From Planctomycetaceae bacterium (GTDB taxonomy: Bacteria > Planctomycetota > Planctomycetia > Planctomycetales > Planctomycetaceae): a stretch of DNA of 64,000 nucleotides. Positions 1 to 64,000 of the stretch are shown here, piece by piece. Within the stretch, counting starts at the first letter, position 1. Each line of letters starts with the position of its first letter. The translations under genes and the position numbers were made by a program. The stretch is from assembly GCA_020426325.1 (NCBI GenBank), contig JAGQQG010000014.1, positions 1 through 64,000 on the forward strand. The letters run 5' to 3'. The notes under the pieces are model-generated. The model was not told the origin of the DNA. It did no database searches and was given only the letters and a program-made list of their open reading frames with translations.

Positions 1-54
1 CCACGATGATTTGTTCCTCGGCTTCCTGCAACTCGCCTGCCTGTTCACTACGAT

Positions 55-768
55 TCAACGGTTATGAAACCGGCTCAGATCATTGATACCATCGCCGTCC
101 AGATCTCCGACACTGGCCAGAGAGCTTCCAAACCAGTTGTAGTCCTCCAACGTGGCTGAAAATGTACCTTCCGTGTCACTGATTTTCTGGTGAGATCTCA
201 CGGATCCGTCTGCGTTCATAAATAATATATAGACAGCGCCGCGGTTGATGCCGCCGTCATCGTCGCGGTAAGCGCCGACTGCCAGATCTGCGATGCCATC
301 ACCATCCAGATCACCCAGGTTTGTCAATGAACAGCCGAAGGTGTCGAGGTTGTCTTAATCAGCGGTGAAGTTACCTTCCGTGTCGCTGATCTTCTGGTGC
401 GACTTGACAGTACCGTCCGAGTTGAGGAACAGGATCTGGACAGCACCTCGGTTCGTCCCAGTGTCATCGTCGCCTCTCACGCCAACAGCGATATCATTGA
501 TGCCGTCGCCATCGAAGTCACCCAAGTACGTTATTGATGAACCAAAGCGATTGTTGTTACTAGCTGTCTCTGTGAAGGTACCATCACCGTCACTAATCCT
601 TGAAAAGGACGTCACCTCGCCGATCGTGCCGGCGAGCATCACGCGGCTTTCGAGGGCTTCGGTTGCGTGGAAGCCGGATGGCTTCGCTCCGCGTCGGACG
701 CGGCCTCTTGTTGTCGGCCAATTAGCAGTCAAACCAACACGCAGTTCACGCAGCCAGTCGATAACCAT
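55..768 (-). pseudogene. FG-GAP/integrin-alpha-like repeat surface protein, interrupted and truncated
   Basis: Remnant of an exported beta-propeller protein built of FG-GAP repeats. The N-terminus carries the leader ALESRVMLAG near residue 40, a planctomycete anchor/secretion-type motif. Three repeats follow, each with a calcium-binding-type core such as GDLDGDGINDL and a spacer such as SDTEGTF. An in-frame TAA at 355-357 interrupts the second spacer. Translation beyond it stays in the same frame and continues the repeat perfectly (DNLDTFGCSLTNLGDLDGDG). After the third GDGINDL, at about position 75, homology stops and the frame runs into SRFHNR and a stop at 55-57. So there is one nonsense change plus a broken 3' end. 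An assembly error or suppression is possible; a decayed gene is more likely. Confidence 0.8.
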
Positions 769-1143
769 GAGGGACGCCCAATGTGTGGAGAGGAGAACGA
801 CGTCGGATGGTCAAATTGGCTATTCCATGCCAACTCCCAATGTTAACTTGAACGCAGTCGAATCTCAACGCTCGCCACCAACTCTTATCTAAGCCCATCT
901 TTTCACATCAGTAAACGTTGATGTGGCTGTACAAATAATGGTCGTGATCCCGACTCAGTAATAGCACAAAAGAGAAGCGAGCCGCCGGTGCGGGACCGGG
1001 GCTCGCTTCGGGTGGGAGTGGGATGCTGGCGGACGGCTGGGGGCCGCGGTCAGGGAGAGAAGCGGCCGACTGATCCAAAGCCACTCGGGTCACATCACCA
1101 CCCCCGGACGGGGGATGCACAACAGATCAAGATGCAAGCGCGA
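769..1143. other. Intergenic region without a gene
   Basis: Between the start of the FG-GAP pseudogene and the end of the zincin gene, both on the minus strand. It holds a strong terminator hairpin (974-1009) and must also hold the pseudogene promoter, which I cannot place with confidence. No open frame here resembles a protein. Confidence 0.6.
974..1009 (-). terminator. Rho-independent terminator of the zincin gene
   Basis: A perfect 10-bp stem (GAAGCGAGCC at 974-983 with GGCTCGCTTC at 1000-1009) closes a 16-nt GC-rich loop. Read on the minus strand the stem is followed at once by TCTTTTG, a short U-tract. It lies 135 bp beyond the stop of the zincin gene. Confidence 0.7.
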
Positions 1144-2331
1144 TCAACGGGCGAAGTCGAAAGCTGAGTCAGCGACCGCTCGCGGATTCGTAAAGCCGCT
1201 GGAGGAGGGGGCCTTTGCTGTCGAACTGGGTTCCTCCTGCTTGCTCCAGGGGAACTGCCATTTGGGAGCAGAGGAAGTCGGACGTGCGGGATGGACAGAA
1301 ACAGACATTTGCGGCTCAGTTGTTGATGAAACCTCTCTGGGGCTGAGATCATCAGTTCTCTCAGGAGTGACAGCTGTGACTGCCATTGTGCGCGGCTGTG
1401 GTGCAGAGAGTTCAGCAGCGTTCGTGCGCTCACGACGCGGGAGACGCGTCAACTTGGGCAGTGGCAAATTTGCCTGTTGAGGACTCTGTCCACGGACGGT
1501 CGTGTCATCAGGCTCTTCAGGAGAAGTTGACGGAGTGTCGTTTGAAGCGACCAGGGTCTCCGCAGCAGGCTGAAGGACGGGACTGCCTGCCATCACCCAG
1601 CCGGTCCATTCCTTTTCGATGTCATCGACGTTCGAGATTCCATAATGCTTCTGGAAGGCCCCCTCCCAATCACCTTTCAGGGCATCGCCCAGGAAGGAGA
1701 GAAAGATCGTTCGTCCCGCCTCACCTTTTTTCTGTACTAAGTAGTCCGCCAGCGAATAGCCCTCGGCATATAAAGTGAGTACATCCTGCATGTCTTGCGG
1801 GTACTCTTTAATCCTGAGGAGTTGTGAAAGGGGAATCCGCTTAGAGGTTTGAATCACCTGATCCAGGAGTTTCGTTTGACGCAGACGTTCTGACTCATGT
1901 TCAACCAGAGTGGCAGCACCCTCATCGGCCCATCGAGGCAGCGGACATCGAAAGTGACAAGCGAAGATCATGTGGCTGACTTCATGGGGGAGCACCGAAT
2001 CGAGGATGCGCTCCTCGGTCCCCTGAATGTCCATCTTCCAGCCGAATACCTCGCCGTTGTTGAAGGTGAAGGTCGTCGCGCCGCCGGCTCCGATGCGACC
2101 CGTCTTGCAGGTGATGGGGCACGGCTGCGACCAGTTGCCGGGTAGCGGTTCACCCAGCCAGGCGATGGCCAGTTCGTGACGATAGACCTCAGCCGCTTCG
2201 CCCACCTGTTTCGCGAACTCGGGCGACGAGGCGGAGACCACAAAGTTGCGGGTCTTGTAGGTGGCGGAAACAGCGACAGCGGGGCAGACAGCGACCAGGA
2301 GGGCGGTCGCCGCGAGGGCTTTGGCATCCAT
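1144..2331 (-). CDS. Exported zincin-like metallopeptidase (peptidase MA-like)
   Basis: Secreted protein of 395 aa. I chose the ATG at 2331 because it opens a clean signal peptide (MDAKALAATALLVAVCPAVA) and has GGAAGA nine bases upstream; a longer frame from 2403 would bury that signal. About residues 110-150 carry a zinc-protease signature HEVSH followed by RWADEGAATLVE, the HExxH...E arrangement of the gluzincin-like peptidase MA family. The last 130 residues are Pro/Ser/Thr-rich and low-complexity, probably disordered. No neighbour suggests a substrate. Active-site residues look intact; proteolytic activity is inferred from the motif only. Confidence 0.75.
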   Translation of the reverse strand: MDAKALAATALLVAVCPAVAVSATYKTRNFVVSASSPEFAKQVGEAAEVYRHELAIAWLGEPLPGNWSQPCPITCKTGRIGAGGATTFTFNNGEVFGWKMDIQGTEERILDSVLPHEVSHMIFACHFRCPLPRWADEGAATLVEHESERLRQTKLLDQVIQTSKRIPLSQLLRIKEYPQDMQDVLTLYAEGYSLADYLVQKKGEAGRTIFLSFLGDALKGDWEGAFQKHYGISNVDDIEKEWTGWVMAGSPVLQPAAETLVASNDTPSTSPEEPDDTTVRGQSPQQANLPLPKLTRLPRRERTNAAELSAPQPRTMAVTAVTPERTDDLSPREVSSTTEPQMSVSVHPARPTSSAPKWQFPWSKQEEPSSTAKAPSSSGFTNPRAVADSAFDFAR

Positions 2332-2856
2332 GCGCGGGTGTCTTCCAATGACTGGACCTTTGCTGCGGCTTCTGACGCATCCTGCTGGGAGAGGGCGTCT
2401 CACCTCTCACAGACTTCGTCACCACAACCAAGGTTTGAAGGGGATTGCCCGGGTTATTCGACCGGCGAGAAACCAGTCAATCCAGGCAGGGTGGGTCGAT
2501 CACTTCCGCACAGTTGTCCTCAACGCACGGGCGATGGCACATTTACAGAGCAGACGGGGGGCCAATCCGGCGAAAAATGCCGAAATCTCTCAGAGCAACT
2601 CTGGAAACTGCACTTAATCTGCCCAATCACAACAGGTTGCGCCCCACCCGGCTCCAACGCTTTGCAGAGTTCGTCGCAGTCCTCCCACCCAGAGTCATGT
2701 AAGAATTGCAAGGAATCGGCTCGTCCGTTTTGCACATTCGGCAATTCCTGCTGAAACTTGGGACTATAGCAGTCATTTCTTCCGCCGCCTGCTGACATCC
2801 ATTTTCTGATATAAGCTTTCATGAAGCCGATCTACGCTGGTGGCGGGGAACAATTG
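2332..2856. other. Divergent intergenic region
   Basis: 525 bp between the zincin gene (minus) and a small membrane protein gene (plus), so it should hold both promoters. A TATAAG box at 2810-2815 lies about 40 bp before the downstream start and could be a -10 element, without a convincing -35. A roughly 100-residue minus-strand open frame at 2520-2822 resembles no family I know. Confidence 0.4.
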
Positions 2857-3183
2857 ATGAATCTCACTCTTCTGGCAACTCACGTTGCGGTCTTCCTCTT
2901 GGGGATGGGGTTTGGTGCCCTGAGCAATGGACTCGCACGCAGCAGAATCGTCACAGCCTTGGGGATTGTGTGCGTGCCGATCTTCAGCCTGCTCACCCTG
3001 ATCCTGCTCGACTTCAGCAATCACGCAGGCAATGGCACTACGGGAGACTGGTATCTCATCTATTCGATCCTCACGCTCGGCATCGTGCCAATCGTCTCCC
3101 TTTTCAGCGCAGCTATCAGTGGTGTCTGTGCATTGAAAGTCCAAAGGCTCTTCCTCGCTCTCAGATTGAGAGTCGCCGAGTAG
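2857..3183 (+). CDS. Small integral membrane protein
   Basis: Hypothetical protein of 108 aa with three likely membrane helices (about residues 4-25, 33-52 and 65-90) and a short basic C-terminus. The ATG at 2857 is preceded by GGGGAA at suitable spacing; an upstream in-frame ATG at 2821 lacks a ribosome-binding site. No family recognised. It stands alone, convergent with the YgfZ-like gene. Confidence 0.55.
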   Translation: MNLTLLATHVAVFLLGMGFGALSNGLARSRIVTALGIVCVPIFSLLTLILLDFSNHAGNGTTGDWYLIYSILTLGIVPIVSLFSAAISGVCALKVQRLFLALRLRVAE

Positions 3184-3348
3184 GGAGAGAAGCAAAGGAA
3201 GGCAAAGAAGTCAGGCCAAGGGTTACAGTACGGCCGACCGGAGTTTACGACGCTTGGGGCGCACAACGACAGGACGAATCACACTCGGCGATCGAACCTC
3301 TGGAACATCTTGATAGCGGAATGTGTGTCATCTTGGACCGTTGGCCCT

Positions 3349-3364
3349 CGACCGGCGCCGGTCG
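3349..3364. terminator. GC-rich palindrome between convergent genes
   Basis: Perfect 16-bp palindrome (CGACCGGCGCCGGTCG) between the 3' ends of the small membrane protein gene and the YgfZ-like gene. It could end transcription in both directions, but it lacks a U-tract on either strand and as a hairpin would have a very tight loop. Confidence 0.3.
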
Positions 3365-3418
3365 GGGCATCCTGTGAGCCCACTACTTCACTCCAGGTCT
3401 ATTCCGTTCAATCAGGCT

Positions 3419-4390
3419 CTACGTCACTTTAGTGTTCGGGAGCAGGGTGGCGGAGGCGGTGCCGACGGTCAGTTCAATGTCTGGTGACTGCGCGGTCGAT
3501 TTGAGCATCGCGAGAGCGATGGGATGGCCCGTGGATGGAGAGAGGACGGCGGAGGTGATGTGTCCGGCCTCTTCTCCGGATTTGAGCGTGACAGCACTTC
3601 CGTGGAAGGGGACGGGGCCTCCATCGATTTGAAGTGTGCGGAGTTGTTTGTTGACGTGGCCGAGGGCGTCGAGGCGGGCGATGGGTTCCTGGCCCAGGTA
3701 GCAACCTTTATTGAAGCTGATCGCCTGACTGGTGCGGCCTGCTTCCTGAGCGATGTTGGCATCTGTGATGTCAATGCCGTAGAGAGGGAATCCGGCTTCG
3801 ATACGGAGTGAGTCGAACACTTCTTTCGATCCTGGAGTCGCGCCGGCGTCGATTGAGCCATCCCAAAACACAACGAACCTGAAATCTACCGAGATGATCT
3901 CATACGCATCTGACAGAGTGAAGCCAACTCGACGAATGATTACTTCTCGCTCAAAAAGTTTTGCCGGTAGTTGTCCCCACATCGGGAGGCGATTCGTCTC
4001 GCAACTTTGATTGGAAAGCCAACCCAATGCATGTGGCCCGATCAGGCAGAGCGTGTTTTCGCCGGTATGGTCATTAATTGTGACATCTTCAGTGATCAGA
4101 TACTTGTCAAGGTGTGAAGCAATGAATTCGTTGCTGCCGGGCACACTGTCTATCCATAGCGAGTCATCGGTGGCCGAGACGATTATGTGTCCGATAATTC
4201 GTCCCTTGATGTTTGTCAGGAATGCCTCGCAGCCTTCACCTGGACGGAGCTTTTTGATGTCATTTGTGCAGAAGTTGTGTAAGAACGACAGTCGGTCGCT
4301 GCCTCGCAGTTCGATCTGTGTGCGAGGCCCGAGATCGAACACGGCAAGGTCGGTGATTGCGTTGTTGTATTGAGTAAGTTGGTCGGGCAT
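3419..4390 (-). CDS. ygfZ: YgfZ/GcvT-like tetrahydrofolate-binding protein (iron-sulfur cluster repair type)
   Basis: Protein of 323 aa related to the aminomethyltransferase fold. The diagnostic KGCYLGQE motif is at residues 228-235 and the N-terminus has the usual FLHNFCTNDIKKL stretch near residue 36. YgfZ proteins bind tetrahydrofolate and support assembly or repair of certain Fe-S enzymes; they are not glycine-cleavage enzymes, and no gcvH or gcvP is nearby. The start at 4390 (MPDQL) fits the family; the frame extends 14 codons upstream without better support. It lies downstream of the isoaspartyl methyltransferase gene on the same strand, separated by 112 bp with a hairpin. Confidence 0.85.
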   Translation of the reverse strand: MPDQLTQYNNAITDLAVFDLGPRTQIELRGSDRLSFLHNFCTNDIKKLRPGEGCEAFLTNIKGRIIGHIIVSATDDSLWIDSVPGSNEFIASHLDKYLITEDVTINDHTGENTLCLIGPHALGWLSNQSCETNRLPMWGQLPAKLFEREVIIRRVGFTLSDAYEIISVDFRFVVFWDGSIDAGATPGSKEVFDSLRIEAGFPLYGIDITDANIAQEAGRTSQAISFNKGCYLGQEPIARLDALGHVNKQLRTLQIDGGPVPFHGSAVTLKSGEEAGHITSAVLSPSTGHPIALAMLKSTAQSPDIELTVGTASATLLPNTKVT

Positions 4391-4462
4391 CGATGGGAAT
4401 GATTTGTCGAAGTGGGTTTTTTGTCGTATCACTCTTGTAGCGAGGTAACTCTTGCGAAGGCT

Positions 4463-4479
4463 CGACGACGGAGTCGTCG
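4463..4479 (-). terminator. Hairpin after the isoaspartyl methyltransferase gene
   Basis: CGACGAC and GTCGTCG form a 7-bp stem around a 3-nt loop, 24 bp downstream of the methyltransferase stop on the minus strand. No U-tract follows, so termination is uncertain. Confidence 0.3.
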
Positions 4480-4502
4480 GATTCCTGGAGAATGCAGAGG
4501 CT

Positions 4503-5738
4503 TCATCGCTGGTGGGGGGTCAGGTGGATGTCATCGACGCAGAGGGTGCCGGTGGCGCCGTTCAGTCCAAGTTGCACGATCGCTTCACGAGCGCGTGTCG
4601 GCACTGCGATTCGATCGGAAGCGGTCGTCCAGACGGAGACATCATTTCGCCAGGGACCGAGGGTTGCGTTGCCGATCGGCAATCGTTTGGTGTCGTAGAA
4701 GTGGATGATGAGAGCGGGACGCTCTGAGGGTGTGCGGCCTTCGCGAACATTTGCGGAACGGTATTGAGCGGACACCGTGATGGTGTCAATTCTGCTGCCA
4801 TCAATCGCAAAGGCCTGCAGAACGTGAGCGGTTCGCCCCGGCTCGTCATTGTCAAAACAGATGTACTGATTCCCTTCGGGGGCGTCTTCGGTCATGATTG
4901 CACTGCGACGTTGATAGTGCCAGTGATCGAACCGACCCGTCTTGAGGTCGGCCGCCTCGAAGCCTGCGTTGATGATTTCTGGTGACAATGGGTCTGGTTT
5001 GACCTGTCGCAAATCTTCAGACTGGCCCGTCATGGGGACGAAGAGTGTCGGCTGAAGTCGAGTGGCGACTAGTTTGCCCTCCTGTTTTTCAAAGAGGTGA
5101 AAAACCTGCTGATAGCGTTCACCGAGCGGGATGATCATGCGTCCTCCCTCAGCGAGCTGGTCAATGAGTGGCTGCGGGACCGACTCGGGTGAGCAGGTGA
5201 CGACAATCTTGTCGAAGGGGGTATGTTCGGGCCAGCCGAGATACCCGTCGCCGATTTTCGTGTGGACGTTGTCATAGCCGAGTCGCTTGAGTTTGCTTGC
5301 CGCCTGCCGCCCGAGCGGTTCGACGATTTCGATCGTGTAGATGTCTTTGACGAGGCCTGAGAGTATGGCTGCCTGATAGCCGCTGCCGGTGCCGATTTCG
5401 AGGACTTTGTCCTCGGGTTGAGGATCGAGTGTCTGAGTCATGTAGGCCACGATGTACGGGGGAGAGATGGTCTGCTTGTGACCGATGTCGAGTGCCTGAT
5501 CGAGGTATGCCAGTTCTCGGAGCGATGGACGTACGAACTCGTGTCGTGGAACAGCACGCATGACAGCGAGGACGCGATCGTTATCGATGCCTTCAGGAGC
5601 GATGAATTGAGTGACCATTGCCTCTCTGGCAACAGTGAATCGATCAGGCTGTTGCCCTTCTGCCTCACACGTCGGGATGGTCAGCCAACCTACGATTGCG
5701 ATCAGGGCAATTCTGCGAAAATAAGGAACACATGCCAT
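4503..5738 (-). CDS. pcm: Exported protein-L-isoaspartate O-methyltransferase with extra C-terminal domain
   Basis: Protein of 411 aa that should methylate isoaspartyl residues in damaged proteins using S-adenosylmethionine. The SAM-binding motif LEIGTGSGYQ is at residues 113-122 and the PIMT signature TISPPYIVAYM at 90-100. Two features are unusual. Residues 1-28 form a signal peptide-like segment (basic end, hydrophobic core ALIAIVGWLTI), and residues about 257-411 are an added domain starting INAGFE, with beta-rich sequence and ending CVDDIHL, like galactose- or carbohydrate-binding jelly rolls. Classical PIMTs are cytosolic and about 210 aa. Start ATG 5738 has AGGAGA ten bases upstream. 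Confidence 0.85.
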   Translation of the reverse strand: MACVPYFRRIALIAIVGWLTIPTCEAEGQQPDRFTVAREAMVTQFIAPEGIDNDRVLAVMRAVPRHEFVRPSLRELAYLDQALDIGHKQTISPPYIVAYMTQTLDPQPEDKVLEIGTGSGYQAAILSGLVKDIYTIEIVEPLGRQAASKLKRLGYDNVHTKIGDGYLGWPEHTPFDKIVVTCSPESVPQPLIDQLAEGGRMIIPLGERYQQVFHLFEKQEGKLVATRLQPTLFVPMTGQSEDLRQVKPDPLSPEIINAGFEAADLKTGRFDHWHYQRRSAIMTEDAPEGNQYICFDNDEPGRTAHVLQAFAIDGSRIDTITVSAQYRSANVREGRTPSERPALIIHFYDTKRLPIGNATLGPWRNDVSVWTTASDRIAVPTRAREAIVQLGLNGATGTLCVDDIHLTPHQR

Positions 5739-6035
5739 GTTGAAGTAATCTCCTTCTCTGGAGATTCTGAGGGACAAAGACTGGGGACGTCGTTAACCGC
5801 AGTTGTGAAAGTCCAAAATCCCAGTTTCGCGTCACAAGTATGCCAATGACGGCTTGGGAATGGTCTCAGAGCAGTATAGCGGACTGCTCGCGCAGGAGTT
5901 TGAGGGAGATGAAATCGGGGCGAGAATTTCGTCATTGGAACCGATCTTTTCCCGGTTTGCGGTGATCCGGTAATATCCCGGCGGCGTTTTCCCGGTGACG
6001 ACCCATATGTGACTTCTTCGCAGGCCGAATCCGGC

Positions 6036-6779
6036 ATGTCCTATCAGCAACTTGATTCAGACCGAATTGTCGAGACGGTGCAGACCCTCCATCGTCGCAT
6101 GAAGGAGCGGTTTCCTCAGGCTGGGCTGGTGGGTGTCTGTGAGAAACTGCTTGAGATCGCCAGGCAGGCGCGTGTCCGGTCTGCTGAAATCGCCCGACCG
6201 ATGGTCTGGGTTCGCGTGCTTTCGGGTGTGGTCATCGTTACGTTGCTGGTGGGGTTTGGGTGGACGATCTCAACGGCGAAGATGGAGGGAGAGACGCTCA
6301 CGATCCCTGAGTTTGTTCAGGTGCTTGAAGCGGGACTGAATGATCTGGTCCTGATCGGGGCGACGATCTTCTTTTTGATGACGATGGAGAGTCGCGTGAA
6401 ACGGGGTCGTGCATTGAAGGCGATTCATGAGTTACGGTCGATTGCCCACATCATCGACATGCATCAGTTGACCAAGGATCCTGAGCGATTGCTTCATCGG
6501 GGAAAGGACACACAGTCGTCTCCCAAGCGGACGATGACTCAGTTCGAACTCAGCCGATACTTGGACTATTGTGCTGAGATGTTGTCGATGACCAGTAAAG
6601 TAGCAGCCCTGTATGTGCAGGGATTTGAAGATGACGTTGCAGTCGCGGCTGTCAACGACATCGAGAATCTGACCAACGGAATGTCGCGAAAGATCTGGCA
6701 GAAACTGATGATCCTGCATACGGTTGATCAGATCGACGTCGAGAAACATGAGAGGCATAAGGAGAATGCTGGTGCTTGA
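6036..6779 (+). CDS. Two-helix membrane protein of unknown function
   Basis: About 247 aa. Two hydrophobic segments (about residues 53-76 and 94-115) separate an N-terminal helical part from a C-terminal soluble domain rich in charged helices, so both ends probably face the cytoplasm. No family recognised. The start is unsure: ATG 6036 or an in-frame GTG at 6009; neither has a good ribosome-binding site. Its stop overlaps the start of the HEAT lipoprotein gene, so the two are probably co-transcribed. Confidence 0.6.
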
Positions 6780-7581
6780 AAGGATGGCATTGCACACGAG
6801 AATTGTTTCGCTCGCAGTTTGTGTGTGTCTGTTTTCGATGGGATGCGAGGGACAAGAGTCGACAGTCCCCACAGAGACGCCTGCTGAGGTCGCTGAGAGC
6901 ACCGTGAAAGCTATCGAGGCCCCAGCGACGGAATCAGCCGCCGCTGAGACTCCTGTTGTCTCACAGGAACCTTCACCTGAAGAACAAGCCGCTCGTGAGG
7001 CGTTTCGAGCGATGACGGCCGAAGGGGTGAGCCCGGAAGAGGTTGATGCGGCCACAGAGAAGCTTCAGGAACTCGGAACAGCCGCGTTGCCTGTTCTGGC
7101 CGAGGGGTTGAAGTCCGAGGAGTCTATTCATCGGGAAATGGCGGCAACGATGCTCGCCCTGATTGGAAGCGGTGCGAGTTCCGTATCGGACGCGTTGATC
7201 GCAGCATTGGGTGACAAGTCTGACTTTGTTCGAGCCAACGCTGCCACCGCACTCGCTCAGATGGAAGGACAGGCTTCGCATGTCATTCCCGTCTTTGGCG
7301 ATTTTCTGCAGAGTGAGGATGCAAATTTGCGCATGATGGCAGTCATGAACCTCGGGGTTCTTGATCCGGCTGATGCCAAACCTCTCGTCAATCAGCTGAT
7401 TGCGACGCTCGACAGTGACGATCCCACGATTCTGCGCCCTGTCGTGGAATTGCTAGGCAAGATGGGACCGGATGCGAGTGACGCACTTGTCGCCATCAAA
7501 GCCCTGGACACCACTGATGACGACGAACTGGAGACAACTGTCAATGCGGCTGTGATGCAGATTGAAGCAGGCGCTGAGTAG
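6772..7581 (+). CDS. HEAT-repeat lipoprotein
   Basis: Secreted protein of 269 aa. I place the start at GTG 6772 because AAGGAG lies seven bases upstream; ATGs at 6766 and 6784 are badly spaced from it. A hydrophobic signal ends in FSMGC with Cys25, an atypical lipobox (Ser at -3). A Thr/Glu/Ala-rich linker is followed by HEAT/PBS-type helical repeats from about residue 85 (for example [20 protein letters not shown] and [12 protein letters not shown]). These repeats usually mediate protein contacts. The gene overlaps the preceding membrane protein gene by 8 bp and is convergent with the LRR gene 18 bp away. Confidence 0.7.
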
Positions 7582-7599
7582 CGTTTGGCAGTCAGATGG

Positions 7600-8403
7600 T
7601 CAACGGTTGGTAATCGTGACGCCGGGCAGGTGCTCGCGCAGCCAGTCTCGATCGGCAGGCGTGACATCGATTCGGTAGGCGACGACCTCCTTGAGCTGTT
7701 GCAACGGCTCAAGTTCACGCAGTCCAGAGCTGGTGACGAGTGTGTCCGAACAGTTCAGGCTGACAAGTTCGGTCAACGAAGCAAGGTGTCGTAGCCCCGC
7801 GTCAGTGATTTTGGTGTCTCGCAGATCAAGGCTACGTAAGGTCGTGAGTGATAAGAGTAACATCAATTGTCGATCGCCGAAGTCTTTGGATCTGACTCTC
7901 ACCTCGATCACATTCTGATGCTCATCACGTTTGATCACTGCTCCGATGAGTGAGAGTTGAGCGAGGCAACTGCGAATCGAGTTTCGATAAACTGTCTCGA
8001 CAGACCTGCGTGTCCCTGACGACAACTGGTCCTGATGCTGTCGTAAATTCGTGATGGCTCGGAGTGACGAGGCGGCCATGTCAGAGTCATTCGATTCCGA
8101 CATGCGAGTCAAGAGTGCAAGAATCTCCTCAGCAGCGATGTCGTTTCGGACAGCTGTCGTCAGTTGGGGCACAATCGAAGCACCACGACTCATCAACCGG
8201 CGGGCCGCCCAGTCACTTTGGATGAACGAACGACTCGTGAGTTCCCCAATCAACCGGTCGATCTCTGTGGTCCGGTCAACGGATATCTCGGAAGGTGAAT
8301 TGATCTCATCAGCGAGCACGCAGAGAGACATGTCGATCCCAGCCGCGCACAACACGATCGCAGTGAGGAAGGGCAGCCTGATTGACAGCGCACAAGTCGT
8401 CAC
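7600..8403 (-). CDS. Secreted leucine-rich-repeat protein
   Basis: Protein of 267 aa with an N-terminal signal-like segment (LPFLTAIVLCAAG) and, from about residue 170, leucine-rich repeats of the bacterial type (LTTLRSLDLRDTKITDAGLR, then LASLTELVSLNCSDT). The middle resembles a small helical repeat domain. Function is probably binding. The ATG overlaps the stop of the upstream Dabb gene (ATGA at 8400-8403), so they are translationally coupled. Confidence 0.7.
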   Translation of the reverse strand: MTTCALSIRLPFLTAIVLCAAGIDMSLCVLADEINSPSEISVDRTTEIDRLIGELTSRSFIQSDWAARRLMSRGASIVPQLTTAVRNDIAAEEILALLTRMSESNDSDMAASSLRAITNLRQHQDQLSSGTRRSVETVYRNSIRSCLAQLSLIGAVIKRDEHQNVIEVRVRSKDFGDRQLMLLLSLTTLRSLDLRDTKITDAGLRHLASLTELVSLNCSDTLVTSSGLRELEPLQQLKEVVAYRIDVTPADRDWLREHLPGVTITNR

Positions 8404-8807
8404 TTGTCAGTCCAGTAGTCGGCGACCAGGACATCGGCCACGACCGGTGTCACGAGTTTGACGAATTCCTGGTGTGCCGGATGAGGCAGGTAGGTTGCCC
8501 GGTCCTCTTCCGACTTGAATGTGACCAGAAAGCAGTGTGTCAAACCCTTGGACAGGTTCTCTGGACTGTTCTCTTCGCCCCATTCAAAGTCATGAATGGC
8601 ATCGATTTTATCTGGGAGCGCGGTGAAGGCAGTGACAATCTCATCGATCTTTTCCTCACTGGCATCCTCCTTGAACTTGAACAGGACGACATGTCGCAGC
8701 AGGCGGTCAGATTCTGCAGGTTTGGATTGTGCGGAAGGTGTTGACATGAGGATCACAACTGGAACGGTCAGTAAAAGCACGGTCGAAAATAGGGAAGGGC
8801 GTTTCAT
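8400..8807 (-). CDS. Exported Dabb (stress-responsive A/B barrel) protein
   Basis: Protein of 135 aa starting at ATG 8807 (MKRPSLFSTVLLL), a signal peptide ending near SAQSKP. The mature part opens with LLRHVVLFKFKEDASEEKI and ends with HPAHQEFVKLVTPVVADVLV, the signature of the Dabb dimeric ferredoxin-like fold. Planctomycetes often export Dabb proteins; the substrate is unknown. First gene of a two-gene unit with the LRR protein. Confidence 0.8.
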   Translation of the reverse strand: MKRPSLFSTVLLLTVPVVILMSTPSAQSKPAESDRLLRHVVLFKFKEDASEEKIDEIVTAFTALPDKIDAIHDFEWGEENSPENLSKGLTHCFLVTFKSEEDRATYLPHPAHQEFVKLVTPVVADVLVADYWTDK

Positions 8808-8968
8808 GGATGCAGTCCGGGATTTATTAATGGGAAGGTTTGCAACCCCATCTTGACGTCGCTGAGCGCATTCGCCAAGGAACAATGAGTGTTTGACGGG
8901 TTGGCAGTTGCGAAAGACTGCCGTATGTTGTCAGTAAATATCATGTCCTTGTCTGATCATCTCACAGC

Positions 8969-9841
8969 ATGACTCCGCCTCACATATCGACTGACCGCGA
9001 TTCGATTGTTCCGGCAGAGAGCCTGGTGCATCAAGTTGAAGAAGCTGCCTCGCTCATTCGTCAGCGATGGTCGGTTGCCCCCCGCATGGGCATCATTCTG
9101 GGGACGGGGCTGGGGAACTTTGCCCGTGAGATCGATGCTGAAGCCGTCATTCCTTATGGCGAGATTCCTCACTTTCCCAGGTCGACTGCGATTGGACATG
9201 CGGGGCAACTCGTCTGCGGCCGACTTCGAGGATTGCCGGTCGTTACGATGGAGGGGCGATTTCACATCTACGAAGGTTATCCTGCCTGGCAGATCACGCT
9301 GCCGGTTCGTGCGATGCATGCTCTGGGTGCTGAGATGCTTGTTGTCTCCAACGCGGCGGGGGGGGTGAATCCCTACTTCCGGACGGGAGACGTGATGGCG
9401 ATTGAGGATCACATCAATCTCATGGGGGCCAATCCGTTGATCGGTCCGACGAACGACGCATTAGGCGATCGTTTTCCCGATATGAGTTGCCCGTACGATT
9501 TGGATCTGATCGAGCAGGCACAATCAATTGCCCGACGAGAGGATTTCGTCTGTCATCAGGGCGTGTATGTTGCCCTGACCGGACCGAATTACGAGACTCG
9601 CGCGGAGTACCGTTTTCTCCGCAAAATCGGAGGAGACGTGATCGGTATGTCGACGGTTCCTGAGGTGATTGTGGCTCATCAGCTTCGTCTCCGCGTGCTG
9701 GCTTTGTCGACCGTCACGAATGTCTGCCTGCCGGATGCGTTGGGGGAAACGGATGGTGTTGAAGTCGTTGCTGCCGCTACGCAGGCCGAGCGAAAGTTGC
9801 GGGCAATCGTGTTGGGGATCGCTGAGCAACTCATCAACTGA
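8969..9841 (+). CDS. punA: Purine-nucleoside phosphorylase, type I trimeric
   Basis: Phosphorolysis of purine (deoxy)ribonucleosides to base and sugar-1-phosphate in the cytosol (290 aa, normal length). Conserved motifs: GTGLGNF at 45-51 for phosphate, MEGRFHIYEGYPAW near 94-107, VSNAAGGVN at 126-134, GPNYETRAE at 205-213 and GMSTVPE at 226-232, followed by the base-binding TVTN at 248-251. All key residues look present. The oxidoreductase gene follows 15 bp later on the same strand, so the two may share a transcript. MTAP-type enzymes are a close alternative, but the motifs fit PNP. Confidence 0.9.
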   Translation: MTPPHISTDRDSIVPAESLVHQVEEAASLIRQRWSVAPRMGIILGTGLGNFAREIDAEAVIPYGEIPHFPRSTAIGHAGQLVCGRLRGLPVVTMEGRFHIYEGYPAWQITLPVRAMHALGAEMLVVSNAAGGVNPYFRTGDVMAIEDHINLMGANPLIGPTNDALGDRFPDMSCPYDLDLIEQAQSIARREDFVCHQGVYVALTGPNYETRAEYRFLRKIGGDVIGMSTVPEVIVAHQLRLRVLALSTVTNVCLPDALGETDGVEVVAAATQAERKLRAIVLGIAEQLIN

Positions 9842-9856
9842 TTGAGTGAGGGAATC

Positions 9857-10918
9857 ATGGAGAAGTTACGTGTTGGTGTGATCGGAGCGGGAGGCATCGC
9901 AGCCAAGTTGCATCTCCCTGAGATGGTAACGGTCGAGGATGCTGAGGTGGTGGTCATTAGCGGTCGAAGGGAGTCTCGACTTCAAACACTCTGCAAGAAA
10001 TTCGATGTGCCTCGATGGTCACAGTCGTATGAGGAGGTGATTGCTGACCCGGAGATCGATGCCGTCATTGTGGCGCTTCCACATCCGTTACACGTTCAGT
10101 ACGGACTGATGGCACTTGATGCGGGTAAGCACGTACACATGCAGAAGCCGCTGAGCACCTCGCTTGAAGAGGCCGATCAGTTTGTAAAGGCAGTCGAACA
10201 AAGTGACAGGACGGTGCTGGCATTACCGTTCGTCGCGCGACCGCATGTCCATGCTGCGAGAAAGCTGATCGCAGATGGTGTCCTCGGACAGATCTCATCG
10301 GCCCATGCACGGTTCAGTCATGGGGGACCAGAAGTCTACTATGCGACAATTCAGCAAATCCTCGCAGAGGAGACGGATGACGACCTGTGGTTTTTCGATG
10401 CATCCAAGGCAGATGTCGGCGCGCTGTTCGATATGGGCGTCTATGCGATTGCTACGCTGGTAACGGTTCTCGGATCGGTCGTGAATGTCACCTGCCGAAT
10501 GAGCACCGTCGCCAAGCCCACGACTTTGGAGGACACGGCCTCACTGATATTGGAATTTGAGGACGGAATTCTTGGCACAGCGGAGACCGGCTGGTGCGAC
10601 GGAGCGCGGACGTACGAATTCTCAATCCATGGGACCAAAGGCAAAGTTGTGAACCCGAGCTTAACGTCAGAACTCATTCACTGTCGTCCGAGCTCCAAGA
10701 TCGACGAAGATGCTCCACTGGAGGAAACGCTCGTCGACACATCTGCCTGGCCCGATGTGCACTCGCATCAACATTGGGTCGATTGCATTCGCGAGGGAGT
10801 GCAACCGCCACTCTCAAACGCGAGTACTGCCCGTCACATCACGGAGATCATGTTGCGAGGTCGGGAATCCGCTCAGTCCCAGTGCACTGTGGATGTAAAA
10901 TCACGCGTCACTCACTGA
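9857..10918 (+). CDS. Gfo/Idh/MocA family oxidoreductase
   Basis: NAD(P)-dependent sugar or cyclitol dehydrogenase-like protein (353 aa). The Rossmann motif GVIGAGGIA is at residues 7-15 and the catalytic lysine of the usual EKP motif is K97 in MQKPLS. The second half has the family beta-sheet domain, with FDMGVYAI at the place of the common active-site loop. Substrate cannot be told. The ATG at 9857 has GAGGGA just upstream. It follows the purine phosphorylase gene closely. Confidence 0.85.
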   Translation: MEKLRVGVIGAGGIAAKLHLPEMVTVEDAEVVVISGRRESRLQTLCKKFDVPRWSQSYEEVIADPEIDAVIVALPHPLHVQYGLMALDAGKHVHMQKPLSTSLEEADQFVKAVEQSDRTVLALPFVARPHVHAARKLIADGVLGQISSAHARFSHGGPEVYYATIQQILAEETDDDLWFFDASKADVGALFDMGVYAIATLVTVLGSVVNVTCRMSTVAKPTTLEDTASLILEFEDGILGTAETGWCDGARTYEFSIHGTKGKVVNPSLTSELIHCRPSSKIDEDAPLEETLVDTSAWPDVHSHQHWVDCIREGVQPPLSNASTARHITEIMLRGRESAQSQCTVDVKSRVTH

Positions 10919-10965
10919 CGAGGAGGAGAGGCTTGCGGTTGTGAGTGTGCACTCGTCATGGACAA

Positions 10966-10985
10966 GTGTGACAAGCGTGTCACAC
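10966..10985. promoter_or_regulatory. Perfect inverted repeat, hairpin or operator
   Basis: GTGTGACA-N4-TGTCACAC, an 8-bp perfect inverted repeat in the 257-bp gap between the oxidoreductase gene and the barrel protein gene. With no U-tract it is a poor terminator. It could be an operator about 190 bp upstream of the next start. It is not a standard CRP site, since the spacing between TGTGA and TCACA is 8 rather than 6. Confidence 0.35.
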
Positions 10986-11175
10986 TCTCACAGCACACCA
11001 GTTGTTGGTCCTAAAAAATGTAAAGACCTCAATTGCTGTCACTACAAGTTGTTCTCTTCACGTAATTCCCAAGTCATCCCTCCCGGCGTTCGATACCTTC
11101 CATTGGTCAGAAACGAGTCTGGCCTATCAGTTCACAATTGAAATGTGAAAGTGTCGCAATCAGGAGGGTTGTCCG

Positions 11176-12051
11176 GTGTCATTTCGCTCATGCTGCCTAT
11201 TTGTCTGTCTGTTGTCGCCGAGCGTGACCTACGCTCAAGGCCTGTTTGATGGGGGGCTGATTCGACCCACATCACCTCAGTACAACGACTTTATCAGTCC
11301 CATGACCAACCCGGTCTTCTTCGAAGATCCGCGAAACTTGACCGAAGCGAGGCTGATTTTTCTCAATCACTCCGTCCCGAATTCCCTGGGAGGCGGCGAC
11401 GTTCAGCTGTACGCTCTCCAACTTCGTGCGTCGCTGACCGAGAATCTGTCCTTCATCGCGACCAAAGACGGATTTGCCGTGTCTGACAGCCCGCTAGTCG
11501 ACGACGGCTGGGCGGATGTTGCGGCTGGATTGAAGTACAACCTCATCCAGGATCCTTACTCACAGATGCTGTTGAGTGCGGGGGCAACGTACGAAATGCC
11601 CATCGGGTCGACTCGGACTCGTCAGGGGAATGGTGACGGCGAGTTCAACATCTTCGCCACCGGTGGTCTTGAGTTCGTCGAGAACTGGCATTACGTCACA
11701 GCGTCAGGTTTCCGTCTGCCGGTCGATACGAATGCCGAAAGCCAGGTGTGGTACTGGTCGAACCACGTTGACCACAAGTTCGGCAACACCGGTTTCTACC
11801 TGTTTGGTGAAACCAACTGGTATCACTGGCTACAGTCAGGATCGGCCTTCCCGGCTCCTGTCGAGGGGCTGGACCTGTTTAACCTCGGCTCGGTCGGGGT
11901 TGCGGGCAACGACATTGTCACAGGTGCGTTGGGTGTGAAGTACAAGCCGACGGACAATATGGAAATCGGTTTTGCCTGGGAAATCCCGTTGACCGATCGC
12001 AAGGATATTCTTCAGGATCGCCTGACGGTCGACTGGATTATCCGCTACTGA
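11176..12051 (+). CDS. Outer-membrane beta-barrel protein
   Basis: Secreted protein of 291 aa. The GTG start at 11176 has a perfect AGGAGG eight bases upstream. The signal peptide ends at VTYAQ-GL. The mature protein is made of alternating hydrophobic and polar strands (for example LSFIATKDGFAVS, AAGLKYNLI, LGVKYKPTDNMEIGFAWEIP) and ends in an aromatic Tyr, as in outer-membrane barrels. No porin subfamily could be named. Its 3' end overlaps the convergent glycosyltransferase gene by 14 bp. Confidence 0.7.
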   Translation: MSFRSCCLFVCLLSPSVTYAQGLFDGGLIRPTSPQYNDFISPMTNPVFFEDPRNLTEARLIFLNHSVPNSLGGGDVQLYALQLRASLTENLSFIATKDGFAVSDSPLVDDGWADVAAGLKYNLIQDPYSQMLLSAGATYEMPIGSTRTRQGNGDGEFNIFATGGLEFVENWHYVTASGFRLPVDTNAESQVWYWSNHVDHKFGNTGFYLFGETNWYHWLQSGSAFPAPVEGLDLFNLGSVGVAGNDIVTGALGVKYKPTDNMEIGFAWEIPLTDRKDILQDRLTVDWIIRY

Positions 12052-13324
12052 GTTTTGTCCCTGTGTATCCCGAGAGCAACACGAGTCCTTCGGCCGCGTG
12101 TGCCAGCAGCGGGGCGAGGAGTGGCAACAGAAACCGCTCCCCCGCTGCGATCGGGATGTACCAGGCGAACATCACAGTCAACAGGCAGGTCCAGATCACC
12201 AGTAGAACATGGATGGGCTTCGGCTGGTAGATGACTGTGGCCAACCCAAAGATCAATAGCGGGACTCCAAACAGCACGCGGCTATCATCCAAAGGGAATG
12301 GTCCGAGCATCCGCACAAGGATGAAAGCTTCCCACGCCAAACCGGTCATCTCCCGCTTGACCATGTCACTGATCGTGTGTGACTTCCAATAGCCGCGACC
12401 CGCTTCGCCGACGGTCATTCGCTCCGAGAGTTCTACCGGCTGCTCAAACTCGTCAACGAACAGCAGCCAGGTGTTGACGTTGTAGAGCGGTGAACCGTAT
12501 CGCTTCACGTTTCGGCTGAGCAGTGGTGAAGACACGATCAGCCAAACAGCCAGGATAAACACGATCGATTGGATCGTACGTCCGATTGTGTAGTCTCGCT
12601 TCTCTTGCGCGAATCGAGTCGTGTGACTGCCAAGGTACAGAAGAACATTCCAGAGCACGACTCCCACGACCAGCGGAACCCCAGTCCCCTTTGTCAAGTA
12701 GGCGAGACCGAGCAAACCGCCGATGAGCAGAGACCACTTCAAACGCGGTGATGCAACATCGCGGGCAGCGATATCGTAGATCACTCCTCCCCAGAGAATC
12801 ATCAGCACGTCGCAGACGACTCGCGTCGAGAACTGGCAGAATGCCATGTTGATGGCCAATAGCACGCAGAAGATGCCCGCCGTGAGCAGAGTCGTGTGGC
12901 GAGCAGTCAGCCAGGTCAGTAGCCCGAGCGTACTCAACCCCAACATGGCTGACAGCCCTCGGCCAAATTCGAGAGTGGGATAAATCGAGAGCAACCCGAT
13001 GTAGAGCGGGTGGCGATTGGCTTCCGTGAAACGCCCTTCGTAGAGGTCGCGGATCAATTGTGAGATTCCCCCCGCATCGTGCACTTCAGAGGCCGTGTTA
13101 AGGAATGCGAGCTGATCGTCGTCGGACGGATCGTCGTAGATGGAGAGTAATCGCCCACAGAGAATGATGAAGATCAACACTCCGATCGCGATCAGGGTCC
13201 AACCTGCGCGTCGATTCTCGACCGGCTTGATTTCGCGGAGCCGTGTGATCAGTTGACTGACGAGGCTCGTCCTGGAGTTTGGCGATCGGTCAGGACTCAA
13301 ATGTGTCTTCATCAAATGAGTCAC
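12038..13324 (-). CDS. GT39/ArnT-like membrane glycosyltransferase
   Basis: Integral membrane protein of up to 428 aa with around ten helices. After the first helix comes an acidic loop (YDDPSDDDQLAF), as in polyprenyl-phosphate-mannose/arabinose transferases of GT39/GT83, and later LAYLTKGTGVPL, typical of this superfamily. It should transfer a sugar from a polyprenyl phosphate on the periplasmic face. The frame begins at GTG 13324, overlapping the sulfatase stop (GTGA); ATG 13312 is an alternative. The overlap implies co-transcription with the sulfatase. Confidence 0.65.
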   Translation of the reverse strand: MTHLMKTHLSPDRSPNSRTSLVSQLITRLREIKPVENRRAGWTLIAIGVLIFIILCGRLLSIYDDPSDDDQLAFLNTASEVHDAGGISQLIRDLYEGRFTEANRHPLYIGLLSIYPTLEFGRGLSAMLGLSTLGLLTWLTARHTTLLTAGIFCVLLAINMAFCQFSTRVVCDVLMILWGGVIYDIAARDVASPRLKWSLLIGGLLGLAYLTKGTGVPLVVGVVLWNVLLYLGSHTTRFAQEKRDYTIGRTIQSIVFILAVWLIVSSPLLSRNVKRYGSPLYNVNTWLLFVDEFEQPVELSERMTVGEAGRGYWKSHTISDMVKREMTGLAWEAFILVRMLGPFPLDDSRVLFGVPLLIFGLATVIYQPKPIHVLLVIWTCLLTVMFAWYIPIAAGERFLLPLLAPLLAHAAEGLVLLSGYTGTKLSSG

Positions 13325-14757
13325 TCGTTCGTGACAGCCAAGGGGATTTCCAACTGAGACGGAGGCGGATCCAGGTGTTGGCGATGTTCAGCCACCAATG
13401 CGTCAATCCTGGCGATGATCTCAGGGTGAGCTTCGTTGATGTTGTATTGTTCGCCCGGATCGTGACCCAGATGGTAGAGCAGGGGAGGATCATGCGTCAC
13501 GCGTGTCTGACTGTCTTTGCGATACGACGTCTGAGTGAAATAATGAGCCTTCCACGGCCCGAGGCGGGCCGCCATCAGGGTCGTTCCGCGGTAGTAAAGT
13601 ACTGCCTTTCGTTTCGAGGGACCTTCGTCGAACAGGACGGAAGACAGGTCGACGCCGTCCATTATTCGGTCGGACGGGAGGTCAGCACCGGCGAGCGTGA
13701 CGCAGGTGGTGAAGATGTCCATCGTGCTCCCCAACTCCTGGGTGACGCGTCCAGACGGTACACGACTCGGCCACCACGCGATGGTCGGCTCACGCATGCC
13801 GCCTTCGTAGGTGGTTCCTTTGCCGTCCTTCAACAGTCCCGCGGAGCCACCATGTTCATTGAAGGTTAACCAGGGGCCGTTGTCGCTGGAGAAGAACACG
13901 AGTGTCTGTTCGTCCAGATTGAGGTCCCGTAACGCTTGTAGCACCTGACCGACAGACCAGTCGACTTCCTCGAGGCAGTCGACGTACAAACCGCGTGCAG
14001 ACTTTCCGACGAATTCATCAGAGCGAAACAGTGGAATATGCACCATGCTGTGCGGCAGATAGACCAGGAAGGGTTCCTCCTGATGTGCCCGGATGAAGGA
14101 GATGGCCTCCTCGGTGTAACGGCGGGTAATTGTCGTCTGGTCAGTGGGCCGTTCAATGACTTCGGTCCCCCGGAGGAGAGGAACGTTCCAATACTCGATC
14201 TTCGGGTTCCAGAAGGCCTCGCGTCCAGGAGGGGCCACGTCATTCAGGCGGTCCATATCATTGGAGTAGGGGATGCCGTAGTAGGTGTCGAAGCCATTGT
14301 TCGTCGGCAGGAACTGGGGGAGGTGGCCCAGATGCCATTTCCCGAAGCATCCCGTCGCATACCCCTGGGATTTCAGGGCCTCAGCGAGTGTGATCTCCGT
14401 TTCAGGGATGCCTCCCCCGGAGTCCGGGAATAGCACGCGTCGCTTGTCGCTGCACATGCCGTTGCGAATGGGGAGCCGGCCGGTCATCAGGGCTGCGCGA
14501 CTCGGGGTGCAGACCGGGGCAGCGGAGTAGAACTGTGTGAACCGCAGCCCCTCACTCGCCATGCGGTCCAGATTCGGTGTCCGGATGGTCGGATGTCCGA
14601 AGCAGCCCAAGTCACCGTATCCGAGGTCATCCGCATAGATGATTACGAAGTTCGGGCGACGCTCCGCTGCTGGGGCCGATGTGGTAAGGCTGGCCAAGAG
14701 TGCGCCCGCCCACAAAAGAGTCATTGGAGATACCAGTCCCGCGGCACGGTCTATCAT
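13321..14757 (-). CDS. Exported sulfatase (arylsulfatase family)
   Basis: Type I formylglycine sulfatase of 478 aa that should remove sulfate esters, probably from polysaccharides. The modification motif is CTPSR with Cys83, after metal-binding DD at 43-44 (YADDLGYGDLG). GKWHLGHLP follows near residue 138. The signal peptide ends near APAAE. ATG 14757 has GGAG six bases upstream. The formylglycine-generating enzyme is not in this window. It is followed without a gap by a membrane glycosyltransferase gene. Confidence 0.92.
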   Translation of the reverse strand: MIDRAAGLVSPMTLLWAGALLASLTTSAPAAERRPNFVIIYADDLGYGDLGCFGHPTIRTPNLDRMASEGLRFTQFYSAAPVCTPSRAALMTGRLPIRNGMCSDKRRVLFPDSGGGIPETEITLAEALKSQGYATGCFGKWHLGHLPQFLPTNNGFDTYYGIPYSNDMDRLNDVAPPGREAFWNPKIEYWNVPLLRGTEVIERPTDQTTITRRYTEEAISFIRAHQEEPFLVYLPHSMVHIPLFRSDEFVGKSARGLYVDCLEEVDWSVGQVLQALRDLNLDEQTLVFFSSDNGPWLTFNEHGGSAGLLKDGKGTTYEGGMREPTIAWWPSRVPSGRVTQELGSTMDIFTTCVTLAGADLPSDRIMDGVDLSSVLFDEGPSKRKAVLYYRGTTLMAARLGPWKAHYFTQTSYRKDSQTRVTHDPPLLYHLGHDPGEQYNINEAHPEIIARIDALVAEHRQHLDPPPSQLEIPLAVTNE

Positions 14758-15100
14758 GCGTGGCTCCGTGAATTCGGGTTGTCATGTCAGGGAAATGTCA
14801 GTCGCCAGTCTAAACGAGAGGTGCTCCTGCGGACAGGAAACGATGTGGATCTCTCGCTCACAGGTAACTCTTGGTCGTGATGGGTGTTAGGGCTTGTGCG
14901 GACTGCTTCGAAGGTTCGTTGAAAAATGATCCACAAACGAATCATTCGATCCCGAATCATCCTGATGACAATCATGGTTTCGGAAAACCTCCAGCCGGTG
15001 ATCCTTCATGGTCGAAGAATGAAATGGCGAAATATTCGTGTGCGAACGACGTCCGGTCATCGATTGGTCGGACTGCGACACGCTCAGGGAGGGGCAACGG
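14758..15100. other. Divergent promoter region, sulfatase and MarR operon
   Basis: 343 bp between the sulfatase gene (minus) and the MarR regulator (plus). AT-rich sequence at 14925-14980 contains a short palindrome CGAATCATTCG (14938-14948) and a second GAATCAT copy a few bases on, a plausible but unproven site for the adjacent MarR protein. No gene seen. Confidence 0.35.
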
Positions 15101-15631
15101 ATGGGGTGTGAATCACAGCGTGGAGAGTCCGCGCTGATTGAGCAGTTAATTGCTCTGGCAAGCCAGCTTCAGGCAAGAATATCTGAGACCTGCGAATCGC
15201 TGGGGGTGAATGCGCCCCGGTTCGCGGTGCTGCGCGCTATTGCCAAAGAAAGCGATCACGGCTGCTCCCAAACCGAATTGGCGAGTCACCTGGGGCTTTC
15301 AGAGTCCAACGTTTGTGCACTGGTCGAGCGGCTGCGATCCTCCGGAATGTTATTCCGGTTCCGGTCAAAGTCCGACCGTCGGCGAAGCGTGCTTGTGCTG
15401 ACGGAGCAGGGGCGAGCACTGGCGGAGGCCGTCACACGCGCCCAGGAAGCTGAGGCCTGTGCCGTGATGTCAGCTCTCGATGTCGAACAACAGCACCATC
15501 TGCAAGAGTTGGTCCTGCGACTTTGTGAGCACCTCGCCTCAAGAATATCAGTTCCCTCGGAGGTCGGCAGGTCTCTTCAAAAGTCGCTTGAGATTCAATC
15601 TTCAACCCGAACTACGCGGAGGGCGTCATGA
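15101..15631 (+). CDS. MarR-family transcriptional regulator
   Basis: Winged-helix repressor of 176 aa. The recognition region is CSQTELASHLGLSESNVCAL followed by VERLRSSGMLFRFRSKSDRR, the MarR helix-turn-helix and wing, then LTEQGRAL. ATG 15101 has GAGGGG six bases upstream. Its stop overlaps the TolC-family start (ATGA at 15628-15631), so it is the first gene of the export operon and very likely controls it, as MarR proteins beside efflux genes usually do in response to small aromatic ligands. The extra C-terminal 25 residues are basic. Confidence 0.85.
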   Translation: MGCESQRGESALIEQLIALASQLQARISETCESLGVNAPRFAVLRAIAKESDHGCSQTELASHLGLSESNVCALVERLRSSGMLFRFRSKSDRRRSVLVLTEQGRALAEAVTRAQEAEACAVMSALDVEQQHHLQELVLRLCEHLASRISVPSEVGRSLQKSLEIQSSTRTTRRAS

Positions 15632-18522
15632 ACGGATTGCTCTCTCGATGGAATCCGGCCCATCGACACCGGCGTACGCGCTGTCTGGTGTGGATGATGG
15701 CCGTCTGGTTGCCGCTGTCGTCTGTGGGGTGTTCGCGTCCGTTCTGGCGAGATCAGGCCGATCGGGATTCGTACGAAGCCATCAGTCAGAACCTCGATGA
15801 TCCCCGCTGGGCGGTGCCCCGGATCGACATCACTCCCGATCCCCGCAGCCGATTTTACAGCCCATATGATCCGGACTACGAACCACTTCCGCCAGACGAC
15901 CCGCATGCCCATGTTTACATGCATTGGGTTGATGGCTGGCAGGGTTATGAGTGCTGGCATTCATTCGGCGACGCGATGAGTGTCGAGAACCCGCAGTGGC
16001 TCGCACCCTTCGGCCTGCGAGCGGAGAACTATGATCCTGAAACGGGCGAGTATCTCCAGCCGCTTCCGCAGATTGAAAACCTAACTCTCTGTGAGGCTCT
16101 GGAACTGGCCTTGATTCATAACCGCGACTATCAAACTCAGCTCGAGAATGTTTTCCTGCGTGCATTGGAAGTGACTGCCGAGCGATACCGGTTCGCGGTG
16201 CGCTATGTGGCAAATGGACGGGTACCGGGTGTGGATTCGACGACGACTTTTCGTCCTGAGGGAGGGACAGACACGTCGGTGCTGAACAGCAACTTCGGCG
16301 TTGGCCAATTGTTGCCGACGGGCGGACAATGGTTCATGGAGTTGGTGAACAACACGATCTGGCTGTTCGACGGACCAAATCAGACGCAGACGGCATCCAC
16401 GCTGGCATTCTCGCTGACACAGCCGCTCCTCTTCCAGGCAGGCCGCAAGGTCGTGTTGGAGAACCTCACACAGACCGAACGCAACCTGCTTTACGCAGTG
16501 CGTGATCTGGCGAGGTTTCGTAGGGAGTTTTTCACTGATATCGTGGGTGGTGGCGGAGCGTCACCTGGCTATCTCAGCTTGATGCAGCAGCTTCAGCAGA
16601 TTCGGAACACGCAGGCGAATATTTACCGTCTGGAAGAGCAGGTGGAGATTCTCAAAGAGAACTCTTCGAGGCGACCGGACTGGTCACGGGAGGAACTGCT
16701 TGCGTTGCCACCCGAGTTGGCCGCCAAGCCTGAAGATGATCGTTTCCCCCCTTCGGTACGCGAGTTCATCAAGTTTGAACCTCGCGGAGAGTTGCTTTGG
16801 TTCGGAGAGATGACGCCGGAACAACGGGATACCCTGCTCTCGCTAAGTGACGATCCCGCGTATCAACGAGCTGTGACGCAGATCAGTCAAGGACTGACAA
16901 CAGAGACTCTGATCCTGGACGTTTTGAATTTACAGTCGACTCTGGCAGGGACGATTACAACTCTGCGAGACCAGGAGCGAAGATTGCAGGACTCACTCGA
17001 CGCCTTCAAGATTTTCCTGGGGTTGAGGACAGACTTTCTGGTCACGCTCGACGACACCTTGTTAGTTCAGTTTCAGTTCCTGGATGATCGGTTGCTTGAG
17101 CTTGAGCAAGAGGTCCGGGCATTTGCTCCCTTTCGAGGGCAACTCAACTTTGATGAACCCGATCCCAAGAAAGTCCGAGTCGTTGTCGAGCGTTTCGAAC
17201 AGATCCTGGATGATGTGGAAGAGAGCGGGCTAGCTCTCGTTCGCGAGGACTTCGCTCGATTGGAAAAGATCTATGAGGAGCGTCTTGCCGGGATGGAATC
17301 AGACACCGAGCGAGACCGGCTCAAATACGATGTTGCCCGTGACCGCCGCTTGTTTGACGATTCGGCCTATGAGATTGGAGTTCTGAGAGAAAGAACTGAG
17401 CAAATTCTAAGTCAGCTGGATCGACCGGATGCCACGAATGAAGAGGTCAAAGCGTGGGTATTTGACCTGGGATTCTTTCAGGAAGACCTGTTGACCTATT
17501 TGGGGACGCTCCAAGCCGTCGAGATTGGTCTTCGTGTCGATTCGGTCACAACCCAAGACTTCGACCTGACGCAGGAACAGGTTGTCGCGATCGCTTTGGA
17601 GAACCGTCTGGATCTCAAGAATTCCAGAGCTCAGGTGATGGATGCAAGACGGAAGGTCGAGGTTGCTGCGAACGCACTCCTCTCGAACCTTGATCTGGTG
17701 TTCGAGGGCGATCTGAATACGCCCGGCCCGGTGGGGAATACGAATCCTTTCGAGTTTCGGGCGGACAGCAGTGAACTTCGCGTTGGGGTTGCGTTTGATG
17801 CCCCACTGGATCTCAACAACGAGCGAAACATCTACCGGGCCGCTCTGATTGATTATCAGAGAGCGCGGAGAAGCTACATGCTGTTTGAGGATCAGGTAAA
17901 GCAGGATGTTCGTGTCGCTTGGAGGCAGCTTCAGGTCCTTGAGCGAAACCTGGAGACTGCCCGGCAGTCGATCCGGATCGCAGCGGCACAGTTTGACAGT
18001 GCTGTCAGTTCCGCATACGCCCCCAAAGGAGTCGGGGGAGCCCGGGTCTCAGTTCCCGGATTAAGCGGACAAAACATCCAGAACGCATTGAGAGCCATCC
18101 TGAGCGCCCAGAACAACATGATTGGTTTCTGGGTCAGCTACGAGCAGAACCGACTTAACATCTACAGGGACATGGGTATTATGGAAATAGGTCCAGACAA
18201 CGTCTGGAACGATCCCTTTTACCGGGAACTCTGTGGAGCGGGCGATTTCTGCCCGGGCGGTGTGTACGGAGCGCAGCCACCAGCGGAATCTCTCCAGGGA
18301 TCCGAGACCGGAACAAGCGATGACACAGGAAGCGAAAGACTCGATGAATCAGCCGAACTCAACGAGCCACGAGAAGGAGAGAACGTCTGGTCGCTGGATG
18401 GGGCGGTTGGTCCTGCTGATGCTGATCGGGGGGATGATCGCAGCAGCGGTCTACGCGACTCCGACGATCAAGGAGAAATTCGCCGGGTCGGATGGAAACA
18501 AATACTCCCATTTGGTCACTGA
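15628..18522 (+). CDS. Very large TolC-family outer-membrane efflux protein
   Basis: Outer-membrane channel subunit of a tripartite exporter, 964 aa, about twice the usual 430-500. The N-terminal hydrophobic stretch ends SSVGC, so it is probably lipid-anchored. An OEP half-repeat begins near residue 150 (NLTLCEALELALIHNRDYQ), and a second near 645 (LTQEQVVAIALENRLDLKNSRAQVMDARRKVEVAANALLSNL in family position). Between them lies about 350 residues of charged helical insert that may lengthen the coiled-coil tunnel. The last 60 residues are acidic and overlap the adaptor gene by about 200 bp. A frameshift shortening that tail is possible. Confidence 0.85.
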   Translation: MNGLLSRWNPAHRHRRTRCLVWMMAVWLPLSSVGCSRPFWRDQADRDSYEAISQNLDDPRWAVPRIDITPDPRSRFYSPYDPDYEPLPPDDPHAHVYMHWVDGWQGYECWHSFGDAMSVENPQWLAPFGLRAENYDPETGEYLQPLPQIENLTLCEALELALIHNRDYQTQLENVFLRALEVTAERYRFAVRYVANGRVPGVDSTTTFRPEGGTDTSVLNSNFGVGQLLPTGGQWFMELVNNTIWLFDGPNQTQTASTLAFSLTQPLLFQAGRKVVLENLTQTERNLLYAVRDLARFRREFFTDIVGGGGASPGYLSLMQQLQQIRNTQANIYRLEEQVEILKENSSRRPDWSREELLALPPELAAKPEDDRFPPSVREFIKFEPRGELLWFGEMTPEQRDTLLSLSDDPAYQRAVTQISQGLTTETLILDVLNLQSTLAGTITTLRDQERRLQDSLDAFKIFLGLRTDFLVTLDDTLLVQFQFLDDRLLELEQEVRAFAPFRGQLNFDEPDPKKVRVVVERFEQILDDVEESGLALVREDFARLEKIYEERLAGMESDTERDRLKYDVARDRRLFDDSAYEIGVLRERTEQILSQLDRPDATNEEVKAWVFDLGFFQEDLLTYLGTLQAVEIGLRVDSVTTQDFDLTQEQVVAIALENRLDLKNSRAQVMDARRKVEVAANALLSNLDLVFEGDLNTPGPVGNTNPFEFRADSSELRVGVAFDAPLDLNNERNIYRAALIDYQRARRSYMLFEDQVKQDVRVAWRQLQVLERNLETARQSIRIAAAQFDSAVSSAYAPKGVGGARVSVPGLSGQNIQNALRAILSAQNNMIGFWVSYEQNRLNIYRDMGIMEIGPDNVWNDPFYRELCGAGDFCPGGVYGAQPPAESLQGSETGTSDDTGSERLDESAELNEPREGENVWSLDGAVGPADADRGDDRSSGLRDSDDQGEIRRVGWKQILPFGH

Positions 18523-20254
18523 CGTCTCCTACCGTGGCCCATTCCTGCTAACGGTGAATCTCAAGGGAAACCTCGACAGTCAGCAGAACGTGACCGTGAA
18601 GTCAGCAGTCGAAGGCTCGACGACGATCATCAGCATCGTGCCCGAGGGGACATGGGTCGAGGAAGGGGAGGTCGTCTGTGTGCTGGATGGTTCCCAGTTG
18701 GACGACCAGGCGAAACAGCAGGCGATCACTGTCGCAAATGTGACCGCCAGCGAAATCTCCGCGAAAGAGGCCCTCGATGTCCAGCGACTGCAAAACGAGA
18801 GTGACATCTCACTCGCCGAGACCGCTTTGAAGCTCGCCGAACTGGACTTGGAGAAATATAAGAAAGGTGAACTCGAAAAGCTGAGAAGCGAACTGGAAGG
18901 CAACCTGGCGATCGCCCAGGAAGAAGCTTTGCAAGCCAAAGAGTCACACGAGTTCAACAAGCGGCAGGTCAAAAAAGGATTCGTTCAGCAGAACGAACTT
19001 GAAGCGTCTCGCATTCTCGTTCAGCAGAAGAATCTCGCCGTGGACAAAGCACGAGAAGAACTGAAAGTCCTGAACGAGTTTGACAGCATACGAACGCTGG
19101 CTGAGTTGGAGTCCAATGCGGCGGAACTCAAACGGGATCTGGAACGTGTCAAGCTGAAGGCCGCAGCCGCAGAGGTTCAGGCCGATCAGAATTATCAAGC
19201 TGCCCAAAAGTCAGCGGCGCTGGAGAAGGAAAAGCTCGAAAAGCTGCTCACGCAGGTCGAGAAATGTACGCTCCGTGCACCTCAGGCAGGAGAGGTCGTG
19301 TTTGCAAACCTCACACGCCGAGGCCGAGGGGGAAGCGAAGGACCGGCCATCGAGGAAGGTGCGACCGTTCAGGAACGTCAGGACATCTTCAACTTGCCCG
19401 ACGTGACAAAGATGAAGGTCAGCGCCCGAGTGCACGAGTCGCTGATTGGCAACTTGAGACTTGGCCTGCCCGCCAAGATTTATGTTGATGCCAGACATGA
19501 TGAATCGTATCGAGGTCAGGTGTCGCACATTTCGTCCGTCCCCATGTCGGGAAGTTGGCCGAATTACGATCTTCGCGAGTACGAAGTCGAGGTCAATCTC
19601 ACAGACTCGGAAGCCAAGGTCCGAACGCTCAAACCAGGGTTGACGGCTCAGGTCGAAGTGTTTGTCGACAGTCGTGACAACGTCCTGCAAGTTCCGATGC
19701 AAAGTGTTGTCGGGATTATCAGCAAGTACTTTGCGTGGGTGCTGGCTTCCGATGGACCGCAGCGACGGGAACTCAAGATTGGCCAATCGAATGACACGAA
19801 CGTCGAAATTCTGGATGGTGTTGCAGAGGGCGAGAGGGTCGTCCTCAATCCTCGCACTGGATTCGCGGAAGAGATCGCCGAACTCACGACGCAACTCGGC
19901 GCGGAATCAACACAGAACGATGCTGACGAAACCGTCATTCCCGAAGGAGGGGCAACCCCGTCCGGTGCAAGTCCCTCGGGAGCAAAAGGCCCCACAGCTG
20001 GAGCCGGCGGGTCTGAGGGTCCAAGGGAAAGACGGGGGGGAGGCGATCCGGCTCAGATGTTCGCCAAACTCGATGCTGACAACGATGGCAAGCTCACCGG
20101 CGATGAGATTCCCGAGCAGATGAAGAGTCGTTTGTCCGATATCGACAGCGATAGCGACGGTGCCATCAGCAAAGAGGAAATGGGCAAAGCCATGAAGCGT
20201 CGACAGGGAGGAGGGGGCGGTGGCGGCGGTCCAGCGCGGGGCGTGGGAGGTTAG
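18320..20254 (+). CDS. HlyD/MacA-type efflux adaptor with C-terminal EF-hands
   Basis: Periplasmic membrane-fusion protein linking the ABC transporter to the TolC protein (about 644 aa). One N-terminal membrane helix (VLLMLIGGMIAAAVYA), a lipoyl-like half (VEGSTTIISIVPEGTWVEEG), a long Lys/Glu/Gln coiled coil of some 180 residues, the second lipoyl half (LRAPQAGEVVFA) and beta-barrel domains follow. The tail is unusual: two EF-hand loops (DADNDGKLTGDE and DSDSDGAISKEE) and a glycine-rich end. The start is ATG 18320 or 18344; both overlap the TolC gene by 179-203 bp in another frame. The transmembrane helix lies inside the overlap, so shortening the gene would remove it. Confidence 0.85.
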   Translation: MTQEAKDSMNQPNSTSHEKERTSGRWMGRLVLLMLIGGMIAAAVYATPTIKEKFAGSDGNKYSHLVTDVSYRGPFLLTVNLKGNLDSQQNVTVKSAVEGSTTIISIVPEGTWVEEGEVVCVLDGSQLDDQAKQQAITVANVTASEISAKEALDVQRLQNESDISLAETALKLAELDLEKYKKGELEKLRSELEGNLAIAQEEALQAKESHEFNKRQVKKGFVQQNELEASRILVQQKNLAVDKAREELKVLNEFDSIRTLAELESNAAELKRDLERVKLKAAAAEVQADQNYQAAQKSAALEKEKLEKLLTQVEKCTLRAPQAGEVVFANLTRRGRGGSEGPAIEEGATVQERQDIFNLPDVTKMKVSARVHESLIGNLRLGLPAKIYVDARHDESYRGQVSHISSVPMSGSWPNYDLREYEVEVNLTDSEAKVRTLKPGLTAQVEVFVDSRDNVLQVPMQSVVGIISKYFAWVLASDGPQRRELKIGQSNDTNVEILDGVAEGERVVLNPRTGFAEEIAELTTQLGAESTQNDADETVIPEGGATPSGASPSGAKGPTAGAGGSEGPRERRGGGDPAQMFAKLDADNDGKLTGDEIPEQMKSRLSDIDSDSDGAISKEEMGKAMKRRQGGGGGGGGPARGVGG

Positions 20255-20320
20255 GGTCAACCCAACTCAGTGTCCCTCATTGGCCGTTCTTCTTTCCTTT
20301 CGATTTTTTGAAACGACTTG

Positions 20321-21019
20321 ATGCCTGTTGTTGCCCGCCTTGTTGACCTCAAAAAGTTCTATGACCTCGGTGCGGTCGTGGTCAAAGCTTTGCGCGGTGT
20401 CTCGCTGGATATTCCCGAAGGCGACTTCATTGCCATCATGGGATCATCTGGCAGCGGCAAGAGTACACTGCTCAATCTGCTCGGTGCACTCGATCGGCCG
20501 ACTGAGGGGCAATACATCTTGAACGGTCGTGACACGTCACAAATGACGGACAACGAACTCTCGATCGTTCGCAACACCGACATTGGATTTATCTTTCAGT
20601 CGTTCAATCTCATCACGCAATATACCGTGTTGGAGAATATTGAGGTCCCGCTTCTCTATCGGCCTGGCTATCCCCCGATCACTGCCCGTGATCGCAACCG
20701 ATGTATTGATGTGGCAAATCAGGTCGGTCTCGGAGATCGTCTCGATCACCGGCCTTTCCAACTCTCCGGCGGACAGCAGCAACGCGTTGCGATCGCCCGT
20801 GCATTGATCAACGATCCTGCGATCATCATGGCCGATGAGCCCACCGGGAACCTGGACTCCAAGACGGAAGAGGAGATCATCCAGATCCTCACCGACCTCA
20901 ACAACGAGGGCCGCACAATCATCGTCGTGACTCACGAGCCGGGTGTTGCGAAGAAAACGAAACGCCAAATCTACATGAAAGACGGACTTGTCGCTGGAGA
21001 AGGGGTCTTCCCAGGCTGA
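20321..21019 (+). CDS. ABC transporter ATPase, MacB/LolD type
   Basis: Cytosolic nucleotide-binding subunit of 232 aa. Walker [11 protein letters not shown]-loop FQSFNLI, signature [14 protein letters not shown], Walker B IIMADEP and switch His in VVTHEP are intact. It pairs with the FtsX/MacB-type permease 23 bp downstream and the adaptor and TolC protein upstream. In classical MacB the ATPase and permease are one chain; here they are separate. Confidence 0.93.
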
Positions 21020-21042
21020 TTCGCCGCGGTCAATTCAAAACC

Positions 21043-22425
21043 ATGTCATTCTCCAGATTCTTTCGCACGCTGAGTCTCGCGCTGAAAAGCGTCATGCTGC
21101 ACAAGCTGCGATCCGGGCTGACGATGCTGGGGATTGTGTTCGGTGTGTTTTCGGTGATCGCGATGCTCGCCATTGGCGAGGGGGCCAGTTCACAGGCACA
21201 GAAGCAGGTCCTCGAACTGGGGGCGACCAACATCATCGTGCGGAGCGTCAAACCCCCCGACGAAACCAGTTCCTCGGGGCAGTCTGGACAGTCCTTCGTG
21301 CTTCGTTACGGCCTCACGCGTAAAGACCTGAAGGTGATCTCCGAAACAATCCCACCGATTCTGGGGGTGGTGCCAGTCCGTGAGTTGACCCAGGAGGTCC
21401 GCAACAAACAGTACACGCTCAACGCCCGGGTTGTCGGATCGACGCCGGAGTATCGGGAAATGAACCATCTGAAATTGGCACAGGGACGTTTTCTGACGGA
21501 CAAGGATCTTGACGAGATGGCGAACGTTGCTGTCCTCGCACATGAGACGGCGCAAGTGCTCTTCCCCTTTGAGAACCCGATCGGTCGGCCGGTGCAGATT
21601 GGGAATCGAGCCTATCGGGTCGTTGGCGTCACTCAGGATCGGACCGCGTCTGCTGCCATCGGCGGCAGTCTTTCGGGGCAGGATTACAACAAGGACGTCT
21701 ACATGCCGCTGCCCACACTCCAGTCGCGGCTGAATACGGGCGACCTGTTCATCCGCCGGACCCAGGGATCGTTCAGCGCGGTCTCGGTCGTCTTCGATCA
21801 GATCACGCTCAAGGTTGGGGATACCGATGAGACGACCGATGATCAGAATCTCGTGATTCCGACAGCGGAAGTTGTCCGCGAAACGATTCGCAACCTGCAC
21901 GGCGAGGGCACAAACGACTTTTCAGTCGTCGTGCCGCTCGAATTGCTCAGGCAGGCGGATCAGATCCGCAAGATCTTCAACATTGTGCTGGGCTCGATTG
22001 CCGCCATCAGCCTCATCGTGGGGGGCATCGGCATCATGAATATCATGCTCGCCACAGTCACCGAGCGCACACGTGAGATCGGCATCCGCAGAGCACTCGG
22101 AGCGCGTCGGCGAGACATCATCCAGCAGTTCCTGACAGAGACGATCGTGCTCTCCGGCACCGGTGGTCTCATCGGCATCCTGATGGGGCTGCTGACCCCG
22201 ACAGCCTTCGTTGGCATTCAGTGGTTTGTGGATGCCTACGTGATGGACCGTTCGACGGGAACATCCGACATCGGCCGCCTGTTCTCGGGAATGGAACCAC
22301 AGATCGCCGTGTGGAGCCTGCCGCTGGCATTCGGCGTGAGCGTCGCGATCGGCGTCATCTTCGGCACCTACCCCGCCCGCGCCGCCGCCCGCCTCGACCC
22401 CATTGAAGCCCTCCGCCACGAATAG
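21043..22425 (+). CDS. MacB/FtsX-type ABC permease
   Basis: Permease of 460 aa with the MacB topology: helix near residues 22-45 ([22 protein letters not shown]), a large periplasmic domain (about 50-310), then three helices. The conserved [18 protein letters not shown] motif near 340 contacts the ATPase. Last gene of the MarR-TolC-adaptor-ATPase-permease unit. The system is mechanotransmission-type and probably exports a hydrophobic compound, peptide or lipid; the substrate cannot be told. A dispersed-repeat hairpin follows 36 bp after the stop. Confidence 0.92.
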
Positions 22426-22460
22426 CGCACATCAACCCTCTGAGGTTCGCGAACGTGTTG

Positions 22461-22520
22461 TCCCTCTCCCCTCGGGAGAGGGATAGATTCCGAAGCCCTG
22501 GCGAGGAATCAGGGTGAGGG
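22461..22520. repeat. Short hairpin-bearing intergenic repeat
   Basis: CCCTCTCCC-CTC-GGGAGAGGG (22462-22482) forms a 9-bp stem, followed by CCTGGCGAGG and CAGGGTGAGGG. This arrangement resembles a dispersed repeat seen in many environmental bacterial genomes (from memory, not searched). It lies between the convergent permease and hypothetical genes and may also end transcription. Confidence 0.5.
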
Positions 22521-23084
22521 GGCAACGCGCACGATTTTCATCTTCCAGTAGAGCGCGTGCCCGATGTCCTTCTCGTGAATCACGACCGAGTGCAGCAGAC
22601 CCTCCTCGGGAACGTCTGACTGCAGCGTGATGCCTTGCTTCATCAGGTCGTGCATCCGTTCGATCGGTTTCCAGGTCATCGTTTTGGGCCGGATCGCCCG
22701 AAACTCGACGTCGAGTCCAATCAACGATTTGACACAAAGCACAAATCGCCCCAACCACTGTTCGACGTGCCCGTCAGTCCACTCAGACTCTGGAATCAGA
22801 TCCGCAGCAACGCCCAGCATCGACAACCCCAGATCAGAGCGTATGCCCTGCTCATCCTTCTCACAAGTCGTCGCTATCACCTGCCGCAAAGCAGACGGCT
22901 CTGTCCGCCCCCCCTCAAACCACCCATGCAACTCCGGATGCTTGCCATTCCGCTCCTTCGTGTTCATCCATCGCTGCAACTCACCACCGCTAAGCGCTGA
23001 GTACCGTTGATCCATCTCCCGCATGATTTCCTCAAACCGCTCCACAAGTGCAGTCGATTTTAGGATCTGCCAGCAAGCCATCAT
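22509..23084 (-). CDS. Hypothetical protein
   Basis: Soluble protein of 191 aa, no signal peptide or membrane segment. Mixed helical sequence with LVERFEEIMREMDQRYSALS near the start and a beta-rich end (LLHSVVIHEKDIGHALYWKM). I recognise no family. The start is one of two adjacent ATGs at 23084/23081; no clear ribosome-binding site. Composition suits a real gene, but confidence in function is nil. Confidence 0.5.
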   Translation of the reverse strand: MMACWQILKSTALVERFEEIMREMDQRYSALSGGELQRWMNTKERNGKHPELHGWFEGGRTEPSALRQVIATTCEKDEQGIRSDLGLSMLGVAADLIPESEWTDGHVEQWLGRFVLCVKSLIGLDVEFRAIRPKTMTWKPIERMHDLMKQGITLQSDVPEEGLLHSVVIHEKDIGHALYWKMKIVRVAPSP

Positions 23085-23240
23085 TGGGGTCGCACTTGGG
23101 GGAAATGATCTGATTCCCTTTCACGTGATCGCAAATGTCGTGGAATAGATGAATGCCACCGGATAGTTGCAGCGATCACAAAAAAAGCCGGGGGGGAATG
23201 TGGATTCTCTTTCATGTCAACCACACGACATGACTGATTA

Positions 23241-23582
23241 TCATGGATAGCTCACGTTCGCCGTTTTGGTGATTGCTCCATTGCTGCCTTCTACATAGAG
23301 AGTTCCCGTATCACCAGCGCCGGATGTTACATTCGCGCTGATGCATTCAACTTCATCTTCGTCAAGGTATACCGATTCTGGGCCTCCTACCCCCGGTGTA
23401 TTCCCAGATGTTGGTACGACTGAATACTCTAAATATACGGATCCCTTGAATCCGTTAACGGATTCAAGTTTGAATTTCTTAAGCACAAGGATTTTTTCGG
23501 GGTTGGTTGGGGTTTTTTCTTGGGCCTTGGTTGAGACACATGCAGGGTCATAGGTGAGGTTGAAGTCTGCTGGCATTTTCAT
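23241..23582 (-). CDS. Small hypothetical protein, possibly a beta-sandwich
   Basis: 113 aa, without a signal peptide. Sequence alternates short beta-like strands with Gly/Asn/Thr turns (GFKGSVYLEYSVVP, then TGTLYVEGSNGAI), like a single immunoglobulin- or BACON-like domain. GGAG precedes the ATG. The DNA is visibly more AT-rich than the flanks. It is the last gene of a possible four-gene unit with the sigma factor, kinase and Tat protein. Confidence 0.5.
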   Translation of the reverse strand: MKMPADFNLTYDPACVSTKAQEKTPTNPEKILVLKKFKLESVNGFKGSVYLEYSVVPTSGNTPGVGGPESVYLDEDEVECISANVTSGAGDTGTLYVEGSNGAITKTANVSYP

Positions 23583-23649
23583 ACTCCGGATACCGGTAGA
23601 AGAGCTAATAAATCAAGTGCACGATGAAGTTGTGTTGAGAACACGGAGG

Positions 23650-24273
23650 CTATCGGGCGATTGTCAAAATCCAATAGCCATCCCCATCATCAGCCAAGCT
23701 GAACTGGCCGCTGGGTTTCTCCCGAAGAATGTATCGAAGGATTTCTCCGCCGAACGAGTTTGTCTGCAAATGACGGTAATAGACCTTTGTCCTCTTTTCA
23801 CCCGTTTGCCCAAGGTTATTCAGCCAGCCTCGGATCTGTGTGTAGAGTTCAGTTGTTGAGACTTCGGGTGTGCGATACTGTCCCCCGAAAGCATGAAGCA
23901 CAAAGTCGACGCCTGCTGGGTCTCCCTCATTGTCTGCGGTTTGATCTCTTCTCAGTCGGATTGAATAGACCATTTTCAGGTTATCTACACTTGGGACTCC
24001 AAGGTAACCCCCATTAACTGTTGCGTGGTGATTGGTCTCGAATACCCGAAAGAATTCCTCGTAGTCAGACTGGTCAAAAGAACGAAAGTGATCTGAGCCA
24101 GAAAAACCGACGAGTTCAGCCGCTCTTCTCAAAAGGGCTGCTTCGGTACTGGGAATCACATCCCAAGTGGGATTGATTGGTGCCTGGAAGGCCGACTCGG
24201 TTTCGCGGCTCAGTCCCGCAGCGAGGCCTATGGCTGAGGCAGCGGTCAAAAGTTCTCTACGGGTGACGGTCAT
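23650..24273 (-). CDS. Tat-exported hypothetical protein
   Basis: 207 aa. The N-terminus MTVTRRELLTAASAIGLAAG is a twin-arginine signal. The mature protein has DHFRSFDQSDYEEFFRVFE and a beta-rich part; no family recognised. GAGGAG lies six bases before the ATG. It starts 112 bp downstream of the large kinase gene on the same strand, with the small beta protein 67 bp further, suggesting these are outputs or partners of the sigma/kinase pair. Confidence 0.65.
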   Translation of the reverse strand: MTVTRRELLTAASAIGLAAGLSRETESAFQAPINPTWDVIPSTEAALLRRAAELVGFSGSDHFRSFDQSDYEEFFRVFETNHHATVNGGYLGVPSVDNLKMVYSIRLRRDQTADNEGDPAGVDFVLHAFGGQYRTPEVSTTELYTQIRGWLNNLGQTGEKRTKVYYRHLQTNSFGGEILRYILREKPSGQFSLADDGDGYWILTIAR

Positions 24274-24385
24274 GAAGTTCTCCTCAGAGTAGGGAATGAC
24301 ACTTCTTGGGCAATAGTTTGTACAGAACCTATTGGTGTTTCAAGCCTCAAGGTGCACTTGGGAGATGTTCGAGGAATGCTCGTAG

Positions 24386-27300
24386 TTAATTTTGGCTGCA
24401 AACGGTTTTTCTCAGCTGCCTAAGTTTGTCGGTCGTACATGGTACAAGGTCGGAGAGATCATCAATATGATGGTTAGAGTGAAGTTGAATTGTTACGTCC
24501 AAAGATTCCAGGGTTCGATCATCAGTGGGAATTCGTGCGTATTGCAGCCAGCGCTGTGTTTGTTTGCTGATTCTCTGCTGATGGAGCGTGATGAGGACAT
24601 CACCTTGCTGGCCAAAGACCGCTGCGGCGACATCGCGGGAGGAGAGTGAGAGTGGCATTGCCAATTCGCCGGTGGCCGTACTCCAGAGATAGGTGACATT
24701 TGGATTGCTGCCAGTTGTCAGGAGAAAGCGACCGTCGGGGCTGAATGCGAGGGCATCAACGTTGTTGCCATTCTCGTGGGCTTCCGAGTTGTGCGGCAGT
24801 CGTTGGCTGAGTGGCAGGCCGGTCGCAGTCTCCCACACACGGGCTGTGCCATCCCGACTGGCTGTCACCAGCCGTTCGCCTGTCTGATCAAACACGACCT
24901 TGACGACTCCACCGAAGTGTTCCATCGGCTGGCCATGTGGCTTGCCTGTTGGCATCTTCCAGAGCTGACCTGTGCCATCGACGCTGCCGGTGAACAGCAG
25001 ACGGCTGTCAGGGCTGAATCGAGCAGCAAAGATGGTTCCCTCGTGTCTGATGTCCGTCTCGATCGTCTTGCCGGAGACGGCATCAAGCAGGATGAGCGAG
25101 TTGTCATCGGCGAGTGCGACGAGGGACTCGTCCGGGCTGATGACCGCGGTCCAGAAATTGCCTGAGGTGGTCCAGAGTGGTTCCTGCGGAGCGTCGATCT
25201 CCCAGCAGGTGGCGTTGCGGTTCCCTTTCAGGTCGTGATCGACCACGAGTAGATAATGGTTATGTCGGCTGATCTCAACCTGTTGAATCTGGAACACGTG
25301 CTCCAGCTGAGGGGTGATCGGGTGATTGGTGGCCAGATCCCAGACGATGGCGAAGTTGTCATGCCCACCCGTGGCTGCCAGGCGTCCATCTGCACTGATG
25401 TCAGCACAGGTGATACTGTTTCGATGGCCGATTTTCTCGTGAATGACAGGGAAGTTCCGAATACTCATCGTGCCGTTAGATTTCACGTCACAAATCGAAA
25501 TCGAAATATCGATTTCCTGACTGGCGAGAAGCAGGCGGTCAGTCTCTGTGGATTTCGCAAACGTGTGGATGGCAGAACGGTACGGCAATTCGGTACGAGT
25601 CGGCTCTGCAGGAGGTTTCCAGAGCCGGACTGTGCCGTCATCACAGCTGGTCAGCAGTTGCGGGCGGTTTTCGACATCGGGTGCAAACTCCACATGATAC
25701 ACGCGACCGCTATGTGGGATGATGGGCAGGCTATGAGAGCCGGTGGCGACATCCCACAGCCCGACTTTGCCATCCCAACTCCCGGTGGCCAGTTGCCGAC
25801 TATCGGGAGTGAAGGCGAGTGACCACACCTCTTCTTTGTGCGCGAAGGGGATTTCCATTGTCAGCAGACCAGTCCAAAGGTTCCACACCCGGGCGATACC
25901 CAAGTCGGTTGCGGTTGCGAAGTAGTTGCCGTCGGGACTGCAGGCAATATCTTCGATGACACCTGGATGTTTGATTGGCCGTTCGGTCAACTGTTCTCCG
26001 GTCTCAATGTCCCAGATGCGAACGTTACCCAAACCTGAACCCGTGATTACCCTTTCTCCGTCGGGGCTGATTGCCAGTGATTCCACAAACTCATTGTGGT
26101 AGTGCTGGAGAATCAGTGGTTCTTTATTTTCCTCATCTCCCGCTGTGTTCCAGTCCCAAATCCGCGCTGATTCATCGTAGCTCGCGGTGACAAGTAAGCG
26201 ACCTGTCGGGTCAAACAGAACATCCTCTACTTGGCCGCCGTGTGTGAGTTGTGCAAGTTGTTTCCCTGTGCGTGCGTCCCACACTCGGGCCGTGTCGTCC
26301 AGACTGGCGGTAGCAACGATAAGTTGATCGGGATTGGCGGGGTCTAGTGGACGGAAGCGGACATGCATAACCTGCCCGGGCAGGTTGGGATTCTTCGGAT
26401 TTACGTCGTGGTGAAGTGTTGAGATGGTTTGGCCCGTGCTAAGGTCCCAGACTTGGGCGATGCCGTCCAGGCAGGCAGTCGCGATGTATTTGCCGTCGTG
26501 GCTGAAGGCGCCGTGATTGACCTGCCCCGTATGGACGAGCGGATCGGTCAGCGGCTGGCCGGTTTCAACGTCCCAGACACGGGCCGTTTTGTCGGCGCTG
26601 ACAGTCAGGACGGACTTGCCATCCGGGCTGAAGGTGGAGAATTCGCTGCTCGCGTCGTGGAACCACATCTGTTCGAGGGAGGCGCACGACTGGAGTGCGG
26701 AGGCGATGCGGACGCGGGCGACGGGTTCTCGCTTGGGGTTCGTTTCGTCCAAACGGAGTGAGGCAGCCAACCAGGGGAGCGTTTGCATCATGTTGGCCGG
26801 GTCTTCGAGGTTGGCCTCCTTGAGGTACATGCGTGAGAGAGTCTCTCGGGTATCGGCCAAGGCCTCGGCTTCCCGGACATACATCACTGAGGCCACCGCA
26901 GCCCCGCCAAGGAGTGAGAGTGCGACCATGAGGATCAGGGCTGCGACCAGACGATTGCGCAGACACCAGCGCCATCCCTTCTCGATTCGTCCGACAGGTC
27001 TGGCCTGGATCGGTTTGCCATCGAGGAACCTTTGCAGATCGTCCGCCAACTGGCCGGCGGTCTGATAGCGCCGATAGGGATTCTTCTCAAGGCATTTCAG
27101 GCAGATCGTGTCGAGATCATGGGGGACTGTAGAATTCAGCCGCCGGGGAGCGATCGGATCAACGCCGCGGACCTGTAACATGGTGTCGACGGCGGTGTCG
27201 GACTGGAAGGGGGGGCGTGTGGTGAGCAACGAGTAGAGCGTCGCACCGAGCGAATAGACATCGCTGGACGGGCTGAGAGGCAGGCCGAAAGTCTGCTCGG

Positions 27301-28180
27301 GTGACATGTAGCTGGGAGTTCCCAAGACTTCGCCTGTGTCTGTGAGGTCGCTGTCGAGGTTGGGGCGTTTCGCAACTCCAAAGTCTGTGACGTGAGGGAC
27401 ACGGTCAGTGTCGATGAGAATATTTGACGGCTTCAAATCGCGGTGGTAGACCGGCTCGCGGTGGGCATGGGCATAGTCGATTGCCCGCGAGATCGGTACG
27501 AGGAATTGAGCCGCATCACGCGCTGACAGAGGGCTTTCCCGGATCAACTCGGAGAGACTGGTCCCTTCGATGTACTTCATCGAGTAGAAGTACTGACCGT
27601 CCTGTTTCCCGAACTCATAGATGGCGACGATGTTGGGGTGTTGCAGGCTGGCAGCCGCTTCCGCCTCTGCCCGAAACCGTTTGATGGTTGTTTCTCCCGC
27701 GTGCTTGTCAGCACGTATCACTTTGAGAGCCACAATGCGGTTCAGGCTACGCTGTCGAGCCTTGTAGACAACTCCCATTCCCCCGCGCGAGATTTCCTCC
27801 AGGATCTCGTAATCATCGGGAACCTGACTCAATGCCTCCGATGAGCCTGTCCGTGAGCTTTGGGGGGCAGCGATTGTCGTTCCTAGAGGTCCGACAGGAT
27901 CTGTCGTATTATTGCGAGGGGTCTCCCCGAGATAGACGCGATCCGGCTGTTCCGACTGGCGGGCGGGTTGGTCCTTCTCCAGGAGCGGAGTCAGCAGATA
28001 AGACAGACTTTCGATCTGCTCCTCACCCTGGAAAAACGCCAACAGAGCGGTCGCACACTCGGGGTGCTTCGCGAGGAGATGTTCACGGTCGATATGATTG
28101 CCGCTGTCAATCCCTTGCAGGTACGCAGCAAGCACCTCGCTGAGGGAATCGTCAGATTCTGGGTTGTCTGCTTCGTTCAC
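24386..28180 (-). CDS. Membrane Ser/Thr protein kinase with WD40 propellers
   Basis: Hanks-type kinase of 1264 aa. Residues 1-120 are an acidic N-terminal region; the kinase domain spans about 124-387, with glycine loop SRGGMG, catalytic Lys153, HRDLKPSN at 247-254 and DFG at 266-268, all intact. A basic segment and one membrane helix (about 410-434) follow. Residues 500-1200 contain many WD40 repeats (VWDVETGQPL, IWDIETGEQL and similar), probably two propellers, on the far side of the membrane as a sensor or docking surface. Its ATG overlaps the sigma-factor stop (28177-28180), so the two are coupled. Confidence 0.9.
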   Translation of the reverse strand: MNEADNPESDDSLSEVLAAYLQGIDSGNHIDREHLLAKHPECATALLAFFQGEEQIESLSYLLTPLLEKDQPARQSEQPDRVYLGETPRNNTTDPVGPLGTTIAAPQSSRTGSSEALSQVPDDYEILEEISRGGMGVVYKARQRSLNRIVALKVIRADKHAGETTIKRFRAEAEAAASLQHPNIVAIYEFGKQDGQYFYSMKYIEGTSLSELIRESPLSARDAAQFLVPISRAIDYAHAHREPVYHRDLKPSNILIDTDRVPHVTDFGVAKRPNLDSDLTDTGEVLGTPSYMSPEQTFGLPLSPSSDVYSLGATLYSLLTTRPPFQSDTAVDTMLQVRGVDPIAPRRLNSTVPHDLDTICLKCLEKNPYRRYQTAGQLADDLQRFLDGKPIQARPVGRIEKGWRWCLRNRLVAALILMVALSLLGGAAVASVMYVREAEALADTRETLSRMYLKEANLEDPANMMQTLPWLAASLRLDETNPKREPVARVRIASALQSCASLEQMWFHDASSEFSTFSPDGKSVLTVSADKTARVWDVETGQPLTDPLVHTGQVNHGAFSHDGKYIATACLDGIAQVWDLSTGQTISTLHHDVNPKNPNLPGQVMHVRFRPLDPANPDQLIVATASLDDTARVWDARTGKQLAQLTHGGQVEDVLFDPTGRLLVTASYDESARIWDWNTAGDEENKEPLILQHYHNEFVESLAISPDGERVITGSGLGNVRIWDIETGEQLTERPIKHPGVIEDIACSPDGNYFATATDLGIARVWNLWTGLLTMEIPFAHKEEVWSLAFTPDSRQLATGSWDGKVGLWDVATGSHSLPIIPHSGRVYHVEFAPDVENRPQLLTSCDDGTVRLWKPPAEPTRTELPYRSAIHTFAKSTETDRLLLASQEIDISISICDVKSNGTMSIRNFPVIHEKIGHRNSITCADISADGRLAATGGHDNFAIVWDLATNHPITPQLEHVFQIQQVEISRHNHYLLVVDHDLKGNRNATCWEIDAPQEPLWTTSGNFWTAVISPDESLVALADDNSLILLDAVSGKTIETDIRHEGTIFAARFSPDSRLLFTGSVDGTGQLWKMPTGKPHGQPMEHFGGVVKVVFDQTGERLVTASRDGTARVWETATGLPLSQRLPHNSEAHENGNNVDALAFSPDGRFLLTTGSNPNVTYLWSTATGELAMPLSLSSRDVAAAVFGQQGDVLITLHQQRISKQTQRWLQYARIPTDDRTLESLDVTIQLHSNHHIDDLSDLVPCTTDKLRQLRKTVCSQN

Positions 28181-28797
28181 GAGTCGCGATCCCGTTTCCC
28201 ATTGGAGAGTTGGCCACGCAGTCTGTCGACGGCACGATGCAGCAGGCTCGCGACGGCCATTTCGCTTCGATCGAAATGTTGGGCTAACTCTTTCAGGGAA
28301 AGTCCATCCATGTAACGTAAGCGAATCACCTCTCGCTGATCCGCCGTCATATTGTCGATTGCCAGATTCAAACTCAGCGTTTCCTCTGCCTGTACGGCCC
28401 GACGGCTTGGAGTAGCCTCGTTGTCCGAGAGTTGCTTTCGCAGCGGACCCGCAGGAGACTTGGAATCATCGAGCGATCTTTCCGAGCGGACAGACCGTTT
28501 CTGGACGAGATCATGACGCCGAACGGCCTCCGCAAGATTGTTTTCGAGTATTCGATTGAGCCATCCAGCCCACTCCGCCTCACATTCTCCCCTGAACCCA
28601 GAAAAGTCCCGCTGGGCTTCGAGGAATGTCTCCTGGACAATATCTGAATAGTCGACCCGTGAGTTCAGCCGGGAACCAAGTTGCTGGCGTGCCTGATGGC
28701 ACAGCGAATTACGGTACAATTCGAGCAATTTTCCGAGTGCCTGTGTGTCACCAGAGCGCGCTCTGGCCAGTAATTCGGGGGGAGTGGAATGTGGCAT
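28177..28797 (-). CDS. ECF-type RNA polymerase sigma factor
   Basis: Sigma-70 family factor of 206 aa starting at ATG 28797 (MPHSTPPEL). Region 2 (YSDIVQETFLEAQRDFSGF) and region 4 (LNLAIDNMTADQREVIRLRY, then LSLKELAQHFDRSEMAVASL) are clear. The planctomycete group to which it seems to belong is usually encoded with a Ser/Thr kinase rather than an anti-sigma factor, and here the kinase start overlaps its stop. No anti-sigma gene is seen, so phosphorylation by the partner kinase is the likely control. Confidence 0.88.
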   Translation of the reverse strand: MPHSTPPELLARARSGDTQALGKLLELYRNSLCHQARQQLGSRLNSRVDYSDIVQETFLEAQRDFSGFRGECEAEWAGWLNRILENNLAEAVRRHDLVQKRSVRSERSLDDSKSPAGPLRKQLSDNEATPSRRAVQAEETLSLNLAIDNMTADQREVIRLRYMDGLSLKELAQHFDRSEMAVASLLHRAVDRLRGQLSNGKRDRDS

Positions 28798-29064
28798 GGC
28801 CTGCACTATCCAACTAAGGCAAGAGATCTCCCGGAAGTGTCCGATCAAAATCGAACTTTTCTCCAAGCTACACGGAATATCCCGATCTCACAAACCAAGA
28901 GCCGGTTGCGCGACCACCCTGCACGACTGATCACGCTGCCGGTTGGCCTTTGAAGTTCGTGGATGGACTTCCAAGCCGGTTCCGCCGAGCTCACATCATT
29001 GTGAGTTAACTGGTCTCATGGTCTGCGGTTATTCACATGCCTAACTCGTTAAAGCAGACTATTC

Positions 29065-29319
29065 ATGCATCCGAAATCAAAGAAGCCCCGTCTCCCTCTT
29101 TCGCAAACCTGTTGTGCGATGCCACTGCTCATGTTCGCTGCAATAACTTGTGCACTGGGCTGGCTGTGCATACCGATTCACCTCCTGATCGGTTTGCCGG
29201 AATACGTCGGATTCGCCGCCTACTTGTGCACTGCTCTGCCGATTATTCCGGCATCAATTCTTGCGCTCGGAGTGGTTGTGTATGCAATCGAATGCGGGCT
29301 GCGTCGCATGGCGAGGTGA
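29065..29319 (+). CDS. Small membrane protein
   Basis: 84 aa with two strong hydrophobic helices (about 19-44 and 50-74) and basic ends. No ribosome-binding site stands out and no homologue is recognised, so it may not be real. It lies alone between the sigma factor and endonuclease IV genes. Confidence 0.4.
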   Translation: MHPKSKKPRLPLSQTCCAMPLLMFAAITCALGWLCIPIHLLIGLPEYVGFAAYLCTALPIIPASILALGVVVYAIECGLRRMAR

Positions 29320-29375
29320 TGATCAATGAGATCAAGACGGATGAAAGGTACGAGTGAACCTCTCCACAACCTTCG

Positions 29376-30233
29376 TTACTGTCCAGTCAACGACCGCAAC
29401 GTTCTCAGGTTGACGGCGTCCATCGGTTCGCCGTCGCGGTCTTCCTTCTTCGTTTCGAGGTACATCGGCAGATTCTTGAAGCGTCTGTCGTTGAGGACGT
29501 GACGAAACGGTTCGAGGCCCAGTTCCCCCTCGCCGATGTGGTCGTGCCTGTCCACGCGGCTGCCTTGGGGCTTCTTGCTGTCGTTGACATGGAAGGCACG
29601 GATGCGGTCGAGACCGACGACGTTGTCCAGTTCGTCCATCGTGGCTTTGTACTCGGCCTTCGACTTCAGCCCGTACCCAGCTGCGAACGTGTGACACGTG
29701 TCGATGCACACGCCGATGCGAGAGTTGTCCTTCACGCCGTCGATGAGCGTCGCCAGATGCTCGAAGCGGTAGCCAAGATTCGTCCCCTGGCCGGCCGTGT
29801 TCTCCAGCCAGAACTCGACGGCGAAACCCTTCGTCCGTTTGATGGCCTCATTGAGGGCTTTGATGATCTGCTTGAGTCCCGCCTCCTCCGAGCTGTCGAC
29901 ATAACTCCCCGGGTGCATCACAACGCCTGCCAGCCCGAGCGCCTCCGCCCGTTCCATCTCGACGACCAGAGCATCCAGCGACTTTTGCCATAACTCCTCG
30001 TTGGGGGAGCCGACGTTGATCAGATAGCTGTCATGAGCACACGGCACCCTCAGGCCGGTCTCCTCCATCGCCTCCTTGAACAACCGCACATCCTCATCGG
30101 TGAGTGCCTTCGCCCGCCACTGGTTATTGTTCTTGGTAAAGATCTGCACCGTCTCCATCCCCAACTCAGCCGCCGCATTGACGGCTTTGTAGTACCCCCC
30201 CGCGATCGACATATGAGCACCGAGGAGTGGCAT
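29376..30233 (-). CDS. nfo: Endonuclease IV, AP-site nuclease
   Basis: Zinc-dependent apurinic/apyrimidinic endonuclease of base-excision repair, 285 aa, full length. TIM-barrel with metal ligands in the right places: CAHDSYLIN near 65-73, MHPGSY at 106-111, LENTAGQG with Glu144, CIDTCHTFAAGY (Asp178, His181), FHVNDSK at 214-220 and the DRHDHIGEGELG signature at 228-239. Stands alone on the minus strand, upstream of a repeat copy. Confidence 0.95.
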   Translation of the reverse strand: MPLLGAHMSIAGGYYKAVNAAAELGMETVQIFTKNNNQWRAKALTDEDVRLFKEAMEETGLRVPCAHDSYLINVGSPNEELWQKSLDALVVEMERAEALGLAGVVMHPGSYVDSSEEAGLKQIIKALNEAIKRTKGFAVEFWLENTAGQGTNLGYRFEHLATLIDGVKDNSRIGVCIDTCHTFAAGYGLKSKAEYKATMDELDNVVGLDRIRAFHVNDSKKPQGSRVDRHDHIGEGELGLEPFRHVLNDRRFKNLPMYLETKKEDRDGEPMDAVNLRTLRSLTGQ

Positions 30234-30268
30234 GGTCGTTTGGTGGTTGTATGGGGAAGGGGAGAAGG

Positions 30269-30309
30269 ATAGAACGCGGATGACACGGATCAGGCGGATT
30301 TACGCGGAT
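30269..30309. repeat. Left arm of inverted repeat flanking two membrane genes
   Basis: ATAGAACGCGGATGACACGGATC and following bases. The first 23 bases match the reverse complement of 31142-31164 exactly. The arm ends at the stop codon of the adjacent membrane protein gene. See the right arm. Confidence 0.75.
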
Positions 30310-30827
30310 CAATTTGTTGATTGAGTAGATCCATATATCAGGACGAAGGACGTGACAACAGCTGATGCTATCAAAGGAAGGGTAAATCGGCGTCCAATGA
30401 AATAGATTCCAATCCAGGCATCGGTTGGCGTGACCTCAAACTGATGTGCAGCGAACTTGGTCAACATCGTGATCATTGCAAGGTGCATCACGGACAAGAT
30501 TGTGATACGACGAATCATTGAACGAGACATGTTGTGACAGTGCGAGGCCACAGGCCAAGAGACCATTGCGTAGCAGACCAGCATTCCAAGAAGGGCTGGC
30601 AACAGGATCACAAGAAAAAACGCTGCGCCAGCGCCGTTCACTTCGAATTCGCCCTGAGTCGCATGGGCGAACAGAATCTCACCCTCAAGGATTCCAAACT
30701 CAGCTGCGAGGCCAGCTGCTACGAATACGAACGGATACCATGTTGTACTCGACCGAGTTGCGCTACTGCGTGTGGGGTAGCCGTAATACTCTGCCGATGT
30801 TGTTTCGTATGTCGTGTCTTCGTTCAT
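30309..30827 (-). CDS. Membrane protein of unknown function
   Basis: 172 aa; a Ser/Thr/Tyr-rich N-terminal 30 residues is followed by four likely membrane helices (about 31-50, 65-90, 105-125 and 148-165). No family recognised. The ATG overlaps the stop of the upstream 90-aa gene (30824-30827), so both are one unit, bracketed by inverted repeats. Confidence 0.6.
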   Translation of the reverse strand: MNEDTTYETTSAEYYGYPTRSSATRSSTTWYPFVFVAAGLAAEFGILEGEILFAHATQGEFEVNGAGAAFFLVILLPALLGMLVCYAMVSWPVASHCHNMSRSMIRRITILSVMHLAMITMLTKFAAHQFEVTPTDAWIGIYFIGRRFTLPLIASAVVTSFVLIYGSTQSTN

Positions 30828-31096
30828 GGATTGAATTGACCGGACTCATTGCTCTTCTTTCTCGCAAGCCGGTCTGAGAGAACTGAACCAAGATGGTAGA
30901 TGATTGGGATGAAGACGCACCACATCCCAATCGCGATCAGCCATGCAAACGCATCCAGCAACCATTGCAAATCTTCGTACTGCATATTTCCAGTGAGGAG
31001 GGCCTCACCGTTCACCAGTTGCCACCATATCTCCAAACAGATGGCTGCAAATATCCAACAGGCGACGCCCAAAAAGATCACATATTTCAGTCTCAT
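30824..31096 (-). CDS. Small two-helix membrane protein
   Basis: 90 aa with hydrophobic helices at about 5-25 and 50-70 and a basic, polar C-terminus (LARKKSNESGQ). No family recognised. First gene of a coupled pair with the 172-aa membrane protein. Confidence 0.55.
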   Translation of the reverse strand: MRLKYVIFLGVACWIFAAICLEIWWQLVNGEALLTGNMQYEDLQWLLDAFAWLIAIGMWCVFIPIIYHLGSVLSDRLARKKSNESGQFNP

Positions 31097-31120
31097 CTAA
31101 CACCTTTGACGAGCAAACTT

Positions 31121-31164
31121 GAAATCCGTGGTCATCCGCTCGATCCGTGTCATCCGCGTTCTAT
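31121..31164. repeat. Right arm of inverted repeat flanking two membrane genes
   Basis: Contains GATCCGTGTCATCCGCGTT, an exact inverted copy of the left arm over 23 bp, plus a related internal copy (ATCCGTGGTCATCCG). It lies just upstream of the 90-aa membrane protein gene on the minus strand. It is probably a dispersed intergenic repeat rather than a transposon end, since no transposase lies between the arms. Confidence 0.7.
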
Positions 31165-31179
31165 TCACACCGGACGACA

Positions 31180-31899
31180 TCAGCCATTCGACTGCTCGCG
31201 CACCTGCACCTGCAGGGCGCCGAGGAGTTTGGTGATTTCTTTCTCTTTCTTGCTGATCCAGAGGACGTTGTCGAGGACGATCGCTTTGCGTTCGCCGCTG
31301 GGTTGGAGGATCAGGCGGCCGGCTCCCATCAGCATGTACTCGAAGATGTCGTTGATCTCTTTCTCGATCCGCAGGTGTGGCGACGGAAAGCGTTCGAGGT
31401 CGCTGAGGATGCCGTGATGATGCAGCAGTTCGTTCGGGCGGACTTCCCAGTAGTCGAACCGCCGGTTGATGGCCACGCCTGCGTAGATGAGCCCGAACAC
31501 GATCGAGATCATCCAGTAAAAGGTTGCATTCGCCCGTGGTTCGAGCGATGTCAACCAGCCTTCAAAAGAGGGAAGCACATTGGGGAAGTAGACCACGAGG
31601 AGTGCTCCCCCCAGCACGAGTGCGACCCCGATGAAGAATAACGTCAGGGACGTGGTGCGGGGGAAGTCGAAACCGAGCACCACCAGGTTGATCGAAAGCA
31701 CCACCAGGAACGTCCAGGTGATGACGACCGCCGTGTTTCCCTGTGCGCCGACGAATGTCAAAAAGATGGCCCCCGCGATCGCGATCAGCCAGGCAGGCCA
31801 CATGAAAATGATTTTGGGATACGAGACCAGAATCACGCTCTCTTCAGACTTCTTTCCCGTCGACATATGGGCTTCCTGTTTCTTCGGGGTTTCATTCAC
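31180..31899 (-). CDS. Membrane protein with PH-like domain
   Basis: 239 aa. Four hydrophobic segments (about 30-52, 56-75, 84-105 and 125-145) are followed by a soluble C-terminal region of about 90 residues (FDYWEVRPNELLHHHGILSD, then IVLDNVLWISKKEKEI) that looks like the bacterial PH/YdbT domain. Function unknown. An in-frame ATG at 31866 is an alternative start. Confidence 0.6.
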   Translation of the reverse strand: MNETPKKQEAHMSTGKKSEESVILVSYPKIIFMWPAWLIAIAGAIFLTFVGAQGNTAVVITWTFLVVLSINLVVLGFDFPRTTSLTLFFIGVALVLGGALLVVYFPNVLPSFEGWLTSLEPRANATFYWMISIVFGLIYAGVAINRRFDYWEVRPNELLHHHGILSDLERFPSPHLRIEKEINDIFEYMLMGAGRLILQPSGERKAIVLDNVLWISKKEKEITKLLGALQVQVREQSNG

Positions 31900-31956
31900 G
31901 GGTCAATCCTCTGTCGAAGGGGTGAACGTGTTTTACATGAATTCGGATCACGTAAT

Positions 31957-32040
31957 TTTACCACGGAGACACGGAGACACGGAGGAGACAACAGAATACG
32001 CCCTCTTTCTCCGTGTCTCAGTGCCTCCGTGGTGAGTTAA
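31957..32040. repeat. ACGGAGACACGGAG inverted repeat
   Basis: Left arm TTTACCACGGAGACACGGAG with a tandem ACGGAGAC unit, then 25 bp of unique DNA, then right arm CTCCGTGTCTCAGTGCCTCCGTGGT. The arms pair imperfectly over about 25 bp. It lies between the PH-like membrane gene and the phosphoglycerate mutase gene. Similar elements occur between genes in many environmental genomes (from memory). Confidence 0.75.
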
Positions 32041-32050
32041 CTTCGACGAC

Positions 32051-33256
32051 TCACGCTCCGAATTTCTCCAGCCGGCCGGCGTGAGCGAGGGCCATGGGCA
32101 TAAGGTACTTCGCCTCGAACTGGCCGAGGCCTCCCGCACGACATTCTTTCTCACCGAAAGCGGTGCTGCCGTCGTAGCGGCACATGTCGGCTGCGATCAT
32201 CGTTGGCACGGGGTGCCAGCTGTGCGACTTCATCTTGCTGGGCGTCGAGTGATCGCCCGTGACGATGACGACCGTCGGATCAAGGGCCAGAATACTGGGG
32301 ATGCAACCGTCAACCTCCTCAGTCCGTTTCACCTTCGCGTCGAAGTTTCCGTCTTCACCGGTGGAATCGGTGTACTTGAAGTGGATGAAGAAGAAATCGT
32401 AGTCGTTCCACGACTTCCTGAGCCAGTCCATCTGATCGTCGAGAGTAGTGCTCGGACCAATGATGTCCATTCCCACGAGGCGGGCGAGACCACGATACAT
32501 CGGGTAGACCGCGATCGCCGCCGGACGGGTGCCGTAGACTTCCTCGAAAGTGGGGATGGGCGGACGCTTGGCGATGCCGCGCAGCGTGAGGAAGTTCGCG
32601 GGTTGATCGTCCTTGAGGACTTCCCGTGCCTGAGCCAGAAACTGTTTGGCGATTTCGACCGTCTTGCTGGACGCGTCGTCACGGGCAACCGGATCGAGGG
32701 GAGGGACACCGGTCGCCTGCGGGTCAGTATCGTCGACCTCGCCGCCAAGTCCCTCGCCCCGGAAGACGACGACCAGCCGGTACTCTTTCACGTGTCGCAC
32801 GAAGACTTCGACGCCGGGGATCTTGATCTGGTCAAGTTTCTCACACAGCGGGGCAGCGATGTCGTTGCCGATGCGGCCGGCCCGGCGATCGGAGATGTTG
32901 CCCGCATCATCCAGCGTGCAGAAGTTGCCCCGGATGGCGACGTCATTCGGGCCGAGGTCAAAGTCGATGCCGAGGGCTTCGAGCACGCCGCGACCAATCT
33001 GGTACTCCAGGGGATCATAGCCAAACAGCCCAAGGTGGCCCGGTCCGGAGCCGGGGGTGATGCCAGGCAGGACGGGGATGCTCAGTCCCAGCGTACCGCG
33101 AGCAGCAAGGGCATCGAGGTTGGGCGTCTTGGCCGTTTCGAGTTCGGTCTTGCCCCCTGGTTCCAGCGGCAGTCCGCCGAGGCCGTCCGCGACGAGCAGG
33201 ACGATTTTCGAGTGATTCTTACGTTGAAGCTTGCGTGTCAGATCGTGCACAGACAT
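32051..33256 (-). CDS. apgM: 2,3-bisphosphoglycerate-independent phosphoglycerate mutase, ApgM type
   Basis: Interconverts 3- and 2-phosphoglycerate in glycolysis (401 aa). The alkaline-phosphatase superfamily metal site starts with VADGLGG (Asp24). The phospho-serine is Ser70 in TPGSGPGHLGLFGYDP, and the C-terminal VTGDHSTPS and HSWHPVP supply the other ligands. This archaeal-type enzyme differs from GpmI. Start ATG 33256 (MSVHDL) fits the family; the frame extends upstream over a repeat hairpin and is not coding there. Confidence 0.92.
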   Translation of the reverse strand: MSVHDLTRKLQRKNHSKIVLLVADGLGGLPLEPGGKTELETAKTPNLDALAARGTLGLSIPVLPGITPGSGPGHLGLFGYDPLEYQIGRGVLEALGIDFDLGPNDVAIRGNFCTLDDAGNISDRRAGRIGNDIAAPLCEKLDQIKIPGVEVFVRHVKEYRLVVVFRGEGLGGEVDDTDPQATGVPPLDPVARDDASSKTVEIAKQFLAQAREVLKDDQPANFLTLRGIAKRPPIPTFEEVYGTRPAAIAVYPMYRGLARLVGMDIIGPSTTLDDQMDWLRKSWNDYDFFFIHFKYTDSTGEDGNFDAKVKRTEEVDGCIPSILALDPTVVIVTGDHSTPSKMKSHSWHPVPTMIAADMCRYDGSTAFGEKECRAGGLGQFEAKYLMPMALAHAGRLEKFGA

Positions 33257-33287
33257 GGTGAGGAGTGAATCGTTTGTAGGAAGTGGC

Positions 33288-33313
33288 AAGCCCACGGGTG
33301 ATATCCCGTGGGT
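33288..33313. repeat. AAGCCCACGGG hairpin repeat, copy 1
   Basis: CCCACGGG-N6-CCCGTGGG, an 8-bp perfect stem preceded by AAG and followed by T. The same unit recurs at 35345-35366 with a different loop. Located 35 bp upstream of the phosphoglycerate mutase start. Confidence 0.75.
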
Positions 33314-33461
33314 CCAATGGTCGAGCGGCATTGTCGGGGAGTTGTGGCCGTTCATCAAGCGTGGCAAGATCCATGTGAACGAAACGTGAATCGCAAACGA
33401 ACGGTATTGACGTGTACAGGACGAGCCATCTCAGCTTCAAACGCGAGCAAGAGCACAATTC

Positions 33462-33968
33462 ATGGCTGAATTTGCAGTCACCATGACCGCTAGGCTGATG
33501 GTGCTCGCCTACGTTGTGCGGCTGTGTGCGGATATTGCCGGTTGGCCAGAGGTGGCGGATCAACGATCTCGCCGGGAGAAGACCGTTCGCTGGATCTGGA
33601 CATTGGGATGTGTTGTCTGTCTGCTGCACGTGGGAGCCGCGTTTCAGTTTGTGCATGGCTGGAGTCACACTGCTGCGTATGCTCATACGGCTGAACAGAC
33701 GGCCGCTGTGACCGGTTGGCGGTGGGGAGGCGGTCTGTGGGTCAATTATGCCTTCACGCTCTGGTGGGTGCTGGACGTCGTCTGGAACTGGCGCCGCGGG
33801 TTGGACAGACTCCCACGCGACTACGTCATCGGGATGCATCTGGTGGTTGGATTCCTGATGTTCAACGCGACGGTCGTATTCGGCCCTGTATGGTGGCGAT
33901 GGGTTGCCCTGCCGATTGTGGGAATCCTGATCTTCCTCGCCCGTGGTCGCTGTCGACAGAATGCTTGA
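33462..33968 (+). CDS. Four-helix membrane protein
   Basis: 168 aa with hydrophobic helices near 10-25, 46-66, 93-113 and 120-160, rich in Trp and His. No family recognised. Lies between the divergent phosphoglycerate mutase gene and the convergent GT4 glycosyltransferase gene. Confidence 0.6.
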   Translation: MAEFAVTMTARLMVLAYVVRLCADIAGWPEVADQRSRREKTVRWIWTLGCVVCLLHVGAAFQFVHGWSHTAAYAHTAEQTAAVTGWRWGGGLWVNYAFTLWWVLDVVWNWRRGLDRLPRDYVIGMHLVVGFLMFNATVVFGPVWWRWVALPIVGILIFLARGRCRQNA

Positions 33969-34002
33969 AGTTTCCTGTGGAGCATCTGAATGCGAGGATC
34001 GC

Positions 34003-35304
34003 TCAGAGAGAGTCCCTCTTTTCATGATCTGACTGCGTTGTCAGGATCTTGAGCGTCTCCTCGGCCATACGTTTCGGATTGAACTTCTCGCGGACGTTTG
34101 TGTGTCCGGTTCGGCTGAGGTCCTGGTGCAATTGAGTGTCGTCCGCAAGACGTTCGATGGCTTTTGCAAGTGCTTCGGGGTTCTTGGGCTCAACGAGTTG
34201 GCCACCGCCGGTCGATTCGATCAGTTCCGGGAAGGCACCGTGGTTCGGCTGGATCACAGGCACGCCGTTGGCCAGAGCTTCGAGAACGTACAGTCCCTTC
34301 GGTTCGAGGAACTCCGTCGGGACGCTGAGAACATCGAGTGACTGATAGAAGGCCACTTTGTCGGCGAGGCTCGCCGGGCTTCCGATGTACTCGAAAGCAT
34401 CGCCGAGAGGGGCTGCCGCTCTCTGGATTTCTGAAAAGTAGGAACGATGTTGCGGGTTGAGGTAGCCGCCCGCTATGTATCGAAACTCTCCGGGCCGCTT
34501 CGAGTGCAGTAAGAGAGCCGCGTCCATGAGGTAATGTAGGCCCTTCTCAGGAGCAATACGGGCGAAGTACCCGACTGTGAAAGGCTGCGAAGCAGGCTTG
34601 GGTTGACCATGATGTCCCATCAAATCGATGCCTAGAGGAATCACGTGCATCCGCTCTCGACGCAGTTGCAGGTAGTTCCCCATATAATCGCGGTAGAACC
34701 GACTGTGTGTGAAGAACCCGTCGAACTGCTGGGCGCGAGCAGAGACGGCTTCGATCACTCGCGGCTTGTGTGATTCCGGCAGGCCGTCGGTGAAGACGTC
34801 GTCTCCCTGAAGTGTGCAGTAGACGGGTCCCTCGAAACGCTCCTTCAGCCGTTTCAAGGCTCCGACCAGCAGGGCATTGGAGAAGATCACGATATCGGGC
34901 TTCAGGTGTTGTGCGATGTGCTCAGCAAGTTCGTCCACTTCGCGTGCAATCGGTCCACTCTCGCCAGCGAGCATGTCGAGTGTGAGATCGCCAAGGTCGG
35001 CCGCGTCATTGCTGATCGAGAGTTTGCTGAGCAATCGCAGAACGGCAGGGTGATCGAGCGGGCGTGTGAGAAACCGTGGAAGCCTTCGCCACAGCCGCGA
35101 GCGATGGTCCATGTAGATGTTCAGTCCCCCCATGAACACGTGCGTGTCGCTGACGTCCTGTTCATCGACGCGGATCGGGGTATAAGTCGGGATCAGCGAG
35201 ACCTCGACTCCAATGTCCATCAGCGCGCGGGCCCAGGTGTTGTCGTGCATGCACGACCCGCAGAACATGCCGGCCCCGCCGGCGGTGATGATGGCAATGT
35301 GCAC
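34003..35304 (-). CDS. GT4-family glycosyltransferase
   Basis: Cytosolic or membrane-associated retaining glycosyltransferase of 433 aa, GT-B fold. The N-terminal glycine-rich start (IITAGGAGMFCGSCMHDN) and the C-terminal EX7E motif (EFLEPKGLYVLE) with PVIQPNHGAFPE are typical; GYFARIAPEKGLHYLMDA marks the nucleotide-sugar domain. Acceptor unknown. The amidotransferase gene lies upstream on the same strand, 70 bp away with a repeat hairpin between. Confidence 0.85.
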   Translation of the reverse strand: MHIAIITAGGAGMFCGSCMHDNTWARALMDIGVEVSLIPTYTPIRVDEQDVSDTHVFMGGLNIYMDHRSRLWRRLPRFLTRPLDHPAVLRLLSKLSISNDAADLGDLTLDMLAGESGPIAREVDELAEHIAQHLKPDIVIFSNALLVGALKRLKERFEGPVYCTLQGDDVFTDGLPESHKPRVIEAVSARAQQFDGFFTHSRFYRDYMGNYLQLRRERMHVIPLGIDLMGHHGQPKPASQPFTVGYFARIAPEKGLHYLMDAALLLHSKRPGEFRYIAGGYLNPQHRSYFSEIQRAAAPLGDAFEYIGSPASLADKVAFYQSLDVLSVPTEFLEPKGLYVLEALANGVPVIQPNHGAFPELIESTGGGQLVEPKNPEALAKAIERLADDTQLHQDLSRTGHTNVREKFNPKRMAEETLKILTTQSDHEKRDSL

Positions 35305-35341
35305 CGAAGGGAGTAGGGAGTAGCGAACAGGGAATCATCTT

Positions 35342-35367
35342 AAGCCCACGGGCTACGCCCCGTGGGT
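35342..35367. repeat. AAGCCCACGGG hairpin repeat, copy 2
   Basis: AAGCCCACGGG-N6-CCCGTGGGT, the same stem as at 33288-33313 with a different loop, in the gap between the amidotransferase and glycosyltransferase genes on the minus strand. Confidence 0.75.
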
Positions 35368-35374
35368 TCTTCCT

Positions 35375-36121
35375 TCAACTCAACACATACTTCACAAACC
35401 GAGGCAACAGGGCTTCGGTCTCCGGGGCGTCCTGAAGACTGGCGGCAAAATCGTCGACAGACATCCCTGTAAGATGCCTCACGTACTCCGGATAGGCATC
35501 GAGGCGTCGCAATAAATCCTGGCGGTTCAACTCGGGATGAAACTGCGTGCAGTAGATCGGGACGTCGTTGAGCCGGTACGCCTGATGGATCACACGATCT
35601 GATGAGGCCAGCAGGGTTGTCTGGGCAGGTAAATCGACGACGTGGTCCTCGTGCCCCATCTGACCAAGGAATTCTTTCCCCAGCGGTGAGAATACGGGAT
35701 CGTCCTGACCGTCGGACGTGAGCATGAGTTCGTGCGTGCCGATTTCAGCCCAAGACGGATTGTGCACGACTTTTCCGCCTATCGCCCGCGCCATCGCCTG
35801 AAAGCCCCAGCAGGACGCAAACGTCGGCTGCCGTCGTTCCCGTAAGTCACGCATGACATCGAGGGCCCGCCGCAGCCATTCTTCAGCTGGCTCCGCAACC
35901 GATGCTTCGTCCACAACCGAGTAATGTCCGCTTCCCCCGAGCAGAACGACGTCGGTCTGTGATAGTTGTGTTGCAGTCGGCTGTTGGTGAAGCAGATCGA
36001 GAACGCGAATTCGACTGGGGTTTGATCGCAGCGCGCGAGCGAAGCACTCGACCTCGTGCGACCGCATCGGGTCGTCCGGGTTGCGGACTTGCAGCAGGAG
36101 ATATCGAACGGAGTTGAGCAT
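35375..36121 (-). CDS. Class I glutamine amidotransferase-like protein
   Basis: 248 aa. The triad is visible: nucleophile elbow FASCWGFQ (Cys at about 104) and QFHPELN (His, Glu, about 192-194), with LLGGSGHYSV near residue 60 for the oxyanion region. Such stand-alone GATases hydrolyse glutamine or gamma-glutamyl compounds; GMP-synthase-like and PuuD-like roles are both possible. It is divergent from a GCS2-type ligase gene, which suggests a gamma-glutamyl or peptide-amide role. Confidence 0.8.
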   Translation of the reverse strand: MLNSVRYLLLQVRNPDDPMRSHEVECFARALRSNPSRIRVLDLLHQQPTATQLSQTDVVLLGGSGHYSVVDEASVAEPAEEWLRRALDVMRDLRERRQPTFASCWGFQAMARAIGGKVVHNPSWAEIGTHELMLTSDGQDDPVFSPLGKEFLGQMGHEDHVVDLPAQTTLLASSDRVIHQAYRLNDVPIYCTQFHPELNRQDLLRRLDAYPEYVRHLTGMSVDDFAASLQDAPETEALLPRFVKYVLS

Positions 36122-36502
36122 GTTCTTTGAGTAGATCGGACTGTGTCACCCAAGTGTGACGGAAGGAGCGAGATGCGGAAAGGGCTGAGCCATTCCGAAA
36201 CGTTGTTCGCGTGACGCTCCAGATTCAGGAAGGTCATGAGAGGATCATCTTCAACAAGACAATCGGACTTTTTATCAAAGTCCCTCCTGCGCAGGCGAGA
36301 ATCCTGACGGATTGAGATGGGACGGAATGCGATCGAAGTCGTCAATTTTGATCTCATGTTCACTGCCTGCGCAGGGGGATATTCTCGGAGTCATCCACAC
36401 TCTGTTGATCCAATATCGGGATGACCATCTCACTTCGGGCATGAATGATGTAGAATTTGGGATCATCACAGATGTCCTTTTTTCTCTCATTCTGAGTGTG
36501 TC
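36122..36502. other. Divergent intergenic region
   Basis: 381 bp between the amidotransferase (minus) and ligase (plus) genes. It should hold both promoters. Besides the inverted pair of CCTGCGCAGG palindromes (36286-36375) I see no gene. Confidence 0.45.
36286..36375. repeat. Inverted pair of CCTGCGCAGG palindromes
   Basis: The 10-bp palindrome CCTGCGCAGG occurs at 36286-36295 and 36366-36375, 80 bp apart, with flanks in inverted orientation (CCCTCCTGCGCAGGC against the reverse complement CCCCCTGCGCAGGC). Likely a small dispersed inverted repeat. Confidence 0.5.
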
Positions 36503-37618
36503 ATGCCTGCTCTGACTTTCACGAAGAACGACAAGCCGACGCTGGGTGTTGAGATCGAGCTGCAACTGGTCGATGCGAAGACGTTCGAGTTGTCGCCGTC
36601 GATTGAGCGGGTACTTGCCGCGATGCCGCAAGATCTCCAGTCGTGTGTGAAGCCGGAATTGATGCAAAGCTATCTGGAGATCAACACGGGAATCTGCGAG
36701 ACAGTCGGCGATGTCCGCAAGGACTTGAACGGTTCGCTGACCAAGCTGAACAAGACATGTGATTCACTGGGACTGAAGTTACTTTGGGCGGGAACGCATC
36801 CGTTTTCGTCGTGGCGTCGACAGCGGATCACGGTCAACGATCGGTATTATCAGCTTGTGGATCTGATGCAGGACGTGGCTCGCAGGCTGGTCACGTTTGG
36901 ATTGCACGTGCATGTGGGAGTCGATTCGGGCGATAAGGCGGTCATGGTCTGTGACCGCATGTTGAGGCATCTCCCTTTGTTGCTGGCTTTGTCGGCCAAC
37001 TCCCCCTTCTGGGAAGCACGGCCGACGGGGTTGCACTCGAATCGCTCCAAGATCATGGAGATGCTGCCGACAGCCGGTCTGCCACATCAAATGCGAAACT
37101 GGAGCGAGTACGTCTGGCTGATCAGTCACCTGCAGGATACGGGATTCATCAACACGATTCGCGAAATCTGGTGGGACATCCGTCCGCATCATAACTTCGG
37201 CACCGTTGAGATCCGCATTTGTGACATGCCTGCCAGCCTCGATCAGGTGGTAGCGATCACGGCGCTCGTGCAATGCCTTGTCGTGGCGATCTCCAATCAG
37301 ATCGATCAAGGGACCTATTTGTCGGAGTATCATCCGATGATTATTCAACAGAACAAATGGCGGGCCACGCGGTACGGGGCTAAGGCCAAGCTCGTCAACA
37401 GCGATGACTACAAACAATACACGGTGCAGGAGACGACTGATCGACTGGTCGAACGTCTGCTCCCCACAGCAGAAGCATTAGGATGTGTGAGCGAGTTGGA
37501 AGCGGTCCGTCAGCTTCCTGCGAACACCGGAGCCGAACAGCAGTTGAAGCTATACGAAGAGACCTACAGTCGGCATGAGGTCGTGCGTCAGATGTTGGAC
37601 AGTAATCAGTCCGTCTGA
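36503..37618 (+). CDS. ybdK: Carboxylate-amine ligase, GCS2/YbdK family
   Basis: 371 aa, ATP-dependent peptide-bond-forming enzyme related to glutamate-cysteine ligase. The N-terminal LGVEIELQLVD is the family start, followed by LEINTGICET, FGLHVHVGVDS near 133-143 (metal/ATP ligands) and VEIRICDMPAS near 237. YbdK proteins show weak glutamate-cysteine ligase activity. Its divergent neighbour is a glutamine amidotransferase, and a bacillithiol-type deacetylase is in this window, so the low-molecular-weight thiol may not be glutathione; the substrate is open. Confidence 0.85.
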   Translation: MPALTFTKNDKPTLGVEIELQLVDAKTFELSPSIERVLAAMPQDLQSCVKPELMQSYLEINTGICETVGDVRKDLNGSLTKLNKTCDSLGLKLLWAGTHPFSSWRRQRITVNDRYYQLVDLMQDVARRLVTFGLHVHVGVDSGDKAVMVCDRMLRHLPLLLALSANSPFWEARPTGLHSNRSKIMEMLPTAGLPHQMRNWSEYVWLISHLQDTGFINTIREIWWDIRPHHNFGTVEIRICDMPASLDQVVAITALVQCLVVAISNQIDQGTYLSEYHPMIIQQNKWRATRYGAKAKLVNSDDYKQYTVQETTDRLVERLLPTAEALGCVSELEAVRQLPANTGAEQQLKLYEETYSRHEVVRQMLDSNQSV

Positions 37619-37723
37619 TTCGTGGCAAAATGACGACGGTCGCCGTAGAATGTCAGCCCCGTCTGCGTTACAGAGTGAGAGACAAGCAAAGGTTCACACA
37701 GATTGACCCCGGTGGAGACAAAG

Positions 37724-38542
37724 ATGTTGGATCAGACGACCTCGAATTCCCGTGCCTGGTCAACGCTGCTGCTGATCATGCTGGCGATCGGGATGATAGG
37801 ATGGGGTATGCCTGCCACTGGCTGGGCCTACCAGGACGCGCCAGCGGATGCCGCTGGAGCCCCACCCGCAGGAGACGGTGCCGCTCCCGTATCGCAGAGC
37901 TTTTTGTCGTGGATGATCGAAGCGTCGGGTATTTTCGGAGCGGTCCTGTTGCTGCTCTCCTTTCTGATGGTGGCGATCATCATGATGAATGTGCTTCAGG
38001 TCCGTCGGGAAAACCTGTTGCCACAGGCCTTTATCGAAGCTTTCGAGGCAAAACTGCAAGGCAAGGATTATCAGGGGGCTTATGAGACGGCCCGCAATGA
38101 TGATTCCTTCGTGGCACGTGTGTTGGCAGCGGGGTTGAGTAAGCTCAACCGCGGATACGGTGAAGCCGTCGAAGGGATGCAGGAGGTCGGTGAGGAAGAG
38201 ACCATGGAGATGGAACATCGGTTGAGCTACCTCGCATTGATTGGTTCCATCGCCCCGATGATCGGTCTGATGGGCACGGTGTACGGTATGATCAACAGCT
38301 TCCGCACGATTGCTGAGTCCGCCACTCAGCCGAAGCCTTCGGAACTGGCGGACGGCATCTCGACCGCATTGTTCACGACGCTGGAGGGACTGACTGTCGC
38401 CATCCCGGCGATGATTGCGTACAGCCTGCTGCGGAACCGCATGAACCGTTATGTCCTGGAAGTCGGTATGGTCAGCGAAGGCCTGATGAGCCGCTTCTCG
38501 TCCGTCGGCAAGAGCAGCAAGTCTGCCACTCCCTCTGCCTGA
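37724..38542 (+). CDS. exbB: MotA/TolQ/ExbB proton-channel protein
   Basis: 272 aa, inner-membrane proton channel. The N-terminus is signal-like (LLLIMLAIGMIGWG) with an Ala/Pro linker, then three helices and the conserved channel region (MEHRLSYLALIGSIAPMIGLMGTVYGMI). GGAG lies before ATG 37724. Followed at 44 bp by an ExbD gene, then a second one, so this is a three-gene energiser. No TonB gene is in the window. Confidence 0.9.
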   Translation: MLDQTTSNSRAWSTLLLIMLAIGMIGWGMPATGWAYQDAPADAAGAPPAGDGAAPVSQSFLSWMIEASGIFGAVLLLLSFLMVAIIMMNVLQVRRENLLPQAFIEAFEAKLQGKDYQGAYETARNDDSFVARVLAAGLSKLNRGYGEAVEGMQEVGEEETMEMEHRLSYLALIGSIAPMIGLMGTVYGMINSFRTIAESATQPKPSELADGISTALFTTLEGLTVAIPAMIAYSLLRNRMNRYVLEVGMVSEGLMSRFSSVGKSSKSATPSA

Positions 38543-38586
38543 ACAAGCTTGTTTCATTCGACATTCAATAACCGACGCTTCTCTCC

Positions 38587-39063
38587 ATGCGAATCAAATC
38601 CAGCAAGCCAAGTCTCGTCGATCCGGACATGACACCGATGATCGACATCGTGTTCCAGCTGATCGCGTTCTTTATGATCGTGACTAACTTTGAACAGACC
38701 CAGGCCGACGAGCGAGTCAAGCTCCCCGAAGACGAACTGGCCCAACCGCCAATCGCCCCCCGAGAACAGGAACTTTACATCAACGTCGGATTTGAACGGG
38801 ATAAGCAGGGGAACATCATCGACCCTACTCCTTACGTGTTCTCGAAGGAAGGGGCCAAAACTGCACAGGCATTCGCTTCCGAACTTCAGATGGAAGCACG
38901 TGTTGCTCAAACCAAAAAAATCGATCCCAAGACAATGACCATTGTCATCCGGGCCGATGCCGAAACACCAACCGGTATCGTTCAGGAACTGATCAAGCTC
39001 GCCCAGGATAACGGCTTCGAGAAGTTCGCCCTCAAAGCGAAAGCCAAAGCCCTCGATCAGTGA
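38587..39063 (+). CDS. exbD: ExbD/TolR-family protein
   Basis: 158 aa. The single membrane helix carries the proton-binding Asp in DMTPMIDIVFQLIAFFMIV. The periplasmic part has an insert of charged sequence before the TolR-like end. Second gene of the Exb unit. Confidence 0.88.
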   Translation: MRIKSSKPSLVDPDMTPMIDIVFQLIAFFMIVTNFEQTQADERVKLPEDELAQPPIAPREQELYINVGFERDKQGNIIDPTPYVFSKEGAKTAQAFASELQMEARVAQTKKIDPKTMTIVIRADAETPTGIVQELIKLAQDNGFEKFALKAKAKALDQ

Positions 39064-39083
39064 CCACCGCTTGCGGTTTCTCA
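39064..39083. repeat. CCGCTTGCGG repeat copy
   Basis: CCGCTTGCGG (39067-39076) with flanks related, in reverse complement, to 48071-48092 and 61032-61053 (AAxCCGCAAGCGGTG). It sits in the short gap between the two exbD genes. Confidence 0.5.
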
Positions 39084-39113
39084 CAACTCCCTGTTCGCTC
39101 TCCCTGCTCACTC

Positions 39114-39617
39114 ATGAAACTCCGGCACAAAGGTGAAGTCGACAAGATCGAGGCGCAGATGGCGCCCATGATCGACATCGTCTTTCAACTGCTGATCTTC
39201 TTCATGCTGACGCTGAAGATCCTGGCACCGGAAGGGGATTTCAACATCAATATGCCGATCGGCCAGGCCCAGGCCGATGAAGACAGCGAGCCGCAACTGG
39301 ACATCAAGGTACGGCTTCTCGCCAACCCGGATGGCACGCTTCAGCAGGTCCTGCTCGGCACTCGGCAACTTGGGAATGATGAGCGTGTGTTCGATCGCCT
39401 GAACGGCGAGATCATCAGTATTGTCGGTCGTCCTGATTCGGGCGATAACGACTTCGAAGTCGAGATCGATGCTGACTACGGGCTGCACTACAACAATGTT
39501 ATCCAGGCCATCTCCGCCTGCACGGGCAAGATCGACCCGGTGACCAAACTGCCGGTGCGCTACGTCGAGAAGATCAAGTTTGCCAAGCCTCGCCCACAGA
39601 GCGGAGAAGCTCAGTGA
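39114..39617 (+). CDS. exbD: Second ExbD/TolR-family protein
   Basis: 167 aa from ATG 39114; an upstream in-frame start at 39060 would run across the repeat. Helix motif AQMAPMIDIVFQLLIFFML again contains the channel Asp. The periplasmic domain is longer than usual, with DYGLHYNNVIQAISAC in the family end. Paired with the first exbD, probably as a heteromeric ExbD. Confidence 0.88.
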   Translation: MKLRHKGEVDKIEAQMAPMIDIVFQLLIFFMLTLKILAPEGDFNINMPIGQAQADEDSEPQLDIKVRLLANPDGTLQQVLLGTRQLGNDERVFDRLNGEIISIVGRPDSGDNDFEVEIDADYGLHYNNVIQAISACTGKIDPVTKLPVRYVEKIKFAKPRPQSGEAQ

Positions 39618-39822
39618 TCTTGAGCGCGAACGGCCCCTTCTCAAGGTAAACAGTTGGGGAGGCTTCGACGGATCTCCCGGCAAGCTCTGGACCTCGTTTC
39701 GGTTAGGGTTTTGTGCATTTTGCACAATTTGAAATCCCCGATAGGGGCGGGTAGCATGAAGGTCAAGATCATTGACCATCGCATTCGATTCGGCCCACAC
39801 GAGATCCCGGAGAGTTTCCACC

Positions 39823-40857
39823 ATGCGTATTCAACTGCGATCCCTGGCTGCGATCACGATCTATGGAGTGACCGCCACGCTCGCAGCAGAGGAACCGGCA
39901 GTCATCAGCGTGGGGCTCGACAATCCCACAGGTGTCGCCATTCAGCCAGAGACCGGGGACGTGTTCGTCGCTGAACGGCCCGGGATCTTACGGTTCATGC
40001 AGGGGACTGACGGGAACTTCAAAAAATCGGTTGAGATCACTGACTTTCCCACCGATCAGTACGGAAAGGGACCGGTCTATGACATCGGCCCGCTCGGGGT
40101 TGCATTTGTTGGTGCTGAGTATCTGATCGTCGGTGACGGCAGTCAGCAGGATGACAAGGAGGTGATTCGGATCTATCAGCTCACTGGCAACCCTCCGTCG
40201 CAACCCATCCCGGCATCGTTGGCGATCCTGACGCTTGGACCATTGAAGAGCACTGAAAGACTCAAGCCCGAAGGCAACTACTACGGAGTCGCCTTCGGAC
40301 ACGGATCAATCTATGCCACAGCCAACGGCGATGACACAAGAGGCTGGATCGTACGGTCGGTGCTGGGTGAAGACAGCATCCCGGGCGAACTCCAACGATT
40401 CATCGCCACCAAAGAAGCCGTTGAGCGGGATGCTCCTGTGGCGATCACGATCGGGCCGCAGGGTGAACTCGTGGTCGGACAGATGGGCGAGATCGACGTC
40501 CCTGGCGACAGCCTGTTGTCAATCTATGATGCCTCATCCGGAGAATTGAAAGCCAATTACGAGACGGGCCTCAACGACATCACCGGCCTGGCCTACGACA
40601 GCGACGGGAACCTGTATGCTACCGATTTCTCCTGGATGGATACCAACCAGGGAGCGCTCTACAAGCTGAACGTCACCGACGGTGAGTGCCGGGCGACCAA
40701 ACTTGCAGTGCTCGACAAACCGACTGCTCTGACCTTTGGTGAGGACGGCCAACTGTTCGTCACGGTATTCGGAACGGCGAAAGAAGGAACGGACGAGTTG
40801 CCGGGCCAATTGCTGCAGTTCTCGAAGGACTCACTTGCCGCATCCGCGAACAACTGA
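39823..40857 (+). CDS. Secreted NHL/SMP-30-like beta-propeller protein
   Basis: 344 aa, signal peptide ending about LAAEEPAV. Propeller-type repeats such as LDNPTGVAIQPETGDVFVAE and ITGLAYDSDGNLYATD resemble NHL/gluconolactonase-like blades. No catalytic motif confirmed. GGAGAG precedes the ATG at 39823. Separated from exbD by 205 bp; may be independent. Confidence 0.7.
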   Translation: MRIQLRSLAAITIYGVTATLAAEEPAVISVGLDNPTGVAIQPETGDVFVAERPGILRFMQGTDGNFKKSVEITDFPTDQYGKGPVYDIGPLGVAFVGAEYLIVGDGSQQDDKEVIRIYQLTGNPPSQPIPASLAILTLGPLKSTERLKPEGNYYGVAFGHGSIYATANGDDTRGWIVRSVLGEDSIPGELQRFIATKEAVERDAPVAITIGPQGELVVGQMGEIDVPGDSLLSIYDASSGELKANYETGLNDITGLAYDSDGNLYATDFSWMDTNQGALYKLNVTDGECRATKLAVLDKPTALTFGEDGQLFVTVFGTAKEGTDELPGQLLQFSKDSLAASANN

Positions 40858-40898
40858 TTCATCTGGTTGATGATGTGCTGAACGGTGGGTTTTTTGAA

Positions 40899-42860
40899 TC
40901 ACTTCGTTGAGGCTGACGCACTCTGCTGTTGTTGGACTGCTTCGAGTTCAGCGATGGCTTTCTGGAGTGTCGCCAGCTGCGATTGTGAGTTGGCTGCTGC
41001 CGCCTTTGCAGCATTCAACGCCTGTTGTTCTTCTGCGGTCAGGACAGCGGAGGCAAGTGCCTGTTTGGCTGCCTCCTGTAGTTGGGCTGCCTGCTGCTGT
41101 GTTTGAGTCAATGTCTGTGTTGCCCCGTCGAGAGCCGTCTTCGTCGCGACCGCCGCTTGAGCTGCGACTGCCTGATCCTGTTGGGCCTTCTCGTACAGCT
41201 TCAGAGCAGCAGCCAGGATTTCCTCTGCTGCCTTCAGCCGTTTGGATGTCTCCTGGAACGCCTGATCGGCCGCAGCCTGCGCTGAAGTTGCCGGTTCGAC
41301 TTTCGATGCAGCTTCCGCGGCCTGTTGCTCGGCAGTCGTGGCTGCCTGCATCCGTTGGGCGATGAGATCGTCAGATTGCTTCTGGATGGCAGCAAATTGT
41401 TCCTGTGTCTGCTTGGCTTGTGCATCGACAGCTGCCAGAGATGTTCGCACGGCCTCAAGTTGAGCAGCCAGGGTAGGCGGATTGCTGGAGATCGTGCCAA
41501 GGACCGCAGCATCAGCCGCATTCCAGAACGTGACGTTCCCAGCAAAGTCTCCGGCTAGCACCTTCTCGGTCTCGGCATCAAAAGCCACGTCCAATCCGAT
41601 GTCAGTCATCCCGCCGAAATCCTTGATGGCGGCCCCGTCACCCTGCCAAAGTTTGGCAACCTTGTCCCCACCGGTGCTCACGATCCGGCCATCCCGGATG
41701 AAGTCCATCGCATAGACGCCGCCGCCATGTGCATTCCATTTCTTAATCTCACGACCGTCGTTCATCTCCCAAAGTCGGATCGTGCCATCTGCGCTCGCAG
41801 AGCCCAGAACATTACTATCCGGTCGCCAGCTGACGTCGTGGATGGCGCCCGTGTGACCGTTGAGGATGAGATACTCCCGTCCCGTAAACGCCTCCCAGAC
41901 GACGAGCCCGTTCGACCGATCCCCTGATGCGAGCAGCACTCCATCCGGACTGAATTCAACAGCTGTGATCCAGTCTGTATGTTTCTTCATTTCGTGAAGG
42001 AGTTCGCCGGTTGCAGTGGAGTAGACGCGTAACATCCGTTTGGGGCCGCCGAGGGCGATCATGGTCTGGTCCGGTGACAGGTCGGCTCCGAGAACCAGAT
42101 CGTACTCATTGCCGACTTCAATGCGTCGTTCGCCCGTTGCCACATCGAAGACCACGACTCGTCCGGACGCTCCGCCCTGTCCGCCGCCCGCGAGCAGCAG
42201 TGCGCCATTGCGACTGAATTTGAGGATATGCGGCTGACCCTCGGGGAAAGGCAAGACTCCGAGCAGACGCTGGTCGCGCGTATCGTACAGGGCAATCTGA
42301 TTAAAACCTGAGACGGCTGCCAACGGTGACCACGGATTGGTCGCCAGGGCTGTGACAACATTCGAACTCGAAGTGATCGTCAGCGGTCCCCCCAGATACT
42401 CTGCCGGCATCGGAGGAGGACCGGAAGGACGTTCCGTACTGACTTCGATCTTGGTGATCGCGCTCTTCTGACGCATCTCGGCTTTGCTGCCCTGATCCTT
42501 GAGCAGTCCGCCGAGAATCCATTTCTGGATCACAGCCAGTTCTTCATCGGGAAGTTTCGGCTGTCCCGGTGGCATCGCCGGTTCGGACTCGTGCGTAATC
42601 AGCGACCAGAGGTAACTCGCCTCCAGATCACCCGCCTCGACAACTTCACCCGAACTGCCCCCGGTCCGCAGGGCGGTGTAATCATCGACAACAAGCCCGC
42701 CTTTTTTATCGTTGGCATTGTGACATGAACCGCAACGCATCCTGAAAATCGGCAGCACATGATCCTGAAATGTGATCTTCTCGCCAGCAGCGTCGTCGGC
42801 ACGCGCTGCTGACGAGCAAGCGGTGAGGATGATCAGACATGTTGTCGCAAGGTGTCGCAT
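40899..42860 (-). CDS. Exported c-type cytochrome with WD40 propeller and coiled coil
   Basis: 653 aa. The N-terminal signal ends LTAC (Cys15), so it may be a lipoprotein. A covalent-heme site CGSCH is at 43-47 in a planctomycete-type cytochrome domain (VLPIFRMRCGSCHNAND). WD40 repeats occupy about 165-460 (VEFSPDGVLLASG, IRLWEMNDGREI). Residues 475-653 are a long Ala/Gln/Glu coiled coil. It is the last of a four-gene operon. The pairing suggests an assembly of heme and docking proteins at the cell envelope. Confidence 0.85.
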   Translation of the reverse strand: MRHLATTCLIILTACSSAARADDAAGEKITFQDHVLPIFRMRCGSCHNANDKKGGLVVDDYTALRTGGSSGEVVEAGDLEASYLWSLITHESEPAMPPGQPKLPDEELAVIQKWILGGLLKDQGSKAEMRQKSAITKIEVSTERPSGPPPMPAEYLGGPLTITSSSNVVTALATNPWSPLAAVSGFNQIALYDTRDQRLLGVLPFPEGQPHILKFSRNGALLLAGGGQGGASGRVVVFDVATGERRIEVGNEYDLVLGADLSPDQTMIALGGPKRMLRVYSTATGELLHEMKKHTDWITAVEFSPDGVLLASGDRSNGLVVWEAFTGREYLILNGHTGAIHDVSWRPDSNVLGSASADGTIRLWEMNDGREIKKWNAHGGGVYAMDFIRDGRIVSTGGDKVAKLWQGDGAAIKDFGGMTDIGLDVAFDAETEKVLAGDFAGNVTFWNAADAAVLGTISSNPPTLAAQLEAVRTSLAAVDAQAKQTQEQFAAIQKQSDDLIAQRMQAATTAEQQAAEAASKVEPATSAQAAADQAFQETSKRLKAAEEILAAALKLYEKAQQDQAVAAQAAVATKTALDGATQTLTQTQQQAAQLQEAAKQALASAVLTAEEQQALNAAKAAAANSQSQLATLQKAIAELEAVQQQQSASASTK

Positions 42861-42925
42861 GGCGAAAGGGCTCGAAGAAGATGATCTCGTGGTCTGAGAT
42901 TGATGTTGGAATCGCGAATCGTTGA

Positions 42926-45349
42926 TCAGTGATTGAACAGGAACTCGCGGCTGTTCAGCAGAGCCCAGAATGAATCTTCGAGACCCTGGTTGATATCGCT
43001 GCCTTCTGCGAACAGGGGAGAGAGTGAGGCGACCTCTTCCTCGGTTGGTTTGCGAGCCAGGCAGGCGACGTAGAGTCGATCGACGATCTGCATCGGCTCG
43101 AGCCCTTCATCCTGCAATGCCTTCAGTACGCCCCCCTGCTTCATCTTGGCATTGACGGTGTCGCCGTTCATCAGGTGCAGGGCCTGTGAAAGCGTCGGCT
43201 CCATTTTGACTTCACACGAGCAGACAGTCTCGCGAGTTGCCCGTCCGAATGTGGTGAGGAAATAGCTGCTGGTGGTTCCGTCCGCGATCTGTGTTGCCTT
43301 CGCCCCTAAAGGCAGGCCGCGGAACTTGTCCTTGGTGTTGGTGACCTGGCTGACGATGTCCAGCATCGACTCCGCCTTGATGCGGCGAATGTTCTGGTGA
43401 GCGAAGTTCATCTCATCCGACATATTGCTGTCGTTGCGGATGGTGGAGCGTTGATAGGTCTTGGAGTTGCAGATCTCTCGAACGAGTTGACGGATGTCGT
43501 ATCCCGACTCCGTGAGGTGCTGAGCAAGAGCGTCAAGTAGTTCGGGGTTCGAGGCAGGGTTACTCACACGCACGTCATCGACCGGTTCGATGATGCCGAT
43601 TCCGAAGAAGTGTGCCCACAAGCGATTTGCGAAGTTGCGGGCAAAGTAGGGATTCTCAGGCGAGGCGAGCCATTCGGCAAGCACCTTACGGCGGTCCTTG
43701 CCTGCAGTGTCCGGCTGAGCACCGCCGAGGAACACGGGAACCGCATTCTGACCGGTGACGGGGTGCTTTACTTCGCCACCGCCGCCATTGAACACGATCT
43801 GTTGACGGTAGTCTTCCGTCCCCTTTCGACCGACCTGTGAGAAGAAGGCTGCAAAGCTGTAGTAATCGTCTTGAGTCCAGCGGTCGAACGGATGATTGTG
43901 GCATTGAGCACACTGGATTCGCATGCCCATGAAGATTTGGGCCACATTCTCAGCGACCTTCAGCGAGTCCCGTTCGATTTGATAGAAGTTGGTTGCGGGT
44001 GTATCGAATGTGCCACCGTCGGAAGAGAGCAGGGCCTTGACCATTTCATCCATTGGGACATCGTTGGCAATCTGGTCGGCCAGCCACTGGTAGTACAGCA
44101 CGACGGCTTTGTAGGGGACCTGATTCGACGATCGCATCATCAGCAGTTCAGCCCATTTGGAGACGAGGATCTCCGTGAACTCCCGCCGCTGCAATAACTC
44201 GTCGATGATCAGTTCCCGTTTGTTGGGAGCCTGATCGGCCATGAAGGAGTCATATTCCTCCTGCGTGGGGACGAGCCCCGTCAAGTCAATCGTAATCCTT
44301 CGGAGGAACGTGGCATCGTCGCAGAGTTCCGAAGGATGAATTCGCAGTTTGCGAAGTTTGTCAGCCACCAGTTCGTCGACGTAGTTGACCGGCTCCACGG
44401 GGCGTTCTTCGTATTCCAGACCGGCTGGCAGCACGATGTACTGTGAAACAACAGTGTGGGTGTAGTACCGGGCCATGATAAACGCTTCGCCTCGAGCGCC
44501 TGCCGTGACGATCCCCTCCGGCGAAATCTCTGCGCTGACGGCGTTGTTCGACGAAGTGAGAGCGAGCGATGTGACGTCTCGCGTCGAACCGTCCGAGTAG
44601 CGAGCGAGCACTGTGATTCGCTGGGTTGTGCCTTCCCCACTCAGAACAGCCTGCTTGGGGTACAGCTCGAGTTCGGTGCAAACTGGGAGATCTGCGGGAT
44701 CAGCCGGTGTGCCGGATGCGATCCATTCGATGAGGTCCTTCGCCATCGGGGAATCTAGGTCGAAGAGCTTGCCACCGGTGTGAGGCACAGCACCGACGGA
44801 CTTCTGAACGATCAGGCTGGCCTCGGGGACAGCCAAGTCGATGCGTCGCCCGGGGAGTTCGCGGGTGATGCGCTGATGATCACCATCGGGGTCATAACCG
44901 AACAGTGAAAGCTCGAATCCATCCTTGCCACTGGCGGCACCGTGACAGCTGCCGCTGTTACACCCCGATTTCATAAAGATGGGCATGACATCCAGCTTGA
45001 AACTGACCGGCCGCGGTGCCATCGCTTCCTTGACTAACACTGGAACAGTCGCTGTCTGTCCCTCGAAAGCGACACTCAGCTGGGTCTGGCCGTCCGCCAG
45101 CGGCTTCACAAGGTTGCCTTCGAGTGCTGCGAAGCTGCCGTCCGCCAACGACCATTGAGCGGTCTCCGTGACATCCTGCGTGATGCCATCTGCATAGACC
45201 GCCTGAACCACGACCGACTGCCGGTCCTTGCTGGTCTTCAGACTGATCTCCGGCGGAAAGACGCGAAGTTCTGTCAGTTCAGCTGCTGAGATGTACGAAG
45301 TGGTACTCAGCAGAAGCATTGTCAGGATTGTGTACTGGAGGGTCTTCAT
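42926..45349 (-). CDS. DUF1549/DUF1553 cytochrome-like protein with Ig-like domains
   Basis: 807 aa, signal peptide ending SAAEL. Two Ig-like/BIG2 regions (about 25-107 and 225-310) flank a heme-type CNSGSCHG segment near 131. The DUF1549 region (about 330-540) includes CAQCHNHPFDRW, and DUF1553 runs from about 545 to the end (NPYFARNFANRLWAHFFG). Members are abundant in planctomycetes and verrucomicrobia; biochemical function remains unproven. Third gene of the operon. Confidence 0.88.
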   Translation of the reverse strand: MKTLQYTILTMLLLSTTSYISAAELTELRVFPPEISLKTSKDRQSVVVQAVYADGITQDVTETAQWSLADGSFAALEGNLVKPLADGQTQLSVAFEGQTATVPVLVKEAMAPRPVSFKLDVMPIFMKSGCNSGSCHGAASGKDGFELSLFGYDPDGDHQRITRELPGRRIDLAVPEASLIVQKSVGAVPHTGGKLFDLDSPMAKDLIEWIASGTPADPADLPVCTELELYPKQAVLSGEGTTQRITVLARYSDGSTRDVTSLALTSSNNAVSAEISPEGIVTAGARGEAFIMARYYTHTVVSQYIVLPAGLEYEERPVEPVNYVDELVADKLRKLRIHPSELCDDATFLRRITIDLTGLVPTQEEYDSFMADQAPNKRELIIDELLQRREFTEILVSKWAELLMMRSSNQVPYKAVVLYYQWLADQIANDVPMDEMVKALLSSDGGTFDTPATNFYQIERDSLKVAENVAQIFMGMRIQCAQCHNHPFDRWTQDDYYSFAAFFSQVGRKGTEDYRQQIVFNGGGGEVKHPVTGQNAVPVFLGGAQPDTAGKDRRKVLAEWLASPENPYFARNFANRLWAHFFGIGIIEPVDDVRVSNPASNPELLDALAQHLTESGYDIRQLVREICNSKTYQRSTIRNDSNMSDEMNFAHQNIRRIKAESMLDIVSQVTNTKDKFRGLPLGAKATQIADGTTSSYFLTTFGRATRETVCSCEVKMEPTLSQALHLMNGDTVNAKMKQGGVLKALQDEGLEPMQIVDRLYVACLARKPTEEEVASLSPLFAEGSDINQGLEDSFWALLNSREFLFNH

Positions 45350-45441
45350 CGACTTCCTCGGTTACCCTAATGTTCGATTGATTCGCTGATGTGCGAGCTT
45401 TCGGTTCGGTCACTGTGGACCGTCAATTGACGAACTGTGTT

Positions 45442-47964
45442 TCATCCGCCGCTGGAGGTCGCAGCAGTCTCGGAGGAGGCTGCCGCTTCAGCAGCACGGG
45501 CCGCTTCGACTCGCTGCTTCTGTTCGAGACGGAGTCGTTCGAGACGAGAGAGCGGCTTCTCGGTCGGCGGAGCTGCCGCTGAAACGGGTTGAGCAGCCGG
45601 TTGAGGCTGATCGGCTTTCGGCGGGATCGGTACGTCGATCTGCAGTCGTCCCGTCCCCAGGTTATGCAGAATGGAAGTGCCAGCCTCTGGCACCTGGACC
45701 TGACAGAACAGATTCTTGTGGTTGCCTGCAGGTGATCCTGTCTGAGTCTTCACGTTGAAGATCAATTCGCCCGTGTCCTTTGTTAGCTTCACGTCCTCTG
45801 CGGTTGTGTTCGCGGGTAGACCGACGAGTTTGGCGATCGCTTCCCCCTCAAAGTCTTTGCGCTTGTTGACCTTGACGATGATCGGCGTCTCTTTGCCCTG
45901 TTCGACCGAGGCAGCCTGATACTCGAACTGGAAGTACTGTTCCTCGACGGTCAACGGCACAAAAGGCGTAGCAATTTCGACGGAACCGTTCCCGACTTTC
46001 GCCCGGGCACGTACGGATATCATGGTCGTCTGCACGGCTGCGTTGCCTGCTGCATTCATCGGGATGAGAGCTTCAGTCTGATCTCCTGCGATTGAGATCG
46101 AGATCGAAGAGTTGACCCCCGGCGGATTCTGGAGCATGTCGAGCTTGATCGGCTCGGCATACCCTTCGTTGCGTTCAGCAATCACCTTGAGGTTCATCGA
46201 TCCCCCCTGTACGAGAGGAACCGGTGGCGGCTCGATACGCACGCGAAACGGGAGTGCCTCAGTGACGACCACCGGCATGCGAAGTTCTTCCTCTTCCCAG
46301 ACCCGCTGATTGTTCTGTCCACGAATCATCAGGTTGAGTGTTGAGAGCGGACCTTCAACAACGTGATCCTGAGCAGAGTCCGCGAGATGAGTGATGATGG
46401 AGGCGTACTTGCCGGCCACTGGGGCGTCAGCTGCTGCAAAGAAGATGACCGGCATTGTTCCGCCTGCACGCCAGCCTTCGGGGCATTCGATGCTCACGCC
46501 GGCTGGCAGATCGTCGCTGCGGAAGTTGACCGGCCCGCCGATGTCGGCCCGACTGACGTTCACGACCAGCCCGCATCCGGCCCCCTGCGGAATGATGATC
46601 TGTGGCTGCACATATTGGTCAAACTCGGTCGGTCGGGCGACGATCTTCGGTTCCACCGGGGTCACCTCGACACGGTACGTATGAGCATCACTCCCCTGAC
46701 GCAGGTGGTCCCGCACTGCAACGGCGAACTCCCCATCCGCTGGGACTGTGAACCGCAAGTAACTGTCCGGACCTCGGCTGTCGTCATTGGCGGCCAACTG
46801 ATTGCCATTCGCCATGTCGTACACATAAACGACAGGGTCGAGTTCCGAACGAATCCGTCGTGCATAGACCTCGATGTCGAACACTTGGCCCTGTTTACCG
46901 GTGAATTTGAAGTAGTCTGCTTCATCGCCTTCAGTCAGGACACCGTTGAACGCACCCGGTCCGGTTCCCGCAGTGGCTTCTGTGTGAGTGTTGTTGGGCT
47001 CGACTTCGACTGCGTTGTCGAGGTTCGTCAGGCGGAACCAGTTCCAGGAAGGGGCGACTCCGTGCTCGTCCTCTGCCACAAGGCCGAATGCCTCCTGAGT
47101 GGTAGCCGGGAGGGTGATCTCACGAGTGAAAGCGCCGGTCGGGTCTCCGAGGAAGGTGACACTGAGCGTCTCGCCCGGCTTGCCTCCTGCGGGGACAGTC
47201 GACATCGGACGCGGGAAATTGCCGATGTGAAGGCGATAGAACGCGTTGCCGTCGCCGTTGTAGGCACTGTCACGGAGGGCAACGATGTACTTGCCGTCTG
47301 CCGGGATGATGGTGCTGACCGCAGCATCGTTCCACAACAGGGCCGCGTCGTCACTCGAAGCAATCTCGTTGCGGTCCTCGCTCATGATGGCCAGGTAGGG
47401 ATCGAAGTAGTTGCCTCCGCCGGACAGGCCCATCCGCATGCCGAAGACCTCTGCACTCAGCCGCTGCCCCTGTTTGGCTTCGACGACAAAGTAGTCCACA
47501 TCTTCAGAGTCGATCCGGCCATGCACGGTCACGTTCTGCTCAATGACTTGCGGCTCGGTGAAGATCGTATTGGGTTCAACCTCATCAATGACGGGCAGGG
47601 CACCCACATGGAAGATTCGAAGATTTGTCAGGCCTGTACGGGTCCGGATCCGCATCCGCTTGGCGCCGGGGACTGCATTGTCAGCCAGTTTGAGCTTGAC
47701 CTTGACCTGTTGCCCATTACTGTTGCCGGCCTCGTCTTTGGGAACCTCAAGGCTGACCACTTCAATGCCGCTGTCATAGATCAGCAATTCCTCGGCGTCC
47801 TGCAGATTAGAACCGTTCAGGATGACGTCGACCTCCGTTCCCCGCTGCCCACCATAGGGGGCAATGCTGCCGAGACCGGGAGAGGCTGCCATCGCCGCCG
47901 GAGTCAGGAGTGCAAAGGTGAGGAGAAGAAGACTGAGTGTCAGGAGTTTTCGTGACATCCGCAT
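45442..47964 (-). CDS. Exported pre-peptidase C-terminal (PPC) domain protein
   Basis: 840 aa. ATG 47964 begins MRMSRKLLTLSLLLLTFALL, a signal peptide, and is preceded by GAGG; a longer frame from 48057 has no support. The start of the mature protein is IPT-like (SIAPYGGQRGTEVDVILNG). Two bacterial PPC beta domains follow (for example VDYFVVEAKQGQRLSAEV and ADYFKFTGKQGQVFDIEV). The C-terminal 70 residues are Ala/Glu/Arg-rich. Second gene of the operon; role probably adhesion or surface binding. Confidence 0.85.
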   Translation of the reverse strand: MRMSRKLLTLSLLLLTFALLTPAAMAASPGLGSIAPYGGQRGTEVDVILNGSNLQDAEELLIYDSGIEVVSLEVPKDEAGNSNGQQVKVKLKLADNAVPGAKRMRIRTRTGLTNLRIFHVGALPVIDEVEPNTIFTEPQVIEQNVTVHGRIDSEDVDYFVVEAKQGQRLSAEVFGMRMGLSGGGNYFDPYLAIMSEDRNEIASSDDAALLWNDAAVSTIIPADGKYIVALRDSAYNGDGNAFYRLHIGNFPRPMSTVPAGGKPGETLSVTFLGDPTGAFTREITLPATTQEAFGLVAEDEHGVAPSWNWFRLTNLDNAVEVEPNNTHTEATAGTGPGAFNGVLTEGDEADYFKFTGKQGQVFDIEVYARRIRSELDPVVYVYDMANGNQLAANDDSRGPDSYLRFTVPADGEFAVAVRDHLRQGSDAHTYRVEVTPVEPKIVARPTEFDQYVQPQIIIPQGAGCGLVVNVSRADIGGPVNFRSDDLPAGVSIECPEGWRAGGTMPVIFFAAADAPVAGKYASIITHLADSAQDHVVEGPLSTLNLMIRGQNNQRVWEEEELRMPVVVTEALPFRVRIEPPPVPLVQGGSMNLKVIAERNEGYAEPIKLDMLQNPPGVNSSISISIAGDQTEALIPMNAAGNAAVQTTMISVRARAKVGNGSVEIATPFVPLTVEEQYFQFEYQAASVEQGKETPIIVKVNKRKDFEGEAIAKLVGLPANTTAEDVKLTKDTGELIFNVKTQTGSPAGNHKNLFCQVQVPEAGTSILHNLGTGRLQIDVPIPPKADQPQPAAQPVSAAAPPTEKPLSRLERLRLEQKQRVEAARAAEAAASSETAATSSGG

Positions 47965-48028
47965 GGCGTGCCTCGGGTGACGTTTTGGGACCGATTTCAT
48001 CCCTGGGTCACTTGTAGATTGGTTGATT

Positions 48029-48092
48029 GCTTGCGGTTTGGCGAAGCCGTTGGGCAATCGTTGGTTTTCAGGTTTCGCTAATCCGCAAGCGG
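48029..48092. repeat. Imperfect inverted repeat, GGTTTCGCTAATCCGCAAGC type
   Basis: The left arm (48029-48048) is an inverted copy of the right arm (48071-48090), matching 17 of 20 bases. The right arm matches 61032-61051 in 19 of 20. It lies between the DUF1501 gene and the PPC gene and may attenuate the operon. Confidence 0.7.
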
Positions 48093-48131
48093 ATAGGTTT
48101 GTTTTTTGTCCATCACAATTGGTTAAAGACT

Positions 48132-49463
48132 CTAGGCGAGTATCTCCTTGATGACTTCGCCACCATTGACGATTTCGATCGGACGATCGCCTGGGGCCAT
48201 GAGTTCCTTATCCGAAATGATTCCCAGGCAGTGGTAAACCGTCGTGAACAGGTTCTCCGGCCCGATCGGATCGAATTCCGGTTCTGTCGCGGTGGCGTCG
48301 GACGCTCCATAGACGGAACCGCGTTTGATGCCACCGCCTGCGAGGACGACGCTGAATCCCTTGGGCCAGTGATCGCGGCCTGCATTGCCATTGATCTTTG
48401 GTGTCCGGCCGAATTCGGATGACACCATTACCAGGGTTTCATCGAGCAAGCCTCGCTCTTCGAGGTCGGTGATGAGCCGTGCGAAGGCCTGATCAAATGG
48501 CGGCATCTGGTTGCGGAAACCGCCGACGATGTTGTTGTGCATGTCCCAGCCGCCGTAGGTCAGGTTGACCAGACGGCAACCCGCCTCGACGAGACGTCGA
48601 GCAAGAATCATGCGTGCCCCCGCCTGATTGCGACCGTACTCATCTCGCAGTTTGGCATCCTCCTTCTCGATGTCGAAGGCATCACGTGCCTCGGGCGAGT
48701 TGATCAGGCTGTACGCTGACTCGTAGAAGGTGTCCATCGCGGTGATCTGGTCGGATTTCTCACGATTCTGGAAGTACGCATTCACAGCTTCCAGGGCGGA
48801 ACGGCGTGTTGCGAATCGCGAGTCATCGATGCCGTCGGGCAGATTGAGGTCACGCACCTTAAAGCCACCGGCTGCGGGATCACTGCCGAGGGAAAACGGA
48901 GCAAAAGCAGAACTCAGGTAACCGCTGCCGGCAAACTCATTGGGCTGATTGGGAATGCAGACGTAAGGTGGCAGATTGTTGCGAGATCCATACTCGTGCG
49001 AGATGACAGACCCGATGCTGGGGAACTGCAACGCCGGGCTCGGTTTGTAACCGGTGAACATGTTGTGCGTGCCACGTTCGTGAGCAGCCTCGCCGTGTGT
49101 CATCGAGCGAACAATCGTCAGACGGTCCGCGATCGCCGCGGTCTTGGAGAGCGTGTCGCCGAACAGCACGCCGTCCAGCTTGGTCTGCACCTGTCCCATT
49201 TCGCCCCGGTATTCGATCGGAGCGTAAGGCTTCGGATCGAACGACTCCTGATGAGCCATTCCGCCCGGCAGGAAGATATGGATGATCGACTTTGCTGTCC
49301 CTTCAAAGTTCTCGTAGTTCTTCAACTCGGCCATCGCTGCCCGACCGCGGAGCAGTTCCGGCAGAGTCAAACCGGCACCGGCCAGCACGCCAACCGAGAG
49401 GAATCCTCGGCGGGACATGTTCCTGAAGTGGTTGGGGGTACAATTCTGTGGCTGTGTCATCAC
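48132..49463 (-). CDS. DUF1501 Tat-exported protein
   Basis: 443 aa, alkaline-phosphatase/sulfatase-like superfamily. A twin-arginine leader SRRGFLSVGVLAG is at residues 17-29. Conserved stretches include HIFLPGGMAHQESFDPKP, THGEAAHERGTHNMFTGY and SSEFGRTPKINGNAGRDHWP, all DUF1501 hallmarks. Enzyme activity unproven. First gene of the four-gene operon (gaps of 167, 92 and 65 bp). Confidence 0.92.
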   Translation of the reverse strand: MMTQPQNCTPNHFRNMSRRGFLSVGVLAGAGLTLPELLRGRAAMAELKNYENFEGTAKSIIHIFLPGGMAHQESFDPKPYAPIEYRGEMGQVQTKLDGVLFGDTLSKTAAIADRLTIVRSMTHGEAAHERGTHNMFTGYKPSPALQFPSIGSVISHEYGSRNNLPPYVCIPNQPNEFAGSGYLSSAFAPFSLGSDPAAGGFKVRDLNLPDGIDDSRFATRRSALEAVNAYFQNREKSDQITAMDTFYESAYSLINSPEARDAFDIEKEDAKLRDEYGRNQAGARMILARRLVEAGCRLVNLTYGGWDMHNNIVGGFRNQMPPFDQAFARLITDLEERGLLDETLVMVSSEFGRTPKINGNAGRDHWPKGFSVVLAGGGIKRGSVYGASDATATEPEFDPIGPENLFTTVYHCLGIISDKELMAPGDRPIEIVNGGEVIKEILA

Positions 49464-50107
49464 AAAGCACTCCTCAGTTCATCATTGTGTCGAGGGGAAA
49501 TTACGACTTCGCGAGCAGGGTCAAGTCGATATTGGTTAGCACATTCAGCCAAGTCGGGCCCGGATTGAATGTGATGAGCGTCTGTCCGATCAATTGGTCT
49601 CACAACGGGACACGTCAAAGATGCTCAAGTGGGCATCAAGTCGGTTCAAACGAACCAGCATTCTTCAGGTGGGAATCATGACCGGTGCTGGTGCCGGCTG
49701 GCAGGGATCACAAGCGTCTTTTCAGGACAATCCTTTGATCGGTGTTGAAGTCCAAGCTACGCATGTACAACTCCCGTTGTCAAGGTTGTGGGAGCCATCC
49801 CTGGCGATGAAGCACTCAGCCAGCCGACATAAGTGCTGATCAGCACTCGATATTCTTCAACTGCTGCCTCTTGGTGAATTCTGCCATCTTTGGACCGAAC
49901 ATTCCAGTAACCGCGTCGAGTTCGGTGCGGCTTCAGAAACTCAGTGAATCAATCCTGTCTTGTGTGCAGATCTGTCGATTCTCGGCAACATCCGAAAGAT
50001 GTGCTCCGTCTCATGGCAAATCAGTCGAGAGTGGCTTCTATAATGCAGTTCAGAAACAACTCTCGATGATAAAATGAGAATGACATCCAGTTCTCAGAGC
50101 GACATCA
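49464..50107. other. Large divergent intergenic region
   Basis: 644 bp between the DUF1501 operon (minus) and the cPPR gene (plus). It contains a perfect 16-bp palindrome (49832-49847). Short open frames here have no ribosome-binding sites or family resemblance. Promoters for both directions should lie here; no RNA gene could be recognised. Confidence 0.5.
49832..49847. promoter_or_regulatory. Perfect 16-bp palindrome, candidate operator
   Basis: AGTGCTGATCAGCACT is fully self-complementary. It lies 369 bp upstream of the DUF1501 start and 260 bp upstream of the cPPR gene. The perfect symmetry suits a dimeric regulator; none is encoded adjacent. Confidence 0.35.
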
Positions 50108-50581
50108 ATGCGAATTCTCATCCTAGAGGACTGCATCGAAAGGCAAGCATTGATGGAGACCTGTCTTGCAAAAGGCTTTCCAGATTACAATGTGTCATTC
50201 GATCGTGATGCAAACGCTTTCTGCGAGCGAGTGCGACGCGACGGGCTTGCTGATGTTGCCCTGATTGCACTCGATCACGATCTGGAGATGATCCTCGATG
50301 ATTCCGGACAACTTTACGATCCGGGGACAGGTCGCGATGTGGCTGAGTGTCTCGCTCAGCTTGATCCCGTGTGTCCGGTCATCATCCACTCGACGAACTC
50401 GCCTGCTGCTGTTGGAATGGAGCAATGCCTTCAGGACGCACACTGGACCACGCATCGGGTCATCCCTTTCGTGTCTCCCGTTAGCCGAGGAAGTGATGAT
50501 GCGGCACCTGCAAATGCGGAGTGGATCCGGACCTTTTGGTATCGGACCTGTCGAAAGGCCATTTCCTCCTCGTTGCGGTAG
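50108..50581 (+). CDS. Cyclic-phosphate processing receiver (cPPR)-like protein
   Basis: 157 aa, receiver-like fold. The N-terminal acidic patch is MRILILEDC; residues 55-59 are LDHDL, then DPGTGRDVAE at 71-80 and IIHSTNSPAA at 92-101, the pattern I know from cPPR domains. That family is thought to act on 2',3'-cyclic phosphate RNA ends. No RNA ligase or Rnl gene is in the window, so the gene is an orphan. Identity by motif only. Confidence 0.65.
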   Translation: MRILILEDCIERQALMETCLAKGFPDYNVSFDRDANAFCERVRRDGLADVALIALDHDLEMILDDSGQLYDPGTGRDVAECLAQLDPVCPVIIHSTNSPAAVGMEQCLQDAHWTTHRVIPFVSPVSRGSDDAAPANAEWIRTFWYRTCRKAISSSLR

Positions 50582-50678
50582 CTTAGTCATTGCCACTGCA
50601 CGAATACTCGTTGGAATTCCGGACGTTCTCGCCTAAACTCAGCTGTTTGCAGCACTCCAGACAGGTTGAGACGATCGG

Positions 50679-52109
50679 ATGGCGAAAGACTTTCTTGCGG
50701 GAACGAAAGACCGCTATGACGTGGTGGTGATCGGCTCGGGACTGGCCGGGCTGACGGGGGCGAACGTGCTCGCCAAGCAGGGGTATTCCGTCCTGCTGCT
50801 TGAGCATCACTATCAACTCGGCGGGATGGCCACGTGGTTCAAACGCCGAGGGGGACACATCTTCGATATCTCTCTGCATGGCTTTCCGGTTGGGATGAAG
50901 AAGTCCTGCCGAAAATACTGGACCGACGAGATCGCTGAGAGCATCGTCCAACTCAAAGGCATCCGCTTCGAGAATCCGCAATTCTCTCTCCGCACGACGT
51001 TCACCCGGGAGGATTTCACAAGGATCATCACGGACGAGTTCGGGATTCCATTCGAGACGGTCGATCAGTTCTTCGCCACGGCCCGGTCGATGAATTTTTA
51101 CGATGACCAGAGCAAGACCACGCGAGAGCTGTTCGAGGAGTTCTTCCCCGGCCGCAGTGACGTGCATCGTCTGCTGATGGAACCGATCACCTACGCCAAC
51201 GGCTCGACGATGGAAGACCCGGCCATCACCTACGGCATTGTCTTCAGCAACTTTATGAGCAAGGGGGTCTTTACCTTTCAGGGGGGGACAGACAAGCTGG
51301 TGCAGCAGATGAAGGCTGAGTTGGAGGCGAACGGCGTTGACATTCGCATCCGCTCGCTCGTGGAAGAGGTTGAGGTCACTCCCGATCGTCGCGTCACAGC
51401 CGTGGTCGTCAACGGTAAACGTGTCGAGTGCGGGGCCGTGCTCTCAAACGCAAATATCAAATCGACGATCCTGAAACTTGTCGGTGAGGAACACTTCGAT
51501 CCGGAGTATGTCGATGAAGCGAAAGCTGTCCGACTGAACAATTCGAGCTGTCAGGTCTACATCGGTCTCAAGCCGGGGGTCAGTTTTGACGACAGCTGCG
51601 GCGACTTGCTGTTTCACTCTGAGCATACCGGCTTCGACGTCGATGCCATGCTCTCCAAGGATGTCAGTAGCCGAACGTTCTCCTTCTACTATCCTCAAAC
51701 CCGGCCTGGCAGCGACCGCTGGTTGATCGTCTCCTCAACCAACGCCAATTACGATGACTGGGCGAACCTGCCCGAAGATCAGTATGAGGCGGACAAGCAA
51801 CATCTGTGCGAGACGACGCTCGACTGTCTGGAGCAGTACGTCCCCAACATTCGCGAGAAGCTCGATTGGATCGAAGCGTCGACCCCGCGAACATTCAAGC
51901 ACTACACCCGCCATCTCGAGGGGGCCAGCTTCGGTACCAAGTTCGAAGGCCTCAAGGTCTCTCAGACGCTTCCCGAGCAGATTCACGGCCTGTTTCACGC
52001 GGGTTCCGTAGGCATCATCATGTCCGGCTGGCTGGGTGCGGTGAACTACGGCGTGATCACGTCAAACGAAGTCGACAAGTACCTGACGCCCGCGGAAGCG
52101 ACTGTTTGA
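50679..52109 (+). CDS. CrtI/CrtISO-like FAD-dependent oxidoreductase
   Basis: 476 aa. The FAD-binding motif [17 protein letters not shown] is at 16-32, with [11 protein letters not shown] at 39-49 for the nucleotide. The family desaturates or isomerises carotenoids and similar polyenes; the C-terminal region ([16 protein letters not shown]) is related. A paralogue is at 61060-62478 beside an acyl carrier protein. Whether the substrate is a carotenoid cannot be said; no phytoene synthase is in the window. Confidence 0.8.
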
Positions 52110-52229
52110 ACAAGATTCCTGATTTCAGCTCTCGTCTCGTCGATCATTCCTGCCTACCATAGGCAGAAGAGTTCCTCGCGGATTCGGTGGCGTGTCATCA
52201 CGTCATGTCCCCAAAAGTCCAGATTCTCG

Positions 52230-53894
52230 ATGTCGCCTGTCCCCCCGCAGTATCAGCAGACGGTTGAGATGGCGTCGCCGGTGGGCGATCGCTCTGTTGA
52301 GGTCCATCCGGTGATTGCTCTTGTTAAGGGCAGCGATCCGGGACAGAGCCAGGAAACCGATCTGCTTCTCGCACAAAGGCTGAAGATCGCCTCGCTTGTG
52401 CTGTTTGCCGGGTTCTGTGCATTCTTCATCAAGAATGTGCTCTACCTCGAACAGTTTCGGTCGATGCCGGATTGGGCTTTGTTCTGGGATCATCTGGCCA
52501 TCACGCTGATCACGGGTCTCGTCGGGTGGCGATTGTGCACTCGATGCCAGCACACTCTGAATCACCTTCGCGTGGTCGAGTTACTGGTCTTCGGGGGATC
52601 GGCGCTGTTCTTTCTGCTGCTCAGTTACTCGCAACTTGCCCATAGTGCGACTGCGGGATACATCCCGCCGATCATTCCCCCGTGGTTGTTGCTGATCTTT
52701 ACATATGCCTTGTTCATCCCGAACACCTGGCAGCGGGCAGCCGCCGTGATTGGTGTCATTGCCGCTCTTCCGGTGGTGTTGACTCTGTTTCTCAGTACGA
52801 CATCACCTGAGTTTAAGCAATTGCTGACAACAAACCTGCACTTTCAGGGGTTCATCGTCTCAGTCATCATGCTCATGACGCTCACAGCCGTCAGCGCGAC
52901 GCTGGGTGTGAAAACGATCGGCACGCTCCGACGAACTGCCTACGAGGCCCGGAGGATTGGTCAATACCGGCTCAAGCGGCTGCTGGGATCGGGAGGCATG
53001 GGTGAGGTCTATCTGGCCGAACATGTCATGTTGAAGCGACCCTGTGCGGTGAAGGTGATCAAACCGGCCAAGGCGGGCGACCGGAAGGCACTGGCCCGCT
53101 TCGAGCAGGAAGTCCAGGCGACGGCCAAACTCACTCATTGGAACAGTATCGAGATTTTCGACTACGGACGTGCGGAGGACGGAACGTTCTATTACGCCAT
53201 GGAATATTTGCCGGGGATGAACCTCGAACAACTGGTCGAAATGTACGGCCCGTTACCCGAGTCACGGATCATTCATCTTCTCTCTCAAACCTGTGATGCG
53301 CTCAGCGAAGCACACGCGTTGGGATTGATCCACCGTGACATCAAGCCGGCCAACATCTTCGCGGCCAAACGTGGACAGATCTACGATACGGCCAAGTTGC
53401 TGGACTTCGGACTCGCCAAGCCACTCGCCAAAATGGAGCAGGGGAACCTGACTCAGGAGGGAAATGTCGCTGGGTCGCCTCTGTACATGGCTCCTGAGCA
53501 GATTATGGGAGATCCTCCCGATGCCAGAAGCGATATTTACTCGCTGGGCGTTGTGGCTTACTTCCTGCTGACGGGCAGGCGACCATTTGAGCATGAAAAC
53601 TCAATGAAAGTCTTGATCGCTCACGCTCATGAGACGCCCGCGCCTCCGTCCAGCTTGAAGGTAGAGATCTCGTCGGACATCGAAGCGATTGTCCTGAAGT
53701 GCCTCGAAAAATCTCCGGACGCACGCTTTTCTGATGCTCAATCACTCCGGAGTGCGCTACTTCGCTGCGACCAGGCCGGACACTGGACTCGAGAAGACGC
53801 TCGCTCATGGTGGGAGAACAACGGTTGTCCGCACAAGCGGGAGTTGGACCAGGAAGTCTTCGGACGAGAGCAGCTTGCTCTCACGGCGTCCTGA
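52230..53894 (+). CDS. Membrane-anchored Ser/Thr protein kinase
   Basis: 554 aa. The N-terminal 230 residues hold five or six membrane helices (about 52-70, 88-103, 115-133, 150-165, 170-190 and 206-226), an uncommon arrangement for a kinase. The C-terminal kinase domain starts at about 245 (YRLKRLLGSGGMGEVYLAE), with Lys275, HRDIKPAN and LLDFGLA and an APEQ motif, so it should be active. The membrane part may sense a ligand. It is alone, with no sigma factor or anti-sigma gene next to it. Confidence 0.88.
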   Translation: MSPVPPQYQQTVEMASPVGDRSVEVHPVIALVKGSDPGQSQETDLLLAQRLKIASLVLFAGFCAFFIKNVLYLEQFRSMPDWALFWDHLAITLITGLVGWRLCTRCQHTLNHLRVVELLVFGGSALFFLLLSYSQLAHSATAGYIPPIIPPWLLLIFTYALFIPNTWQRAAAVIGVIAALPVVLTLFLSTTSPEFKQLLTTNLHFQGFIVSVIMLMTLTAVSATLGVKTIGTLRRTAYEARRIGQYRLKRLLGSGGMGEVYLAEHVMLKRPCAVKVIKPAKAGDRKALARFEQEVQATAKLTHWNSIEIFDYGRAEDGTFYYAMEYLPGMNLEQLVEMYGPLPESRIIHLLSQTCDALSEAHALGLIHRDIKPANIFAAKRGQIYDTAKLLDFGLAKPLAKMEQGNLTQEGNVAGSPLYMAPEQIMGDPPDARSDIYSLGVVAYFLLTGRRPFEHENSMKVLIAHAHETPAPPSSLKVEISSDIEAIVLKCLEKSPDARFSDAQSLRSALLRCDQAGHWTREDARSWWENNGCPHKRELDQEVFGREQLALTAS

Positions 53895-53967
53895 ATGACA
53901 TTCATCCGGGACGGTGCTCGTTCAGAGCATCGATTCTGGGCGACCTTTGGCGAAATTCAGACTGTGC

Positions 53968-54198
53968 TCAGTTGTTGCGGAGGGCTTCGTCAATTTCGTC
54001 GAAGCCGTGAAGACTCACTTCCCGAATATCCATCTCGTGTTCAATTCGCAGGCTGACGATCCCTTGGTCGATGTCCATGATGGTTAGAACGTGTTGGCCA
54101 ACCTGTATTGAATCACCGATCGAAAGTTCGATCTCTTGCTCTTGCACGGGGAACCCTCCGGGAAGTGGTGGTGGTTCGTGTATTGAAATTCCGTTCAT
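53968..54198 (-). CDS. Small beta-rich protein, CsrA-like pattern
   Basis: 76 aa from ATG 54198. The middle, IELSIGDSIQVGQHVLTIMD, followed by GIVSLRIEHEMDIREVSLH, repeats the strand pattern of CsrA, an RNA-binding regulator, but lacks the family's N-terminal LTR motif. Pro/Gly-rich start (PPPLPGGFP). It is equally likely an unrelated small beta protein. It lies between the kinase and deacetylase genes on the opposite strand. Confidence 0.45.
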   Translation of the reverse strand: MNGISIHEPPPLPGGFPVQEQEIELSIGDSIQVGQHVLTIMDIDQGIVSLRIEHEMDIREVSLHGFDEIDEALRNN

Positions 54199-54411
54199 AT
54201 CCCGCAACGATTTTGCGGCTCAGAAGTCGGTGACTATAACACTTGTTCTGTAGTTCGACAAAGGCTATTCACACTCGTGGCACAACGTTTTTCAATCCAG
54301 AAATCGCGGATCTTTTTTCCATTGACATCCCGGTCAGGAAACGCACGCTGCATCTCGTGAACATCTGTTCGCAGGTTGGTTTGTATCCGTCATTCATCCT
54401 TCGAGAACATC

Positions 54412-55119
54412 ATGCAAGTCCCCAATGAACCCCTTGATCTTCTGGTCGTTGCACCTCATCCAGATGATGCGGAGATCAGTGTGGGAGGCGCAATTCTGCG
54501 CTGCAAAGCGCTGGGGATGTCGGTCGGTGTTGTTGAACTCACGAATGGAGAACCAACACCTCATGGGAGCGAACAGATTCGAACAGCGGAAACCAATGCT
54601 TCGACCAAAGTCCTCGAACTCGACTGGCGGCACAATTTGGGCCTGCCCAATCGCAGTCTGGAGAACGATCTTGCCTCTCGCAGGGCATTAGCAGGCGTGT
54701 TTCGCGTGACACGCCCAGGCATCATTCTTGCCCCGTACTGGGATGATGCACATCCTGACCACGTCGCAGCTAGTGCCCTTTGCGACGGAGCGCGCTTTTG
54801 GTCCAAACTCTCCCGGTCCGATCTCGCGGGCGATCCGTTCCATCCCCCCCGTATCTATTATTTCTGGAGCATTCATCTTCGCATCCACCCTGCACCTGCT
54901 TTCGTGCTCGACATCAGCCCCTACATCGACCGGAAAATGGACGCAGTCCGATGCTTCGAGAGTCAGATGGTCGTCGGGCGCTCGCAGGAGCATCCGACAT
55001 TGTTGGATGACATCAAGGATCGGGCCCGCTACTGGGGTTGGACCATCGGCACCGCCTACGCAGAGCCATTTGCCAGTCGGGAAGAGATCGGGCTCAGTGA
55101 TCTTCGCGTGCTACACTGA
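54412..55119 (+). CDS. bshB1: BshB1-like GlcNAc-malate deacetylase (LmbE/PIG-L family)
   Basis: 235 aa, zinc-dependent deacetylase. PHPDDAE is at residues 15-21 and the second metal motif HPDH near 113. The C-terminal PAFVLDISPYIDRKMDAVRC agrees with BshB1 of the bacillithiol pathway. Neither bshA nor bshC is in the window. Start ATG 54412. The MoaD-like gene follows 4 bp later, so they are likely co-transcribed. Confidence 0.8.
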   Translation: MQVPNEPLDLLVVAPHPDDAEISVGGAILRCKALGMSVGVVELTNGEPTPHGSEQIRTAETNASTKVLELDWRHNLGLPNRSLENDLASRRALAGVFRVTRPGIILAPYWDDAHPDHVAASALCDGARFWSKLSRSDLAGDPFHPPRIYYFWSIHLRIHPAPAFVLDISPYIDRKMDAVRCFESQMVVGRSQEHPTLLDDIKDRARYWGWTIGTAYAEPFASREEIGLSDLRVLH

Positions 55120-55123
55120 CCAG

Positions 55124-55387
55124 ATGACCATTACCGTGGAGTTCTTCGGCATCGCACGCAAAAGAGCAGGTCTCTCATCAATCGAGATCGATGCCGATAG
55201 CGTTGGAGCAGCCTTCGATCTCCTCGCCGATCGCATACCGCACTGGGCCGAAGCCTGCCTCGACGACGGTCATCTCAAAAAATCATTCCTCGCCAACATC
55301 AACGGTCGCACCTTCGTTTCCGATCGTGATCGACCGTTGAAGGACGGTGATCACCTGTTAATCCTGGCAGCCGACGTCGGCGGATAA
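55124..55387 (+). CDS. moaD: MoaD/ThiS-like sulfur-carrier protein
   Basis: 87 aa, ubiquitin-like fold. MTITVEFFGIARKRAG opens the family; the C-terminus is LAADVGG, ending in the GG that is adenylated and thiolated. The usual role is molybdopterin synthase small subunit, but moaE and moeB are not nearby and no moa gene is seen, so another sulfur-transfer role is possible. Confidence 0.8.
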   Translation: MTITVEFFGIARKRAGLSSIEIDADSVGAAFDLLADRIPHWAEACLDDGHLKKSFLANINGRTFVSDRDRPLKDGDHLLILAADVGG

Positions 55388-55466
55388 TCTTCATCTCAAA
55401 CCAATCGCGAGGAAAGTGCTAGGCATTCCGAGGCTGGTGGTGCGCGATCTTCTCAGCCAGTCTGTT

Positions 55467-56909
55467 TCAGTCGTGGAGTTCTCTGGCTCGTGTTTCCGGG
55501 GCAAAGAGAAGCACGACGAGTCCCAGCAGGTACAGCAGGCTCAGCAGCAAGCACGCTTGTGAGAGCGTATAGCCCCAGTCGTTCTTCATCCATCCGGACA
55601 GATACAGAATCGGAGCGGCGGCAATTCGTCCGCCGTTGAAGCAGAAGCCCGTGCCTGTGCCTCTCAAACGAGTCGGATAAAGTTCAGGGAAGTAGATCGC
55701 ATAGCCTGCGTGCATGCCAAGTGTGAGGAAGCCGAACACAGGCAGCAGTCCGTACAGGATCGTCTGCGAGAACGTAAAGCCGAACAGCACGAGCGCACTC
55801 ACCAACCCGCCCAGATGAAACGCGAGAAACGCCGGCTTACGACCGATGCGTTGCGATAATGGACCAAAGCAGAGCAGCCCAATGCCGCCGCCAGTCGTCA
55901 CCAGAAACATCCCCAACATCTCCCAGCGAGTCAGAGCCGCCTTGCGGTCATCGTCGCTCAAGTCAGGCTGATCGGCAGCAAGTCGTACTTCAGCCGCGTT
56001 TCGCATCGTTGCCTTGCCGTGGATATGAACGCCCCAGAAAGTCGCCAGCCCGACCGATGCCAGTGAGAAGCCGACGAGCGTGCTGCGAATCCACTTTGAA
56101 GAGAACAACTCACTGATTCGACCGACCTGTTGCGTTGAGTCCTCCGCTGCTCGTGAGCGGGCCGCCTGCCACTCCTTCGGCTCCTGGAGACTCACCCGAA
56201 TCCAGATGATGAGCAGTGCCGGCAACGCCCCTAAAGCAAAGCCGATTCGCCATTTGACGGACGCCGCCTGTACGGGATCGGTGATCCCCCAGTCATGTGC
56301 CCATTGTGTCAGGGCATTGCCGACGTCTGCATTGCCGATAAAGAATGTCACTGCTGCAACCGCGAGGTACGTGCCAAACACACTTGACGCATGGAAGATC
56401 CCACCAACATGTGCGCGCGCCCGTGCAGGGAAGACCTCAAACACCATCGCACTCGCGACGGCCCATTCGCCACCAACTCCCATTGCCACGAGGAACCTCA
56501 ACCCCGCGAGGTGCCACCATTGAGCCGAGAACGCGGACAGACAAGTGAACAGCGAGTAGAACACAATTGTGAGCGTCATCGTCCGTTTGCGGCCGATACG
56601 ATCGCTCAGCATGCCGAAGAAGATTCCCCCGACAGCTCCTCCAACGAGAAAGCAGGCAAAGGCGATGTCGTTGTAGAATTCCTTGCGTCCCGTCTGTTCA
56701 GCTTCCGTGAGTTCTTCCCCGCCTTGCTCCTGCATCTCGATGAAGGTCGGCATCGCTTCATTCGAACTGGCAACGAAAATCTGTCCCTCGAAGATGTCGA
56801 ACACCCACCCCAGCGACGCGATTACGAGGACCATCCACTGATAGCGTGAGATTCCGGCATACCACGGTCGGTTGTCGTCGATTGCAGATGGCGAAGAATT
56901 ATCAGTCAT
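55467..56909 (-). CDS. MFS transporter
   Basis: 480 aa from ATG 56909, with twelve likely helices. Major-facilitator motifs: GGIFFGMLSDRIGRKRTMTL after helix 2 and FGPLSQRIGRKP after helix 8; the region FPARARAHVGGI and YPTRLRGTGTGFC are found in metabolite:H+ symporters. The long periplasmic loop between helices 1 and 2 (EMQEQGGEELTEAEQTGRKE) is unusual. Substrate unknown. Confidence 0.85.
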   Translation of the reverse strand: MTDNSSPSAIDDNRPWYAGISRYQWMVLVIASLGWVFDIFEGQIFVASSNEAMPTFIEMQEQGGEELTEAEQTGRKEFYNDIAFACFLVGGAVGGIFFGMLSDRIGRKRTMTLTIVFYSLFTCLSAFSAQWWHLAGLRFLVAMGVGGEWAVASAMVFEVFPARARAHVGGIFHASSVFGTYLAVAAVTFFIGNADVGNALTQWAHDWGITDPVQAASVKWRIGFALGALPALLIIWIRVSLQEPKEWQAARSRAAEDSTQQVGRISELFSSKWIRSTLVGFSLASVGLATFWGVHIHGKATMRNAAEVRLAADQPDLSDDDRKAALTRWEMLGMFLVTTGGGIGLLCFGPLSQRIGRKPAFLAFHLGGLVSALVLFGFTFSQTILYGLLPVFGFLTLGMHAGYAIYFPELYPTRLRGTGTGFCFNGGRIAAAPILYLSGWMKNDWGYTLSQACLLLSLLYLLGLVVLLFAPETRARELHD

Positions 56910-57169
56910 CGCAGGCCTCGCAGACGGAATCGAGAGTCGAAGTGTCACTGTCTAACACGCGGTAAGCGGCGAGGCAACGCCGAGCGACACCAGCGAGCAG
57001 CGAATTCACGCCGATCGACCGAATCGGAACGGAGATGTCGACATCGTCGACGTGGAAGGGAACAACGTCGAAAAATGCGATCGGCGTCGCCTCGTGGCTC
57101 ACTGGATAGAACGTCTCTGTTCGATTCGATATCGTGGCGATGAACCGATCCTTCACCCACATTGATCTC

Positions 57170-57958
57170 ATGAACCGCCTTCGTCTCGCCGTCGCAACCA
57201 GTCGTTTCTCGTCCTCTTTGCGTGAGGTCGTGCGGATGGCGGCTGAGACAGGGGCGAGCGGCTTGCAGTTCGATGCGAGACAACAGCTCAAGCCGACCGA
57301 CCTGTCGGAAACGGGGCGACGGCAGTTGCTTCATTCACTTGGCGAGCGTGACCTCTCCGTCGCATCGCTGACCATGCCTCTACGTCTGGCATTGTACGAT
57401 GAGGAGTATCTGGACGTCCGTATCGAAGCGATCAAACAGGCGATGCAGTTTGCCTGGGACCTGAAAGCACGCGTGCTGACCTGTCGCATCGGTCGAATTC
57501 CCGGCGATGACGCCGTTCGCGAACGATCGCGACTGCAGGAGGTTCTAGGGGCGATCGCCTCTCACGGAAATCATGTCGGCGTGACGTTCTCGATCACTCC
57601 CGCAGGCGACTCACCGGACGTTTTGCGATCGCTGATCGAATCCGTGAACACGGGACCGCTGGGGATCGACTTTGATCCCGCAGAGCGAGTCATGTCGCGG
57701 CTGGATCCGGTGAAGTCGTTGCGGGAGTTGCACGCACACGTCACTCACATGACAGTCCGAGATGCCATCCGTGATGTGGATGGCAGCGGTCGTGAAGTTC
57801 CCGTTGGTCGGGGTGAATGTCAATGGCCCGATCTGCTCGCTCTCGTCGACGAGATGAATTATGCAGGCTGGCTGACCGCGGACCGAACGGCCGGCAACGA
57901 CCCGTTCGGTGACGTGAGGCGTGCCGTGCAGTTCGTGCGAAACGTGGTCCATCAATGA
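57170..57958 (+). CDS. Sugar-phosphate isomerase/epimerase-like TIM-barrel protein
   Basis: 262 aa; the start MNRLRLAVATSRF suits the family better than an upstream ATG at 57134. Sequence includes LQFDARQQLKP and GIDFDPAERVMSRLDP, then LHAHVTHMTVRD, of xylose-isomerase-like TIM barrels. Its stop overlaps xseA (ATGA), forming a unit with xseA, xseB and pectate lyase. Function not deducible from context. Confidence 0.75.
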   Translation: MNRLRLAVATSRFSSSLREVVRMAAETGASGLQFDARQQLKPTDLSETGRRQLLHSLGERDLSVASLTMPLRLALYDEEYLDVRIEAIKQAMQFAWDLKARVLTCRIGRIPGDDAVRERSRLQEVLGAIASHGNHVGVTFSITPAGDSPDVLRSLIESVNTGPLGIDFDPAERVMSRLDPVKSLRELHAHVTHMTVRDAIRDVDGSGREVPVGRGECQWPDLLALVDEMNYAGWLTADRTAGNDPFGDVRRAVQFVRNVVHQ

Positions 57959-59175
57959 TGGAACCGATCTCCGTCTCCGAACTGACGCGGCAGGTCAAAG
58001 ACTGTCTGGAGGGGAACTTCCCGCTGGTTGTCGTGCGTGGTGAGGTGTCGAGTTGCACCCACGCCTCGTCAGGGCATGTGTACTTCACCCTCAAGGATGA
58101 GCAGGCTCAGATCCGTGTCGTCATGTGGAAGCGGACCGCCTCCCGGGTCAAGTTCGATGTTAATGACGGCATGGATCTGGTCGTGATCGGAGCCATTGAG
58201 CTGTATGCACCTCGCGGCACTTATCAACTCGTCGTCGAAGAACTAATCCCCCAGGGAGTCGGGCCGCTCGAACTGGCGTTTCGACAGCTGCATGAGAAGC
58301 TGCAAAAGGAAGGACTCTTCGAGCCGTCCCGCAAGCGACCCTTGCCCAGATTCCCGCGTCGCATCGCCATGATCACCAGCCCCACCGGTGCGGCCATCCG
58401 CGATATGCTGCAGGTGATTTGCCGCCGCTGGCCATCGCTGAACGTGGTGCTATTGCCTGTCGCCGTACAGGGTGACGCCGCCGCGCCACAGATCGCAAAG
58501 GCGCTCAGGGAGGTCTCCAGGCTCGATGATGTCGACGTCGTGATTGCAGGGCGAGGCGGCGGGAGCCTCGAAGACCTCTGGGCCTTCAATGAAGAGATCG
58601 TGGCTCGCGCCATCGCCGCCTGTCCGATTCCGGTCGTGAGTGCGGTTGGACATGAAATCGACGTCACGATCGCGGACCTCGTTGCAGATCGCCGCGCGCT
58701 CACGCCGAGTGAAGCTGCTGAACTCGTGGTGCCGGACATGGTTGAACTGGAGTCACAATTACATCACGTCGGCAAGCGGCTGGTCGGCTCGCTCAGGGAC
58801 CAGGCCACGTCCGCAAGGCGTCAACTCGAGTTGCTGTCATCGCGACGGGTGCTCCGACAACCCTTCGACCGATTACGGCAACAGTCACAGCGATTGGACG
58901 ATTGGCATGAACAACTCTCCCGAGCGATCCGCACACGGACTCGACAGGGTCAATCGCAACTTGCGACCATGGCGGCGGCGCTAAACGCGCTCAGTCCGCT
59001 GAACGTACTGGAACGGGGTTATAGCATCACCCAACTGGCGGAGACGGGCAAAGTCGTGAAGCGGGTCGAAGATGTGAGCGTCGGGGACCAGTTGCTCACG
59101 CGACTTCACCAGGGGCAGGTCGTCTCCCGCGTTGAGTCAGTGGAACAGCAGGAAATGAAGTCAACCAAGGGTTGA
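57955..59175 (+). CDS. xseA: Exodeoxyribonuclease VII large subunit
   Basis: 406 aa, catalytic subunit that degrades single-stranded DNA. N-terminal OB-fold (VVVRGEVSSCTHASSGHVYFTLKD), then the conserved MITSPTGAAIRD at 139-150 and AGRGGGSLEDLWAFNEE at 198-214. The C-terminal helices are the family coiled coil. Overlaps the preceding isomerase gene and is followed at 6 bp by xseB. Confidence 0.95.
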   Translation: MMEPISVSELTRQVKDCLEGNFPLVVVRGEVSSCTHASSGHVYFTLKDEQAQIRVVMWKRTASRVKFDVNDGMDLVVIGAIELYAPRGTYQLVVEELIPQGVGPLELAFRQLHEKLQKEGLFEPSRKRPLPRFPRRIAMITSPTGAAIRDMLQVICRRWPSLNVVLLPVAVQGDAAAPQIAKALREVSRLDDVDVVIAGRGGGSLEDLWAFNEEIVARAIAACPIPVVSAVGHEIDVTIADLVADRRALTPSEAAELVVPDMVELESQLHHVGKRLVGSLRDQATSARRQLELLSSRRVLRQPFDRLRQQSQRLDDWHEQLSRAIRTRTRQGQSQLATMAAALNALSPLNVLERGYSITQLAETGKVVKRVEDVSVGDQLLTRLHQGQVVSRVESVEQQEMKSTKG

Positions 59176-59181
59176 GGATTG

Positions 59182-59541
59182 ATGGTCAAGAAGAAGTCAG
59201 AAAAGATCGACAGGCAACCGGAGTCGTTCGAAGCGGCACTTGGCGAATTGGCGGAGATCGTGAGTGATCTGGAGGACGGCTCCATCGGCCTGGAAGAATC
59301 TCTTGAGCGTTTCGAGGAGGGAATGCGGTTGTTGCGCCATTGTCATGAAGTGCTGGGCAAGGCAGAGGCTCGTATTGAGCAACTCACCGGCTTTGACGCT
59401 GACGGCAACCCTGTCACCAAACCACTCGACGGAGTTGCGACGATCGATCAGCAGAAGAACTCTGCCGGTCGCAGGCAACGCTCACCTCGCAAAGCGTCCA
59501 AGGCGGAGGACGATGATGACGCTGGCCCAACCCTCTTCTGA
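59182..59541 (+). CDS. xseB: Exodeoxyribonuclease VII small subunit
   Basis: 119 aa from ATG 59182. Family signature SFEAALGELAEIVSDLEDGS, then LEESLERFEEGMRLLRHCHE. Longer than the usual 60-80 residues by a lysine- and aspartate-rich tail. Partner of xseA directly upstream. Confidence 0.93.
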   Translation: MVKKKSEKIDRQPESFEAALGELAEIVSDLEDGSIGLEESLERFEEGMRLLRHCHEVLGKAEARIEQLTGFDADGNPVTKPLDGVATIDQQKNSAGRRQRSPRKASKAEDDDDAGPTLF

Positions 59542-59556
59542 CAGGAGAGCATCAAC

Positions 59557-61014
59557 ATGACATCCCTGAGATTCGCGGCATCCCACTTGATCATTGCCCT
59601 GTTTGTTCTTCTTCCGTCAATCACTTGCGGTGCAGACGGACCGACTCGACAGGAGGCCGTAGATGCGATGCACCGAGCCGTGCGGTTCTTTCGCAACAAA
59701 TGCTCGACGAGTGGGGGATACGTGTATCGGGTGAGTGACGACCTCACGAAGCGAGAAGGGGAGGATCGTGTCGATGAGACGATGGCGTGGGTCGAACCGC
59801 CCGGAACGCCCGCAGTCGGCACGGCTTATCTCGATGCGTATCGGCTGACTGGTGACCCGATGCTTCTCGACGCAGCCAAGGAGACTGCAGATGCCCTCGT
59901 CCGTGGGCAACTGGTCTCAGGCGGATGGATGGGGTTCATCGAGTTTGATCCTGAGAAACGCAAGCAGTATGCCTATCGAGTGGAAGGCGAAATGGTCGAT
60001 GGCCGCAAGAACTGGACGACGTACGATGACGACAAGTCGCAATCAGCGATCCGCTTCTTGATGCAACTCGACAAAACCCTGGAGTTCGAGAACGAGACGA
60101 TTCATGAGGCGGCCCGCTATGCATTGAACGCAACCGTTGAAGCCCAGTATCCCAACGGTGCATGGCCGCAGCAGTTCAAAGAGTTTCCCCAAGCCGAGGA
60201 ATTTCCGGTCCTACAGGCGAGTTTCCCCGATGAATGGCCCCGCCAGTTTCCGGACGTTCGTTATACGTCACACTACACGCTCAACGATGACACAATCAGT
60301 GATCTCATCACGACGATGCTCGATGCCTGGGACATCTACGGAGATGAACGCTTTCTCGTATCGGCCAAGCATGGCGGTGACTTCCTGCTGCTCGCTCAGT
60401 TGCCCGAACCACAACCCGGCTGGGCACAGCAGTATGATCGTGAGATGCATCCGGTTTGGGCACGGAAGTTCGAACCGCCCGCAGTGACGGGTGGCGAGTC
60501 TCAGGGAGCCATGCGGACATTGATGATGCTCTATCGTCGTACAAGTGACGACAAATACCTGGAACCGATTCCACGAGCGATTGCCTACTATCGCAGCAGC
60601 CTGTTACCGGATGGTCGCCTCGCAAGGTTCTATGAACTTGGATCCAATCGACCGTTGTATTTTACGAAAAACTACCAGCTGACGTACGACGACAGCGACA
60701 TGCCCACGCACTATGGTTTCAAATCAAGTTCGCATTTGGATGAGCTTGAGAAGGACTATGATCAGCTTCGCAGGCACTCTCTGGCAAACCTTGAGTCGAA
60801 CGAAGAGCCAGCAATGCCCCGCATGAGTGGGAAACTCCGGCGCCATACAGCGGAGGTCCTCAGTTCCCTCGACGAGCGGGGGGCATGGGTGCAGGATGGT
60901 CGGATGAGAAACTTCGGCGAGGATAATGACACGCGACGGGTGATTGAGTCGGCGACGTTCGCGAAGAACCTGCGGGTGTTGGCAACGTATATTGCAGCGA
61001 TGGGGGCCGAATGA
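59557..61014 (+). CDS. Exported pectate lyase, PL10-like
   Basis: 485 aa, signal peptide ending CGADG. PL10-family stretches AVGTAYLDAYRLTGDP, ALNATVEAQYPNGAWPQQF and RPLYFTKNYQLTYDDSDMPTHYGFK are clear. Should cleave polygalacturonate by beta-elimination outside the cytoplasm. No carbohydrate-binding module. Sixteen bp after xseB, so probably read from the same transcript. Confidence 0.85.
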   Translation: MTSLRFAASHLIIALFVLLPSITCGADGPTRQEAVDAMHRAVRFFRNKCSTSGGYVYRVSDDLTKREGEDRVDETMAWVEPPGTPAVGTAYLDAYRLTGDPMLLDAAKETADALVRGQLVSGGWMGFIEFDPEKRKQYAYRVEGEMVDGRKNWTTYDDDKSQSAIRFLMQLDKTLEFENETIHEAARYALNATVEAQYPNGAWPQQFKEFPQAEEFPVLQASFPDEWPRQFPDVRYTSHYTLNDDTISDLITTMLDAWDIYGDERFLVSAKHGGDFLLLAQLPEPQPGWAQQYDREMHPVWARKFEPPAVTGGESQGAMRTLMMLYRRTSDDKYLEPIPRAIAYYRSSLLPDGRLARFYELGSNRPLYFTKNYQLTYDDSDMPTHYGFKSSSHLDELEKDYDQLRRHSLANLESNEEPAMPRMSGKLRRHTAEVLSSLDERGAWVQDGRMRNFGEDNDTRRVIESATFAKNLRVLATYIAAMGAE

Positions 61015-61031
61015 GATTTCGGGAAATGAAC

Positions 61032-61053
61032 GGTTTCGCTAAGCCGCAAGCGG
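61032..61053. repeat. GGTTTCGCTAAGCCGCAAGCGG repeat copy
   Basis: Matches 48071-48090 at 19 of 20 bases and contains the self-complementary CCGCAAGCGG (61044-61053). Located between the convergent pectate lyase and oxidoreductase genes. Confidence 0.65.
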
Positions 61054-61059
61054 TGATCG

Positions 61060-62478
61060 TTACCTCAACAGGTGGTTGTTGGCCATTGTGATGCCGCTGA
61101 GCATGGCGCCGATGATGCCGAGGAAGCCCTGGTCGGTGCCGCAGAGGAAGAGGTTGTCGATGCCGGTTGTGCCGTCGAGGACTTTTCGGGGGGCACCGTA
61201 GACAGCCCCTTTGAGGTGTCCGGTGAACTTCTTGATCGTGCGGGGTGTGAAGATGTCCGTATCGATGATGTGGTCGCGAAAGTCGGGGATGTGCTGAATG
61301 GCTGACTCGACCATGCGGCGGCCCCATTCCTCCTTGGCCGGGTAATACTCGTCATCCGGCAGCGACATCCAATAGTCCGGATCGGCCAGCGACGTGATGC
61401 GGATGTAGCCCTCGTCGAGTTGTTCGCCATCGGCATAACGAAAGTTGTTGGGTGAGCAGATGATGCCGCTCCGCAGATCGAGCGGTTCGGTCGGCGGCTC
61501 GTAGTGAAACTGCTGCGCATCGTTGTAGAACACGATGGTCTCATCGTGCCCCAATTCGCGAGGTTGACAGTCGAGCACGAAGATCGCCTCGTTGAAGCTG
61601 ATCTCGCCGGAAGGGGGAATGGAGTATTGAGCATGGAGAACACCTTCTGCTCCATTCTCCATTTTCCATTCTCCATTCACCAACCTCAGCGTCTCCACAT
61701 GCCCAGCCGACGACAACACGTGCTCCGCCTCGATCTCGGTGCCATCGTCGAGGATCACGCCAGTGGTGCGTCCATCTTCGACCATGATCTCGCGAACGCC
61801 GTGACGGAGTTTGAGTTCGCCGCCGAGTTCCTTGTAGTGACGGGTCAGCTTCTTGAGGATTTGCCGAACTCCCTTGAACGGACGGGCGAAGCCTTCTTCA
61901 AAGATGCTTTTGAACATGATGCAGAACTGGCTGAAGTCCATGTCGTGCGGCGTCGCTGAGCCGTAGAACATTAGCGGACAGAACAGCATGTCGATCAGTG
62001 TTCGGTCTGAGAGGAATTCGCTGAGCACCTGGCGTGCGGATGCCGGTTCGTTCGAGAGGCTGGTCTCGTCGTAGTCATTGATGTGTATGACGAGTTTGCG
62101 AAACCGATCGGCCTGTTGAGGGAAGACATCGCAGACGTTCTCAACGAATGCTGCAAAGTCGTTCGCGAACGGAATGCGATATCCAGGGAAAACGACCGAT
62201 GAACCGTTCTGCGGTGAAAGGTCAAAGTCGTCCCACCTCAGGCGGAGTTGTTTCAGCAGTTTGGCGAGTGGGCCGGTACGTGTGCCGGGCTCGGCGTAGT
62301 TCGTGACCGCGTGAAGGCCGACATCGTAGTTACGGCCTCGAAGTCGGTAGAACGAGTTCAGCCCGCCGATCGTCGTGTGCCGTTCGAGAATGCAGACCGG
62401 CTTCTCGTAATAGGCCAGCCGAATCCCCGCTGCCAGTCCGGACATCCCGGCGCCGATGATGACGGTGTGATATCGCAC
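61060..62478 (-). CDS. CrtI/CrtISO-like FAD-dependent oxidoreductase, second copy
   Basis: 472 aa. FAD motif VIIGAGMSGLAAGIRLAYY at 6-24, CILERHTTIGG at 29-39, and C-terminal FLCGTDQGFLGIIGAMLSG, the cofactor region. Paralogous to 50679-52109. On the minus strand with the uncharacterised conserved protein, acyl carrier protein and ketosynthase, so it probably acts on an acyl or polyene made on the carrier. Confidence 0.8.
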   Translation of the reverse strand: MRYHTVIIGAGMSGLAAGIRLAYYEKPVCILERHTTIGGLNSFYRLRGRNYDVGLHAVTNYAEPGTRTGPLAKLLKQLRLRWDDFDLSPQNGSSVVFPGYRIPFANDFAAFVENVCDVFPQQADRFRKLVIHINDYDETSLSNEPASARQVLSEFLSDRTLIDMLFCPLMFYGSATPHDMDFSQFCIMFKSIFEEGFARPFKGVRQILKKLTRHYKELGGELKLRHGVREIMVEDGRTTGVILDDGTEIEAEHVLSSAGHVETLRLVNGEWKMENGAEGVLHAQYSIPPSGEISFNEAIFVLDCQPRELGHDETIVFYNDAQQFHYEPPTEPLDLRSGIICSPNNFRYADGEQLDEGYIRITSLADPDYWMSLPDDEYYPAKEEWGRRMVESAIQHIPDFRDHIIDTDIFTPRTIKKFTGHLKGAVYGAPRKVLDGTTGIDNLFLCGTDQGFLGIIGAMLSGITMANNHLLR

Positions 62479-62554
62479 GTTTTATCGGCGTTTTCAGGCG
62501 TCTCTGGTGACAAGTTTCAAACAGTCGTTCAGGGTAAGAATGAACGACACTCGC

Positions 62555-63313
62555 CTAGACCCACGTGTCCTCATTACGCTGACGCCCCTTGATTGTCTTC
62601 ATGTAGACATGTCGATGTCGAGAGACAATCCCACTGGCCTTCCTGATCTTCATGAATCGATCAGCAGGGAGAGGTGATTCTCGCCAGTGCATGATTTCTT
62701 CGTGACCGAACGGTTCGCTGATCTGTGCATAGAGTTCATGGTCGAAGTCGGCTTCACCATGATACTCGCCGTCATGGATATGGACTGTCGGGAAGAACAG
62801 TTGTTTGAGTTCACTGCGTCGTGGGAACTCAAATGCCATCGGGTGATGACGGTGACGCTCGGGTTTTAATTGAAAGACCACAAATCCATAGTCCGAGTAC
62901 CCACGAATTTGATCCCAGATTCGGCGAGGAATTCGAAATCGTTTATCGAGGCGATTGAAGTCATCGAATGTTGGGACAAAGGATGCCTCAAAACTGCCAA
63001 CTTCTTTGACCTCCAGATCCGCGGCTCGACCAGACCCACCAAAACCGCCCGAGAAAGAGTTCGTCTTCCGCGGAGAGGGAAAACCCTTCTTGAGATCGGA
63101 AAAGAACTCAGGGTAGTCCTCTAATGAAATGAAGCGGACTGCATCCTCAGTCGACTGCGGAATGACAGGAATTGGCAACGTCATGGCGACGTCATCGCTG
63201 GCCTCGATCGACATTTGATAAACGATGAACTGGTTGCCTTCTCTCTTCCTTGAGTCAGCAGCGAAGATCCTGGTGTCTGATACGGATTCTGGTGGCGGTT
63301 GGATGCAACACAT
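62555..63313 (-). CDS. Conserved uncharacterised protein in the acyl-carrier cluster
   Basis: 252 aa from ATG 63313 (MCCIQPPPESVSDTRIFAAD); GGAG lies eleven bases upstream. It has no signal peptide. Recognisable stretches are QFIVYQMSIEASDDVAMTLP, then RFISLEDYPEFFSDLKKGFP, and HIHDGEYHGEADFDHELYAQ. I have a memory of this family across bacteria, without an assigned function. Adjacent Cys2-Cys3 and several His residues suggest metal or heme binding only as speculation. Confidence 0.65.
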   Translation of the reverse strand: MCCIQPPPESVSDTRIFAADSRKREGNQFIVYQMSIEASDDVAMTLPIPVIPQSTEDAVRFISLEDYPEFFSDLKKGFPSPRKTNSFSGGFGGSGRAADLEVKEVGSFEASFVPTFDDFNRLDKRFRIPRRIWDQIRGYSDYGFVVFQLKPERHRHHPMAFEFPRRSELKQLFFPTVHIHDGEYHGEADFDHELYAQISEPFGHEEIMHWRESPLPADRFMKIRKASGIVSRHRHVYMKTIKGRQRNEDTWV

Positions 63314-63364
63314 CGGCTTTTCTTCTCCGAGTGTGATGTGCTCGCCGCCATTCAACGGAGGACG

Positions 63365-63628
63365 TTACACACCAGCCGGCACGTCTGCCAGTTTCGGTGT
63401 GAGATAATCGACGGTGGAGTCCATCGTGATCAGGTTCTCGTATTCGTCTTCGGGAATCTGCACGCGGTATTGCTTGCGGAGTTCCATGACAATGTCCAGG
63501 AAGTCCATGCTGTCGAGTTCCATTTGATCGCGGAACGCGACGCTGTCGTCGAGGTCTGTCAGGTCTTCATCGGGAGCAATACGTTCCAGGATGTCCAAAA
63601 CGACCTGGCGAATCTCAGGCGGGGCCAT
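63365..63628 (-). CDS. acpP: Acyl carrier protein
   Basis: 87 aa. The phosphopantetheine site is Ser40 in LDSMDFLDIVMEL; the usual DSL is DSM, as in many specialised carriers. The surrounding sequence is acidic as expected. Located between a ketosynthase and the uncharacterised protein on the minus strand, so it is likely a dedicated carrier and not the housekeeping one. Confidence 0.9.
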   Translation of the reverse strand: MAPPEIRQVVLDILERIAPDEDLTDLDDSVAFRDQMELDSMDFLDIVMELRKQYRVQIPEDEYENLITMDSTVDYLTPKLADVPAGV

Positions 63629-63749
63629 TCACACGTCTCCATCAACAATTGGGACCGGTCCTTTAGCACCAGTCGCAGTCATACGGGGGAGCGATCTACA
63701 GACTTGCAGACCCACTCACATCAGCGACAGCACCACAGCTCGAACCAAC

Positions 63750-64000
63750 TCAGTTGTAGAGACCGCCGTGCTCCGCGGGGAATTTGCGGACGATCAACAC
63801 GGAGTTAATCCCCAGCATGCCGAACGAATTGTTCAGAATGCACTCGGCCCGTTCCAGCGATCGCGGCTCATTCGCCACAATTTGAGGCAGGGCACAGCAG
63901 GGATCCGGATGATCGAGATTGATTGTAGCGTGCGCCATCCTGTCGTCAAACGCAGGCACGTTCCCCAACAGCTCTAATGCACCAGCGGCTCCCATCGCGT
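63750..64000 (-). CDS. Beta-ketoacyl-ACP synthase, 3' part (runs off the right edge)
   Basis: Only the last 83 codons are inside the window; the 5' part continues beyond 64000. Sequence has MGAAGALELLGN, INLDHPDPCCALP and ANEPRS, then LNNSFGMLGINSVLIV, matching the C-terminus of FabF-type condensing enzymes. The usual glycine loop NSFGFGGTN is replaced by NSFGMLGIN, a departure seen in divergent ketosynthases. The active-site Cys lies outside the window. Confidence 0.85.
   Translation of the reverse strand, partial: AMGAAGALELLGNVPAFDDRMAHATINLDHPDPCCALPQIVANEPRSLERAECILNNSFGMLGINSVLIVRKFPAEHGGLYN

Follow-up and report, generated by a model that had tools for sequence, protein, structure and literature searches.

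A ketosynthase, an acyl carrier protein and two CrtI-type flavoproteins as a candidate acyl supplier to the Ole hydrocarbon pathway of planctomycetes

Described suppliers of polyunsaturated chains

Hentriacontanonaene is made in Shewanella and Geobacter by a Pfa synthase that acts as acyl supplier to OleABCD. The chain that OleA draws from the acyl carrier proteins (ACPs) of Pfa is predicted to be 16:4n-3, giving a C31:9 hydrocarbon (PMC6463001), and the FabA-like dehydratase (DH-FabA) domains of Pfa carry out 2,2- and 2,3-isomerization, placing the cis bonds (PMC9702510). That Pfa-like synthases feed Ole was proposed by Shulse and Allen in 2011 (PMC3098273). Desulfotalea psychrophila has C31:8 and C31:9 without a known PUFA pathway and carries CrtI-like genes in its type II fatty-acid synthesis (FASII) clusters, and a desaturase-modified FASII was proposed for this bacterium and for Kuenenia by Rattray in 2009 (PMC2649909). 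Hydrocarbons of the C31:8/C31:9 type have been reported from planctomycetes as well, the references cited for this including the descriptions of Schlesneria and Singulisphaera (PMC2649909). In Helicobacter, the flavoprotein FabX is a dehydrogenase/isomerase of acyl-ACP (PMC8626469), a precedent for a flavoprotein forming double bonds inside type II fatty-acid synthesis.

Here we describe a planctomycete module of a ketosynthase (KS), an ACP, two CrtI-type flavoproteins (CrtI1 and CrtI2) and FabZ-, FabG- and FabI-type enzymes that, like Pfa, would be an acyl supplier partnered with OleABCD. Where the Pfa route relies on a multidomain synthase with FabA-like domains, this module would rely on small stand-alone enzymes together with two CrtI-type flavoproteins. 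Like the FASII clusters of D. psychrophila and Kuenenia, it joins KS, ACP and phytoene-desaturase-like genes, but radical SAM genes are part of those clusters as well (PMC2649909), and no radical SAM gene was seen among the conserved cluster families that we scanned. The Ole pathway, its supply by Pfa and the desaturase-modified FASII have each been published separately. We found no paper that joins this module to OleABCD or gives its exclusion with Pfa, in a search that left most subscription journals outside, and the novelty of an Ole-linked module is provisional.

The locus, its ketosynthase and its flavoproteins

The window, i.e., the whole stretch of DNA that was analyzed, comprises bases 1–64,000 of a 79,675-base contig (C55) in a 6.8-Mb planctomycete draft genome. 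A first-pass annotation had placed a KS with an altered C-terminal loop, a dedicated ACP, a conserved protein of unknown role and a CrtI-like FAD oxidoreductase together on the minus strand at one end of the window, and all four genes were found there. The ACP (63365–63628, minus strand) matched Pfam PP-binding (E 7.5e-8), and its phosphopantetheine site is the serine of LDSMDFL, which agrees with the DSM site that had been noted. Only the C-terminal part of the FabF-type KS lies in the window (63750–64000, minus strand). The full gene (G000:C55:63753 to ~65036) is completed beyond the window end, and the first gene upstream of it is divergent and is not a fab gene.

In a phylogenetic tree, the KS orthologues formed a clade of their own (100/100) that excluded the 19 planctomycete FabF-type proteins compared. 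Across the genomes surveyed (199, see below), full-length KS matches were 59–83% identical and the next-best KS matches were at most 38% identical, so the group is sharply bounded. The catalytic Cys-His-His was retained in the orthologues. The gating loop, GFGGTN turned to GMLGIN in the window KS, read GMLGIN or near-identical in 34/34 orthologues in place of GFGG(T/H)N, whereas a GFGG-type loop was present in 18 of the 19 FabF-type comparators. The altered loop is therefore real and conserved, and its sequence is consistent with altered chain acceptance. The first-pass annotation had held that housekeeping fab genes next to a KS grouping with primary FabF would mean ordinary fatty-acid synthesis; we looked for both and saw neither. 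At two other loci (L102:9523-10788 and L104:6682-8127), in two same-family genomes (G024 and G194), CrtI1 adjoins a different and very divergent KS-like protein in which the Cys and His motifs are kept, and the dedicated KS is located elsewhere.

CrtI1 (61060–62478, minus strand; 472 aa) matched Pfam Amino_oxidase and NAD_binding_8, bearing out its assignment as a CrtI/phytoene-desaturase-type FAD oxidoreductase. CrtI2, the other CrtI-type flavoprotein in the set, is encoded at 50679–52109 (plus strand), 9 kb from CrtI1 here, and adjoins CrtI1 in many other genomes; the two form distinct clades in a tree. Predicted models of CrtI1 and CrtI2 (mean pLDDT 86 and 84) were nearest to the gamma-carotene desaturase 4rep, with CrtI (4dgk) a close second. 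The models indicate a CrtI-type fold with an FAD-binding Rossmann motif, i.e., the fold and FAD-binding motif of the CrtI/CrtISO/gamma-carotene desaturase family. Unlike members of that family, CrtI1 and CrtI2 are linked to KS and ACP genes and not to carotenoid genes, and neither passed any curated carotenoid family cut-off (e.g., 62–99 bits versus 238–587). The best NCBIfam match of CrtI1 was carotenoid isomerase, far under the curated cut-off (74 bits versus 587 for carot_isom, with 62 versus 238 for crtI_fam), and the CrtI2 orthologue of another planctomycete (G121) scored 99.6 versus 587 and 81 versus 238 on the same two models. FabX belongs to another fold family; the flavoproteins of the module, unlike FabX, are predicted to have the CrtI/amine-oxidase fold. 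We propose that CrtI1 places or isomerizes double bonds on ACP-bound chains.

Several minor features were seen around the two crtI genes. Within the crtI1 frame there is a short GGARAATGG-type tandem repeat (window 61652–61681, minus strand; 3 matches versus 0.01 expected from shuffling), which maps to a loop of the model with pLDDT <50 (residues 270–281). A protein with a cREC_REC (cyclic-phosphate processing receiver) domain is encoded directly upstream of CrtI2 (window 50108–50581, plus strand). Another contig (L116; G156:C37) carries CrtI1 twice, as identical copies in inverted orientation whose flanks mirror each other, which looks like an assembly palindrome.

Distribution, gene clusters and association with Ole

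We surveyed 199 Planctomycetota genomes, with gene calls at GC-rich loci scored by conservation. CrtI1 orthologues were present in 42 genomes, and exactly these 42 carry CrtI2. The KS was present in 41, the exception (G184) being a partial genome. The distribution is patchy, at ~20% of the sampled genomes, and all 42 also have OleA. Separate FabF genes are present alongside the dedicated KS (e.g., in G152 and G121).

In 42 stretches read around the KS and CrtI genes, a recurrent cluster was observed that comprises KS, ACP, CrtI1, CrtI2, a FabZ-type dehydratase, FabG-type and FabI-type reductases and, often, a small HTH regulator. The same clusters also contain OleA, OleB (an alpha/beta hydrolase), OleC and OleD, identified by Pfam and NCBIfam. 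At most linked loci an ACP of one family (F2) adjoins KS/CrtI1, and at one locus (L218) all eleven genes lie in order on one strand. Around 80 CrtI2 loci in titled records, many of them ending at contig ends, FabZ was nearby in 44, FabI in 33, CrtI1 in 31, ACP in 26, KS in 25 and OleD in 14. Some records are titled Nitrospirae, Deltaproteobacteria and Dehalococcoidia (L218, L239, L206 and L230); these may be mislabelled MAGs, and we make no claim of spread beyond the phylum. The clade of its own formed by the KS, its co-occurrence with CrtI1 and CrtI2 (41–42/199) and the recurrence of KS-ACP-CrtI neighborhoods with FabZ, FabG, FabI and OleABCD all speak for the dedicated acyl/polyene pathway suggested by the first-pass annotation.

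The protein encoded between ACP and CrtI1 (62555–63355, minus strand; 266 aa) did not share this pattern. It has no Pfam or NCBIfam match, and its family (244–266 aa) was present in 8/199 genomes. Homologues of distant planctomycetes are 42–50% identical and conserve an FPTxHIHDG...FDHxLYxQ motif, and in the 7 other genomes no KS, CrtI or Ole genes lie beside them. Because the family is rare and unlinked to KS/CrtI elsewhere, we rejected the protein as a pathway member and place it outside the conserved set, in which it had earlier been counted; it is probably a passenger.

In the window's own genome family the module genes are scattered, so there is no operon there to prove shared function. 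The dedicated FabZ of the window's genome is on contig C12 (56% identical), and a second FabZ-like gene is on C17 (29% identical). Its OleA (G000:C219:29174-30235, 55% identity), OleC (C8:11995-13653, 54%) and OleD (C417:14588-15556, 56%) do not adjoin the KS, ACP or CrtI genes, and the same is true of the Ole genes found across the family. No OleB was seen beside this OleA or OleC; OleB was found in the clusters of other genomes. Of the reference proteins used, OleA passes the NF006720 cut-off, and OleC and OleD had high scores on olefin models, below the strict cut-offs.

OleA was present in 72/199 genomes, the 42 with the module and 30 others. PfaD (TIGR02814), which marks the multidomain PUFA synthase, was found in 28 of those 30 and in 0/42 module genomes, the window's own included. 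At the family level, the module was present in 9 families, Pfa in 15 and both in 0. The two OleA genomes that have neither PfaD nor the module are G141, in which PKS-type KS pieces lie beside the Ole genes and whose OleA clusters in the tree with the OleA from a Pfa genome, and G003, whose OleA is divergent. Four Pfa genomes were inspected and had ORFs of ~1,600–2,260 aa, lying beside ole genes in three of the stretches read; the ORFs adjoining ole genes measure ~2,000–2,260 aa. Ole genes can adjoin giant PKS ORFs in PfaD planctomycetes as they adjoin the KS/CrtI module elsewhere, an equivalent arrangement with a different supplier. In the OleA tree, sequences from Pfa genomes and from type-II genomes fall into two clades, with ~2 label changes. 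We therefore rejected the reading of the exclusion as many independent events: it rests on about two historical switches, and Fisher p-values overstate it. As judged from the OleA sequences, the pairing of Ole with its supplier goes back deep in time and does not reflect numerous separate exchanges.

Proposed pathway and alternative readings

We consider it likely that the dissociated type-II synthase and the two CrtI-type flavoproteins supply polyunsaturated acyl-ACP to Ole, replacing the Pfa synthase in the formation of a C31:9-type hydrocarbon. This reading is based on the observed gene content, co-occurrence, PfaD exclusion, KS clade and altered loop, and from it we infer which hydrocarbon is made, that acyl chains pass to OleA and what reaction the CrtIs catalyze. 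The KS would extend the chain on the dedicated ACP, and FabG and FabZ would make a trans-2-enoyl intermediate. In some cycles FabI would saturate this intermediate, and in the remaining cycles CrtI1 and CrtI2 would set double bonds on the acyl-ACP. They may do so by isomerizing trans-2 to cis-3 and to cis-2, as the FabA-like dehydratase domains do in Pfa, or by flavin-dependent desaturation. Since those Pfa domains carry out 2,2- and 2,3-isomerization, a supplier without Pfa needs equivalent cis-bond placements. What the module has for this is a set of elongation enzymes and two flavoproteins whose superfamily comprises desaturases and isomerases of carotenoids. OleA would then join two chains head to head, and OleB, OleC and OleD would complete the synthesis of a long hydrocarbon with many double bonds, such as C31:9.

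More tentatively, the module might be a second, independently evolved route to PUFA chains that needs neither oxygen-dependent desaturases nor a Pfa megasynthase, in which the CrtIs act on acyl-ACP, one for each placement (2,3- and 2,2-isomerization), and feed OleABCD. If the proposal is true, the module would answer how bacteria lacking Pfa build C31:9-type polyunsaturated hydrocarbons, and CrtI-type flavoproteins gain a role on acyl-ACP, which bears by analogy on the unsolved ladderane pathway, the genes not being orthologous. As the gene set is defined and widely conserved in planctomycetes, the question of chain origin is directly testable by gene removal.

The separation of the Ole genes from KS, ACP and CrtI in the window's family would also suit a module whose product is a polyunsaturated or other unusual fatty acid destined for membrane lipids, with the Ole association reflecting shared lineage or co-regulation and not supply, and the matching split of OleA tree and supply type is what shared descent would give as well. 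We regard this as unlikely, as OleA is kept in every module genome (42/42), the module clusters directly with OleABCD in several families, and it excludes PfaD among OleA genomes. Desaturation of C30/C40 carotenoids, with KS and ACP as unrelated neighbors, is very unlikely: gamma-carotene desaturase and CrtI are the nearest solved folds and sequences, but the scores fall far under the curated carotenoid models, CrtI1, CrtI2 and KS co-occur across genomes, and KS-ACP-CrtI adjacency is conserved in many families with no crtB/crtE-type genes recognized among the conserved neighbors. Nor do we give much weight to the genes being those of ordinary fatty-acid synthesis, which we judge highly improbable. 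The KS does belong to the FabF superfamily and retains the catalytic residues, but its separate clade, GMLGIN-type gating loop and patchy distribution alongside separate FabF genes led us to reject an ordinary FabF identity.

The first-pass annotation had also likened the locus to the gene sets proposed for anammox lipids, and a ladderane-like pathway orthologous to those sets would share its gene types (KS, ACP, FabZ and CrtI-like) with the lists given for Kuenenia (PMC2649909, PMC4790861). We took as anammox only the families positive for hydrazine-synthase alpha (HzsA; f44 and f75, ORFs of ~809–844 aa), and at the thresholds used their genomes held no orthologue of KS, CrtI1, CrtI2 or OleA. 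Their CrtI-like proteins are 21–25% identical and form a separate clade, and the anammox KSs in the tree fall outside the dedicated KS clade. Distribution and trees thus reject orthology, which makes the ladderane reading extremely improbable and largely refuted in that form; the likeness would be one of chemistry, by analogy. Two Kuenenia CrtI-like proteins that were tested made no lycopene (PMC4790861), so the analogy of a CrtI fold with another substrate stays fair. The HZS_alpha Pfam model (PF18582) also matches many large proteins that non-anammox planctomycetes encode in multiple copies, with as many as 23 in one genome, and is therefore not a clean anammox marker. Two records titled Candidatus Kuenenia stuttgartiensis (L166 and L168) encode a CrtI2 that is 78% identical and close to Planctomycetaceae; as the HzsA-positive genomes are without CrtI2, these titles are probably wrong.
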